Source: Caldilineaceae bacterium (GTDB taxonomy: Bacteria; Chloroflexota; Anaerolineae; Caldilineales; Caldilineaceae). From it: 43,456 nucleotides of DNA. Under the pieces are notes generated by a model that saw nothing but the letters and a program-made list of their open reading frames with translations, ran no database searches and was not told the DNA's origin. Within the stretch, counting starts at the first letter, position 1. Each line of letters opens with the position of its first letter. The stretch is taken from positions 1-43,456 of the forward strand of contig JALSIX010000130.1 in NCBI GenBank assembly GCA_026989655.1, written 5' to 3'. Made by a program: the position numbers and the translations under genes. This document shows positions 1 through 43,456 of this stretch, piece by piece.

Positions 1-126
1 GTCCAGCCGGCCCGCGGGGTAGACCCCGGGAACAGGGATGTAGTCCGCCAGGGTGGGCCGGCCTTCCCGGTCGGTGAACTTGCACAGGACCCGATAGGGC
101 TTGTGGAAGAGGATGAGCCGGGCCAT
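1..126 (-). CDS. RluE-type rRNA pseudouridine synthase, N-terminal fragment
   Basis: Only the first 42 residues lie in the window; the rest runs off the left edge. The translation begins [17 protein letters not shown] and continues through [10 protein letters not shown] and YPAGRLD. These are the opening signatures of the RsuA/RluE branch of pseudouridine synthases, and the RLD at the fragment's end introduces the catalytic aspartate of this superfamily. Such enzymes isomerise a specific uridine in rRNA to pseudouridine. There is no S4 domain before the FHKPY motif, which fits the short RluE subgroup rather than RsuA or RluB. The ATG at 126-124 lies one base after the TAG stop of the upstream transporter gene, so the two are probably co-transcribed and perhaps translationally coupled. 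The exact rRNA target cannot be told from this fragment. Confidence 0.85.
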
Positions 127-127
127 G

Positions 128-1339
128 CTATGTGTTTGTCTGGCGTCTTGGCCGTACCCGGAGCCCGAACACCCCCATCGCGGCGGCCCCCACCAGAGGG
201 GGCAGCAAGAGGAAGGCCAGGGCCGTGTCCAGTCCCATCCGGTCGGCCAGGGTGCCGGTGAGCCAGGAGCCCAGGCCTCCGGGCCACCAGCCCAGGCCCA
301 TGACCACGCCAGCCGCGAACCCCGCGCCCCGGGGCCACACCTCCTGGGCCATGACCACGGCCACGGGGAAGGTCCCCCCCACCAGCAGGCCCATGAGCCC
401 GGCCAGCACCATCTGGGCCGGGCCGCGGGCGGCCAGGAAGAGCCCGTAGGTGGGTGCCAGCAGGCCCAGGCTCACCCACATCACCGGCCAGCGCCCGACC
501 CGGTCCGAGAGGACACCCCCCACCAGGCTCCCGCCTCCCACCAGGGCCGAGAAGGCGAAGAGCATCTGGCCGCCGTAGAGCAGGGGATGGCCCTGGGCCT
601 CCAGCCAGGTGGGCAGGTAGGTCATGAACGCGATCTGGAACCAGGAGCGGGCCGCGGCCGCGAGGACCACCAGGGACAGGGCCAGGAGCGAGGCCTGGCT
701 CCGGGCGTCGTCCAGGGCGGTGGGGCCGGTCTGTCGGGCGCCGTGCCCTTCCCGAAAGCCCAGCCAGAGGAGGCCGCCCACGGCCAGGCCCAGGGGGATC
801 ACCCCCAGGGTTCCGGCCAGACCGAGGCGGTGCAGGGCCAGGGCCATGAGCAAGGGGCTCAGGGCCGCGCCCAGGTTGCCGCCCACGGAGAAGAGGGACA
901 TGGCCGCGCCCTTGCGACGGCTGGCCCGGGCTGCGTGGCTGGCCACCGAGGCCGCGGCGGGATGGAAGGCCGCGGAGCCCAGACCGGCCAACACCACCAG
1001 CCCCAGGAGGGCCGGATAGCTGGGCACCAGGCCCACCAGCCCGATGAGCCCGGCCAGCCAGGCCACGCTCCACGCGGCCACCGTCCGGGCGTCCCAGCGG
1101 TCGCTCAGGTGGCCGAAGAGGGGTTGGGCCAGGGTCACCGCAGAGGTGGAGGCCAGGGCCACGGTGCCGATCTGGCTGTAGCTCAGGGTCAGCCGTTCCT
1201 GGAGCAACGGGTAGACCACGGGCAGGAAACCGTGGGCCAGCTCCAGGGCAAAGTGGCCCAGCGCGGTGAGCCCGATGGCCCACAGGGCCTGGCTCCGGAG
1301 GGTCCGTCCAAGGGCGGGGGCGGTGGAGAGTCGTGTCAT
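128..1339 (-). CDS. Major facilitator superfamily transporter, fosmidomycin-resistance-like
   Basis: A 403-residue inner-membrane protein with about twelve hydrophobic segments, the normal length for a single MFS carrier. Near the N-terminus [16 protein letters not shown] and the loop [10 protein letters not shown] (the MFS motif A position between helices 2 and 3) resemble the fosmidomycin-resistance (Fsr) group of drug exporters. A second motif A-like loop, [10 protein letters not shown], appears in the C-terminal half as expected from the internal duplication. By family it should be a proton-driven exporter of a small hydrophilic or amphiphilic compound; the substrate is not known. The ATG at 1339 was chosen because the conserved first helix follows closely and a good promoter lies about 70 bases upstream. 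The same frame is open far upstream, but that stretch is antisense-like, proline-rich translation of another gene. Confidence 0.85.
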
Positions 1340-1409
1340 GGCTCGGATGGGATGGATGGGGTCAGGGGGCGGCGCCGGAGCCTTGTCGACGCGGCCCGTC
1401 GCCGTGGCC

Positions 1410-1438
1410 ATTGTACGACGCGTCGGGGCGGATGTAAA
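1410..1438 (-). promoter_or_regulatory. Sigma-70-type promoter for the Fsr-like transporter
   Basis: Reading the minus strand, TTTACA (1438-1433) is followed after exactly 17 bases by TACAAT (1415-1410). Each hexamer matches five of six consensus bases. The predicted start near 1403 leaves a leader of about 64 bases before the ATG at 1339. This gives the transporter and the pseudouridine synthase a promoter separate from the sugar-uptake operon. Confidence 0.65.
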
Positions 1439-1491
1439 GCCGGGTCGCGTTCCAGGACAGGGCCATGGGGGAGGGCCTCCTCCTGCCGTGG

Positions 1492-2718
1492 CTACGCCCG
1501 CTCTGGAAGGGCTGTCCGGGCCGTCCGACGGCGGGCCAGGATGCCCAGCCCCAGGGATGCCAGACCCATCAGGGCCGCCAACAGCCCGAACATCCCCGGG
1601 TATCCCAGGCTGGCCACCAGCACTCCGCCCAGCACCGGGCCTGCGACCTTGCCGCCGTTCTTCAGGGTGCCCGCGAAGCCCAGACCTGTGGCCAGGGGAC
1701 CCTGGGCCACCTGGCCCGCGATGAGGGCCAGGGTGGCCGGGAAGATCAGGGCCTGGGCCCCGCCCAGGAGGACCGCCAGCCCCAGGAGCGTGGTGGGGTG
1801 ACGGCTCCAGGGGAGCCAGGGCAGGACCATGGCCAGGCCGGCCAGGCCCAGGGCCACGGCCTGGAGGTGGCCCAGCCGATCGCCCAGCCGGCCGCCCAGA
1901 GGCCTGAGCAGGAGGAGGCTCAGCTCCTGGAGGGCGAAGAAGAGGCCGATCTGGGCCGTGGTGAAGCCCCCAGCCAGCGCGTAGAGGGGCAGAAAGGCCT
2001 TCAGCGCGTAGGTGGCCACGTAGATCCCGGCCTCCAGGCCTCCGGCCAGCCAGATGGCCGGAACGTACCACACCGTGCGCACGGTCCGCCCCAGGCTGTT
2101 CACGGCCTTGAGCCCGGGGCCGAGCCCAGGGCCAGCCGGAAGGCGTCTGGGGACACGGGGGCCGGAGGGATTGCCCCCCTCGTCCATCCAGTACAGGGGG
2201 AGGAAGGCCAGCCCACTGAGGAGGCCGGTGACCGCGAAGACGGTCTCTGGCTCCATGGCCAGCAGGAGCCAGCCGGCCAGGGCCGGTCCTGCCACATATC
2301 CGGCCGAGCGGGCCATGCCGAACCAGCCCAGGCTCTCGGCCCGACGCTGGGGGTTGCGCTCGGCCACGTAGGCCACGGTGACGGGCCCGAAGATGGCCGT
2401 GGCCGTGCCGTGGACCAGGCGCAGGGCCACCAGATGGCCTGGGGTCTCCACCAGCCGGTAGAGGAAGGGGATGCCCGCGAAGAGGGCCACGCCCAGGGCC
2501 ATCCAGATCCGACGGCCCGTGCGATCGGAGAGGAAGCCGAAGAGCGGTTTCGTCACCATGCCCGTGAGGGTGGAGACCGAGACAATGGTGCCCAGGAGCA
2601 CGTCCGACGCGCCCAGGCTCGCGGCGAAGAGGGGCAGGAGGGGTGTCTTGCCCATCTGGTACGCGACGCGCACCAGGAGATCGGACAGGGTGACAAGGGT
2701 CAGGTTGCGGCGGTCCAT
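1492..2718 (-). CDS. Major facilitator superfamily transporter
   Basis: A 408-residue MFS carrier with about twelve predicted membrane helices. The loop GFLSDRTGRR around residues 63-72 is a clean motif A, and GGRLGDRLGH gives its second-half counterpart. It is related to, but clearly distinct from, the Fsr-like carrier downstream, and the overall look is that of a multidrug or metabolite exporter. The start chosen is the ATG at 2718 (MDRRNLTLVTLSDLLVRV), which leads straight into the first helix. The open frame extends to 2856, but the extra residues are arginine/proline-rich and carry no domain. No Shine-Dalgarno sequence is obvious. It stands 106 bases after malG on the same strand. It might export a product of the imported sugar or simply be an unrelated efflux pump; the sequence does not decide. 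Confidence 0.85.
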   Translation of the reverse strand: MDRRNLTLVTLSDLLVRVAYQMGKTPLLPLFAASLGASDVLLGTIVSVSTLTGMVTKPLFGFLSDRTGRRIWMALGVALFAGIPFLYRLVETPGHLVALRLVHGTATAIFGPVTVAYVAERNPQRRAESLGWFGMARSAGYVAGPALAGWLLLAMEPETVFAVTGLLSGLAFLPLYWMDEGGNPSGPRVPRRLPAGPGLGPGLKAVNSLGRTVRTVWYVPAIWLAGGLEAGIYVATYALKAFLPLYALAGGFTTAQIGLFFALQELSLLLLRPLGGRLGDRLGHLQAVALGLAGLAMVLPWLPWSRHPTTLLGLAVLLGGAQALIFPATLALIAGQVAQGPLATGLGFAGTLKNGGKVAGPVLGGVLVASLGYPGMFGLLAALMGLASLGLGILARRRTARTALPERA

Positions 2719-2756
2719 TGGTGGGTGTGACGGATGGGTGTCGGTGGTGTTTGGCT

Positions 2757-2777
2757 GGACAAACCGGTTCAGTTGTC
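2757..2777. promoter_or_regulatory. Possible LacI-family-like operator between malG and the MFS gene
   Basis: AAACCGGTTC at 2761-2770 is a near-palindrome centred on CCGG, flanked by GACAA and TTGTC as outer inverted arms. CCGG-centred sites of this look are used by some LacI-family repressors. Its core differs from the CG-centred operator in front of the lacI-type gene in this window, so the same regulator need not bind. No convincing promoter hexamers were found next to it. Confidence 0.25.
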
Positions 2778-2824
2778 GGCATCGGCCTCTGGGCAGGGAC
2801 AGCCACGGGGGCTCGGGCCTGGCC

Positions 2825-3709
2825 TCAGCCCTTGACGCTGCCCGCGGTGAGGCCACTGACCAGGTAACGTTGCAGGGCCAGGAAGATGACCACGATGGGG
2901 ATGGCGCCGATGAGCGAGCCGGCCGCGAAGATCCCCCACCGGTTCGCGTACTGGTCGCGGATGAAGAGGCTCAGGCCCACGGCCAGGGTGTAGTTCTGGG
3001 ACGAGGTCAACATGACCCGGGCCAGGACGAACTCGGAATAGGTGCCGATGAAGATGAGCAGCCCCACCACCACCAGGATGGGACGGGCCAGCGGCAGGAG
3101 CACCTTCCAGAAGAGCTGCCAGTGGGTGGCCCCGTCGATGGTGGCGGCCTCGTCCAGGTCTCGGGGTACGGAGTCGAAGAAGCCCTTCATGAGCCAGGTG
3201 TTGACCCCCAACACCCCGCCCAGGTAGATCAGGATGAGCCCGCCGTGGGTGTTCAGCCCCAGCCAGGGGATGTACCGGCCGAGCTGTTGGAGGATGAGGA
3301 AGAGGGCCACCATGTTCAGGAAGTTCGGGAAGACCTGGACGAGCAGGACGGTCTGGAGCAGGCTTCGGCGGCCCCGGAAGCGGAAGCGGGAGAAGGCATA
3401 CGCGGCCAGGGCGGTGAGGAGGAGGCCCAGCACGGTGGTGAGGGTTGCGATGCGCAGGGAGTTCACCATCCAGGTGCGGAACGGGAAGAGCTCGTTGTCG
3501 AACAGGGCCCGGTAGTTGTCCAGGGTCGCGAGGGGTGGGATCAGTTGTTGGTTGACCAGGGAGTTGCGGGGATCGAAGGACGCGGACAGGATCCACACCA
3601 CCGGGAAGAGGGCGTAGACGATGGCCACCAGGGCCACCAGCAGGCGGAAGGCCAGGGACACCCGCCGCTGTCGAGCCAGGGAACCGGGACGGGGGGAAGG
3701 GGATCTCAT
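2825..3709 (-). CDS. malG: Sugar ABC transporter permease, MalG-type
   Basis: A 294-residue inner-membrane permease with six expected helices, the second membrane subunit of a carbohydrate ABC importer (CUT1 family). The cytoplasmic EAA loop that docks on the ATPase is visible in the C-terminal half as [20 protein letters not shown], matching the canonical EAA...G pattern. Length and the C-terminal GLTAGSVKG are typical of MalG. The ATG at 3709 follows the malF stop by three bases, so translation is almost certainly coupled. No ATPase (MalK/MsmX type) is encoded beside it, as is common in Chloroflexota and Firmicutes where one ATPase serves several importers. Maltose/maltodextrin is the most likely substrate class because the partner MalF carries a large periplasmic insertion; other disaccharides remain possible. 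Confidence 0.92.
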
Positions 3710-3712
3710 GGT

Positions 3713-5302
3713 TCAGAGCTGCTCCGCGCGTTCCTCCAACATCCGGGTGTAGCGAAACTGGATGTAGGTGATGGCCACCAGGATCAGGAAGATGGCCACG
3801 GTGATGGCGGCCGCGTAGCCCAGGTCGGCCCCTCGGCCACTGGCGAAGGCGATACGGTAGGTGTAGGTGACCAGGATGTCCGTGTGGCCCACGGGCGAGG
3901 GGGTGCCGCTCATGGGGGGGCCGCCCTGGTTGTAGAGGTCGATGACCACGAAGTTGTTGAAGTTGAAGGCGAAGGAGGCCACCAGGAGGGGGCCCAGGCT
4001 GATGAGCAGCAGGGGAAAGGTGATGAAGCGGAAGCGCTGCCAGGGGCCTGCCCCATCGATCTCCGCGGCCTCGTAGATGTCCCCGGGCAGGGCCTGGAGC
4101 GCGCCGGTGGAGATGAGGAACATGTAGGGGAAGCCCAGCCACAGGTTCACCAGGACCACGCCGACCTTGGCCCAGTAGGGATGGCTGAACCAGGGGATCT
4201 CCAGGCCCAGGGTGTCCCGGAGGAAGAGGTTCACCACGCCGTACTGGGGGTTGAGCAGACCCACCCAGATGGGCACGCTGATGAAGGCCGGGATGGCGTA
4301 GGGGATCAGGAGCATGGAGCGGATGGCTCGGCGGAAGGGCATCTCCGGGGGGTTGAAGAGGAGGGCCAGGAAGAGCCCGACCCCGAAGGTGGTGACCACC
4401 GTCAGCCCCGCGAAGGCCACGGTCCACAGGAAGACCCGGATGAAGGGCTGGCGCAGGGCCGGGTTCGTGAGCAGGCGCCGGAAGTTCTCCGCGCCGATGA
4501 AGACCTGGAACCCCGGCTGGAGCACCTCCCCGTCCTCGGCCACCCAGGAGCCCTCCACGGCCCGGTAGCGTTTTCCCGTGGCGTTGTCCAGGATGGCATC
4601 CTCCTGGGGCAGGTAGGTGTAGCGCTGGATGTAGCGGCCGGCCTTGCCCAGCCGTTTGTCGCTGACCCGGAACTGGTGCTCGCCCACGCCGAAGGTCACC
4701 TGGACCAGGCGGGCGGTGTGGCCCTCCCGGATGAGCTCCCCTCGGCTCAGCCGACGATAGCCCTCCAGGACCTCTGGGGGCTCCCCTTCCACGGGTTCGG
4801 GCGGCGCCTCTGGCCGGACGAGGAGCTGGCTGCCATCCGGGGCCACGAGCCAGAGCAGGTAATCGCCCTGGGGGGAGACATAGGCCACGTAGTCGTAGAG
4901 GGCCTGGCCCTCCGGCAGGTAGCGCCGCTGTTCCAACACCCGGATGGCCAGGGGTTTGCTCAGCAGGTGGCCGTCGCCGTAGTTGGTGAACGCGGTGTAG
5001 ACGGTGAAGAGGATGGGGTAGAGCACCATCACCGCCAGGAGGGCCAGTCCCGGCGAGATCCAGCGCAGGGGGTAGAGCTCCTCCTGCAGGAAGATCCGGT
5101 TCACCAGGAGGGTGACCCCGGCCAGCACCGTGCCCAGGGGCCAGAAGCCGTCCCGGAGCATCTGGTAGACGAGCCAGATGGCTATCCCGTCGACGAGGGC
5201 CAGGCCCCCCAGGCGGAGGAGCCAATGGGGCCCGCGAGGGGCCCCTGGGGCAGGGGCTGCTCGAGCGCTCCCTGCCCCAGGGCCGCCGGACCGCCGCTCC
5301 AT
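3713..5302 (-). CDS. malF: Sugar ABC transporter permease, MalF-type
   Basis: A 529-residue permease, longer than typical six-helix CUT1 permeases (about 300) and close to E. coli MalF (514). After two or three N-terminal hydrophobic segments (roughly residues 27-85) there is a hydrophilic region of about 150 residues up to around residue 270 before the next helices. It sits where MalF carries its P2 periplasmic domain, which contacts the binding protein. The EAA loop appears as [20 protein letters not shown]. It should form the heterodimeric channel with MalG and accept sugar from MalE. The ATG at 5302 lies four bases after the malE stop. The P2-like insert is the best evidence for a maltodextrin-type rather than a generic sugar transporter. 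Confidence 0.92.
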
Positions 5303-5306
5303 GGGC

Positions 5307-6668
5307 TCACTGCTCTCCGGAGATGGCGGCCCGGATCTGTTCGGCCGCGTTGCGGAAGGCCGTCTCGGGATCCTCCGCCTGCTGGAAGATCAGGGTGATG
5401 GCGTCGCCCCAGGCAGACCACACCGCGGACATCTCGGGGATGGCCGGCATGGGCAGCCCATTGGCCCCGGCCGCGGAGAAGCCCACCAGGTCCGGGTCCT
5501 GGATCTGCTCCCGCACCGGCAGGTAGGCCGAGGGCCGTGGATCCGCGTCGAAGATGGCCTGCATGATGGCCTCGGTGGCCACGAAGTCCACCAGGAAGGT
5601 CTGGGCCAGCAGGGGGTCCGGGCTGAACGCGCTGACCATGAAGCCCTGGACGCCCAGGAAGGGCTGGGCCTCCTGGACCTCACCGGGCAGTTCGGCCACT
5701 GCATAGGGCACCCCGGACTCCCGCAGCCGGGACAGGGCCCAGGGGCCGGTGACGATCATGGCCGCGTCGCCGTTCTCGAACATGGCATGGGCCGTGTCCC
5801 AGTCGATGTCCGCCTTCAGGTGTCCCTCTTTCACCATCATGTCCAGCCACTGGGCCGCGGCAATGGAGCCCGGGCTGTCGATCCCCACGTCCGAGGGATC
5901 GTAGCCCTCCTCGGTGAGGCCGAAGACGTAGCCCCCGAACGCGGTCTGGATGGGGAAGAAGTGGTAGGGATCGCCCTGTTGGAGCACGTAGCCCTGGTCC
6001 ACCATGCCCTGGGCCTCCAGCTCCGCTGCCACCTCCGCGACCTGGCTCCAGGTGGTGGGGGGCTCGGCCACGAGCTCTGGGTTGTAGACGAAGGCCACGT
6101 TCTCGGTGGCGTAGGGCAGGCCGTAGAGGATGCCGTCGTAGACAAATGCCTGGGTGGCCGCGTCCAGGAACTCCCCGGCCTTCTCCCCCAGGTCCATCTC
6201 GGCCAGCAGGCCGTTCACCACCAGCTCACCCAGCCAGTCGTGGGCCCCGATGATGATGTCCGGCCCTTCGCCGGTGGGCGCGGCCACCTTGAAATCGTCC
6301 CGGATATCGTCGAAGCTCTTCTCGGTGACCCGGACACAGACCCCGTACTCCGCCTGGAAGGTGTCGCCCACCTCCCGCAGCACCGGTGCCCGGTTGGTGT
6401 CGGCCCAGATGGTCAGGGTGGGAACACCCTCCGGACACAGGGCGGCCTGCTCCTCGGCTTCGGCCCCGGCCTCCTCCGCGGGGACGGCCTCCTCGGCCTC
6501 GGCCGCCGCCTCCTCTACCGCCGCGGCTTCCTCCGGAGTGGGCGAGGGCTCGGCCTCCTGGGCGGCCGGCTGCGTTTCCTGGGCAGGTGGCTGCCCGCCT
6601 GGGCAGGCCGCCAGTACCAGGCTGGCCGCCAGCAACACGGTGACCATCATCCACAGTCGGTGTCCCAT
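5307..6668 (-). CDS. malE: Sugar-binding lipoprotein of the ABC importer, MalE-type
   Basis: A 453-residue extracellular solute-binding protein (family 1). The N-terminus is a lipoprotein signal peptide ending in LVLAAC, so Cys22 is probably lipid-modified and anchors the protein to the outer face of the membrane. Residues about 23-78 form a Pro/Ala/Glu-rich tether. The binding fold begins near [16 protein letters not shown] and includes [30 protein letters not shown] and the late [14 protein letters not shown], all typical of maltose-binding proteins. A strong ribosome-binding site (AGGAGG, five bases before the ATG) fixes the start. It delivers the sugar to MalF-MalG. It lies 148 bases downstream of the regulator gene, with no clear promoter or operator between, so it may be read from the regulator's promoter. 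Confidence 0.92.
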
Positions 6669-6816
6669 GGTCTCCTCCTCTGGAATGTGGGTGGACAGGA
6701 CAGTACGGCGTTATGCACCGCGTGGCTCGAGGCCCGGGACGGCCCACGGGGCGCGGCCACGCCTTGCGCACCGGACGGATTGCGGGCAGCGGGAACCCAG
6801 AGCGAGCCCCCGTGGC
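6669..6816 (-). other. Spacer between regulator gene and malE
   Basis: These 148 bases hold the malE ribosome-binding site. No copy of the TGCAA-N4-TTGCA operator and no convincing -35/-10 pair was seen. The likely reading is that lacI-malE-malF-malG are one transcript, though a weak internal promoter cannot be excluded. Confidence 0.4.
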
Positions 6817-7878
6817 TCATCTCCTGGGGGGTGGGCCGGTGCTGGCCCGGATCACCAGCTTGGAGGAGAGGAGTCGGTGGCCCCGGGGACGGCCTCCCTC
6901 CTGGATGGCCTGGATCAGCATCTCCGCGGCGGCCGCGCCCATCTCCCGGTAGGGGACCCGCAGGCTGGTCAGCTCGGGGGTCAGGTGACGGGCCTCCGGC
7001 GAGTCGTTGGTGCCCACCACGGAGACGTCCTGGGGCACCCGCAGGCCCCGCTCGCGCAGGCCCCGGAGGAGGCCCACGGCCATCAGATCGTTGCCCGCGT
7101 AGTAGGCCGTGGGCGCGCGTTCCGGCTTCACCCGGGTCCTGGCCACGGCCTGGTAGCCGCCGTCCTCCGCGAAGTAGCCGTAGTCGATCCAGTGGGCCTC
7201 CACCGGGAGACCGGCCCGGGCCATGGCCTCCCGATAGCCCTCCAGCCGCTCCTTGACCACGGTGTTGTCCGGATCGCCGCCCACGTAGGCGATGCGGCGG
7301 TGGCCCAGCCGGATCAGGTACTCCACCACCTCTCGGGTGGCGGCCTGGTTGTCCGCGTCCACCCAGGCCACGTCGGGGTGGTGGGCCGGCGGGTGGCCGA
7401 TGAGGACCAGGGGAGGGGCCTGGCGTTGCAGTTCCCCCACGGTGTCCACGTCCAGTCGAGAGCTGGCCACCACGATGCCGTCGGCCTGGCGGGTGCGCAG
7501 GATGTCCAGGATCTGGACGATCTCGTCGCTGTAGCTCTCGCAACCGCCCAGCAGCAGGCGGTAGCCATGGCTGTAGGTCACGGCCAGCAGGCCGGCCATG
7601 AGCTGGGGGAAGAAGGCGTCCTGGAAGTAGCCCTCGAACACGTGGGGCACCACCAGGGCGATGGTCTGGGTCCGCTGGACCGAGAGGGAGCGGGCAATGG
7701 CGTTGGGCCGGAAGTTCAGCGCCTGGGCGGCCTCCAGGACCCGTTGGCGGGTGCGGGGGCTGATCTGGGCATGGCCGGAGAAGACCCGGCTCACGGTGCT
7801 GGGGTGGACCCGGGCCCGGGCGGCCACATCCCGGATGGTGGGTCGGTTGCCCCGGCGGCCGTTGTTGCGCGTGGCCAT
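6817..7878 (-). CDS. LacI-family transcriptional regulator of the sugar operon
   Basis: A 353-residue repressor of normal LacI-family length. Residues about 13-34 (TIRDVAARARVHPSTVSRVF) form the helix-turn-helix, followed by the hinge helix segment NAIARSLSVQRTQTIALVVP and a periplasmic-binding-protein-like effector domain ending near residue 345. The start ATG at 7878 gives the usual short N-terminus before the helix-turn-helix; the frame stays open upstream to 8346 but would add about 150 non-conserved residues and run through the operator. Its own promoter contains a perfect LacI-family operator on the start site, so it is very probably autoregulated. Its position directly ahead of malEFG says it responds to the imported sugar, in the way MalR-type regulators do. 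Confidence 0.92.
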   Translation of the reverse strand: MATRNNGRRGNRPTIRDVAARARVHPSTVSRVFSGHAQISPRTRQRVLEAAQALNFRPNAIARSLSVQRTQTIALVVPHVFEGYFQDAFFPQLMAGLLAVTYSHGYRLLLGGCESYSDEIVQILDILRTRQADGIVVASSRLDVDTVGELQRQAPPLVLIGHPPAHHPDVAWVDADNQAATREVVEYLIRLGHRRIAYVGGDPDNTVVKERLEGYREAMARAGLPVEAHWIDYGYFAEDGGYQAVARTRVKPERAPTAYYAGNDLMAVGLLRGLRERGLRVPQDVSVVGTNDSPEARHLTPELTSLRVPYREMGAAAAEMLIQAIQEGGRPRGHRLLSSKLVIRASTGPPPRR

Positions 7879-7951
7879 CGTCAGGACCCTGTGTCTGCTC
7901 GATGTCTGGACGCTGCGGAGGTGAGGGCAGTCGGGAACAGAGCGGTGCACA

Positions 7952-7967
7952 GTGCAACCGTTTGCAC
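7952..7967. promoter_or_regulatory. LacI-family operator on the transcription start
   Basis: GTGCAACCGTTTGCAC has perfect 6-base inverted arms; on the minus strand the core reads TGCAAACGGTTGCA, which fits the LacI-family consensus TGNAANCGNTTNCA with its central CG. It begins eight bases after the -10 hexamer, so a bound repressor would cover about +1 to +16. It lies 74 bases before the regulator's ATG. Confidence 0.8.
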
Positions 7968-7974
7968 CACCGCC

Positions 7975-8003
7975 ATGATAGGGGGGATGGGGGAAAATGT
8001 CAA
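7975..8003 (-). promoter_or_regulatory. Sigma-70-type promoter of the lacI-malEFG operon
   Basis: On the minus strand a perfect TTGACA (8003-7998) is separated by 17 bases from TATCAT (7980-7975). Transcription should start near 7968, at the edge of the operator. This is one of the strongest-looking promoters in the window. Confidence 0.8.
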
Positions 8004-8049
8004 GATCCGCGTTGCCCGCCGGGGGCGGTGGCACCGTCGACCGACACCC

Positions 8050-8065
8050 TGTGTCTGAGGACACA
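8050..8065. repeat. Inverted repeat, 6-base arms
   Basis: TGTGTC and GACACA arms around a TGAG centre. It is a possible regulator-binding site in the divergent region; no known family consensus was matched. Confidence 0.4.
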
Positions 8066-8113
8066 CACCCCGGGTCCGGTTGGCCCCGCCTTCTCGGCCC
8101 ACAGCCCGGCACG

Positions 8114-8133
8114 GTGCCCGGCTTGCCGGGCAC
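8114..8133. repeat. Inverted repeat, 8-base arms, upstream of dgt promoter
   Basis: GTGCCCGG and CCGGGCAC pair perfectly around CTTG. The repeat lies just upstream of where the -35 contact of the dgt promoter would be (about 8136-8141), a common place for an activator or repressor site. Confidence 0.45.
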
Positions 8134-8155
8134 GCTCTGGGATCCGGGGAGGATC

Positions 8156-8164
8156 TGGTATGAT
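8156..8164 (+). promoter_or_regulatory. Extended -10 promoter for dgt
   Basis: TGGTATGAT contains an extended -10 (TGN) followed by TATGAT, five of six consensus bases. There is no good -35, as expected for extended -10 promoters. Start near 8171 would leave a leader of about 125 bases. Confidence 0.45.
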
Positions 8165-8294
8165 GTGGGGGGCGAGGGCCTGTGGAGCCCTTTGCACGGG
8201 ACGACGAGGACGGTGGAGGCCGGAGATGCCCGTTCCCCGTTCGTTCGGGATCCCCTCCGGGGCAGGGCCTTCCATCGCTTGCAAGGAGGCAGAG

Positions 8295-9458
8295 ATGTTG
8301 GTGGTCCGTGAGGAGCTGGAACGTCGTGAGGAGGCGATCCTGGCACCCTATGCCATGCGGAGCAGCCAGACCCGGGGCCGCGCCCACCCAGAGGCGGAGC
8401 ACCCCTATCGCACCGCCTATCAACGGGACCGGGATCGGATCATCCACACCACGGCCTTTCGCCGTCTGGAGTACAAGACCCAGGTCTTCGTCTACTCCGA
8501 GGGGGATCACTACCGCAATCGCCTGACCCACAGCATCGAGGTGGCCCAGATCGGCCGCACCCTGGCCCGGGCCCTGGGCTGCAACGAGGACCTGACCGAG
8601 GCCATCTGCCTGGCCCACGATCTGGGCCATCCTCCCTTCGGCCACACGGGCGAGGAAACCCTGGACGACCTGATGCGGGAGCATGGGGGCTTCGACCATC
8701 AGCGGCAGACCTACCGCATCATCACCGAGCTGGAGCGCCGCTACCCCGATTTCCCCGGCCTCAACCTGACCTACGAGGTACGGGAGGGCGTGGTGAAGCA
8801 CGACACCGCCTACGATGTGGTGGATGCCCGGGACTACCACCCGGAGGAGCGGGGCACCCTGGAGTGCCAGCTCAGCAACCTGGCCGATGAGATCGCGTAC
8901 AACACCAGCGACACGGACGACGGCCTGCGCAGCGGCATCCTGGAGCCCCAGGAGGTCCTGGGCCTGGCCATTGGGCGACGGGTGTTGGAGAGCCTGGGAG
9001 AGGGGAGGGACTTCGACCTGTCCGTGCCCTTGAACCGCTATCGGTTCATCCGACGGATGGTGGGCATCGAGGTGACGGACGTGGTCCACGCCACCGCGGC
9101 CCGCCTTGCGGAGTACCGGGTGGACAGCCTGGAGAAACTGCGACAGCTCCCCGGCAACGTGGCCACCTACTCGCCGGAGCTGACCGAGGAGAACCTGGAG
9201 CTGAAGCAGTTCCTCTTCGAGAACTTCTACCGCCACTATCGGGTGGTGCGGATGGCCACCAAGGCGGACCGGACCCTGCGGGCCCTGTTCCAGGCCTATG
9301 TGTCCGAACCCCGGCAGCTCCCTCCCGAGACCCTGGCCCGGGTTCGAGAGGCGCCGGCACATCTCCACCGCATCGTCTGCGACTACATCGCGGGGATGAC
9401 GGATCGGTTCGCCATCCAGGAGTACCGGCGGCTCTTCGACCCGGAGGAGCGGGTCTGA
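8295..9458 (+). CDS. dgt: Deoxyguanosinetriphosphate triphosphohydrolase-like protein
   Basis: A 387-residue HD-domain enzyme of the type 2 dGTPase family, which cleaves dNTPs (typically dGTP) to deoxynucleoside and triphosphate and so shapes the nucleotide pool. Metal-binding residues are visible: His79 in NRLTHSIEVAQ, His108-Asp109 in CLAHDLGHPPFGH, and Asp198 in LADEIAYN, giving the H...HD...D set. The N-terminal TAFRRLEYKTQVF is a family signature. The start ATG at 8295 is set by AAGGAGG five bases upstream; the frame is open further upstream but without conservation. Length and all motifs are intact, so it should be active. It is transcribed away from the sugar operon and converges on the next gene with a 16-base gap. 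Confidence 0.93.
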   Translation: MLVVREELERREEAILAPYAMRSSQTRGRAHPEAEHPYRTAYQRDRDRIIHTTAFRRLEYKTQVFVYSEGDHYRNRLTHSIEVAQIGRTLARALGCNEDLTEAICLAHDLGHPPFGHTGEETLDDLMREHGGFDHQRQTYRIITELERRYPDFPGLNLTYEVREGVVKHDTAYDVVDARDYHPEERGTLECQLSNLADEIAYNTSDTDDGLRSGILEPQEVLGLAIGRRVLESLGEGRDFDLSVPLNRYRFIRRMVGIEVTDVVHATAARLAEYRVDSLEKLRQLPGNVATYSPELTEENLELKQFLFENFYRHYRVVRMATKADRTLRALFQAYVSEPRQLPPETLARVREAPAHLHRIVCDYIAGMTDRFAIQEYRRLFDPEERV

Positions 9459-9474
9459 GACGGGGGAGCCGGTC

Positions 9475-11124
9475 CTATTTCCGGTACCACACCCGGAGCT
9501 GCACCCGCAGCATCTGGAAGCCGGCACCGGGCTCCTGGGCCAGAAAGGCCGCCTCCTCCACCCGGCCTTCCAGGCGCAGATGTTGGGTGCTCACCTCGAA
9601 TCGGGCATCCGGTGCAGCCTCCACGGGCGATGCCTCCTGGGAATCCGAGGCGATGGCGTCGCGGCCTCGGTCCAGAAGGGCCATCTGCCCCGGGTCCAGC
9701 CCAGGGCTGACCAGAGGCACGTGGGCCCGCTCGTCCGATGCCGCGTCCCACAGCCAGACATGGACCATGTGGATCCGCTGCAGGGACGTGTCCAGGGGCT
9801 CCAGCTCGGGGGTGCCCACCCCGTAGTAGCCCATGAGCCGCTCATCGTCCTCCAGGGGCCTGGCGATCTCCAGGTCCCGGTGGCCGTAGCGGTATTCCAC
9901 CACCTCCTCCAACAGCAGCCGCTCCCCGGCCCCTTGGGGCTCCTGCAGGCTCTCGGCCAGCTCCTGGACCCGTTGGACCATCGCGGTCACCAGGGGAAGG
10001 CGGGTGTTCTCCCCGGCCTCCTCCGCGGAGGAGGCTTCCGGGAGCTCTCCAGAGGCCCCAGGTCGGGACGACTCGTCCATCTCGTCCTCCGGACCGTCCG
10101 GGGGGGGCTCTGGAGAGGCGGAGGGCCCTGGGCGAATGCGCAGGAACCCATCTGGGGTCTCGGAGTCTGCCGGCTCTGGGGGATCGCCGTGGTCCGGCCG
10201 CGGCGCTTCCGGGGCCCTGGGCGCCTCGGTCGCCTGGGCCGGAGAGGTGGTGGGCGTTTCCGGGGCAAACTGGGGCTCCTGGTGGAGCTCCTCTGGATCG
10301 TAGACGAACGTCCCCCGGGGAGGACGAGAGCGGGGGGCGGGGGGGAGCTCCTCGGGCGGGCGCCACTCCGGCCCAGGGGTTCGGAGGGCCTCTGGGCTGG
10401 GATGCGGGGCCGGGGGGCCTTCTGCTCCTTCATCCGGGGAGGCGTGGGGCTCCCGTTCCCATGAGCTCTTGGGGCTCTCGTCCTGACGCCAGGGGGCCGG
10501 GCCGGGGGCGTGTCCTTGTTCCCCAGCTTCGCCAGGTCCCGGTGTGGTCTCGGGCACGGGAACACCCGGGGAGAGGACGGCCTCTCTCAAGGGGCGAGCC
10601 GAAGCCGGGCCCGTGTCTCGGGTCCGGCCCTGGGATCTCCCGGGGCGGCGCAGGAGCCAGAGGCCCAGGAGCCCCAGGAGAAGGACCACCAGGATGGCCA
10701 GGAGCCAACGCCACCAGGGGGTGGCGGCCGCCTCGGCGGTGGCCAAGGGCGGTGGGGCCACCCGGTTCTGGGGTGGGGGGGCCTGGGCCAGGGCTGTGGC
10801 CAACATGCGGAGGTTCACCCGGCGGATGTTGCCGCCGGGGGGGTTCGTGGCCTCGTAGTAGCGGATGGCCTCCTGGATGGCCCCCTGGGGATCCGCGAGA
10901 TTGCCCAGCCGGGCCAGCGCGGTGGGCAGATCTCGGGAGGCCGCGTACGCGTCGGCCACCGCGGCCACGTAGTGGACACGCAGATCCGGCCGTAGGTCCT
11001 CCAGGGTGGCGTTGGTCCACTCCACAGGCCACAGGACCCAGCCGATGAGCAGGCCCAGCAGGAGCCCGGCCAGAAGCGCGGTGATCAGGGGGAGCCATCG
11101 GGTGGCGTTGGGCGATCTGTTCAC
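9475..11124 (-). CDS. Uncharacterised membrane protein with proline/glutamate-rich central region
   Basis: I do not recognise this 549-residue protein. Two hydrophobic segments are clear: residues about 12-32 (LITALLAGLLLGLLIGWVLW) and about 137-160 (WWRWLLAILVVLLLGLLGL). The roughly 100 residues between them are helical-looking and begin with an Asp/Arg/Leu-rich stretch. After the second helix comes about 200 residues of low-complexity Pro/Glu/Ser/Arg sequence, then a structured C-terminal domain from about residue 375 with alternating hydrophobic positions (RIHMVHVWLWDAASDE) ending in VQLRVWYRK. The start is a GTG at 11124 with GGAGG eight bases upstream. It follows the guanylyltransferase gene by 18 bases and is probably in the same transcript. 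A role in the cell envelope or as a scaffold is possible but unproven. Confidence 0.8.
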   Translation of the reverse strand: MNRSPNATRWLPLITALLAGLLLGLLIGWVLWPVEWTNATLEDLRPDLRVHYVAAVADAYAASRDLPTALARLGNLADPQGAIQEAIRYYEATNPPGGNIRRVNLRMLATALAQAPPPQNRVAPPPLATAEAAATPWWRWLLAILVVLLLGLLGLWLLRRPGRSQGRTRDTGPASARPLREAVLSPGVPVPETTPGPGEAGEQGHAPGPAPWRQDESPKSSWEREPHASPDEGAEGPPAPHPSPEALRTPGPEWRPPEELPPAPRSRPPRGTFVYDPEELHQEPQFAPETPTTSPAQATEAPRAPEAPRPDHGDPPEPADSETPDGFLRIRPGPSASPEPPPDGPEDEMDESSRPGASGELPEASSAEEAGENTRLPLVTAMVQRVQELAESLQEPQGAGERLLLEEVVEYRYGHRDLEIARPLEDDERLMGYYGVGTPELEPLDTSLQRIHMVHVWLWDAASDERAHVPLVSPGLDPGQMALLDRGRDAIASDSQEASPVEAAPDARFEVSTQHLRLEGRVEEAAFLAQEPGAGFQMLRVQLRVWYRK

Positions 11125-11142
11125 GGTGAGCGCCTCCGTGGA

Positions 11143-12222
11143 TCATAGGAGGTCGGTGTGGCCCTGGGCCCGGAGCCGGGCCACCACCTGTTTGACGTCC
11201 TGCATGGCTTCCTTGCGTCCGACGAGGATCGCGTCGTCGGTGTCCACCACCACCAGCCCTTCCACACCCACCAGAACGATGACCCGCCGCTCTGTGCCCC
11301 GGACGGTGTTGTGGTCGCTCTCCACGTAGAGCACCTGGCCGGCGACGGTGCGGTTTCCCCGTTCGTCCGCCTCCAGGACCGTGTCCAGGGCATCCCAGCT
11401 TCCCACATCGTTCCAGCCTGCCTGGAGGGGGACCACGGCCACCTGCCGGGCCCCCTCCATGATGCCGTAGTCGATGGAGGTGTTGGGCAGGGTGGGCCAG
11501 ATCTCCTCCAGGACCGCCTGGGCCTGGCCGGTGCCCAGGGCCTGTTGGATGGCCCGCAGCCGTCGGTACAGTTCGGGCATCTGGTGGGCCATCTCGGCCA
11601 GCAGCCGGTCCACCCGGGCCACGAAGATCCCCGCGTTCCAGTAGTAGCCGCCGGTGGCGAGAAAGGCCTCCGCGGTGGACCGATCGGGCTTCTCCAGGAA
11701 CTGCTCCACGGGGTAGATCGGGGGGGTGCCGTCCAGCTCCAGGGGGGGGTCCCGGCGCTTGATGTACCCGTACCCGGTGTGGGGGCGATCCGGTTCCACG
11801 CCCAGGGTGGTCAGGTATCCCTGGTGGGCCGCCTCCTCGGCCCGGGCCAGGACGGTCCGAAAACCGGCCGCGTCGGCCACCACATGGTCGGCGGGCAGGA
11901 TGGCCACCACGGCCTGGGGGTCTCGGCGTTCCAGGTGGATGCAGGCCAGGCCGATGGCCGGCGCGGTGTTCCGCCCACAGGGCTCCACCAGGATATGGCT
12001 CGTGGGAAGTTGGGGAAGCTGTTCCTGGACCAGGGCGCGGTAGGCCTGGCCCGTGACCACCCAGATCCGCTCCGGGGGCACCAGGGCCGCCACCCGGTCC
12101 ACGGTGGCCTGGAGCAGGGAACGCCCGCTGCCGGTCAGGTCGGTGAACTGTTTGGGGTGGCGGGCTCGGCTCTGGGGCCATAGGCGGGTTCCCACACCGC
12201 CGGCCAGGATCACCGCGTGCAT
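11143..12222 (-). CDS. manC: Mannose-1-phosphate guanylyltransferase
   Basis: A 359-residue nucleotidyltransferase that makes GDP-mannose from mannose 1-phosphate and GTP, the donor for mannosylated polysaccharides and glycoconjugates. The N-terminal nucleotide-binding signature ILAGGVGTRLWP (about residues 5-16) is followed by PKQF; later PADHVV, TGYGYI, FLEKPD and YYWNAGIFV match the family. WNDVGSWDAL near residue 270 is the conserved C-terminal sugar-binding strand. It lacks the C-terminal cupin of the bifunctional ManC/AlgA enzymes, so it is the monofunctional type. Start ATG 12222 has GGGAGAG upstream; the few extra in-frame residues to 12261 are not conserved. A perfect 16-base palindrome lies between this gene and dprA. 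Confidence 0.92.
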   Translation of the reverse strand: MHAVILAGGVGTRLWPQSRARHPKQFTDLTGSGRSLLQATVDRVAALVPPERIWVVTGQAYRALVQEQLPQLPTSHILVEPCGRNTAPAIGLACIHLERRDPQAVVAILPADHVVADAAGFRTVLARAEEAAHQGYLTTLGVEPDRPHTGYGYIKRRDPPLELDGTPPIYPVEQFLEKPDRSTAEAFLATGGYYWNAGIFVARVDRLLAEMAHQMPELYRRLRAIQQALGTGQAQAVLEEIWPTLPNTSIDYGIMEGARQVAVVPLQAGWNDVGSWDALDTVLEADERGNRTVAGQVLYVESDHNTVRGTERRVIVLVGVEGLVVVDTDDAILVGRKEAMQDVKQVVARLRAQGHTDLL

Positions 12223-12291
12223 GGCACTCTCCCGATCACAACATTCTCCCGACCGACCCAAAGCGGTTCTCCAGGTCGTGGTTGTCCCGGA

Positions 12292-12307
12292 TCCCAGGAT
12301 CCTGGGA
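12292..12307. repeat. Perfect 16-base palindrome between dprA and manC
   Basis: TCCCAGGATCCTGGGA is fully self-complementary with no loop, which favours a dimeric-protein site over an RNA terminator. It sits 70 bases before the manC ATG and 15 bases after the dprA stop. Confidence 0.5.
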
Positions 12308-12322
12308 CGGCCCTCGTGGCCC

Positions 12323-13414
12323 TTAGGGGATGGCCTCGGCCCGCACGTACTGGAGGGGCCCCACCTGGCGGACCAGTCCCTTGAGCTCCATCACGGTGAG
12401 CAGGCTGTTGACCTCGGCCGGGCTCAGGGCTGCGGCCCGGACCAGTTCGTCCACGTGGCGGGGTTCCTGGTCCAGGTGTGCCAGCAGGCTGGCCTCGGCC
12501 GGCTCGGGCGGGATGAGCTCCCGGGCCTGCTGTTGGGCCGCCTGGCGCTCCACCCGGAGTTGCTCCAGGAGTTCCTCCGGCGAGAGGAGCGGGCACGCGC
12601 CCTGTTGGATGAGCCGGTTGCAGCCCAAGCTGCTGGGGCTGAAGATGGAGCCGGGGACCGCGAAGACCTCCCGGCCCTGGTCCGCGGCGAACTCCGCGGT
12701 GATCCGGGCGCCGCTGCGCTCGCCGGCCTCCACCACCACCACGGCCAGGCTGAGGCCGCTGATGATCCGGTTGCGTGGGGGGAAGTTGGCGGCCTCGGCC
12801 CGGGTCCCCAGGGGGTACTCGCTGATCAGGGCGCCCTGGGCGGCCACCCGGAGGGCCAGGCCTCGGTTCCGGGCCGGGTAGATCTGGTCCACGCCGCTTC
12901 CCAGGACGGCCAAGGTACGGCCCCCCGCGTCCAGGGCGGCCTGGTGGGCGACGGTGTCGATGCCCAGGGCCAGCCCGCTGACCACGGTGACCCGGTGATG
13001 GGCCAGCTCTCGGGCCAGGGTCTCGGCCACCTGACGGCCGTAGGCCGAGGCCCGCCGGGTCCCCACCAGGGCCACGGCCACCTCGTCCTGGGGTGTCAGC
13101 TCTCCCTGGATGTACAGGACCGGAGGGGGGTGGGGGATCTGGCGCAGGCGGGCTGGGTACGCGGGATCGTCCCAGGTCAGGACCTGGACCCCGGCCTGGC
13201 GCACCCGTTCCAGCTCTGCCTGGGGATCCACCTGGCCTCGAAGGGCCATCAGGTTCTCCAGGCTGCGGCGGTCCAGGCCGGCCTGGCGCAGGGTGGACAG
13301 AGGGGCCTCCCACGCGGCCTGGATGGAGCCACACAGCTCCAGCAGGGCGGCCAGACGGGCCGGGCCGATGCCGGGCACTCGATTGAACGCGATCCAGTAG
13401 GCTTTCTCGTCCAC
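12323..13414 (-). CDS. dprA: DNA-processing protein DprA
   Basis: A 363-residue DprA/Smf protein, which binds incoming single-stranded DNA and loads RecA during natural transformation. A helix-hairpin-helix-like start (AFNRVPGIGPARLAALLE) is followed by the Rossmann-type core with VALVGTRRASAYGR, SGLALGIDTVAHQAAL, VLGSGVDQIYPARN and EFAADQGREVFAVPGS, all classic. A C-terminal winged-helix (DML1-like) domain, EPRHVDELVRAAALSPAEV, completes the full-length form. The start taken is GTG at 13414; there is no Shine-Dalgarno sequence, but upstream translation is arginine/proline-rich and lacks alternatives. It lies 77 bases after rimM and probably belongs to the ffh operon. Confidence 0.9.
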   Translation of the reverse strand: MDEKAYWIAFNRVPGIGPARLAALLELCGSIQAAWEAPLSTLRQAGLDRRSLENLMALRGQVDPQAELERVRQAGVQVLTWDDPAYPARLRQIPHPPPVLYIQGELTPQDEVAVALVGTRRASAYGRQVAETLARELAHHRVTVVSGLALGIDTVAHQAALDAGGRTLAVLGSGVDQIYPARNRGLALRVAAQGALISEYPLGTRAEAANFPPRNRIISGLSLAVVVVEAGERSGARITAEFAADQGREVFAVPGSIFSPSSLGCNRLIQQGACPLLSPEELLEQLRVERQAAQQQARELIPPEPAEASLLAHLDQEPRHVDELVRAAALSPAEVNSLLTVMELKGLVRQVGPLQYVRAEAIP

Positions 13415-13491
13415 AGGGCGCGCGGGATGGCAGGGCGACGGGCCGCGATGGCGGCAACGGGCGATCTCGAGGAGGCCCGGGCAGGGGTGGG

Positions 13492-14094
13492 CTATGTGGG
13501 CTCCGGGCTCTCCTCCAGGAGCCCCGGCATCAGGCGAACCGTGAGCACCCGGGCCTGGATGTCCACGGATCGGACGACCTGGGCGATGGCGGGGATGAGG
13601 AGCTCCCGGCCCCGGTTGATCCCAGGGGCCGGTCGCACCACGTAGACATCGTTGGCCCCGGTGACGATGACATCCACCAGCTCGCCCAAGACCTGGCCCT
13701 CCTCTGTGCGTACCTCCAGCCCCAGGAGCTGGTGGATATAGTAGGTGTCCTCCGCCAGTTCCTGGGCGGCTTCCTCCGGGATGTAGAGCCATTCCCCCTG
13801 CAGGGCCTCGGCCCCGGTCCGATCCTGGATCCCGTGGAAGCGGACCAGCATCTGGCCCTGGTGGGGACGGGAGGCCGCGATGGTCACCGGCTCCAGGTTC
13901 GGGCCCAGGAGGAGGGATTGGCCCGGGGCGAAACGTTCTGGGAAGTCCGTGTGGAGCTGGACCTTCACCTCGCCCCGGAGGCCGTGGGGCCGCAGGATCC
14001 GCCCCACGGCCAGGTGGCCTTCGGGGACCGGCGGCTCTCGTCGCTGCCGGAGGTATCTACGGTGTCCGCGGGGCTTGTTCGGTGCCACGGTCAA
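13492..14094 (-). CDS. rimM: Ribosome maturation factor RimM
   Basis: A 200-residue 30S maturation factor that binds S19 and helps form the head of the small subunit. The N-terminal RimM domain starts at VGRILRPHGLRGEVKV and runs through the FPERF strand; the C-terminal PRC-barrel includes YYIHQLLGLEVRTEEGQ and VPAI-like LLIPAIAQVV. Length is slightly above the usual 165-180 because of an N-terminal basic extension. The start is uncertain: a TTG at 14094 has GAGAGG upstream, and a GTG at 14088 is in frame two codons later. The gene follows khpA by 13 bases. Placement beside rpsP and ffh matches the widely conserved rpsP-rimM-trmD neighbourhood, though trmD and rplS are not in this window. Confidence 0.93.
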   Translation of the reverse strand: MTVAPNKPRGHRRYLRQRREPPVPEGHLAVGRILRPHGLRGEVKVQLHTDFPERFAPGQSLLLGPNLEPVTIAASRPHQGQMLVRFHGIQDRTGAEALQGEWLYIPEEAAQELAEDTYYIHQLLGLEVRTEEGQVLGELVDVIVTGANDVYVVRPAPGINRGRELLIPAIAQVVRSVDIQARVLTVRLMPGLLEESPEPT

Positions 14095-14107
14095 CGGCCC
14101 TCTCGGC

Positions 14108-14338
14108 TCACTGGATCTTCAGCTCCACGTCGGGCCGACGTTGGGCCTGGGCGGCTGCGTGGAGCACGGCCCGCATGGCGTTGGCCACCCGACCCTGTTT
14201 GCCGATCACCCGTCCTGTGTCCTCCTTGGCCACCCGGAGGTGGAGCACGGTGCGTTCCCGATAGCGCCGTTGGCGCACCCGGACCTGGTCGGGCTTCTCC
14301 ACCAGGTTGCGGGCGATGAACTCCACAAGCTTGTCCAT
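14108..14338 (-). CDS. khpA: KH-domain RNA-binding protein KhpA
   Basis: A 76-residue single KH domain. MDKLVEFIARNLVEKPDQV opens the typical KhpA (YlqC) fold and the RNA-binding loop is GRVIGKQGRVANAMR, with the GxxG element GKQG intact. In Firmicutes KhpA pairs with KhpB/Jag to bind many RNAs and affects cell elongation. The ATG at 14338 gives the usual family length; an ATG 21 bases upstream would only add an unconserved prefix. The gene lies between rpsP and rimM with short gaps on both sides, the same order as in many Gram-positive and Chloroflexota genomes. Confidence 0.93.
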   Translation of the reverse strand: MDKLVEFIARNLVEKPDQVRVRQRRYRERTVLHLRVAKEDTGRVIGKQGRVANAMRAVLHAAAQAQRRPDVELKIQ

Positions 14339-14366
14339 GGAACGGTTTCCTCGTTGCAAGGGCTCC

Positions 14367-14702
14367 TCAGGCGGTCTCGGTGGTGACCTGGGAGGCCTCG
14401 GTGGAGCCCTCCTCGGGCGGGCTGTCCTCCTGGGTGGGCTGGGCGATGAGCTTGCCGTTCTCGTCGATGATCCCCATCTTGCGCAGCAGGCGAGCCACCG
14501 CGTCGGTGGGCTGGGCCCCCACGCTCAGCCAGTAGATGGCCCGTTCCCGCTTGATCTGGAACGCGGGGGGGTCCGGCAGCGGATCGTAGGTGCCGATGGT
14601 CTCGATGAAGCGGCCGTCTCGGGGGCTCCGTTGATCGGCCACCACCACCCGGTAGAAGGGTTTCTTCTTGGCGCCCATGCGGCGCAGTCGAATCCGAACC
14701 AC
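14367..14702 (-). CDS. rpsP: 30S ribosomal protein S16
   Basis: An S16 protein of 111 residues: the conserved core (about 85 residues) begins [20 protein letters not shown] and includes [19 protein letters not shown] and [15 protein letters not shown]. The C-terminal 25 residues are acidic and Thr/Ser/Glu-rich, an extension seen in many S16 proteins. The start is GTG at 14702, supported by AAGGAGA seven bases upstream. S16 binds 16S rRNA in the 30S body. Its 166-base distance from ffh contains short repeats and may hold a leader or secondary promoter. Confidence 0.96.
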
Positions 14703-14868
14703 GGGAATGTCTCCTTTTCAGTCAGAATGGATTGCCGTTCTACAGGTCACTCCGATCCATGTGGGTCCCGATCCATGCAGGTCGCTCCGACAAGGAGCCG
14801 GCGGCCCCGAGGGCGGCGAGGCCGGGATGGGTTCTCCGGGCCTCCGGCGGGGTGCGAGATATCCCCAC
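14703..14868 (-). other. Leader between ffh and rpsP with paired short repeats
   Basis: CAGGTCRCTCCGA occurs at 14743-14755 and 14778-14790, and CGATCCATG at 14753-14761 and 14769-14777, arranged A-B-B-A in direct orientation. A TAGAAC hexamer lies nearby on the minus strand but without a matching -35. The repeats could bind a protein or form an RNA switch; no known S16 leader motif was recognised. Confidence 0.35.
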
Positions 14869-16290
14869 TCAGGGCTGGCGGGGGCCGTTGAACAGGTTCG
14901 GCAGCCCCATCCGGTCCGGGGTCATCCCATCCCTGCGACGGCGGCGAAGCCGGCCCCGGCGTTTCCGGCCCTTCTTGCGCCGTCGGCCCGGGTCGTCCCC
15001 CAGCATGCCCATCTGTTTCATCAGCCTGCGCATCTCCCGGAACTGACGGAGGAGCTCGTTGACGTCCTGGACGCTGGTGCCGCTGCCCGCGGCGATGCGA
15101 CGCCGGCGGCTGGCGTTGAGGATCTCGGGATGGCGTCGTTCCTGGGGAGTCATGCTGTTGATGATGGCCTCCACCCGGGTCAGGTTGCGGGTGGCCTCCT
15201 GGGGATCGATCTGCTTGGCCAGTTGGTTGACCCCCGGGATCATCTTCAGCAGGTCGGTCAGGGGCCCCATGCGCTTGAGCTGGTGAAGCTGGTGGAGGAA
15301 GTCCTCGAAGTCGAAATCCCCCTGGCTGAGTTTGGCCTCCAGGGCTGCGGCCTCCTCCTCGCTGATCTGTTCCTGGGCCCGCTCGATGAGGGTCAGGACG
15401 TCGCCCATGCCCAGGATCCGGCTGGCCAGCCGGTCGGGGTGGAAGGGCTCCAGGCCATCCAGTTTCTCGCTGGTCCCCAGGAACTTGATGGGCACGCCGG
15501 TGACCTGGCGGACGCTGAGCGCGGCCCCGCCCCGGGCGTCGCCGTCCACCTTGGTGAGGACCAGGCCGGTGATGGGCACCCGTTGGTGGAAGCCCTGGGC
15601 CACTCGGACGGCCTCCTGGCCGGTCATCGCGTCCACCACCAGGAGGACCTCGGCCGGCTGGGTCACCAGCCGGACCTGCTCCAGTTCCTGCATCATGGGT
15701 TCGTCGATCTGGAGGCGGCCCGCGGTGTCCAGGATGACCGTGGTGTAGGCCTTCTCCCGGGCCAGCTTCACCGCGTCCCGGGCGATGGTGGGCGCGGGCA
15801 CCTGGGTGCCCTGGCTGTGGACGGGGATGTCGATCTGTCGTCCCAGGGTCTCCAACTGCTGGATGGCTGCCGGGCGGTAGATGTCCGCGGCCACCAACAG
15901 GGGCCGCTGGCCGTCCTTGCGCAGCCGGAGGGCCAGCTTGGCCGCGGTGGTGGTCTTGCCGGAGCCTTGGAGGCCCACCAACATGATCACGTTGGGCGGC
16001 GGGCCGGAGAGGTCCAACGGTGCGGGATCCCCCAGGAGCCGGATGAGCTCCTCGTGGACGATCTTGACCACCTGCTGGGCCGGCGTGAGGCTCTGCATCA
16101 CCTCCTCGCCCACGGCCCGCTCCCGGATCCGGGCCACGAACTCCTTGACCACTTTGTAGTTGACGTCGGCCTCCAACAGGGCCAGCCGAACCTCCCGAAG
16201 GGCGGTGTCCACGTCCTTCTCGGTCAGCTTGCCCTGCCGGCCCAGGCGGTCGAAGACGCTCTGCAGTTTGTCGGTCAGGTTGTCGAACAC
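14869..16290 (-). CDS. ffh: Signal recognition particle protein Ffh
   Basis: A 473-residue SRP54 GTPase that binds signal sequences and 4.5S/6S RNA and hands ribosomes to FtsY at the membrane. The N domain (1-90) starts MFDNLTDKLQSVFDRL. The G domain carries GLQGSGKTTTAAK (G1, 106-118), DTAGRLQ, and TKVDGDARGGAALS. The methionine-rich M domain follows from about residue 300 (GPLTDLLKMIPG, SMTPQERRHPEIL, RRRRIAAGSGTSVQDVN), all present. The last 35 residues are very rich in Arg/Lys/Gly. The start is GTG at 16290 with GGAAGG upstream. It appears to be the first gene of the operon ffh-rpsP-khpA-rimM-dprA. Confidence 0.97.
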   Translation of the reverse strand: MFDNLTDKLQSVFDRLGRQGKLTEKDVDTALREVRLALLEADVNYKVVKEFVARIRERAVGEEVMQSLTPAQQVVKIVHEELIRLLGDPAPLDLSGPPPNVIMLVGLQGSGKTTTAAKLALRLRKDGQRPLLVAADIYRPAAIQQLETLGRQIDIPVHSQGTQVPAPTIARDAVKLAREKAYTTVILDTAGRLQIDEPMMQELEQVRLVTQPAEVLLVVDAMTGQEAVRVAQGFHQRVPITGLVLTKVDGDARGGAALSVRQVTGVPIKFLGTSEKLDGLEPFHPDRLASRILGMGDVLTLIERAQEQISEEEAAALEAKLSQGDFDFEDFLHQLHQLKRMGPLTDLLKMIPGVNQLAKQIDPQEATRNLTRVEAIINSMTPQERRHPEILNASRRRRIAAGSGTSVQDVNELLRQFREMRRLMKQMGMLGDDPGRRRKKGRKRRGRLRRRRRDGMTPDRMGLPNLFNGPRQP

Positions 16291-16380
16291 CGTTGGCCTT
16301 CCATGCTGTGCTCCAGGCCAGGGCCCAAGGCCCCGTCTGCCGGCCCGGTGGGTCTCGCACGATCCGCGTACCGAACGTCT

Positions 16381-16409
16381 ATTCTACTGTAAGTGGAGAC
16401 TCGGGTCAA
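16381..16409 (-). promoter_or_regulatory. Sigma-70-type promoter of the ffh operon
   Basis: On the minus strand TTGACC (16409-16404) and TAGAAT (16386-16381) are separated by exactly 17 bases, each five of six consensus. The start near 16374 leaves an 83-base leader before the ffh GTG. Confidence 0.7.
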
Positions 16410-16633
16410 ATGGAGTGCGGATCGGGTGGCCCCCACGTCGAGGGATCCTGGCCGCGGCGAGGGCGGCGGGCACCGTCCCGGGCCGGCCTGCCCACCTCCC
16501 CGGCCTGGGCGGGCCCACGTCGAGCCCCCTGGGGACTTGCCCCCAGCCCCACAAGGGATTAGGATTAGGACACTCCCGGATCCCCGCCGTCACCCTGGAG
16601 GCGCCCCTGTGTTCTGACCATCGGAGGGATACC
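16410..16633. other. Divergent intergenic region ffh / 605-residue protein
   Basis: No gene here. An 11-base direct repeat, CCCACGTCGAG, occurs at about 16432 and 16514, and a GC-rich imperfect hairpin (GGCCTGCCCA with TGGGCGGGCC) lies near 16483-16513. A plausible plus-strand promoter follows at 16537. Confidence 0.4.
16537..16565 (+). promoter_or_regulatory. Possible promoter for the 605-residue protein gene
   Basis: TTGCCC (16537-16542) and TAGGAT (16560-16565) are 17 bases apart, each matching four of six consensus bases. The predicted start lies about 62 bases before the ATG. Confidence 0.35.
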
Positions 16634-18451
16634 ATGGACCGCACGCCCCCTGCCACCGGCAACGAGGAGATCGAGCTCTACATGCGGACCTACTACTCCC
16701 TGCTGCGCAGCAGCGCGCCCATCCGCCTGCGCAGCCTGGAGGAGACCCATGTGGCCATGAACTCCAGCCTCCACTACCTGGCCGGCAGCTCGGAGATCGA
16801 CATGGCGGCCCTCTCCTACGCGGCCCTGCGGCTGCCGGCCTGCTTCCCGGATGTCTCCCTGGTGGTCATGGGCCAGATGGAGGAGGTCTTCCGCCGCCGG
16901 GGCTACCCCGGTGTGGAGACCTGGACCCCGGTGCGGGCCCGGGCTCGACGGCGGAAGATGTTCTTCGACCCGGATCGGGGCATCCTGGCGGCCTTCATCG
17001 CCAGCGTCAGCGACATCGACGACCTGATCCCCACCATGGTGGCCTACCAGATCGAGTGGAACAAGATCCACGCCAAGCTCACCATGAACTCCGCGGCCCT
17101 GACCCTGCTGGACGTGGCCGCGGACGGGCGGGCCCCGGCCCGGCCCCTCTCGCCGATCCTGGAGGAGGGACTGCGGGACCCCGAGGACATGCGCCGCCTG
17201 CGGGAGGCCCTGGGGCTGAGCGAGGACGATTTCCTGAAGCTCCAACAGGTGTGGCCCGGGTCCCTGTTGGTGGCGAACCTGCGCAGGGCGGCTTCTCGGC
17301 GGCTGGACATCCAGGTCACCGTCCTGGGGAGTGGCCTCTCCGACTACCGGCGGGCGGCCCAGCTCTGGTGGCACACGGTGGAACAGCACGTGGATCTCTC
17401 CTTGGTGGAGCGCCCCCTCTACTTCGTGAGCAGCAACACCCACAGCCTGGTCAACCTGCTCTCGGGCTTTGCTCGAGAGCACCAGGACACGATCCTGGAG
17501 TTCGTGTTGCGGGAGAAGCCGGAGAACCTCCATCGGGAGTACGAACGGCTCCAGCAGGAGGACCGCAGCCAGTTCGACAACTTCCTCTACTACGCCAGCC
17601 GGCTGTACCTGGAACATCCGGAATACCGGGAACAGGCCCTGGAGCAGCGCCGACGGTCCGAGCAGGCCGCGGGCATCACCCGGATCGCGGATCCCCACTG
17701 CCTGGATGTGCAGGCCCAGGTGGTGGACATCGGCCGCCTGGATCCGGACCGGCTGGATCCTCGGTTGGGGCCTTACTCTGCCCAGGAGTGGGAGCTGTTG
17801 CAGCGGAGCGACGCGGTCATCCTGAACATCGACTATCCCCTGGGCATGGCCGCCTACCACGTGCTGAGCCAGGTGAGCACCGCGGTGAACGAGCTCCTGG
17901 GGATCTACATCATGGGGAAGGCGGCCACCCTGAACGGCCGGGTGGGCGACGTGATGATCCCCAACGTGGTCTACGACGAGCATTCCCGGAATACCTTTCT
18001 GTTCCGCAACTGCTTCACCGCCCAGGACGTGGCCCCCTACCTGAACTACGGCACGGTCTTCGACAACCAGAAGGCGGTGACCGTCCGGGGCACCTTCCTC
18101 CAGAACCGCACCTTCATGCACGTGTTCTACGAGGAGGGATACACAGACCTGGAGATGGAGGCCGGCCCCTACCTCTGCGCCACCTACGAGGACATCTATC
18201 CCCGCCGCTATCCCCTGGACGAGATCGTGAACCTGTTCATCAACGCGCCCTACGACATCGGGGTGCTGCACTACGCCAGCGACACCCCCATCAGCCGGCG
18301 GCAGACGCTGCTCAGCAAGAGCCTGAGCTACTTCGGCGTGGACGCCACCTACGCCACCACCATCCCCATCCTCCAGCGGATCCTGCGCCACGAGATCGAA
18401 CGCCAGCGCCGCCTACGGGAGAGAGGGACGCTGGTCCCCACCGCCCAATAG
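16634..18451 (+). CDS. Uncharacterised protein with a nucleoside-phosphorylase-like C-terminal half
   Basis: A 605-residue cytoplasmic-looking protein without signal peptide or membrane helices. I do not recognise a named function. The N-terminal 200 residues are helical and contain MFFDPDRGILAAFIASVSDI. In the C-terminal half, MGKAATLNGRVGDVMIPNVV (residues 427-446) matches the GxAGxL...GDxxIP strand of the PNP/UDP phosphorylase and MTA/AMP nucleosidase fold, and TDLEMEAGPYL (about 504-514) matches its purine-side E-M-E motif. This suggests binding, and perhaps cleavage, of a nucleoside-type substrate; that is my inference, not a family annotation. The ATG at 16634 is fixed by GGAGGG five bases upstream. 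It is followed by a SirB1-like gene eight bases later, and both are probably in one operon with plsC. Confidence 0.8.
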   Translation: MDRTPPATGNEEIELYMRTYYSLLRSSAPIRLRSLEETHVAMNSSLHYLAGSSEIDMAALSYAALRLPACFPDVSLVVMGQMEEVFRRRGYPGVETWTPVRARARRRKMFFDPDRGILAAFIASVSDIDDLIPTMVAYQIEWNKIHAKLTMNSAALTLLDVAADGRAPARPLSPILEEGLRDPEDMRRLREALGLSEDDFLKLQQVWPGSLLVANLRRAASRRLDIQVTVLGSGLSDYRRAAQLWWHTVEQHVDLSLVERPLYFVSSNTHSLVNLLSGFAREHQDTILEFVLREKPENLHREYERLQQEDRSQFDNFLYYASRLYLEHPEYREQALEQRRRSEQAAGITRIADPHCLDVQAQVVDIGRLDPDRLDPRLGPYSAQEWELLQRSDAVILNIDYPLGMAAYHVLSQVSTAVNELLGIYIMGKAATLNGRVGDVMIPNVVYDEHSRNTFLFRNCFTAQDVAPYLNYGTVFDNQKAVTVRGTFLQNRTFMHVFYEEGYTDLEMEAGPYLCATYEDIYPRRYPLDEIVNLFINAPYDIGVLHYASDTPISRRQTLLSKSLSYFGVDATYATTIPILQRILRHEIERQRRLRERGTLVPTAQ

Positions 18452-18459
18452 GAGGAGGC

Positions 18460-19389
18460 ATGGAGCGCTGGAGCGAGACCCTGCCCCGTTTCCAGGCCGC
18501 GTTGGCCCGGGCCGGCACGCCGGTGGAGGAGCTGGCCCTGCTGGTGGGCGACCTTCTCCAGCCCGGGCTGGACCTGGCCCCCTATGGGCGGCAACTGGAC
18601 CTGCTGGCGGCCCAGGTCGCCCGGCGCCTGGCCCCGGGGCGTCGGGGGCGCCCGGTGGCCGAGGCCCTGGTGACCACCCTGTACACCGATCTGGGCTATC
18701 GGGGCAACCAGGGCCACTACTACGACCCCTTGAACAGCTTCCTGCATCGGGTCCTGGAGCGACGTACCGGGCTGCCCATCACCCTGGGCATCGTCTACCT
18801 GGCGGTGGGGCGGCGGCTGGGCCTGGAGCTGGTGGCCATGGGCCTGCCCGGCCATTTCATGGTCGGCTACCCCGCGGCAGACGGTCTCTGGCTTCTGGAC
18901 GCCTTCCACGGCCAGGTGTTGGCGGAGGAGGACGTGGGCGCCTACCTGGGCAAGCTCTTCGGCCAGGCCGTCGCGCTGCACCGCCCTCTGGCGGCCTACC
19001 GGCTCTCGCCTCGGGAGACGGTCCTGCGCGTCCTCAACAACCTCCGGGCCATCTACCTGGCCCATCGGGACTTTCCCCGGATCTGGGCCATCCTCCACTA
19101 CCTGGTGGCCGTGGCCCCCGCGCGGACCGAGTTCCTCCGGGAACGGGGGCTGGTGGCCTACCACATGGGGCGCCTGGTGGACGCCCAGCGGGATCTGGTG
19201 CGCTATTTCATCCGCCAGGGGCGGAGCCCCCTCCTCTGGGCCCGCAACGGCACGGATGCCGTCTCTGGGGCCCGAACCCTTCCTGGCCGCCCGTTCCAGG
19301 GGGCTGGGGCCCTGGAGCCCGACGAGGACGAGAGCGCCCTGTTGGGCGTGTTGGACGAGATCCACCGGAGCCTGGCCCAGCAGAACTGA
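18460..19389 (+). CDS. SirB1/transglutaminase-like family protein
   Basis: A 309-residue protein of the SirB1 (transglutaminase-like) family. The diagnostic region is RRTGLPITLGIVYLAVGRRL followed by LVAMGLPGHFMVGY, where the His of PGHF aligns with the transglutaminase catalytic His. The nucleophilic Cys expected ahead of the helix is replaced by Ile-Thr in LPITLG, as is usual for SirB1 proteins, so it is unlikely to be a thiol enzyme. The C-terminal part (NLRAIYLAHRDFPRIWAIL) has the helical TPR-like look found in the family, with a Gly/Pro-rich tail. AGGAGGAGG overlaps the previous stop codon region and fixes the ATG. Function is unknown. Confidence 0.85.
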   Translation: MERWSETLPRFQAALARAGTPVEELALLVGDLLQPGLDLAPYGRQLDLLAAQVARRLAPGRRGRPVAEALVTTLYTDLGYRGNQGHYYDPLNSFLHRVLERRTGLPITLGIVYLAVGRRLGLELVAMGLPGHFMVGYPAADGLWLLDAFHGQVLAEEDVGAYLGKLFGQAVALHRPLAAYRLSPRETVLRVLNNLRAIYLAHRDFPRIWAILHYLVAVAPARTEFLRERGLVAYHMGRLVDAQRDLVRYFIRQGRSPLLWARNGTDAVSGARTLPGRPFQGAGALEPDEDESALLGVLDEIHRSLAQQN

Positions 19390-19401
19390 CGGGGAAGAGC
19401 C

Positions 19402-20079
19402 ATGCGCATGCCCCGGGACGCCACCCGACTGTGGAAGAGCCTCTACCTGGTCGCGACCGTGCTCAGGCCCTTCCTCTGCCGCCTGGTGGTGGAGGGCCGG
19501 GAACACGTGCCCGCGGCCGGCGGTGTGGTCCTGGCGGCCAACCACCCCGGCGGCATCGATGTGGTCTTCCTGGGCTATGCCTCCCCCCGGCAGATCCACT
19601 ACATGGCCAAGCACGAGCTCTTCCAGATCCACCCTCTCTTCGCCGGCTTCATCCGGGCGGCCGGCGCGTTCCCGGTGCGCCGAGGCCAGAAGGATCGGGA
19701 GGCCATTGCCTACGCGGTCCGGCTGGTCCAGGAGGGCAAGGTGTTGGGGATGTTCCCCGAGGGCACCCGGAACCGGGGCCGAGGACTGTTGCGGGGCAAG
19801 CCGGGAACCGTGCGGATCGCCATGGAGGCCGGTGCGCCCATTGTGCCCACGGGGATCGTCGGGGTGCCCGAGTGGCACCGCACCTGGTATCGGCCGGGGC
19901 CGCGCCCCCAGGTGACCGTGCGCTTTGGCGAACCCCTCTTCTTTCCCAGGGACACGGAGGACCCGGCCATCGTCCAGGCCCGAACGGATCAGCTCATGCT
20001 GGCCATTGCACGGCTGTTGCCTCCAGACCAGTGGGGGGTGTACGCGGAGCGGCTGCAGGGGGCGTTGGCACGGCCGTGA
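19402..20079 (+). CDS. plsC: 1-acyl-sn-glycerol-3-phosphate acyltransferase, PlsC-type
   Basis: A 225-residue acyltransferase that transfers a second acyl chain to lysophosphatidate at the membrane, giving phosphatidate for phospholipid synthesis. The catalytic HX4D motif is NHPGGID (His48, Asp53), the substrate-binding motif is FPEGTR (residues 118-123), and a third block, GAPIVPTGIVG, is present. The first 30 residues are moderately hydrophobic and could sit on the membrane. Length is typical. It lies 12 bases after the SirB1-like gene and is the last gene before a convergent hairpin. A different acyl acceptor cannot be excluded, since the family is broad. Confidence 0.9.
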   Translation: MRMPRDATRLWKSLYLVATVLRPFLCRLVVEGREHVPAAGGVVLAANHPGGIDVVFLGYASPRQIHYMAKHELFQIHPLFAGFIRAAGAFPVRRGQKDREAIAYAVRLVQEGKVLGMFPEGTRNRGRGLLRGKPGTVRIAMEAGAPIVPTGIVGVPEWHRTWYRPGPRPQVTVRFGEPLFFPRDTEDPAIVQARTDQLMLAIARLLPPDQWGVYAERLQGALARP

Positions 20080-20130
20080 CCGGAGATCCGGGCCGGCCGG
20101 AAAGGCGGGGAGGAAAAGGAGAGGAAGGGC

Positions 20131-20157
20131 TGGGGGGTGCCCTCGCGGCACCCCCCA
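20131..20157. terminator. Bidirectional hairpin between plsC and korB
   Basis: TGGGGGGTGCC and GGCACCCCCCA form a perfect 11-base stem around a 5-base loop (CTCGC) between two convergent genes. There is no T-run on either side, so it may work as a factor-assisted terminator or 3'-end stabiliser. Confidence 0.65.
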
Positions 20158-20164
20158 GGGGCCC

Positions 20165-21229
20165 TCACAGCTCCTCCAGGATCCGGTCCAGCACCTCCTT
20201 GGAGGGGCGGAGTTGCTCCTCGGGCAGGTGGACCAGGGGGGTCTCCATCAGGTCCAGCAGCTCGTCCAGGGCGGGCTTGCCTTCCTCGATGTAGAAGAGC
20301 CCGGTCAGGAGCTTGCCCTCCTGTCGGCTCCGCTCCAGGGCCTGGATGGCCGCGTGCTTGTCCCGGGGATCGTGCTCCGGGTCGATCCGCTTGAGGACCA
20401 GCAGCGAGCCGTCGTGGAGCTCCACCTCGATCTCGTCCTCGTACTCCTCGATCTCGATCTCCTCGAAGGTGGTGGGCACGTACTGGATCTCGTGCAGGGG
20501 CACCTCGTGGGAACGGGCCCACGCGTAGCTCTTGGTGGAGCTCTCGTGGTTGTTGAAGGTGACGCAGGGGCTGATGATGTCCAGCACAGCAATGCCGTGG
20601 TGGCTCAGCGCGGCCTTGAGGAGCTCCTCCACCTGCTTCCGATCCCCGGCAAAGGAGCGGGCCACGAAGGTGGCGTTGGCCGCCAGGGCCTCCAGGCAGA
20701 TGTCCAACGGGGGCAGCCGGTTCACCCCCTGGTATTTGAGGACCTGGCCCTCGTCCGCGGTGGCGCTGAACTGGCCCTTGGTCAGGCCGTAGACCCCGTT
20801 GTTCTCCACGATGTAGACCAGGGGCAGGTTGCGGCGCACCATGTGTTTGAACTGGCCGATGCCGATGGACGCGGTGTCGCCGTCGCCGCTGACGCCGATG
20901 GCCTTCAGGGTATGGTTTGCCACCAGGGCCCCGGTGGCGATGGACGGCATGCGGCCGTGGAGGCCGTTGAAGCCGTGGCTCCACCCCAGGAAGTAGGCCG
21001 GGGTCTTGCTGCTGCAGCCGATGCCGCTCAGCTTGATCACCTGGGTCTGGTCCAGGCCCAGCTCCCAGGCCACACTCATGATCCGCTGGTCGATGCTCTC
21101 GTGGCCGCACCCCTTGCACAGGGTGGAGGGACGGCCCTTGTAGGCGCTCTTGGGCAGTCCCAGGCGGTTGAGCTGCTCTCTGCGGGCGGCCGAGGCCCGC
21201 TTGGCCGCGGCGGTTCGTGGGTCGCTCAT
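20165..21229 (-). CDS. korB: 2-oxoacid:ferredoxin oxidoreductase, beta subunit
   Basis: A 354-residue thiamine-diphosphate subunit. With the alpha/gamma subunit it converts a 2-oxoacid (probably 2-oxoglutarate) plus CoA to acyl-CoA, CO2 and reduced ferredoxin. Four cysteines suited to a [4Fe-4S] cluster are Cys38 and Cys41 (LCKGCGH), Cys72 (GIGCSSKTP) and Cys222 (SPCVTFNN). The ThDP site is GVSGDGDTASIG with the partner VENNGVYGLT about 25 residues later. The protein is about 60-70 residues longer than simple KorB, with an acidic segment (FEEIEIEEYEDEIEVEL) late in the chain. ATG 21229 has GAGGGAGAA upstream. It follows korA by 79 bases and ends at a convergent hairpin. Confidence 0.93.
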   Translation of the reverse strand: MSDPRTAAAKRASAARREQLNRLGLPKSAYKGRPSTLCKGCGHESIDQRIMSVAWELGLDQTQVIKLSGIGCSSKTPAYFLGWSHGFNGLHGRMPSIATGALVANHTLKAIGVSGDGDTASIGIGQFKHMVRRNLPLVYIVENNGVYGLTKGQFSATADEGQVLKYQGVNRLPPLDICLEALAANATFVARSFAGDRKQVEELLKAALSHHGIAVLDIISPCVTFNNHESSTKSYAWARSHEVPLHEIQYVPTTFEEIEIEEYEDEIEVELHDGSLLVLKRIDPEHDPRDKHAAIQALERSRQEGKLLTGLFYIEEGKPALDELLDLMETPLVHLPEEQLRPSKEVLDRILEEL

Positions 21230-21308
21230 GGTCGTTGTTCTCCCTCTCTCGGTCCCTGGACGTCTCTTTCTCCTGGCCGGCCTGCCTCGTTCGCCTGGAG
21301 GGGATGGC

Positions 21309-23156
21309 TCAGCCCTGGGCCTCCGGCGCCAGCCGTTCCAGGATGGACTCGGCGATGAAGCGGGCGCTCAGGGGCAGGCCGTCGCACTTGTTCACCGAGA
21401 GGAGCCGGGCCGCGTGCTCGGGCTCCTCGGTCTGGAGGATCTGGCGCAGCTGGCCGTCGAAGTTGTTCTCCACCACGAAGACCGGGCGGTGCCGGCGGAT
21501 GAACGCCCGAACGGGATCGTGGATGGGCAGGGCCCGCAGGCGCAGGTAGCTGGTGTGGACGCCCGCGTCCCGCAGCCGATCTCGGGCCTCCTGCACCGCC
21601 GGGTCGTTGCTGCCCAGGCTGATGATGCCCACGGTGGCCTGGGGGTCCTCCTCCACCACCGGGGCCGGGACCAGCTTGCGGGCGGTCTCGAACTTGCGGT
21701 GCAGGCGGGCCAGGTTGTTCTCCCAGTCCTCCGGCCGTTCGCTGTAGATCGCGTACTCGTTGTGGCCGGTACCTCGGGTGAAGTAGGCGGCCAGGGGGTG
21801 TGGGGTACCGGGCAGGGTCCGATAGGGGATGCCGTCCCCGTCCACGTCCCTGTAACGGCCCCAGGAGCCCCCCAGCTTCTCCAGATCCTCCGCGGTGAGC
21901 ACCTTGCCCCGGTCCATGGGCCTCTCCGGATAGGGGAAGGGATCGCAGATGTGCAGGTTCATGCCCAGGTCCAGGTCGCTCATCACGATGACCAGGGTCT
22001 GGAGCCGCTCGGCCAGGTCGAAGGCCGTGCCCGCGAACTCGAAGCACTCGGTGGGCGTGGCCGGGAAGAGGAGGACGTGGCGGGTGTCCCCGTGGCCCAG
22101 GTAGTAGGCGAAGAGGATGTCCCCCTGGGAGGTGCGGGTGGGCAGGCCGGTGCTGGGGCCCATCCGTTGGATGTCCCAGATGACTGCGGGGATCTCCGCG
22201 AAGTAGGCCAGGCCCGCGAACTCGGCCATGAGGCTGACCCCTGGGCCGCTGGTGCTGGTCATGGCCCGGGCACCGGCCCAGCCTGCCCCCACCACCATGC
22301 CGATGGCGGCCAGCTCGTCCTCGGCCTGGAGCACCGCGTAGGTGAGCTTGCCCGTCTCCGGATCCTTGCGGATGCGAGGGCCGTACTGGTTGATGGTCTC
22401 GGCCAGGCTGGAGGCCGGGGTGATGGGGTACCAGGAGACCAGTTGGACCCCGTTGAAGAGGGCGCCCAGGGCCGCGCCGGTGTTGCCGTCCACCAGGATC
22501 TTGCCCTCGTTGAAGCCCTGCATGGGCTCTACCCGGTAGGGGTCCTGTTTGACCAGGTGTTCCTGGGCCCAGGAATAGGCCCGCCGGACCATATCCATGT
22601 TCATGGCCACGGCCTTCTCCTTGCCCTTGAAATGCCAGTTCAAGGCCCCGTGGATCTGATCCAGGTGGATGCCCAACAGGTGGGCCAGACAGCCCACATA
22701 GACCATGTTGGCCACGTAGTCCCGGAGCTGGACCGGGATGTCGGCCTCCCGGACCAGTTTCTTCACCGGCATGGGGTAGAAGGTCACGTCCTTGCGGTGG
22801 TTGGCGATGGGCAGGGCCTCGTCGTAGAGGATCATGCCCCCGGGCGCGACCCGCTCCATGTCCTCGGCCACCGTGGCCGGGTTCATGCATACCTGGACCT
22901 CGGTGGTCTCTCGGCGGGCCAGATAGCCGTCCTTGCTCAGTCGAATGATGTACCAGGTGGGCAGTCCCTGGATGTTGCTGGGGAAGAGGTTCTTCCCGGT
23001 GACCGGGATGCCCATCTTGAACAGGGCCCGGATCAGCACGCCGTTGCTGGTCTGGCTGCCCGAGCCGTTGACCGTGGCCACGTTGATGGCGAAGTCGTTC
23101 ACCACCTCCTCGGGGCGGTCTTGGACTGCCGGGGCTTCCTGCAGAGTGACGCTCAT
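21309..23156 (-). CDS. korA: 2-oxoacid:ferredoxin oxidoreductase, fused gamma-alpha subunit
   Basis: A 615-residue fusion: residues about 20-200 are the gamma domain (NVATVNGSGSQTSNGVLIRA, GGMILYDEAL) and about 225-610 the alpha domain, with the pyrimidine-binding WYPITPASSLAE and TSGPGVSLMAEF. Gamma-alpha fusion is a common form of the 2-oxoglutarate enzyme. It needs KorB for thiamine and iron-sulphur chemistry and supplies low-potential ferredoxin for biosynthesis or a reductive TCA branch. Two ATGs are possible, at 23162 and 23156. AAGGAG at 23170-23165 lies only two bases from the first but eight from the second, so the second is chosen. A palindrome just upstream may be the operator of the neighbouring GntR regulator. 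Confidence 0.92.
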   Translation of the reverse strand: MSVTLQEAPAVQDRPEEVVNDFAINVATVNGSGSQTSNGVLIRALFKMGIPVTGKNLFPSNIQGLPTWYIIRLSKDGYLARRETTEVQVCMNPATVAEDMERVAPGGMILYDEALPIANHRKDVTFYPMPVKKLVREADIPVQLRDYVANMVYVGCLAHLLGIHLDQIHGALNWHFKGKEKAVAMNMDMVRRAYSWAQEHLVKQDPYRVEPMQGFNEGKILVDGNTGAALGALFNGVQLVSWYPITPASSLAETINQYGPRIRKDPETGKLTYAVLQAEDELAAIGMVVGAGWAGARAMTSTSGPGVSLMAEFAGLAYFAEIPAVIWDIQRMGPSTGLPTRTSQGDILFAYYLGHGDTRHVLLFPATPTECFEFAGTAFDLAERLQTLVIVMSDLDLGMNLHICDPFPYPERPMDRGKVLTAEDLEKLGGSWGRYRDVDGDGIPYRTLPGTPHPLAAYFTRGTGHNEYAIYSERPEDWENNLARLHRKFETARKLVPAPVVEEDPQATVGIISLGSNDPAVQEARDRLRDAGVHTSYLRLRALPIHDPVRAFIRRHRPVFVVENNFDGQLRQILQTEEPEHAARLLSVNKCDGLPLSARFIAESILERLAPEAQG

Positions 23157-23179
23157 AGGCATGGCTCCTTTGGACCGTT

Positions 23180-23194
23180 CAGGTGAAGCACCTG
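23180..23194. promoter_or_regulatory. Inverted repeat upstream of korA, candidate operator
   Basis: CAGGTG-AAG-CACCTG has perfect 6-base arms and lies 24 bases before the korA start, close to its ribosome-binding site. The adjacent GntR/FCD gene makes it a candidate regulatory site; it could also be a small mRNA hairpin. Confidence 0.4.
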
Positions 23195-23285
23195 GGAAGG
23201 AACAGATGGGTAGACGTGTCCATGCACGGAGGGCGGCCGGAGGGCTGCTGTCGATCCTCCGGGCTGGGCCCCTGGCCTGGGGATA

Positions 23286-24041
23286 TCAGCGTTCCGGGGC
23301 GGGATCGGGGCCATCCTGCACCTCGCTCCTCTCCAGGGCCGTCGCCCCGTTGGGCTTGCCCGGGGCCCCCTCCGGGGAGACCCCTCGGGCCTGCAGCAGG
23401 TCCATATGGTCCCGGTGAAGCTCCCGAGCCCGCTCGTCGTTCCCCGCGGCCAGGGCCTGGGCAATCCGCTCGTGGTAGTCCCAGACCTCGGTCAGGTAGG
23501 TGTAGTCCGCGTAGGTGTTCATCTCCACGGCCTCGTAGGCGTCCCAGTAGGCCTGCAGCAGGCCGGTGACAAAGGGGTTGTCCAGGCGACGGAAGATGGT
23601 CAGGTGGAAGGCCCGATGCTCGGGGTGGGGGATCTGGATCCGGGGCATGCGGAGCTTTTCCCAGGCCCGCTCCACCAACTGGAGCAGCTCGGCCTTGTCC
23701 TCCGGGGTGAGACGGGCCACGGCCTCGTCCCAGAAGGCCAGCTCCACCTGTCGGCGCAGCTCCCCGTAGGCCTGGAAGAGGTCTCGGTCCAGGTGAAGGG
23801 CCACCAGCAGACTGGTCCGCACCGCGGGGGCAAAGGCGTATCCCCGATACTCGATGCCCCGGCGGGGTCGGGCTTCCACCAGGCCCAGGACCCGGGCCAC
23901 CTCCAGTTGCTCGCGGAGTTTGCCCACGCTGACCCCCAGCTCCTGGCCGATCTGGCTCAGGGGAGGCAGCCGATCCCCGGGCTCCTGGGCATGGGCCAGG
24001 AGATAGCGGAGGAAGTCGGAGTCCAACAGGGAAAGGGCCAT
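23286..24041 (-). CDS. GntR-family transcriptional regulator, FCD type
   Basis: A 251-residue regulator. The N-terminal winged helix-turn-helix spans about residues 8-65, with PPLSQIGQELGVSVGKLREQ as the DNA-reading part and RRGIEYRG as the wing. The remainder is an all-helical FCD effector domain (FQAYGELRRQVELAFWDEAV, HRAFHLTIFRRLDNPF, YHERIAQALAAGNDERA). FCD proteins often sense organic acids and bind a metal through Asp/His residues; D and H residues are present at suitable spots (AFHLTIF, WDYHERI). It is transcribed towards korAB with 129 bases between, so it probably controls the oxidoreductase in response to a 2-oxoacid or related acid. The last 25 residues are Gly/Pro/Glu-rich. Confidence 0.88.
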   Translation of the reverse strand: MALSLLDSDFLRYLLAHAQEPGDRLPPLSQIGQELGVSVGKLREQLEVARVLGLVEARPRRGIEYRGYAFAPAVRTSLLVALHLDRDLFQAYGELRRQVELAFWDEAVARLTPEDKAELLQLVERAWEKLRMPRIQIPHPEHRAFHLTIFRRLDNPFVTGLLQAYWDAYEAVEMNTYADYTYLTEVWDYHERIAQALAAGNDERARELHRDHMDLLQARGVSPEGAPGKPNGATALERSEVQDGPDPAPER

Positions 24042-24115
24042 CTTGTGCCTCGGGCCGGGGTGCTGCCCCGCGGCCCACCCGGCCTGACGACCGGGGGATG
24101 AACGCTATATCGCCT

Positions 24116-24144
24116 AATTTATCCGATCAATATAAACGATGCAA
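24116..24144 (-). promoter_or_regulatory. Possible promoter for gntR-korAB in an AT-rich patch
   Basis: On the minus strand TTGCAT (24144-24139) and TAAATT (24121-24116) are 17 bases apart. The surrounding stretch from about 24105 to 24160 is strikingly AT-rich for this genome. GATCAA (24125-24130) and TTGATC (24154-24159) form inverted arms 23 bases apart across it, a possible regulator site. Confidence 0.45.
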
Positions 24145-24236
24145 ATAATCTGCTTGATCTGTGGGCCCAGTATACCACGGAAGCCGGAAGCAGGCAACTT
24201 GTGGGATCCGCCGCGCGGGAGGGGAGCCGGTCCCTG

Positions 24237-24252
24237 GATCTCCGAGGAGATC
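24237..24252. repeat. Perfect palindrome after the GGDEF/EAL gene
   Basis: GATCTCC-GA-GGAGATC lies 27 bases beyond the stop of the c-di-GMP gene. There is no T-run after it on the minus strand. It may be a weak terminator or a protein-binding site ahead of gntR. Confidence 0.4.
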
Positions 24253-24278
24253 GGGAGTGTGGCGTTCCGCGTTTGCCT

Positions 24279-26423
24279 TCAGTTCAGCCGACACGGGGAC
24301 AGCCAGGCGGGATCGCCTTGGGGGAGAAAGCGCTGGCGAAAGCTGCCGTTCCCCAGGAGGGCCTCGGCCTGGTGGGGGGGGACGGTGGGGGAGAAGAGGC
24401 TCCCCTGGCCGTACCGGCAGCCCACCAGCCGCAGCCAGGACGCGTGTTCCGCGCTTTCCACCCCTTCGGCCACGGTCTCCAGCTCCCACTGGCAGGCCAG
24501 GTCCAGCATGGCCCGCACCACCTGGGCGTTGCGCCGGTGAGAGCCCAGGCCCTGGATGAAGACCTGGTCGATCTTCAGGGTGTCCACCGGATACAGATGG
24601 AGGGCATGGAGGGAGGAGTAGCCGGTGCCGAAGTCGTCGATGACCAGGGAGAACCCACGAAAGCGCAGGGTCTGGAGAAGCCCCAGGGTGCGGTGGTTCT
24701 GGGAGAAGGCCACCCGTTCGGTGATCTCCAGCTTCAGGCTCTGGGGCGCGATCTGGGCCTCCGCGATCACCTCGTCCAGGTAGTCCACGAACCCTGGGCT
24801 GTGGAGGACGCTGTCGGAGAGGTTGACGGAGATCCAGAGGGCCTGGTTTCGGGTAGCTCGCTGCCATCGGCCCAGTTGGAGCGCGGCCTGGCGGATCACC
24901 CATCGGTCCAACGGGCACAGCAGGCCCATCTCCTCGGCCACCGGGAGGAAGTCTCCGGGGCTCAGCCGGCCCCGCAGGGGGTGGTGCCAGCGCACCAGGC
25001 CCTCGAAGCCCGCGATCTGGCCGGTGTGCAGGTCCACGATGGGCTGGTACCAGGCCTCCAGCTCCTGGGTCTCCAGGGCTCGGTGGAGATCCATGGCCAT
25101 CTGATAGAAGTGGAGGGCTCGGGAGTGCATGGTGGGATCGAAGACCCGCAGGCAGTTGCCCCCGGCCATCTTGGCCTGGTACATGGCCGTGTCGGCATCC
25201 CGCAGCACCTCCTCGGTGCCGTGGTAGGTGGGCTGCCCCAGGACCACCCCGATGCTGCCGGTGACGTAGATCCGGTGTTCCTCCACCAGTATCGGTGCCC
25301 TCAGGGCCCGGAGCATGGTCCGGGCCACCTGACGGGCCTGTTGGGCCCTCTGGGGGCCGGGCAGGAGGACGATGAACTCGTCGCCGCCGAAGCGGGCCAG
25401 CAGGGCCTCCTCTGGGAGCACTTCCCGGAGCCGTTCGGCCAGCCGGATCAGCACCCGGTCGCCCATCACGTGGCCCAGGCTGTCGTTGATGGTCTTGAAG
25501 CGGTCCAGGTCCAGGAAGAGGACGGCGAAGCCCGGGCTGTGTTCCGAGCCTGTGGCCAGGTGTTCGTTCAGGTTGTACTCGAAGCAGGCACGGTTGGCCA
25601 ACCCGGTGAGGCTGTCGTGGGTCGCGGCGAAGATCAGCCGGGCCTCCGCCTCCTTGCGTGCGGTGATGTCCGTCTGGGAGCCGACGAGCCGGAAGGCTCT
25701 CCCCCGGCTGTCCCGCCGGGCCACGCCTCGGGCCACCATCCAGAGGTAGTGTCCGTTCCGCGAGCGGATCCGGTATTCCACCTCGAACCGTTCGCTGTGG
25801 CCCTGCAGGTACTGTTCCAGGGCCCGGTGGACCCGAGGCCGATCTTCTGGATGGAGCCGGTCGAACCATTCCTCCGGTCGGTCGCTGAGGGCCTCGGCCT
25901 CGTAGCCCAGGATCTCGCACCAGCGTGGGGAGAAGTAGATCCGGTTCCGGCGAAGGTCCCAGTCGAAGAGGCCGCTGTTGGTGGCCTCTACCGCCAGGGC
26001 GTAGCGGTCCTCGCTCTCCCGGAGGGCCAGTTGGGTGCGGTGGCGCTCGATCGCGTAGCGGATGGCCCGGTCCAGCAGGGTGACGGTGAGCTCGTTCTTG
26101 GCCAGGTAGTCCTGGGCCCCTGCGTGGAGGGCTTCCAGGGCCAGGGACTCGTCGTCCAGCCCGGTGAGCACCACTACGGGCAGGCTGGGGTGTTCGGCCA
26201 GGAAGGTGTGGAGGGTGTCCAGCCCCTGGCTGTCGGGGAGGATCAGGTCCAGGAGGGCCAGGTCGAAGGAGCGTCTCTGCAGGGTGGAGAGGGCCTCGGC
26301 CAGGGAGGAGACATGGGTCAGCTCCATGTCGAAGCCCTTCACCCGGCGCAACAGGGACGTGTACAGGTGGGTTTCGCCGGGATCGTCCTCCACCAACAGA
26401 AGGGTGTACCGCGGTTTCGCCAT
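24279..26423 (-). CDS. Response regulator with PAS, GGDEF and EAL domains
   Basis: A 714-residue cyclic di-GMP enzyme. Residues 1-125 are a receiver domain with phospho-acceptor Asp59 (LALLDLILPDSQG), Asp13-Asp14 and Lys109. A PAS/PAC domain spans about 140-258 (LFDWDLRRNRIYFSPRW, FRLVGSQTDITARKEAE). The GGDEF domain (about 265-430) has intact FGGDEF at 345-350. The usual RxxD inhibitory site five residues upstream is missing. The EAL domain (about 440-700) has EGLVRW instead of EALLRW, with Asn534, Glu567, Asp596-Asp597 (DDFGTG), Lys617 and Glu653 all in place, so phosphodiesterase activity is likely. No partner histidine kinase is adjacent. The ATG at 26423 begins the receiver domain directly; no clear Shine-Dalgarno sequence is seen. 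TAGAAT at about 26480 on the minus strand could be its -10. Confidence 0.93.
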   Translation of the reverse strand: MAKPRYTLLLVEDDPGETHLYTSLLRRVKGFDMELTHVSSLAEALSTLQRRSFDLALLDLILPDSQGLDTLHTFLAEHPSLPVVVLTGLDDESLALEALHAGAQDYLAKNELTVTLLDRAIRYAIERHRTQLALRESEDRYALAVEATNSGLFDWDLRRNRIYFSPRWCEILGYEAEALSDRPEEWFDRLHPEDRPRVHRALEQYLQGHSERFEVEYRIRSRNGHYLWMVARGVARRDSRGRAFRLVGSQTDITARKEAEARLIFAATHDSLTGLANRACFEYNLNEHLATGSEHSPGFAVLFLDLDRFKTINDSLGHVMGDRVLIRLAERLREVLPEEALLARFGGDEFIVLLPGPQRAQQARQVARTMLRALRAPILVEEHRIYVTGSIGVVLGQPTYHGTEEVLRDADTAMYQAKMAGGNCLRVFDPTMHSRALHFYQMAMDLHRALETQELEAWYQPIVDLHTGQIAGFEGLVRWHHPLRGRLSPGDFLPVAEEMGLLCPLDRWVIRQAALQLGRWQRATRNQALWISVNLSDSVLHSPGFVDYLDEVIAEAQIAPQSLKLEITERVAFSQNHRTLGLLQTLRFRGFSLVIDDFGTGYSSLHALHLYPVDTLKIDQVFIQGLGSHRRNAQVVRAMLDLACQWELETVAEGVESAEHASWLRLVGCRYGQGSLFSPTVPPHQAEALLGNGSFRQRFLPQGDPAWLSPCRLN

Positions 26424-26599
26424 GGAGTGGGCCTAGGGAGCGCTGTCTGCCGTGTGTTTGCCCCACGATCCTACGGAATTCTATGGCCTATCTCGGCAGT
26501 TTAGAATTGTACCGGAGACCACCCGGCCGCGCATCCCGGTTTTGTCGCAATTTTTGCTGGATGCCCTGGGGCAGGTGGGGGAGGGGGCTGGGCAGGGGG

Positions 26600-27565
26600 T
26601 CATCGCCGCCACAGGTGGCTCAGCAGGAACCACGCGTTCGCGGGCCGTTCGGCCAGCCGGCGCATGAAGTACGGGTACCAGTCCGAGCCCCAGGGGACGT
26701 AGATCCGGGTGGGATGGCCGGCCTGGGCCAGGGATTGCTGGAGCTCTCGGCGAATGCCGTAGAGGAGCTGGAACTCCAGGGCGGCGTTGGGCAGCCCATG
26801 GCGTCGGGCGGCCTCCCGGCCGTGGGCGATCCGGCGGTCGTCGTGGGTGGCCAGGGCCACCAGGGGCGGGAGGCGGCCGTCTGGGCTGACCGGGGGCGCC
26901 CCGGCCTGGACCGCGGCCCGGATGAGCTGTTCGGCCAGGCCATCGAACTGGGCGTCCACCTCTTCCTTGTCCTGGAAGGCCACGTGGGCGGGCTCCAGGT
27001 ATGCGCCCTTGACCAGCCGGATCCGGGCCCCCTCCTCTGCCAGGGCCGTCACATCTCCGGCCGTGCGGCGGAGATAGGCCTGGAGGACCACGCCCACGTT
27101 GTCAAACCCTTCCCGGCGCATGGCCCGGAACAGGGCCAAGGTGGGCGCGACCAGCTCGGACTCCTCCATGTCCACCCGCACGAACAGGCCCCGTTCCTGG
27201 GCCTGGGCCAGCACCCGGCGGAGGTTCTCCTGGCAGAGCTGCCGGTCGATGTGGATGCCCAGGTGGCTCAGCTTGAGGGAGATGGAGGCACCCAGCCCGT
27301 GTCGGTCCAGGGCCTCGGCCATCTCCAGGATGGCCTCTGTGGCCTGGATCGCGCCCTGTCGGTGGGCCACGTGTTCCCCCAGGTGGGCCAGGGTGACCCA
27401 GAGCCCCTGCCGGTTGAGCTCGCGGGTGGCCTGGATGGCCTGCTCCAGGGTCTCCCCGGCCACGAAGCGCCGGGCCATGGAACGGAACACCGGCGCCTCG
27501 GTGGCCAGCTTCCGGGCCCAGCGGGCTCGGGAGAGGTAGATGAAGAGGGCCCGTGAGGGGTTCAT
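26600..27565 (-). CDS. Proline dehydrogenase, monofunctional
   Basis: A 321-residue FAD enzyme that oxidises proline to pyrroline-5-carboxylate, passing electrons to the quinone pool. The TIM-barrel signatures are present: SISLKLSHLG, RVDMEESE, RIRLVKGAYLEP, ALATHDDR and, at the C-terminus, YVPWGSDWYPYFMRRLAERP, the conserved flavin/proline-binding end. Length is that of single-domain bacterial proline dehydrogenases rather than PutA. Its ATG (27565) overlaps the TGA of the upstream M20 amidohydrolase in an ATGA junction, so the pair is translationally coupled. No pyrroline-5-carboxylate dehydrogenase is in the window. Confidence 0.93.
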   Translation of the reverse strand: MNPSRALFIYLSRARWARKLATEAPVFRSMARRFVAGETLEQAIQATRELNRQGLWVTLAHLGEHVAHRQGAIQATEAILEMAEALDRHGLGASISLKLSHLGIHIDRQLCQENLRRVLAQAQERGLFVRVDMEESELVAPTLALFRAMRREGFDNVGVVLQAYLRRTAGDVTALAEEGARIRLVKGAYLEPAHVAFQDKEEVDAQFDGLAEQLIRAAVQAGAPPVSPDGRLPPLVALATHDDRRIAHGREAARRHGLPNAALEFQLLYGIRRELQQSLAQAGHPTRIYVPWGSDWYPYFMRRLAERPANAWFLLSHLWRR

Positions 27566-28791
27566 GGGGAGCGGTTCCCTTGGCTGTGTCGTTCTTCCAG
27601 GAAGCGCCAGGCCGCACCGGCCAGCAGGGCCACGCCGGTGGGCAGCATCCGCTCGTCGAAGTCGAAGGTCGGGCTGTGATGGGGGCTGTGCCACCCCTGT
27701 TCCGGATCCGAGGCCCCCACCAGGATCAGGCATCCGCCCACCCGCTGGAGGAACTCGGCCATGTCCTCGCCCACGGTCATGGGGCGGATCCGGGCGATCC
27801 CTTCTGGGCCCACCACCTCTTGGGCCACCCTCTCCATGAGCCGGGCTCCCTCCGGGCTGTTGACGGTGGCCGGCACGCCCTGGGTGTAGCGCACGGTGTG
27901 GCGGGCGCCGAAGCTCTGGCAGATCCCCTGGACCATCTCCTGGATGCGGCGTTGGACCTGGGCCCGGACCCGTTCCTCGAAGGTGCGGACCGTGCCCTTC
28001 AGCTCGGCCACCTCCGCGATGACGTTGCCGGCCGTGCCCGCGTGGAAGGCCCCGATGGAGATCACCACAGCCTCGGCGGGGTCCACGTTCCGGGAGACGA
28101 TGCTCTGCAGCGCCACCACCAGGTGGGAGGCCACCAGGGTGGCGTCCACGGTCTCGTGGGGTGTGGCTCCATGGCCGCCCTTGCCCTGGACCACGATCTC
28201 CAGTTGGTCTGCGGCGGCCCACAGCGGGCCGGCCTGGACCACCACCTGGTTCAGGGGCAGGCGGCTCCACAGGTGGAGCCCGAACGCGGCCAGGGGGCGA
28301 GGCGCCTCCAGCACGCCGTCCCGGATCATGGCTCGGGCACCTCCCAGTCCCTCCTCCGCGGGCTGGAAGACCAGCTTCACCCGGCCAGGGAGCCGTTCCC
28401 GGTGTCGGGCCAACAGGGTGGCCACCCCCATGCCGATGGCCGTGTGGCCGTCGTGGCCGCAGGCGTGCATCACCCCGGGTACGGTGGAGCGGTAGGGGAC
28501 GTCGTTCTCCTCCTGGATGGGCAGCGCGTCCATGTCGAAGCGCAACATCACCGTGGGGAGGGCCTCTCCACCCTGGGAGGGCTCCACCAGGGCCACCACA
28601 CCGGTCTTCCCCACACCGGTGTGGACCTCTAGTCCCAGGCTTCGGAGGTGGTCCGCGACGATGCCCCCGGTGCGTACCTCCTGAAAGCCCAGCTCTGGAT
28701 GGCGGTGGAAGTCACGTCGCCAGGCCACCAGCTGGGGAGACAGCTCCTGGGCCTCTGCCGCGAGACGGGCGATGGTCGGGTCTCTCTCCAT
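27562..28791 (-). CDS. M20-family amidohydrolase
   Basis: A 409-residue zinc hydrolase of the M20D group (IAA-amino acid/hippurate hydrolase, N-acyl-L-amino acid amidohydrolase). Metal and catalytic residues are visible: LRFDMDALPI near 83-92, MHACGHDGH with Cys111 and His113, and FQPAEEGLGGA with Glu146-Glu147. The lid domain carries the typical GKGGHGATPHETVD. These enzymes release amino acids from N-acyl or aryl conjugates in the cytoplasm. The start is ATG 28791; the frame is open far upstream only because it runs antisense to the helicase gene. The ATGA overlap with proline dehydrogenase suggests the released product may feed proline oxidation, perhaps from an N-acylproline or peptide-like substrate; that is inference. 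Confidence 0.92.
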   Translation of the reverse strand: MERDPTIARLAAEAQELSPQLVAWRRDFHRHPELGFQEVRTGGIVADHLRSLGLEVHTGVGKTGVVALVEPSQGGEALPTVMLRFDMDALPIQEENDVPYRSTVPGVMHACGHDGHTAIGMGVATLLARHRERLPGRVKLVFQPAEEGLGGARAMIRDGVLEAPRPLAAFGLHLWSRLPLNQVVVQAGPLWAAADQLEIVVQGKGGHGATPHETVDATLVASHLVVALQSIVSRNVDPAEAVVISIGAFHAGTAGNVIAEVAELKGTVRTFEERVRAQVQRRIQEMVQGICQSFGARHTVRYTQGVPATVNSPEGARLMERVAQEVVGPEGIARIRPMTVGEDMAEFLQRVGGCLILVGASDPEQGWHSPHHSPTFDFDERMLPTGVALLAGAAWRFLEERHSQGNRSP

Positions 28792-28902
28792 GGATGGTTT
28801 CCACCTCTTCACAGGGGGATGGCTTGGGTGAAGGCCGCCCTCGCGGACAGGCAAACGGACAGGGCAGGGGCTTCCGGAGAACAGCCCCGGCCGTGCACTT
28901 CC

Positions 28903-28911
28903 ATTGTACCA
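28903..28911 (-). promoter_or_regulatory. Extended -10 promoter for the M20-proline dehydrogenase pair
   Basis: On the minus strand TGGTACAAT (28911-28903) is an extended -10 with a five-of-six TACAAT. No good -35 is present. The leader would be about 105 bases. Confidence 0.45.
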
Positions 28912-29070
28912 CGGACCCCATGTGGGAGACAGCCCAGAGTCGACGGGTTGGGCGGATGTGTGGGCCGGATGGCCACCGGCATCGTGCCTCCCCCGATGCC
29001 GGACCCGGTGCGGCTTTCCGGCGGCTGAGGATGCCCTGCCAGGGGGTTTTCTCCTCTGGGAGATCCGGGG

Positions 29071-29076
29071 TACAAT
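29071..29076 (+). promoter_or_regulatory. -10 element placing the start on the helicase ATG
   Basis: TACAAT ends seven bases before the ATG at 29083, so transcription would begin at or next to the A of the ATG. That implies a leaderless mRNA. The -35 region is poor. Confidence 0.4.
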
Positions 29077-29082
29077 ACGGTC

Positions 29083-31242
29083 ATGGATCGCGATGCGCCC
29101 TTGGAGCGAGAGTCCACCTTGCATTCCTTCGCCAAGGTCTACCTGTACGGCCCCTTTGGCGCGGGCAAGACCACAGCCGCCCTGGAACGGATTCGCTGGC
29201 TGCTGGACCAGGAACGGGTGCGCGGCGACGACATCCTGGTGTTGGTCCCCCAACGGACCCTGGCCCATCCCTATGAGCGGGCTCTCCGGGGGCCGGACAT
29301 GCCCCCGGGGCCGCCCGTGCGCATCACCACCTTTGCCGGGTTGGCCCGGGCCGCGGTGGCCCTCTACTGGCCTCTGTTGGCCGAAGAGGCCGGCTTCGCC
29401 GATCCCCATCGGGAGCCGATCTTCCTCAACCTGGAGACGGCCCAGTACCACATGGGTCGGTTCGTCCAGGCGGCCTTCGAGCGGGGCGAGTTCGACGCGG
29501 TTCGGGTCCAGCCAGGCCGGGTGGTGAGCCAGGTACTGGACAACCTGAACAAGGCTGCCCTCCACGGTTTCACCATCGACCAGGCCTATGCTCGGCTGGA
29601 GCTGGCGGTGCCCCCGGGCGAGCGGCGGATGGCCCGTATCCGGGCGCTGCAGGCAGCCCGCCGCATCAGCCACCAGTTCCGGGCCCTGTGCCTGGAGCGT
29701 TCCCTGGTGGATTTCAGCCTGTGGATCCACCTCTTCAACCACCATGTCCTGGCCAACCCGTGGAGCCGAACCCATCTCTTCCGCTCCCACCGCCATCTGG
29801 TCATGGACAACGCGGAGGAGGACACCTACGCGGCCCACGAGCTGGTCCGGCAGTGGATGCCCTATCTGGCCAGTGCCCTGGTGATCGTGGACCAGGATGC
29901 CGGGTATCGGGTCTTCCTGGGAGCGGCCCCGGACCACGCTCGACGCCTGGCCGAGCTCTGCCCGGTCCACATCCACATGGCCGAGAGCCGGGCCGTGTCC
30001 CCGGCCATGGCCCGGCTTGCCCATCTGGTGGATGTCGCGGTGCAGGGCTCGGCCAGTGGGGGGGCGCCCAGGGACAGGGAGGCCTGGGACCCGGCCGATG
30101 CCCCGGCTCCCCTGGTCTTCCGGCGGACACGGTTCTATCCCCAGATGATCGACTGGGTGGTGGACCGGATCGAGCAGTTGGTGCGGGCCGAGGGCCGCGA
30201 TCCGGGGCAGATCGCGGTGCTGGCCCCCTTCATGAGCGATGCCCTGCGCTTCAGCCTGCAGACCCGGCTGGCGGAGCGGGCGATTCCCTCCACCACCCAT
30301 CGGCCCAGCCGGCCGCTCAACACGGAACCGGCGGTCCGGGCCATGCTCACCCTGGCAGCCCTGGCCCATCCGTCCTGGCAGCGGATCCCGCCCCCCAGCG
30401 ATGTGGCGCTGGCCCTGCACGTGACCATCCAGGCCCTGGATCCGGTCCGGGCGCATCTCCTGGCCCAGACGGCCTACCGAGCCCAGGGCCAGGAGGCGGG
30501 CACCCTGCAGGCCTTCGACCGGCTTCGCCCTGGGGTGCAACAGCGGATCACCTACCAGGTGGGCGAGCGGTACGAACACCTGCGGGGCTGGCTGGCCACC
30601 TATCGGGCCGAGCCCGAGCCCCTTCCCCTGGACCAGTTCCTGGCCCGGCTCTTTGGAGAGGTGTTGAGTCAGCCGGGTTTCGGCTTCCACCAGGACGGCG
30701 ATGCGGCCCGGCTCGCGGATCGGATGGTCCGCTCGGCTCGGAACTTCCGTTGGGCGGTGACCCCCCAGGTGGCGGCCCGTGAGCACCCGGACCCGGTCCG
30801 GGTAGGTCAGGCCTGGGTCGAACTGGTCCAGAGCGGTGCCATCGGCGCGCTCTACATTCCCGGGTGGCAGGAGCCGGCGGATGCGGTCTTCATCGCGCCG
30901 GCGTACACCTTTCTCATGCGGAACCGCGCGGTGGAGATCCAGTTCTGGCTGGACATCGGCGCGAGCGGATGGTGGGAGCGGCTCTACCAGCCCTTGACCC
31001 ATCCCTACGTCCTCTCCCACGACTGGCCGTCGGACCGGCCGTGGACGGATCTCCACGAGTTCCGCACCCGCCAGGAAGCCATGCGGCGGCTGGTCCTGGG
31101 CCTCGTCCGCCGGGCCCGGGACCGGATCTACCTGGCCATGAGCGACTACGGGGAGAACGGCACCGAGCAGCGGGGCCCCCTGCTCACCCTGCTCAACCGG
31201 GTGTTGGTCCAGGCCGACCGAACGTCCGTCCCCATGCCCTGA
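29083..31242 (+). CDS. UvrD-like superfamily 1 helicase with degenerate motifs
   Basis: A 719-residue protein of UvrD/AddB-like architecture. Walker A is intact (YGPFGAGKTTAALERI, residues 22-37) and LVLVPQRTLAHPY follows as motif Ia. The helicase motif II, normally DExxD, reads HLVMDNAEED (238-247), and motif III, normally GDPDQSIYxFRGA, reads VIVDQDAGYRVFLGA (267-281). Near the end, DAVFIAPAYTFLMRNRAVEIQFW and RRARDRIYLAMSDYG occupy the places of motifs V-VI, but the canonical LYVALTRA is absent. No iron-sulphur cysteine set or RecB-type nuclease motif is seen. It may be an ATPase or a structural partner in a repair or recombination complex rather than an efficient helicase. The gene stands alone on its strand and its mRNA may be leaderless. 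Confidence 0.75.
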   Translation: MDRDAPLERESTLHSFAKVYLYGPFGAGKTTAALERIRWLLDQERVRGDDILVLVPQRTLAHPYERALRGPDMPPGPPVRITTFAGLARAAVALYWPLLAEEAGFADPHREPIFLNLETAQYHMGRFVQAAFERGEFDAVRVQPGRVVSQVLDNLNKAALHGFTIDQAYARLELAVPPGERRMARIRALQAARRISHQFRALCLERSLVDFSLWIHLFNHHVLANPWSRTHLFRSHRHLVMDNAEEDTYAAHELVRQWMPYLASALVIVDQDAGYRVFLGAAPDHARRLAELCPVHIHMAESRAVSPAMARLAHLVDVAVQGSASGGAPRDREAWDPADAPAPLVFRRTRFYPQMIDWVVDRIEQLVRAEGRDPGQIAVLAPFMSDALRFSLQTRLAERAIPSTTHRPSRPLNTEPAVRAMLTLAALAHPSWQRIPPPSDVALALHVTIQALDPVRAHLLAQTAYRAQGQEAGTLQAFDRLRPGVQQRITYQVGERYEHLRGWLATYRAEPEPLPLDQFLARLFGEVLSQPGFGFHQDGDAARLADRMVRSARNFRWAVTPQVAAREHPDPVRVGQAWVELVQSGAIGALYIPGWQEPADAVFIAPAYTFLMRNRAVEIQFWLDIGASGWWERLYQPLTHPYVLSHDWPSDRPWTDLHEFRTRQEAMRRLVLGLVRRARDRIYLAMSDYGENGTEQRGPLLTLLNRVLVQADRTSVPMP

Positions 31243-31334
31243 GCCGCCACCGGCTGTACCCTGGGCCGGGGGAACGGCACTCGCTGGGTCGGGGCGGTGG
31301 GTACCGGCGATGTGCCCCTTTCTGGATGTCGGGT

Positions 31335-31363
31335 TTGAGACCCCGGTTGGCCTGTGCTAGAAT
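31335..31363 (+). promoter_or_regulatory. Sigma-70-type promoter with extended -10
   Basis: TTGAGA (31335-31340) and TAGAAT (31358-31363) are 17 bases apart and the -10 is preceded by TGC, giving an extended -10. Transcription should start near 31370, far upstream of the next ATG at 31600. Confidence 0.7.
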
Positions 31364-31457
31364 GCCGCTCTGTGGCCGACCTCAGGTCCAGAGCTCCGGA
31401 TGGCGGTGTCCCGACCCTTGTCTTCGAGGATCTGCTTGGGCTCAAGGGCCGGTGTTC

Positions 31458-31477
31458 CCGTCCCCTCCGGGGGACGG
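31458..31477 (+). other. Hairpin in the long leader
   Basis: CCGTCCCC and GGGGACGG form a perfect 8-base stem closed by a TCCG tetraloop, within the predicted 5' untranslated region. It could be part of a regulatory RNA structure. Confidence 0.4.
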
Positions 31478-31599
31478 CAGGGGAGCAGCGTTTCCCGGGC
31501 CCTCCTGGGACGGCCATCCCTTCTGTTGGCCATCTTCTGTTGTAAAGATCCCTGTTTTTGTCGAACGATCTTCGCATTGTCCTTGTCGAAAGAGCCGAA

Positions 31600-32478
31600 A
31601 TGCCCGAGATCGACGATTCCAGGCTTGTCAGCGAGCGCGACCTGTCCACCGAGCTGGATCTGGCCGTCCAGGTGGCTCGGGAGGCCGGTCTCATCGTGAA
31701 CACCTTCTATGTGGGGGCCGCGGAGGTGGAGTACAAGGCGCCGGACGAACCCGTCACCGAGGCGGATCGCTCGGCGAACCAACACATTGTCACCCGGCTG
31801 CGGGAAGCCTTCCCCGAGGACGGCATCCTCTCGGAGGAGGCCAAGGACGACCTCACCCGTCTGGAAAAGGAACGGGTGTGGATCGTGGATCCTCTGGATG
31901 GCACCAAGGAGTTCATCGCCCGCAACGGCGAGTTCGCGGTGATGATCGGGCTGGCCATCCGCGGCCGGCCTGTGCTGGGGGTCATCCACCAGCCCGCGAC
32001 CGGCCTGCTCTACACCGGCGTGGTGGGCCAGGGGGCCTACCTGTACGAGGCCGATGAGCGGATCTCCCTCCATGTGAGCCGCAAGGCGGATCCTCGAGAG
32101 ATGATCCTGGTGAGCAGCCGCAGCCATCGCCGCCGGATCATGGACGAGATCCGCACGGCCCTGGGCATCCGCCGGGAGACCGTGACCGGCAGCGTGGGGC
32201 TGAAGGTGGGGCACATCGTGCGTCGGCTGGCCGACGTCTACATCCACCCCAGCCCGGGATGCAAGGAATGGGACCTGTGTGCCCCCGAGGCCGTGGTGCG
32301 CGCGGCCGGCGGGATCATGACCGACTGTTGGGGCAACACCCTGGTCTACAACCAACGCGATGTCCGGGCCCACAACGGCCTCATCGCCTCCAACGGCACC
32401 GTCCACGATCGGATCGTGGAGACCGTGGTCCAGGTGGTGGAGGCCGCCGGCTACAACCAGGACGATGGTTTCTGGTGA
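31600..32478 (+). CDS. Inositol monophosphatase-family / 3'(2'),5'-bisphosphate nucleotidase-like phosphatase
   Basis: A 292-residue metal-dependent phosphatase. The signatures are EPVTEADRSANQ (metal site), ILSEEAKDD, WIVDPLDGTKEFIARNGEFAV (the IMPase motif DPLDGTxxF) and GCKEWDLCAPEAVVRAAGG near the end (WDxxA motif). The DPLDGTKEF form is frequent in CysQ-type enzymes that hydrolyse 3'-phosphoadenosine 5'-phosphate, so a CysQ-like role in sulphur assimilation is likely, with inositol phosphate or fructose bisphosphate as alternatives. The ATG at 31600 is preferred; an in-frame TTG 42 bases earlier is possible. A perfect 17-base hairpin begins two bases after the stop. Confidence 0.88.
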   Translation: MPEIDDSRLVSERDLSTELDLAVQVAREAGLIVNTFYVGAAEVEYKAPDEPVTEADRSANQHIVTRLREAFPEDGILSEEAKDDLTRLEKERVWIVDPLDGTKEFIARNGEFAVMIGLAIRGRPVLGVIHQPATGLLYTGVVGQGAYLYEADERISLHVSRKADPREMILVSSRSHRRRIMDEIRTALGIRRETVTGSVGLKVGHIVRRLADVYIHPSPGCKEWDLCAPEAVVRAAGGIMTDCWGNTLVYNQRDVRAHNGLIASNGTVHDRIVETVVQVVEAAGYNQDDGFW

Positions 32479-32479
32479 T

Positions 32480-32520
32480 CCCTGGGCCCGGCCGCCATGG
32501 GCCGGCGGCCGGGCCCAGGG
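32480..32520 (+). terminator. 17-base perfect stem after the IMPase-family gene
   Basis: The 17-base arms 32480-32496 and 32504-32520 are fully complementary around a 7-base loop (ATGGGCC). The structure is very GC-rich and not followed by a T-run. It should stop or attenuate transcription, or protect the upstream 3' end, before the large amidase-like gene 51 bases on. Confidence 0.65.
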
Positions 32521-32571
32521 CATCTCCGTGAGAGGCAGCGACCGCCCGAGTGCCTGCCTTGGATCGAGGCC

Positions 32572-35500
32572 ATGACGAGACGTCCCTTCGAATCGCCCTA
32601 CATCTTCGGCATCCACGAGCCCGGCGGCGAACAGTACATGCTGGAGGCCGGCCGCCCGGGCTGGGTGCTGTTCACCGAGGGCATCGGACGGGATCCCTAC
32701 AACCGGAGCGGCCGGGACTATCGCTCCTGGGCCACCCGGGAGCTGGGGGTCATGGTGCGGCTGAACCACGGCTACTATCCCCTGGGCACCATCCCTCCCA
32801 GCGACGAACATCCCCACTTCGCCCGCCGCTGCGCGAACTTCGTCGCGGCCAGCCAGGGGTGCCACATCTGGATCATCGGGAACGAGATGAACTACGCGGC
32901 CGAGCGTCCGGGGATCGGCATCCGCTCGGGGCCTCGCCTGCTGGCCGACGACCCAGCCCACGCGGACCCCTTCCTGCGGGGGCTGCCCAGCCGTTTCGGG
33001 GCCCTCAACCCGGTGCTGGCCATGGCCGATGCCCGGACCCGGAGCGCGGAGGGCGAGATCATCACCCCAGAGGTGTACGCCCGCTGCTACCGGCTGTGCC
33101 GGGACGCGATCCACCAGGTCCCTGGCCACGAGGAGGACCTGGTGCTGGTGGGCGCCGTGGCTCCCTGGAACGTGGACACCCGCTACAGTGGGAACCCCTC
33201 CGGCGACTGGATCCGCTACTTCCGGGACATCCTGCTCCTCCTGGGGCCCGAGGGCTGCGACGGCATCACCCTCCACACGTACACCCATGGCCCCGATCCA
33301 CAGCTCATCCAGGACGAGACCCGGCTGTCCACCTTTGCCCAGTACCACCAGCAGTTCCGGGTCTACCGGGACTTCCTCCACGCCGTTCCGGCCAACATGC
33401 GCCACCTGCCCGTCTACATCACCGAGACGAACCAGGGAGACCCCTGGCTGGATGCCAACAACGGGTGGGTGCAGGCCGCCTACGCGGAGATCCATGCCTG
33501 GAACTCCCGACCGGATACCCAGAAGATCCGGGCCTTGGTCCTCTATCGCTGGCCCCGGATGGACAAATGGCACATCGAGGGCAAGCGGGGCGTGATCGCC
33601 GACTTTCGGGAAGCCCTCCAACACGACTACCGATGGGACCGGGATCCGCCGGCCCCGACCCAGACATCGCCGTACGGTGTGGAGTGGATCCAGGCCGAGA
33701 TCCCCGCGCCGCTCCGTGCGGGGGACACGGTCGACGTCGCGGTCACCGTGCGCAACGCGGGAACCCTGCCCTGGCCTGCCCAGGGGGCCAACCCGGTCCG
33801 GCTGACGTATCGGTTCTACCGAAACCGGGTGGCGGTGGCGTTCCCCCATGCCCGGGAGCCCCTCTCCGACCTGCCCCACCATGTGCCCCCTGGAGGCACT
33901 GTGACCATCCAGGCCCGGGTCGCCCTTCCCCCGGAGCCGGGAAGCTACACCCTGGAGATGGACCTGGTCCACCAGGGCATCACCCGGTTCAGCGATGCCG
34001 GTGCCCCTGTCCTGCGTCATTGGGTCACCCTCCGACCTACGCCCGTTGCCGTTCCATCCAGCCCCACTCCTGGCCAAGAGGTGACTCCAGTGGAACCGCC
34101 GCCCATCATCGACATCCGACGCAAGCTGCCCCGTGGCGATCAGCCCTACCAGCGTCGAAGCCTGCGACAGGTGCGCTACCTCATCCTCAACCACACGGCC
34201 GCGCCGCCCACCATGCCTGTCCAGGAGATCGCCCAGGCCCATGTCCAGGCCGGTTACCCCGGCATCGCCTACGACTACTTCGTACAGGCCGACGGCACCA
34301 TCTACCAGGTCTCGGACCTGGAGGAGGTGATCCAGGCCGACGCGATCTGGTCGGGCGGGGGGATCAACATCTGCCTGGAGGGCAACTTCAACGAGGAGCC
34401 GCCCCCCTCGGCCCAGGTGGAGGCCACGGCTCGGCTCTGTGCCTGGTTGGTGGACCATCTGGGCCTTGGCCCAGAGGCCATCGTCGGCCTCCGAGAGCTG
34501 ATCCAGACCACCAGCCCCGGCGACACCTTCCTGGAAGGGCCGGGCTGGAAGCAGGCCCTGGTGGAACGGGTCCGCCAGCTCCTGGGCCAGGGCGTCCCGG
34601 CCCGGGAGGCCCTGGCCTCTGCCGCGGCCGGGGGGGCTGCCCCGGCCAGCCCGGCAGCGGAGCCCGTGTTCCCCGCGGCGGGCGAGGCCGTCCGCCGTCC
34701 GCCTATCCAGGACGTGATCCATCGCCTGCCCCGGGACCCCATCCGGATGGCCCGTCGTCGGGCTGAGGACATCCGCTATCTGGTCATCAACCACACGGCT
34801 GGCCCCGCGGACCTCTCCCTGGAGGTCATCGCCCGGGCCTTCCGGGAGCGCCTTCCGGGCATCCTCTACCAGTTCTACATCACCGCAGACGGCACCATCT
34901 ACCAGACCCAGCCCTTGCTGGAGGCGGTGGAAGGGGAGAAGCCCTACATCTTCAACGCCATCAACATCGGCTTTGCCGGGGACTTCACCGACACCGTGCC
35001 CACACCGGCCCAGATCCTGGCCGGAGGGTGGCTCATCGCCTGGCTCCTCCAGCAGTTCCCCGGCCTCACCATGGACACGGTGAAGGGGGTCCAGGAGTTC
35101 ATCTCCCACAGCTCGCCGGGGCGCCAGTGGCTGGAGGGTCGGCGGTGGAAGGACCTGCTCCTCAACGCGGTGCGCCAGGTCCAGTCGGGGATCCTGGCGG
35201 AGGAGGCGGTGTCGGACCTGGCACGCTCCCCGGCACCGCCCCCACCGCGTGCCCGGGCATCTGCCCTTCCCGCGACCGGTGAACTGGAACGGCTTCGGCA
35301 GGAGAATCGAGCTCTCCAGGAGGAGAACCAGACCCTCCAACAGGAGAACCAGGACCTGCGCCAGGAGCTGGGACGGCTCCAGGCCGAGCTTTCCCGGATC
35401 CAGGAGGCCCACGAGCAGTTGGTCCAGGAGATGGAGAAGCAGCGGGAGAGCTCGCCGGCCACAGCTCCCCTGGGCCCACCGCCCATCCACGACATGGTGG

Positions 35501-36333
35501 AGCGGCTGCCCCGACACCCCACCCTTCGCTACGAACAGCGCTCCCGGCGGGAGATCACCCACCTGGTCATCCACCACACGGGGGCTCCTCTCCATGTGGG
35601 GCCAGAGCAGATCGCGGAGCTCCACATCGAGGAGGACCCGGACCAGGGCAAGGTGGCCTGGCCGGGCATCGGCTACCATTTCTTCATCCACGCGGACGGC
35701 CGCATCGACCAGACGAATCGGCTGGAGACGGTCTCCTACCATGTGGCCGGCCACAACCGGGCCTCGGTGGGCATCGCGTTCGCGGGCAGCTTCATGGCCG
35801 GCAGCGTTCCCACCGAGCGCCAGATCCAGGCCGGTGCCCATCTCCTGGCCTGGCTCATGCACGAGCTGGGCATCCCGCCCTCCAATGTGGTGGGCCACCA
35901 GGAGTTCCCGGACAACGACACCACCTGTCCGGGCCTGGAGTGGCGACAGGGCCGGCGCTGGCGAGAGGAGCTCTTCCGGGAGCTGACCCGCCTGCTCAGC
36001 GGCCAGGGAGGCCGCCCCATCTACCACTATCTGCTCTTCAGCCCCCGCTCGGATCCCCGTTCCAAGGTCTCCACCTACCTGCGCCATGCCGTCTCCTACA
36101 TCGAGCGCTTTCGGCCCACTGTGGGCTTTCGGGTGGAGGAGGCCATGCTGGCCCACTACGTCACCATCGTGGGCGACGAGTCCCGGGTGAGCGTCCAGGA
36201 TGAACAGCGCCTGCGGGAGGCCGGGGTGGCTGTGGAGCGGCTGCCCGGCGCGAACGAGGTGGACACAGCCCGGGTTCTGTCCGAGCTGGTGGAGCGACGG
36301 CGCCGTTTCTGGGCCTTGGAGGAAGAGGGGTAA
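32572..36333 (+). CDS. Glycosidase-like / Ig-like / triple peptidoglycan-recognition (amidase_2) fusion protein
   Basis: A 1253-residue multidomain protein. Residues about 8-350 look like a clan GH-A type TIM barrel, with candidate acid/base Glu105 (IIGNEMNY) and nucleophile Glu285 (YITETNQG). About 365-485 is an Ig-like domain (VRNAGTLPWP, PGSYTLEMDLVHQG). Three PGRP/amidase_2 modules follow, each opening with PPIxDxxxxLPR at 510, 710 and 970. Module 3 keeps zinc ligands His1001, His1109 and Cys1119 and should cut the muramoyl-alanine bond. Modules 1 and 2 have Asn540/Leu640/Ser648 and Asn740/Val840/Ser848 instead, so are probably binding-only. A Gln/Glu/Leu coiled coil spans about 904-962. 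No signal peptide or membrane helix is seen. The start ATG 32572 is supported by domain position, not by a strong ribosome-binding site. scpA begins three bases after its stop. Confidence 0.85.
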   Translation: MTRRPFESPYIFGIHEPGGEQYMLEAGRPGWVLFTEGIGRDPYNRSGRDYRSWATRELGVMVRLNHGYYPLGTIPPSDEHPHFARRCANFVAASQGCHIWIIGNEMNYAAERPGIGIRSGPRLLADDPAHADPFLRGLPSRFGALNPVLAMADARTRSAEGEIITPEVYARCYRLCRDAIHQVPGHEEDLVLVGAVAPWNVDTRYSGNPSGDWIRYFRDILLLLGPEGCDGITLHTYTHGPDPQLIQDETRLSTFAQYHQQFRVYRDFLHAVPANMRHLPVYITETNQGDPWLDANNGWVQAAYAEIHAWNSRPDTQKIRALVLYRWPRMDKWHIEGKRGVIADFREALQHDYRWDRDPPAPTQTSPYGVEWIQAEIPAPLRAGDTVDVAVTVRNAGTLPWPAQGANPVRLTYRFYRNRVAVAFPHAREPLSDLPHHVPPGGTVTIQARVALPPEPGSYTLEMDLVHQGITRFSDAGAPVLRHWVTLRPTPVAVPSSPTPGQEVTPVEPPPIIDIRRKLPRGDQPYQRRSLRQVRYLILNHTAAPPTMPVQEIAQAHVQAGYPGIAYDYFVQADGTIYQVSDLEEVIQADAIWSGGGINICLEGNFNEEPPPSAQVEATARLCAWLVDHLGLGPEAIVGLRELIQTTSPGDTFLEGPGWKQALVERVRQLLGQGVPAREALASAAAGGAAPASPAAEPVFPAAGEAVRRPPIQDVIHRLPRDPIRMARRRAEDIRYLVINHTAGPADLSLEVIARAFRERLPGILYQFYITADGTIYQTQPLLEAVEGEKPYIFNAINIGFAGDFTDTVPTPAQILAGGWLIAWLLQQFPGLTMDTVKGVQEFISHSSPGRQWLEGRRWKDLLLNAVRQVQSGILAEEAVSDLARSPAPPPPRARASALPATGELERLRQENRALQEENQTLQQENQDLRQELGRLQAELSRIQEAHEQLVQEMEKQRESSPATAPLGPPPIHDMVERLPRHPTLRYEQRSRREITHLVIHHTGAPLHVGPEQIAELHIEEDPDQGKVAWPGIGYHFFIHADGRIDQTNRLETVSYHVAGHNRASVGIAFAGSFMAGSVPTERQIQAGAHLLAWLMHELGIPPSNVVGHQEFPDNDTTCPGLEWRQGRRWREELFRELTRLLSGQGGRPIYHYLLFSPRSDPRSKVSTYLRHAVSYIERFRPTVGFRVEEAMLAHYVTIVGDESRVSVQDEQRLREAGVAVERLPGANEVDTARVLSELVERRRRFWALEEEG
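34099..35976 (+). repeat. Three in-frame PGRP module repeats
   Basis: The coding repeats start at about 34099, 34699 and 35479. Copies 1 and 2 are in perfect register, 600 bases apart: the residues at all three zinc-ligand positions differ by exactly 200. Copy 3 is separated by the coiled-coil segment and has a longer loop before the last ligand pair. Sequence identity between copies is limited, so the duplication is old. Confidence 0.75.
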
Positions 36334-36336
36334 CCG

Positions 36337-37128
36337 GTGGTCCTTCTCCCCAACACCCTGGGAGCCGCCTATCCGGTCCGCCTACCCGTCTTCGAAGGCC
36401 CTCTGGATCTCCTGCTCCACCTGATCGAACGGGAGGAGCTGGACATCACCGCGGTGAGCCTGGTCGCGGTGACGGACTCCTATCTCCAGGCCCTGCGGAC
36501 CCTGGAGACCATCGAGCCCGGCGCATTGGCCGAGTTCCTGGTGGTGGCGGCCAAGCTCCTCTACCTGAAGTCCCGCAGCCTGTTGCCCCAGCCCAGCCCT
36601 CCCGAGGACGAGGAGGAAGAGGACCCAGGGCAGGCCCTGGTCCGACAGCTCCTGGAATATCGTCGATACAAGGAGGTGGCCCAGGGACTCCAGGCCCGGC
36701 AGGAGGCCGGACTGCGGGCTTTCGTGCGCACGGCACCCCCTCCACACCTGGAACGCAAGCTCGACCTGGCCGATCTGACCGTGGAGCGCCTGGCCATGGC
36801 CGTGCATCGGGCCCTGGAGCGGATGCCCAGCTCGCCTCCGTCCCCAGCCCTCCAGGGCTATCGGATCACCCTGGCCGAGGCCATGGACCGGGTGCGGGAC
36901 CGGCTGCGATGCCGGGCCCCGGAACCCCACACGGGCCTGCCCTTCTCCGCCTTCCTGGCCGAGTGTCGCACCCGCCGGGAGGTCGTCCTCCTCTTCCTGG
37001 CCGTGCTGGAGATGTTCAAACAGCGCGAGATCCTGGTGGAGCAGGCCGAGGTCTTCGGCGAGATCTTCCTGCGCCTTCCGTCCCCGGAGCTCGGGCATGA
37101 CCCGGACGAGACCCCGATCCAGGCCTGA
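36337..37128 (+). CDS. scpA: Segregation and condensation protein A
   Basis: A 263-residue kleisin that bridges the SMC heads in the Smc-ScpAB condensin. The N-terminal VFEGPLDLLLHLIEREELDI and EFLVVAAKLLYLKSRSLLP are family signatures, followed by the acidic EDEEEEDPG linker and the middle LVRQLLEYRRYKEVA. The C-terminal winged helix RREVVLLFLAVLEMFKQREI completes the full length. The start is a GTG at 36337, three bases after the amidase-like gene's stop. scpB, which usually follows scpA, is not here; an ABC transporter ATPase gene overlaps its 3' end by 32 bases. Confidence 0.93.
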   Translation: MVLLPNTLGAAYPVRLPVFEGPLDLLLHLIEREELDITAVSLVAVTDSYLQALRTLETIEPGALAEFLVVAAKLLYLKSRSLLPQPSPPEDEEEEDPGQALVRQLLEYRRYKEVAQGLQARQEAGLRAFVRTAPPPHLERKLDLADLTVERLAMAVHRALERMPSSPPSPALQGYRITLAEAMDRVRDRLRCRAPEPHTGLPFSAFLAECRTRREVVLLFLAVLEMFKQREILVEQAEVFGEIFLRLPSPELGHDPDETPIQA

Positions 37129-38119
37129 CGGTCTCCGGCCCAGGCAGGCCCCGGATTCGTCGGCCGTCTGTGCCCTGTGGGCCCAGCACGTGTCCAAACG
37201 CTACGGCGCTGTCCAGGCCCTGGTGGACGCCTCTCTGGCCGTTGCCCAGGGCGAGATCCTGGCCCTGCTGGGGCCCAACGGCGCGGGAAAGACCACCTTC
37301 ATCAAGATCCTGGCCACCCTGTTGGTCCGGGATGCCGGGGAGGTGCGGATCTGCGGCCATGACCTGGACCGAGACACGGAGGCCATCCGCCACCTGGTGG
37401 GCTATGTGGGCCAGGACACCGAGCGTTCGGCCTACGCGCGCCTCACCGTTCGGGAGAACCTCCATTTCTTCGGCCGCCTGCGGGGCATGACGCCCTCCCA
37501 GATCCGGGATCGGATCGACCGCCTGGCCACCTACTTCGACTTCCACGCCCACCTGGATCGGCTGTTCGTCACCCTGTCCGGTGGCCAGAAGCAGACCGTG
37601 GTGATCATGCGGGCCTTCCTCCACGATCCGCCCCTGGTCTTCCTGGACGAGCCCACCAAGGGGCTGGATCCCATGGTGGCCCGGCGCATTCGCACCTACC
37701 TGCGTCGTCTGGTCCAGGAGGGGGGCAAGACGGTGCTCCTCACCTCCCATGTGCTCTCCGAGGTGGAGGCCCTGGCGGATCGGGTGGCCCTGATCCACCG
37801 GGGCCGTATCCCGGTGGTGGGCACCCCGGACGAGCTGCGGGCTGGGGTGGGCGCCACCGAGGTGGTGGAGGTCCGGGCAGACCGGCTTCCTCCAGCGGTC
37901 CAGGAGCGCCTCGCGGGCCTGGACCCGGTCCGCTTCGCGGAGGTCCGGGAGCCTGGCTGGATCGCCTACGGGGTGGAGGATGCCCTGGCCGGTGTGGAGG
38001 CCATTCTCCGGGTGCTCCGGGCCGAGGGGGTGGTGGCCGAGTTTCGCCACCGGCCCACCACTCTGGAGGATGCGTTCGTGCACTACTTCGGTGTGTTGGA
38101 GGAGCGGTTCGAGCGATGA
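37097..38119 (+). CDS. ABC transporter ATPase, DrrA/NatA-type exporter
   Basis: A 340-residue ATP-binding subunit. Walker A is GPNGAGKTT (59-67), Q-loop Gln106, signature LSGGQ (160-164), Walker B LVFLDEP (180-186) and the switch His218 in LTSHVLSE. The C-terminal extension of about 100 residues (LRAGVGATEVVEVRADRLPP, ending TTLEDAFVHYFG) is typical of the DrrA group that powers ABC-2 exporters of drugs, lipids or polysaccharides. The ATG at 37097 lies inside the end of scpA (32-base overlap), and its stop overlaps the permease ATG by four bases, so the genes are tightly linked. Substrate unknown. Confidence 0.92.
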   Translation: MTRTRPRSRPDGLRPRQAPDSSAVCALWAQHVSKRYGAVQALVDASLAVAQGEILALLGPNGAGKTTFIKILATLLVRDAGEVRICGHDLDRDTEAIRHLVGYVGQDTERSAYARLTVRENLHFFGRLRGMTPSQIRDRIDRLATYFDFHAHLDRLFVTLSGGQKQTVVIMRAFLHDPPLVFLDEPTKGLDPMVARRIRTYLRRLVQEGGKTVLLTSHVLSEVEALADRVALIHRGRIPVVGTPDELRAGVGATEVVEVRADRLPPAVQERLAGLDPVRFAEVREPGWIAYGVEDALAGVEAILRVLRAEGVVAEFRHRPTTLEDAFVHYFGVLEERFER

Positions 38120-39030
38120 AGGTCTCTGTGGAGGAGTCGGCGCCTCTCCACCCTGTCCATGGGTGTCGCCCTGCTCCGGCCCCGGATTCCCCCGTCCCCG
38201 CCACCCTCTCCCGGCCTGTCTCTTCCGGGGTGGTGGCCTATGCGACCATGGTGAAGGGGCTGCAGATCGCCCGCCGCTACGTGCCCAACCTGGTGGGTCG
38301 TTTCGTCAACCTGGCCCTCCGGATGCTCTTCTTCCTGCTCATCGCCAACGCGGTCTCCTTCAAGACCGGATCCGGGGAGGCCGAGCTGGGAGGACGAGAG
38401 CTCTTCATCTTCTTCCAGGGCGGGCTGTTGATCCTGGTCTTCCAGGTCCCGGCCCTCTGGGGCCCCATCCACAGCGTGACCTCGGACCTCTACAACGGGA
38501 CGCTGGAGTATCTCTACAGCGGTCCGGGCTCTCGATACGCCTACTACGTGGGCAACGTCCTCTCCGAGGTGGTGCTCAGCCTGGTGTTGTTCGTGCCCTT
38601 CTACCTCTACCTGGTGGCCTACAGCCGGCCGCCCCTGGGGGCTACCCTGCTCATCCTGCTGGCCACCGGCGTCGTCCTGGTGGCCCTCACCGCGTTGGGG
38701 GTGATGATCGGGATCCTGGCCCTGCTCTGGCGCCAGGTGAACTCCCTGGCCCAGGTGCTGGGCATCCTCTTCGATTTCCTGGCCGGGGCCTACCTGCCGG
38801 TGAGCACCTTTCCCGAGCCGCTGCAGTGGCTGGCCTATCTCCTGCCCTTCACGTGGGGCTTCGACCTGGTTCGCTACTACAGCATGGGGGCCCAGTGGAC
38901 ACCGCTCCTCCCCATATGGCAGGAGTGGACCATCCTGTGTGTGTACGCGGTGGGGTACACCCTGTTGTCCCGCCTCTTGCTGGATCGGGCCGAGCGGATG
39001 GTGAAGCAGCGCGGCCTCCATATCATCTGA
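38116..39030 (+). CDS. ABC-2 type transporter permease
   Basis: A 304-residue membrane protein with about six hydrophobic segments after a 40-residue Pro/Ser-rich cytoplasmic N-terminus. The pattern VNSLAQVLGILFDFLAGAYLPVSTFPEPLQWLAYLLPFTWGF is cut into the late helices and is the classic ABC-2 signature region preceding the last membrane span; only its order is noted here. It pairs with the upstream DrrA-like ATPase (ATGA overlap) to form a dimeric exporter in the inner membrane. The family moves drugs, teichoic-type polysaccharides or lipids outward; the neighbours do not reveal which. Confidence 0.9.
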   Translation: MKVSVEESAPLHPVHGCRPAPAPDSPVPATLSRPVSSGVVAYATMVKGLQIARRYVPNLVGRFVNLALRMLFFLLIANAVSFKTGSGEAELGGRELFIFFQGGLLILVFQVPALWGPIHSVTSDLYNGTLEYLYSGPGSRYAYYVGNVLSEVVLSLVLFVPFYLYLVAYSRPPLGATLLILLATGVVLVALTALGVMIGILALLWRQVNSLAQVLGILFDFLAGAYLPVSTFPEPLQWLAYLLPFTWGFDLVRYYSMGAQWTPLLPIWQEWTILCVYAVGYTLLSRLLLDRAERMVKQRGLHII

Positions 39031-39101
39031 GAGGGGGCTGGAGAGCGGGGGAAGAGAGCCGTTTCCATGGAGTTCCAGGGGACTGAGGGAGGAAGAGAGC
39101 C

Positions 39102-39878
39102 ATGCACACCATCCATCTCCAGGAGAAGGTCGTACTGGTGACCGGGGGCGCCCGGGGGATCGGACGGGCCATTGCCCGGGCCTGCGCGCGGAACGGCGCG
39201 GACGTGGCCATCCTCGACCTGGACCTGGAACAGGCCCAGCGCACGGCCGAGGATGTGGCCCTGGAATCGGGGCGCAAGGTCCAGGCCTTCGAGGCGGACG
39301 TGGCCGACCTGGTGTTGGTGCGGGCTGCGGTCAACGCGGTTCTGGCCGAGTTTGGCCGCATCGACGTGCTGGTGAACAATGCCGGCTGGGACCGTTTCGC
39401 CCTCTTTCTGGAGACCACGCCCGAGTTCTGGGAGAAGGTCATCCAGGTGAACTACAAGGGGGTGCTCAACTGCTGCTACACCGTCCTGCCCCATATGGTG
39501 CAACGGCGGTCGGGCGCGATCGTGAACATCGCCTCGGATGCCGGTCGTGGGGGCAGCATGGGGGAGTCCATCTACGCGGGGGCCAAGGGGGCTGTCATCG
39601 CCTTCTCCAAGACCCTGGCCCGGGAGCACGCCCGGGATCAGATCCGGGTGAACGTGGTCTCGCCGGGGATCACGTCCACCGAGCTGTTTCGGGCCATGCA
39701 GGACCATCGTACCGGCGCCAAGGTGATGGAGGCCATGGCACGCTCGGTTCCCCTGGGCCGTCGGCCTGCGGAGCCGGAGGAGATCGCGCCGGCTGTGGTC
39801 TTCCTGGCCTCGGATGCGGCCGGCTACATCACCGGCCAGGTGCTCAGCGTCAGCGGCGGGCTCACCATGGTGGACTGA
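39102..39878 (+). CDS. Short-chain dehydrogenase/reductase, BadH-like
   Basis: A 258-residue classical SDR. The cofactor motif is TGGARGIG (14-21) and the stabilising NNAG is at 92-95. The catalytic set is Asn117 (QVNYKG), Ser145, Tyr158 and Lys162 (SIYAGAK). Asp39 after the second strand (AILDLDLE) suggests NAD(H) preference. NNAGWDRFALFLETTPEFW and FSKTLAREHAR resemble 2-hydroxycyclohexanecarboxyl-CoA dehydrogenase (BadH) of alicyclic acid degradation, but related SDRs such as 3-oxoacyl reductases are close, so the substrate is open. GAGGAAGAGAG precedes the ATG. It lies 71 bases after the permease and ends at a convergent hairpin. Confidence 0.9.
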   Translation: MHTIHLQEKVVLVTGGARGIGRAIARACARNGADVAILDLDLEQAQRTAEDVALESGRKVQAFEADVADLVLVRAAVNAVLAEFGRIDVLVNNAGWDRFALFLETTPEFWEKVIQVNYKGVLNCCYTVLPHMVQRRSGAIVNIASDAGRGGSMGESIYAGAKGAVIAFSKTLAREHARDQIRVNVVSPGITSTELFRAMQDHRTGAKVMEAMARSVPLGRRPAEPEEIAPAVVFLASDAAGYITGQVLSVSGGLTMVD

Positions 39879-39912
39879 GCGGCGGGGAAGCGGTTCTCCT
39901 CTCCCCTGCCGC
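39879..39912. terminator. Convergent hairpin between SDR and EndoQ-UvrD genes
   Basis: GCGGCGGGGA pairs with TCCCCTGCCGC with one bulged base across a 13-base loop, starting directly after the SDR stop. It is followed by a pyrimidine-rich stretch (CTGTCTCTTCTC). It is placed to end transcription from both sides. Confidence 0.5.
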
Positions 39913-39926
39913 GGCCCTGTCTCTTC

Positions 39927-42900
39927 TCAGAGGAGACGGAGCTGCAGATCCTCTGGGCGAGGTCTGCGGGGGCTTGTTCCCCCGCGAACGGCCCGCAGGC
40001 CCTCCTCGATCTCCTCCACGAACCGGGAGATGGCGGGGTGTACCGTGCGGCCGAAGAGCCGTCTTCGGCGGGCATGGGTCAGGATAGCCGCCTCCCGGGC
40101 CCGGGTCAGGGCCACGTAGAAGAGGCGGCGCTCTTCCGGGACGCGCTCTTTTGCCTCCTCATCCGGACGATAGGGAAGCACTCCCTCCTCGCATCCCACC
40201 AGGAACACCACCGGGAACTCCAATCCCTTGGCCGCGTGGATGCTCATCAGCGCCACCCGATCGGCCCGGGGATCGTAGGCGTCGGTGTCCCGCTCCAGGG
40301 CCAGGGTTTCCAGGAATTCCCGGGTACGGGGGCCGAAGGGCTCGGCCCGGAGACACAGCCGCTCCAGGGCCTGTTGGGCCGCGTCCTCCAGGCCGTTGGG
40401 GAAGAGCTGGGCCGCGAGCTGCCGGAGCTGCTGGCTCACCGGGAGGGCCTGCCCTTTTGGCTGCTGGACCAGCCTGGCCAGTCGGGTGCCGGCCTCCTGG
40501 AGCTCCGGAGGCCAGGGAAATTCGTGTAGCGATGTTGGGGGCGTGCGGGCCAGCCGGGAGGCGAGAGCTCCGCGGCTCGATTCCGGCAGTTGGGGGAGGG
40601 CATGGGCCAGCAGCGCCTGCCAGTGGAGCGGAGATGCCGGCGTGGCCTGGAGCCAGAGCAGGGCCAGCAGAGGGCGCAGGGCCTCGGGGCGGGCACGGTC
40701 CCGGCGCACCACCTGGTAGGGGATCCCAGAGCGGGCAAAGGCCTCCTCCAGCGGGGCCGCCAGGGCGTTCATCCGGTAGAGGACCGCGAAATCTCCGAAG
40801 GAACGGTTGACCCCCTCGCTGCTCTCCACCCGACCGGAGTCCAAGGAGAAGTAGCTGGTGCCGCCCACCATCTGCTCGATGCGGTGGACCACGTACTCTG
40901 CCTCGGCCCGCTCGGTGGGGGCGGGGTGGACCTCCAGCTTCACCTCCTGGGTGAACTGGGACCAGAGACGGAGGGACTCCCGATCCGGGTTGTGGGCGAT
41001 CACCTGTTGGGCGGCATCCAGGATGGCCTGGGCAGAGCGGTAGCTCTGGGTGAGCTGGACCCGGTGGGCGTCGGGGTAGTCCTCCTGAAAGCGGAGGAAG
41101 AAGCGATGATCGGCTCCTCGGAAGCCGTAGATGGCCTGGTCCGGGTCGCCGATGACGCAGAGGTTGGCTCCACCTGCGGCCAGCAGCCGGAGCAGCCGAT
41201 ACTGGGCTGGGTTCACGTCCTGGTATTCGTCCACGGAGATCCATCGGTATCGGCCGTGGATGGCCTCTTGGGCCGGCAGGTGATGTTCCAGCAGGTGCAC
41301 CGAGTAGACCACCAGGTCATCGAAGTCCAGGGCTCGGGCCTCCTGCAGCGCTTCCTGGTATCGGGCATAGTCCGCTCGAAACCCCGGCTCCTGGTCGTCG
41401 GAGATGGCCCCTGGGGTGTTGGGAAGCTGGAGCCGGGCCTTGGCCCAGGAGATCCGCTCCAGGAGTCGGTCCACCTGGGGGCGGGATCGGTTCGGGAAGG
41501 CGGCTTGGGCCAGCTCGCGCCGTTCCTGTTCGTCCAGGATGACGAAGTGGGGGGACAGGTCCAGGGCCTGGGCCCACTCTCGCACCAGGCCCGCGCCCAG
41601 GGCGTGGAAGGTGCTCACCGTGACCTGGGCAGCCACCTGGGGTTCCAACAGGCCGGCCAGGCGCTCTCGCATCTCCTCCGCGGCCTTGACCGTGAAGGTG
41701 ATGGCCAGGATCTGTTCCGGCGGCACCTGCCGGTCCAGGATCAGGTGGGCGATGCGCACGGTGAGGGTACGGGTCTTGCCCGTGCCCGGCCCGGCCACGA
41801 TGACCAGGGGCCGGTCTGTGCACAGGACCGCCTCCTGCTGTTCCGGATTGAGCTGTTCCCACCAGGCATGGAGCGGATGCGTGTGGGAGGCGTCCAGGCG
41901 CTCTGGCCTCCGCGCCCTGGGGAGCTCTTCGGAAGGAGATGCTCCTGGAGGCCAGGTGTCCACCGGCTTCGGGCGGGCTGAGGGGTGGCCTGAGGTCGGG
42001 GAGGTCGCGGTGGGCTCCTGGGCCTGAGGAACGTGGAAGAGTCCGGCCTGAAAGGAGCGGGTCAGCTCGTCCTCCTGGAAGAGACGCACCACCCCATACT
42101 CGCCATCGTAGCCGGCCTGGGCAACCACCTGGCCCGTGCGCATCCGGCGGATGGCCTCGGCCAGCAGGGGGCCGCCGGCCCGCCGGATCTCCTCCAAGGG
42201 CACGTCCATGAGAATGGCCAGCTCGGGACCCAGACGGTCCAGCAGGGAGGCGTATTCCCGGCGGATCCGTTTGCTGCCGGCACCCACCCGGTGGATCTCG
42301 GCCAGGACCTCGGGCAGGGGGATGAGGCTGTGGAAGGGCCGGGCCCGGGAGGGGCGTGCTCCCGGCGGCCGGTCGGCCAGTTCCTCCACTCGGTGCATCA
42401 CGCCCACGGTGACGGGTTTGGCGCAGACCGGGCAGCGGCCCCGGTGCTCTCGGGTGACGGTGGGCTCCCAGCGGACACCGCACTTGCGGTGGCCGTCGTA
42501 GTGGTACTTCCCCTCCTCTGGGAAGAACTCCACCGTGCCCAGGAAGGTGTTCGGATCGCCGCTGCGCATGGCCTGGTACAGGGCGGAGTAGCTCAGCTCG
42601 GTGTCGAAGAGGGTGGCCTCCCGGGCCAGCTTCCCCGGCGAATGGGCATCCGAGTTGGAGACCAGGGTGTAGCGATCCAGGCTGGAGACCCGCCAGTTCA
42701 TGGGCGGATCCGAGGAGAGGCCGGTCTCCAGGGCAAAGATATGGGCCGCGAGGTCGCCGAAACACTCCTCCACCGAGTCGAAGCCGGACTTGGAGCCCAG
42801 GAGGGCGAACCAGGGCGTCCAGATGTGGGCGGGGATCAGATAGCCCTGCTCGTCGGTCTCCAGGACGATCTCCAGCAGATCTCGGGAATCCAGGCCCAGG

Positions 42901-43316
42901 ATGGGGCGGCCATCGGCCCGGATGTTGCCGATGGTTTCCAGCCGCTGCTGGAAGCGGCGCACCGCGTCCAGGTGGGGCAGGAAGACCACGTGGTGGATCT
43001 TACGGACCTTTCCACCCCGTTTGTAGATGTTGCTGATCTCCCCGGCCAGGAGAAAGCGGACCGGGGCCCGACAGGCCCGGGGTGTCTCCTGGGCCACCGA
43101 GTGCTCCAGGTCATCCCGAAGGCGGTAGAGCCCCTCCTCTGCGGGGACCAGGTGTTCCTCCATTTCGGCCAGCCAGCCGGGATGGGCGATGTCGCCGGTC
43201 CCCACCACCTGGACACCTTTGAGCTGGGCCCAGCGGGCCAGGTGGGGGAAGGTGAGGTCCTTGCTGGTGGCCCGGGAGTAGTGGGAGTGGATGTGCAGAT
43301 CCGCGACCAGTTTCAT
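39927..43316 (-). CDS. Endonuclease Q-type PHP nuclease fused to a UvrD/PcrA helicase
   Basis: A 1129-residue fusion. Residues 1-425 match endonuclease Q (TIGR00375-type PHP proteins): DLHIHSHYSRATSKD (His8, His10), VGTGDIAHPGW (Asp42), Glu93 (AGEIS), HHVVFLPHLDAV, PAHIWTPWF (His164) and NSDAHSPGK (Asp223, His225) supply the PHP metal site. Next comes a zinc ribbon with His276, Cys279, Cys295 and Cys298, then VGVMHRVEELADR. Archaeal EndoQ nicks 5' to uracil, hypoxanthine and abasic sites. After a Pro/Ser-rich linker (430-480) comes a complete SF1A helicase: GPGTGKT (509-515), VDEYQD, GDPDQAIYGFRGA, QSYRS, SIHAAKGLEFPVVFLVG and LFYVALTRARE. The combination implies nick-and-unwind repair of deaminated DNA. 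The ATG at 43316 begins the PHP domain; it follows an upstream gene by seven bases. Confidence 0.9.
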   Translation of the reverse strand: MKLVADLHIHSHYSRATSKDLTFPHLARWAQLKGVQVVGTGDIAHPGWLAEMEEHLVPAEEGLYRLRDDLEHSVAQETPRACRAPVRFLLAGEISNIYKRGGKVRKIHHVVFLPHLDAVRRFQQRLETIGNIRADGRPILGLDSRDLLEIVLETDEQGYLIPAHIWTPWFALLGSKSGFDSVEECFGDLAAHIFALETGLSSDPPMNWRVSSLDRYTLVSNSDAHSPGKLAREATLFDTELSYSALYQAMRSGDPNTFLGTVEFFPEEGKYHYDGHRKCGVRWEPTVTREHRGRCPVCAKPVTVGVMHRVEELADRPPGARPSRARPFHSLIPLPEVLAEIHRVGAGSKRIRREYASLLDRLGPELAILMDVPLEEIRRAGGPLLAEAIRRMRTGQVVAQAGYDGEYGVVRLFQEDELTRSFQAGLFHVPQAQEPTATSPTSGHPSARPKPVDTWPPGASPSEELPRARRPERLDASHTHPLHAWWEQLNPEQQEAVLCTDRPLVIVAGPGTGKTRTLTVRIAHLILDRQVPPEQILAITFTVKAAEEMRERLAGLLEPQVAAQVTVSTFHALGAGLVREWAQALDLSPHFVILDEQERRELAQAAFPNRSRPQVDRLLERISWAKARLQLPNTPGAISDDQEPGFRADYARYQEALQEARALDFDDLVVYSVHLLEHHLPAQEAIHGRYRWISVDEYQDVNPAQYRLLRLLAAGGANLCVIGDPDQAIYGFRGADHRFFLRFQEDYPDAHRVQLTQSYRSAQAILDAAQQVIAHNPDRESLRLWSQFTQEVKLEVHPAPTERAEAEYVVHRIEQMVGGTSYFSLDSGRVESSEGVNRSFGDFAVLYRMNALAAPLEEAFARSGIPYQVVRRDRARPEALRPLLALLWLQATPASPLHWQALLAHALPQLPESSRGALASRLARTPPTSLHEFPWPPELQEAGTRLARLVQQPKGQALPVSQQLRQLAAQLFPNGLEDAAQQALERLCLRAEPFGPRTREFLETLALERDTDAYDPRADRVALMSIHAAKGLEFPVVFLVGCEEGVLPYRPDEEAKERVPEERRLFYVALTRAREAAILTHARRRRLFGRTVHPAISRFVEEIEEGLRAVRGGTSPRRPRPEDLQLRLL

Positions 43317-43323
43317 GGGGCTT

Positions 43324-43456
43324 TCACTCGATGGAGATGGTGAGGGTGTAGGTGGAGGTGCCCTGGGGGCGGGCCACGGTGATGCGGTAGTCCTGGGTGG
43401 AGGGGAGGACGAAGCGGAAGGAGCGGTCCTCGTTTTCCAGGCGTTTGAAGGGGATG
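43324..43456 (-). CDS. C-terminal end of an unknown beta-rich protein
   Basis: The last 44 codons of a gene entering from the right edge. The readable end includes FKRLENEDRSFRFVLP and ends in YTLTISIE before TGA. The alternating pattern resembles the final strands of a secreted beta-sandwich domain, such as those at the C-terminus of extracellular enzymes. Nothing more can be said from the fragment. Its stop lies seven bases before the EndoQ-UvrD ATG, so the two genes are probably co-transcribed. Confidence 0.6.
   Translation of the reverse strand, partial: IPFKRLENEDRSFRFVLPSTQDYRITVARPQGTSTYTLTISIE

Follow-up and report, generated by a model that had tools for sequence, protein, structure and literature searches.

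An endonuclease Q-UvrD helicase fusion with clamp-type peptides in a Caldilineaceae bacterium and its relatives

We have analyzed a 43,456-nucleotide stretch of DNA from a Caldilineaceae bacterium (the window), in which one gene on the minus strand encodes an endonuclease Q (EndoQ) joined to a UvrD/PcrA-type helicase. From its sequence we newly recognize two peptides in the fusion protein that resemble the β-clamp consensus QLxLF. The explanation that we favor, with somewhat better than even confidence, is a repair enzyme tethered to the sliding clamp that would incise damaged DNA and then unwind it.

Results

The EndoQ-UvrD fusion gene was identified by profile and structure-database matches at 39,927-43,316 (all features described here lie on the minus strand). 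It starts with an ATG at 43,316 and continues as a single unbroken frame of 1129 amino acids (window:39927-43316:-). The EndoQ part, assigned from sequence and structure matches, comprises residues 1-415 (42,072-43,316), and the SF1A helicase, assigned from profile and structure matches, comprises residues 482-1112 (39,981-41,873). Between them lies a linker of residues 428-479 (41,880-42,035), within a stretch (residues 424-479) where pLDDT is below 50. The preliminary description had proposed this fusion from the sequence. The uninterrupted frame confirms it, with both halves matched by sequence and by predicted model, and every one of the EndoQ hallmark blocks that it had named (DLHIHSHYSRATSKD, VGTGDI, HxxC...CxxC and VMHRVEELADR) is found in the frame.

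Could the fusion have arisen in assembly? Among 41 relatives with an EndoQ match, 38 carry it in an open frame of at least 994 residues, and these include the single-contig genomes G031, G038 and G043. The fused gene is also present in named isolates, i.e., Desulfonema magnum (L116) and the actinomycetes L095, L129, L130 and L142, one of these isolates being represented by a complete genome. The long frames and the named isolates together rule out an assembly artefact.

The EndoQ part is a diverged relative of endonuclease Q. Residues 1-420 alone match PfuEndoQ (5zb8) with E = 7.8e-55, and 7k30 and 7k31 were also matched. A structural match to EndoQ, proposed earlier as a check, was obtained: the predicted model superimposes on the solved PfuEndoQ with Z = 47.7 and an rmsd of 2.4 over 388 aligned residues, at 33% identity. 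Both halves of the model match their solved counterparts over nearly the full length of each part, and with pTM = 0.62 the placement of the EndoQ and UvrD halves relative to each other is undefined. The match to TIGR00375 (E = 2.7e-45, 155.4 bits) falls below the curated cut-off of 326.6, and a Pfam profile search of the protein matched no family in the EndoQ part; we nevertheless file it as EndoQ because structure and residues agree.

The residues of the active site are retained. The metal-site residues E76, H84, H139 and D193 of PfuEndoQ correspond to E93, H108, H164 and D223 of the fusion, and G169 and S171 of the base-excluding pocket correspond to G199 and S201. None of the six varies among the 92 aligned sequences, which bears out the EndoQ assignment; this alignment was made without L106, L110, L111 and L139, and without L070, which is too short. 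In L106 and L111, Q replaces H8. According to a review, this glycine and serine, together with His139, exclude T and A in PfuEndoQ (PMC8307549). The zinc ribbon H276-x2-C279 ... C295-x2-C298 (42,423-42,491) keeps four candidate ligands, the first of which is cysteine in the Pfu enzyme, and is histidine in 90 of the 92 sequences and cysteine in two. One tree joined the long branches at PfuEndoQ, with 19 of its 58 inner branches open.

The second half of the protein is a UvrD-type helicase. Residues 487-1109 match the UvrD/PcrA profiles PF00580 (E = 3.9e-75) and PF13361 (E = 2.3e-38), the helicase half matches PcrA 1pjr (E = 5.8e-93), and the predicted model aligns with UvrD 4c30_D over 600 residues (Z = 46.3, rmsd 2.5). 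Invariant across 74 rows are Q493, G513-K514-T515, D696-E697, G723-D724-Q727, R848, H1027-K1030-G1031-E1033, R1064 and T1071-R1072, which we take to represent SF1A motifs Q, I, II, III, IV, V and VI. The earlier assignment of a UvrD helicase with its SF1A motifs thus holds, in motif residues and in fold.

While the SF1A motifs and the full-length fold are shared with UvrD and PcrA, the fusion differs from them in its N-terminal EndoQ, in the clamp-type peptide at its end and in a conserved insert, VGGTSYFSLDSGRV (residues 817-830; 40,827-40,868), characteristic of the fusion-helicase group. It also lacks the C-terminal end of the PcrA model: the match to TIGR01073, an equivalog, scores 454 bits against a cut-off of 911 and stops at position 636 of 725, whereas the separate PcrA of the same genome (C132) reaches 725. 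The region from residue 866 to motif V at 1027 (40,236-40,721), which contains the 2B subdomain, is short and without RGIG. The GIG motif of this subdomain, sought as RG[IL][GS], occurs in 2 of 74 fusions compared with 20 of 20 PcrA spans (one of 21 PcrA proteins had no span). A housekeeping PcrA was considered and rejected, because a separate PcrA is present and the fusion helicases form a group of their own, apart from PcrA, in a second tree.

The two clamp-type peptides lie after the EndoQ fold (QAGLF, residues 423-427; 42,036-42,050) and at the C terminus (QLRLL, residues 1125-1129; 39,930-39,944). In the window protein each is an imperfect match to QLxLF, and both lie in or beside low-confidence stretches of the predicted model. 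A strict C-terminal peptide ends 61 of 68 complete fusions and is absent from seven; it is found in 0 of 21 PcrA proteins and in 0.4% of shuffles. This count leaves out fusions cut by contig ends and nine of 30 PcrA loci that were not parsed, and excludes eight fusions in which the pattern chosen for motif V is missing (L055, L075, L097, L099, L100, L115, L129 and L142); six of the eight, all but L055 and L099, have a clamp-like peptide at their end. The internal peptide is present in 44 of 74 fusions, where 2.96 would be expected, and absent from 30. In 38 of the 44 it is spaced 15 residues after a DGxYG anchor.

That spacing equals that of the C terminus in a split form of the system. In four Omnitrophota endoQ and a helicase of this type are separate, nearby genes; the clamp-type peptide is the C terminus of the split EndoQ itself, and the helicases fall within the fusion-helicase group in the second tree. 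The fused form is widely distributed. Of the best 80 of at least 589 confirmed relatives, 70 are fused, and they extend across 13 named phyla; phyla were taken from record titles (those reading 'Deltaproteobacteria' were placed in Myxococcota, a placement of which we are unsure), and fusion status was called from short patterns, with L116 and L139 added afterwards. In the same family, 10 of 46 genomes, several of them incomplete, have no EndoQ match, and the protein is therefore not essential everywhere.

In some lineages the gene lies near dnaN. Of the 97 loci that were clustered, 10 (none of them Chloroflexota) contribute to a DnaN cluster, and GyrB is also a neighbor in some lineages; neighbors were displayed for 27 chosen loci of delta-proteobacterial type, whereas the clustering covered all 97. 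A dnaN gene is present in the genome of the window organism. We also looked for conserved Chloroflexota neighbors, but among clusters of at least five loci those containing Chloroflexota resemble, by eye, ABC-transporter ATPases and short-chain dehydrogenases. The preliminary description had made no mention of how widely the fusion is distributed, of the two clamp-type peptides or of endoQ and helicase occurring as separate genes, nor did it note that dnaN is close by in some lineages and that the GIG motif and the C-terminal end of PcrA are missing.

Discussion

The fused architecture, the active-site residues, the predicted fold, the peptides, the split form and the nearby dnaN lead us to the clamp-tethered explanation. 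The EndoQ part would recognize uracil, hypoxanthine or abasic sites and cut the backbone immediately 5′ of the lesion. From this nick the flexibly linked UvrD part would then load onto the undamaged strand and travel 3′ to 5′, turning the strand with the lesion into a 5′ flap. Both peptides, after the EndoQ part and at the C terminus, may bind the β sliding clamp (DnaN); the enzyme would thereby stay on replicated DNA, close to the new 3′ end that a polymerase on the clamp could extend in resynthesis. Nick-then-unwind had been suggested before, and the polarity agrees: starting from a nick 5′ of the lesion, a helicase that moves 3′ to 5′ along the intact strand should be able to peel off the damaged one. 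Of that earlier interpretation, the EndoQ and UvrD identity, residues, fold and polarity stand, and the link to warm habitats does not. Counted against the clamp-tethered explanation are the sub-cut-off TIGR00375 score, the imperfect QAGLF and QLRLL, the fusions in which peptides are missing, the restriction of the DnaN cluster to 10 of 97 loci, the pTM of 0.62 and the 10 of 46 genomes without EndoQ.

Several known systems bear comparison. In archaea, EndoQ uses a peptide at its C terminus to bind PCNA (KD = 55 nM for TkoEndoQ; PMC4858679), so that a lesion-nicking enzyme is held on a sliding clamp; the fusion differs in its built-in helicase and, presumably, in the bacterial β clamp replacing PCNA. 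With PfuEndoQ, TkoEndoQ, MacEndoQ and Bacillus pumilus EndoQ it shares sequence and fold over residues 1-415, the metal-site and pocket residues, and a clamp-type peptide following the fold (PMC4858679). These known proteins are standalone, while in the fusion the helicase comes after EndoQ, the peptide has become internal and histidine takes the place of the first zinc cysteine. In nucleotide excision repair (UvrABC plus UvrD), incision is followed by strand removal by the UvrD helicase. The fusion resembles this, but it would be expected to cut only once, 5′ of a small base lesion, and to do so with the same polypeptide that carries the helicase.

More tentatively, the fusion may represent a widespread glycosylase-independent excision route, in which one clamp-held protein recognizes deaminated bases, incises 5′ and unwinds, as a replication-coupled counterpart of transcription-coupled PcrA/UvrD. 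In place of the RNA-polymerase tether at the C terminus there would be one to the clamp, and with the inhibitory GIG contact gone, a monomer may be active on its own.

It is rather unlikely, though well worth weighing, that the protein nicks and unwinds damaged DNA without a clamp, the peptides being incidental or binding some other partner. Everything found for the EndoQ and UvrD parts fits this, as do the 30 of 74 fusions without the internal peptide and the seven of 68 without the strict C-terminal one. The frequency of the C-terminal peptide relative to PcrA and shuffles, the fixed spacing of the internal peptide and its C-terminal position in split EndoQ, and the DnaN cluster in 10 loci argue for the clamp instead.

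We consider it improbable that the enzyme is a clamp-held processor of nascent strands, in which EndoQ would cut newly made DNA where dU had been misincorporated and so let UvrD enter, the main task being to mark and clear new strands, e.g., for mismatch repair. The clamp-type peptides and the DnaN and GyrB neighbors of some lineages are in keeping with this. However, MutL is over cut-off in 44 of 46 same-family genomes and MutS1 in 42 of 46; mismatch repair is therefore not missing, and a replacement for it in the Caldilineaceae family is rejected, although a helper role would be compatible.

There is similarly little probability that the EndoQ part now acts on a different lesion or structure, making the fusion a nuclease-helicase of unspecified target. 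The 33% identity to archaeal EndoQ in the structural match, the TIGR00375 score and the histidine in the zinc ribbon would agree with such a shift, yet the metal-site and pocket residues, including the glycine and serine, are identical in all 92 sequences.

An anti-phage protein, directed for example against phages with uracil DNA, is very improbable: generic GajB-model matches of the helicase half and a review's remark that Bacillus EndoQ may have an antiviral role (PMC8307549) speak for it, but the helicase half scores higher as PcrA (454 bits) than as GajB (284 bits, in a different library), the conserved setting, where seen, is dnaN and gyrB, and none of 72,556 plasmid records covers 80% of the fusion. 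Gabija GajB identity was rejected on the same scores, and a defense system was rejected since only the helicase half was matched in the best 25 of 52 PADLOC rows and a PHROGs search of the EndoQ part returned no families.

Two broader ideas were also set aside. The suggested adaptation to warm habitats is not borne out by the distribution of the fusions, because fused relatives include Endomicrobiellum (from the termite gut), Gastranaerophilales, Saccharopolyspora and Desulfonema, which we take to be mesophilic lineages. Nor does the fusion appear to stand in for glycosylase repair or to substitute for missing base excision repair here, since EndoV, Nfo and two matches to the UDG family are present in the genome that contains the window.

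The preliminary description had allowed that similar fusions may exist in databases and was aware of no functional description. Of the best 80 relatives 70 are fused, and in the open-access literature searched no description of an EndoQ-UvrD fusion was found. Such fusions are easy to overlook because they are probably labeled simply as UvrD-type helicases in databases. The results suggest a compact, widespread but undescribed DNA repair machine. The split form, the common peptides and the dnaN setting make the coupling of bacterial EndoQ to later repair steps directly assayable. If the explanation is correct, a single polypeptide that both incises at the lesion and removes the strand would bypass glycosylase-dependent repair by a shorter route, one found in many bacterial phyla.

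Fusion of endonuclease Q to a UvrD-type helicase

The minus-strand frame at 39927-43316 codes for a single protein of 1129 residues, P0001. The preliminary description had read it as endonuclease Q (EndoQ) joined to a UvrD helicase, and sequence searches bear this out. Residues 1-420 by themselves match the archaeal enzyme PfuEndoQ with E = 7.8e-55, and residues 487-1109 match UvrD/PcrA; both halves are members of known families. An AlphaFold2 model, calculated from a 74-row alignment, has a mean pLDDT of 88.3 and a pTM of 0.62, with residues 424-479 falling below 50. The proposed structural likeness of residues 1-425 to archaeal EndoQ was recovered using VIA-align, which matches this part of the model to PfuEndoQ 5zb8_B (Z = 47.7, 388 residues aligned, rmsd 2.4). 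Residues 482-1116 align with D. radiodurans UvrD 4c30_D (Z = 46.3, 600 residues aligned, rmsd 2.5), and the top rows of a Foldseek search concur with these matches. The low pTM means that the mutual placement of the two halves is left undefined by the model.

The start codon of the fusion lies just 7 bases past the stop of a same-strand upstream frame (43324-43455, minus strand), which is cut by the edge of the window, where our upstream reading stops; its visible end reads IPFKRLENEDRSFRFVLPSTQDYRITVARPQGTSTYTLTISIE. Given this spacing, the upstream frame is a possible operon partner of the fusion gene. Elsewhere the window contains a DprA-type gene with a winged helix (12323-13792, minus strand), and the further frames scanned include ABC-transport genes, pyruvate:ferredoxin oxidoreductase, a GGDEF/EAL regulator, an amidase and a short-chain dehydrogenase. 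A UDG-superfamily match at G000:C118:41993-42514 (locus L064) lies within an open frame of 537 residues, longer than a usual UDG.

Conservation of the EndoQ active site

In PfuEndoQ the zinc ligands are Glu76, His84 and His139, and conversion of each to alanine leads to loss of activity; His139, Gly169 and Ser171 keep T and A out of the pocket (PMC8307549). The inactive mutant D192A of MacEndoQ was modelled on a residue essential in P. furiosus (PMC6202378). We take its counterpart to be Pfu D193, a position where the 7k30 and 7k31 chains have N. None of the six catalytic and pocket positions varies among the 92 aligned sequences, which comprise P0001 and 91 relatives that are fused, split or cut. 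The zinc ribbon is also retained, with its first cysteine replaced by histidine in 90 of the 92. Two alphaproteobacterial fusions outside this alignment (L106 and L111) carry Q in place of H8, converting DxHxH into DxQxH in the EndoQ part.

Distribution and gene neighborhood

EndoQ was matched in 41 of 100 related genomes, i.e., 36 of 46 from the same family (counting the window's own) compared with 5 of 54 from elsewhere in the class. The matching frame has at least 994 residues in 38 of the 41, and is short or broken in the remaining three (G030, G076 and G094). Across 301 genomes sampled from the phylum, TIGR00375 was matched in 6; four of these come from one genus and have frames of 414-482 residues, too short to include a helicase.

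A scan of a genome collection gave at least 589 confirmed relatives, of which the best 80 were studied. Helicase motifs share the EndoQ frame in 70 of these 80 (68 of the 79 first screened, plus L116 and L139), and among these best relatives the fusions span 13 named phyla, as taken from record titles. In four Omnitrophota (L091, L093, L104 and L126) the helicase is encoded by its own gene downstream of EndoQ, with a gap of ∼0.9 kb in L093. In L109 the helicase overlaps EndoQ in another frame, possibly through a frameshift. The EndoQ frame is cut by the contig end in L070, stops near it in L110, and is followed by another frame in L121; no helicase was seen after EndoQ within the loci L122 and L141.

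A gene of the DnaN cluster lies upstream on the opposite strand in 10 loci of delta-proteobacterial type, together with the GyrB cluster in 9 and an RdgC-like gene in 7 of the 10. Pfam analysis of one member per cluster identified DNA_pol3_beta and DNA_gyraseB, and weakly RdgC (28 versus 25 bits). The other 87 of 97 clustered loci fall outside the DnaN cluster. An RdgC-like gene and a second gene stand as a pair beside the fusion in L077, L081, L086, L099, L117, L118, L119, L120 and L136; the one member of the second gene scanned (L119:4582-5103) matched no Pfam family.

Clamp-type peptides

Bacterial clamp peptides have the consensus Q-L-x-L-F, and are often C-terminal (PMC4549789). Of 68 complete fusions, 61 carry a C-terminal peptide of this type under a strict pattern and 65 under a loose one, with shuffled controls giving 0.4% and 2.4%, respectively; such a peptide occurs in 0 of 21 PcrA proteins of the same bacterial family. 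Of 74 fusions, 44 have a second peptide after the EndoQ fold, compared with 2.96 expected, and in 38 of the 44 it lies exactly 15 residues past a DGxYG-type anchor. Most planctomycete, actinomycete, alphaproteobacterial and melainabacterial rows lack it. The peptides of P0001, QAGLF and QLRLL, are imperfect matches to the consensus.

The split EndoQ proteins of the Omnitrophota end in a clamp-type peptide at a spacing like that of the internal peptide, 16 residues from the anchor in L091 and 15 in L126, as also in L110; counting by hand on the sequence tails gave 15 for L093 and L104. From this equal spacing in the sequences, the internal peptide of the fusions corresponds to the terminal peptide of EndoQ itself. 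The readable ends of the separate helicases of L091, L093 and L126, and that of L109, carry another such peptide. Shiraishi and colleagues found that TkoEndoQ binds PCNA via a C-terminal PIP-box with KD = 55 nM, and had already remarked on clamp-type motifs at the C terminus of bacterial EndoQ homologs (PMC4858679). New here is their extension to the EndoQ-UvrD fusions and to the helicase end.

The helicase half differs from PcrA

The genome of the window holds a separate PcrA (contig C132, 839 bits), and a quick tree places fusion and split helicases on one side and four PcrA sequences on the other (100). Many fusion helicases contain an insert like VGGTSYFSLDSGRV, with variants, whose pattern FSxDSGR is found in 0 of 21 PcrA proteins. 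RGIG is present in 20 of 20 PcrA spans and 2 of 74 fusions, and the median length of the span from there to motif V is 157 residues in fusions and 207 in PcrA, the left ends being marked slightly differently. Among the matches listed, those of fusion frames to the PcrA model end at or before position 667 of 725, whereas those of the 30 best PcrA rows extend to 720-725. The missing end is presumably the RNA-polymerase-binding Tudor domain, an assignment that draws in part on PMC7585439 and PMC8318588.

Contacts between subdomain 2B and the duplex, including those of the GIG motif, are described as autoinhibitory in a 2026 review, with removal or rotation of 2B activating the enzyme (PMC13238157). 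On that account, loss of GIG suggests that the fusion helicase may be an easily activated monomer.

Evolution and a possible mechanism

The split Omnitrophota genes are nested within fused groups on a quick EndoQ tree, and their helicases lie beside the same KSB1, Latescibacterota and Fibrobacteres neighbors on the helicase tree. The two halves thus seem to have been co-inherited, and fission in the Omnitrophota is possible. Fused and unfused states interchange at least eight times on the EndoQ tree, some unfused labels perhaps being frameshifts or contig ends, and repeated fusion is also possible.

We found no description of an EndoQ-helicase fusion in a collection of open-access papers, with few subscription journals, preprints or supplements among them; its combination with clamp-type peptides seems to be undescribed. 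EndoQ places its nick 5′ to the lesion (PMC8307549), and monomers of the UvrD family translocate along single strands in the 3′-to-5′ direction (PMC13238157). From this polarity and the anatomy of the protein we infer a scheme in which the helicase would load onto the intact strand at the nick and displace the lesion-bearing strand, leaving a 3′ end that could be used for clamp-bound synthesis.
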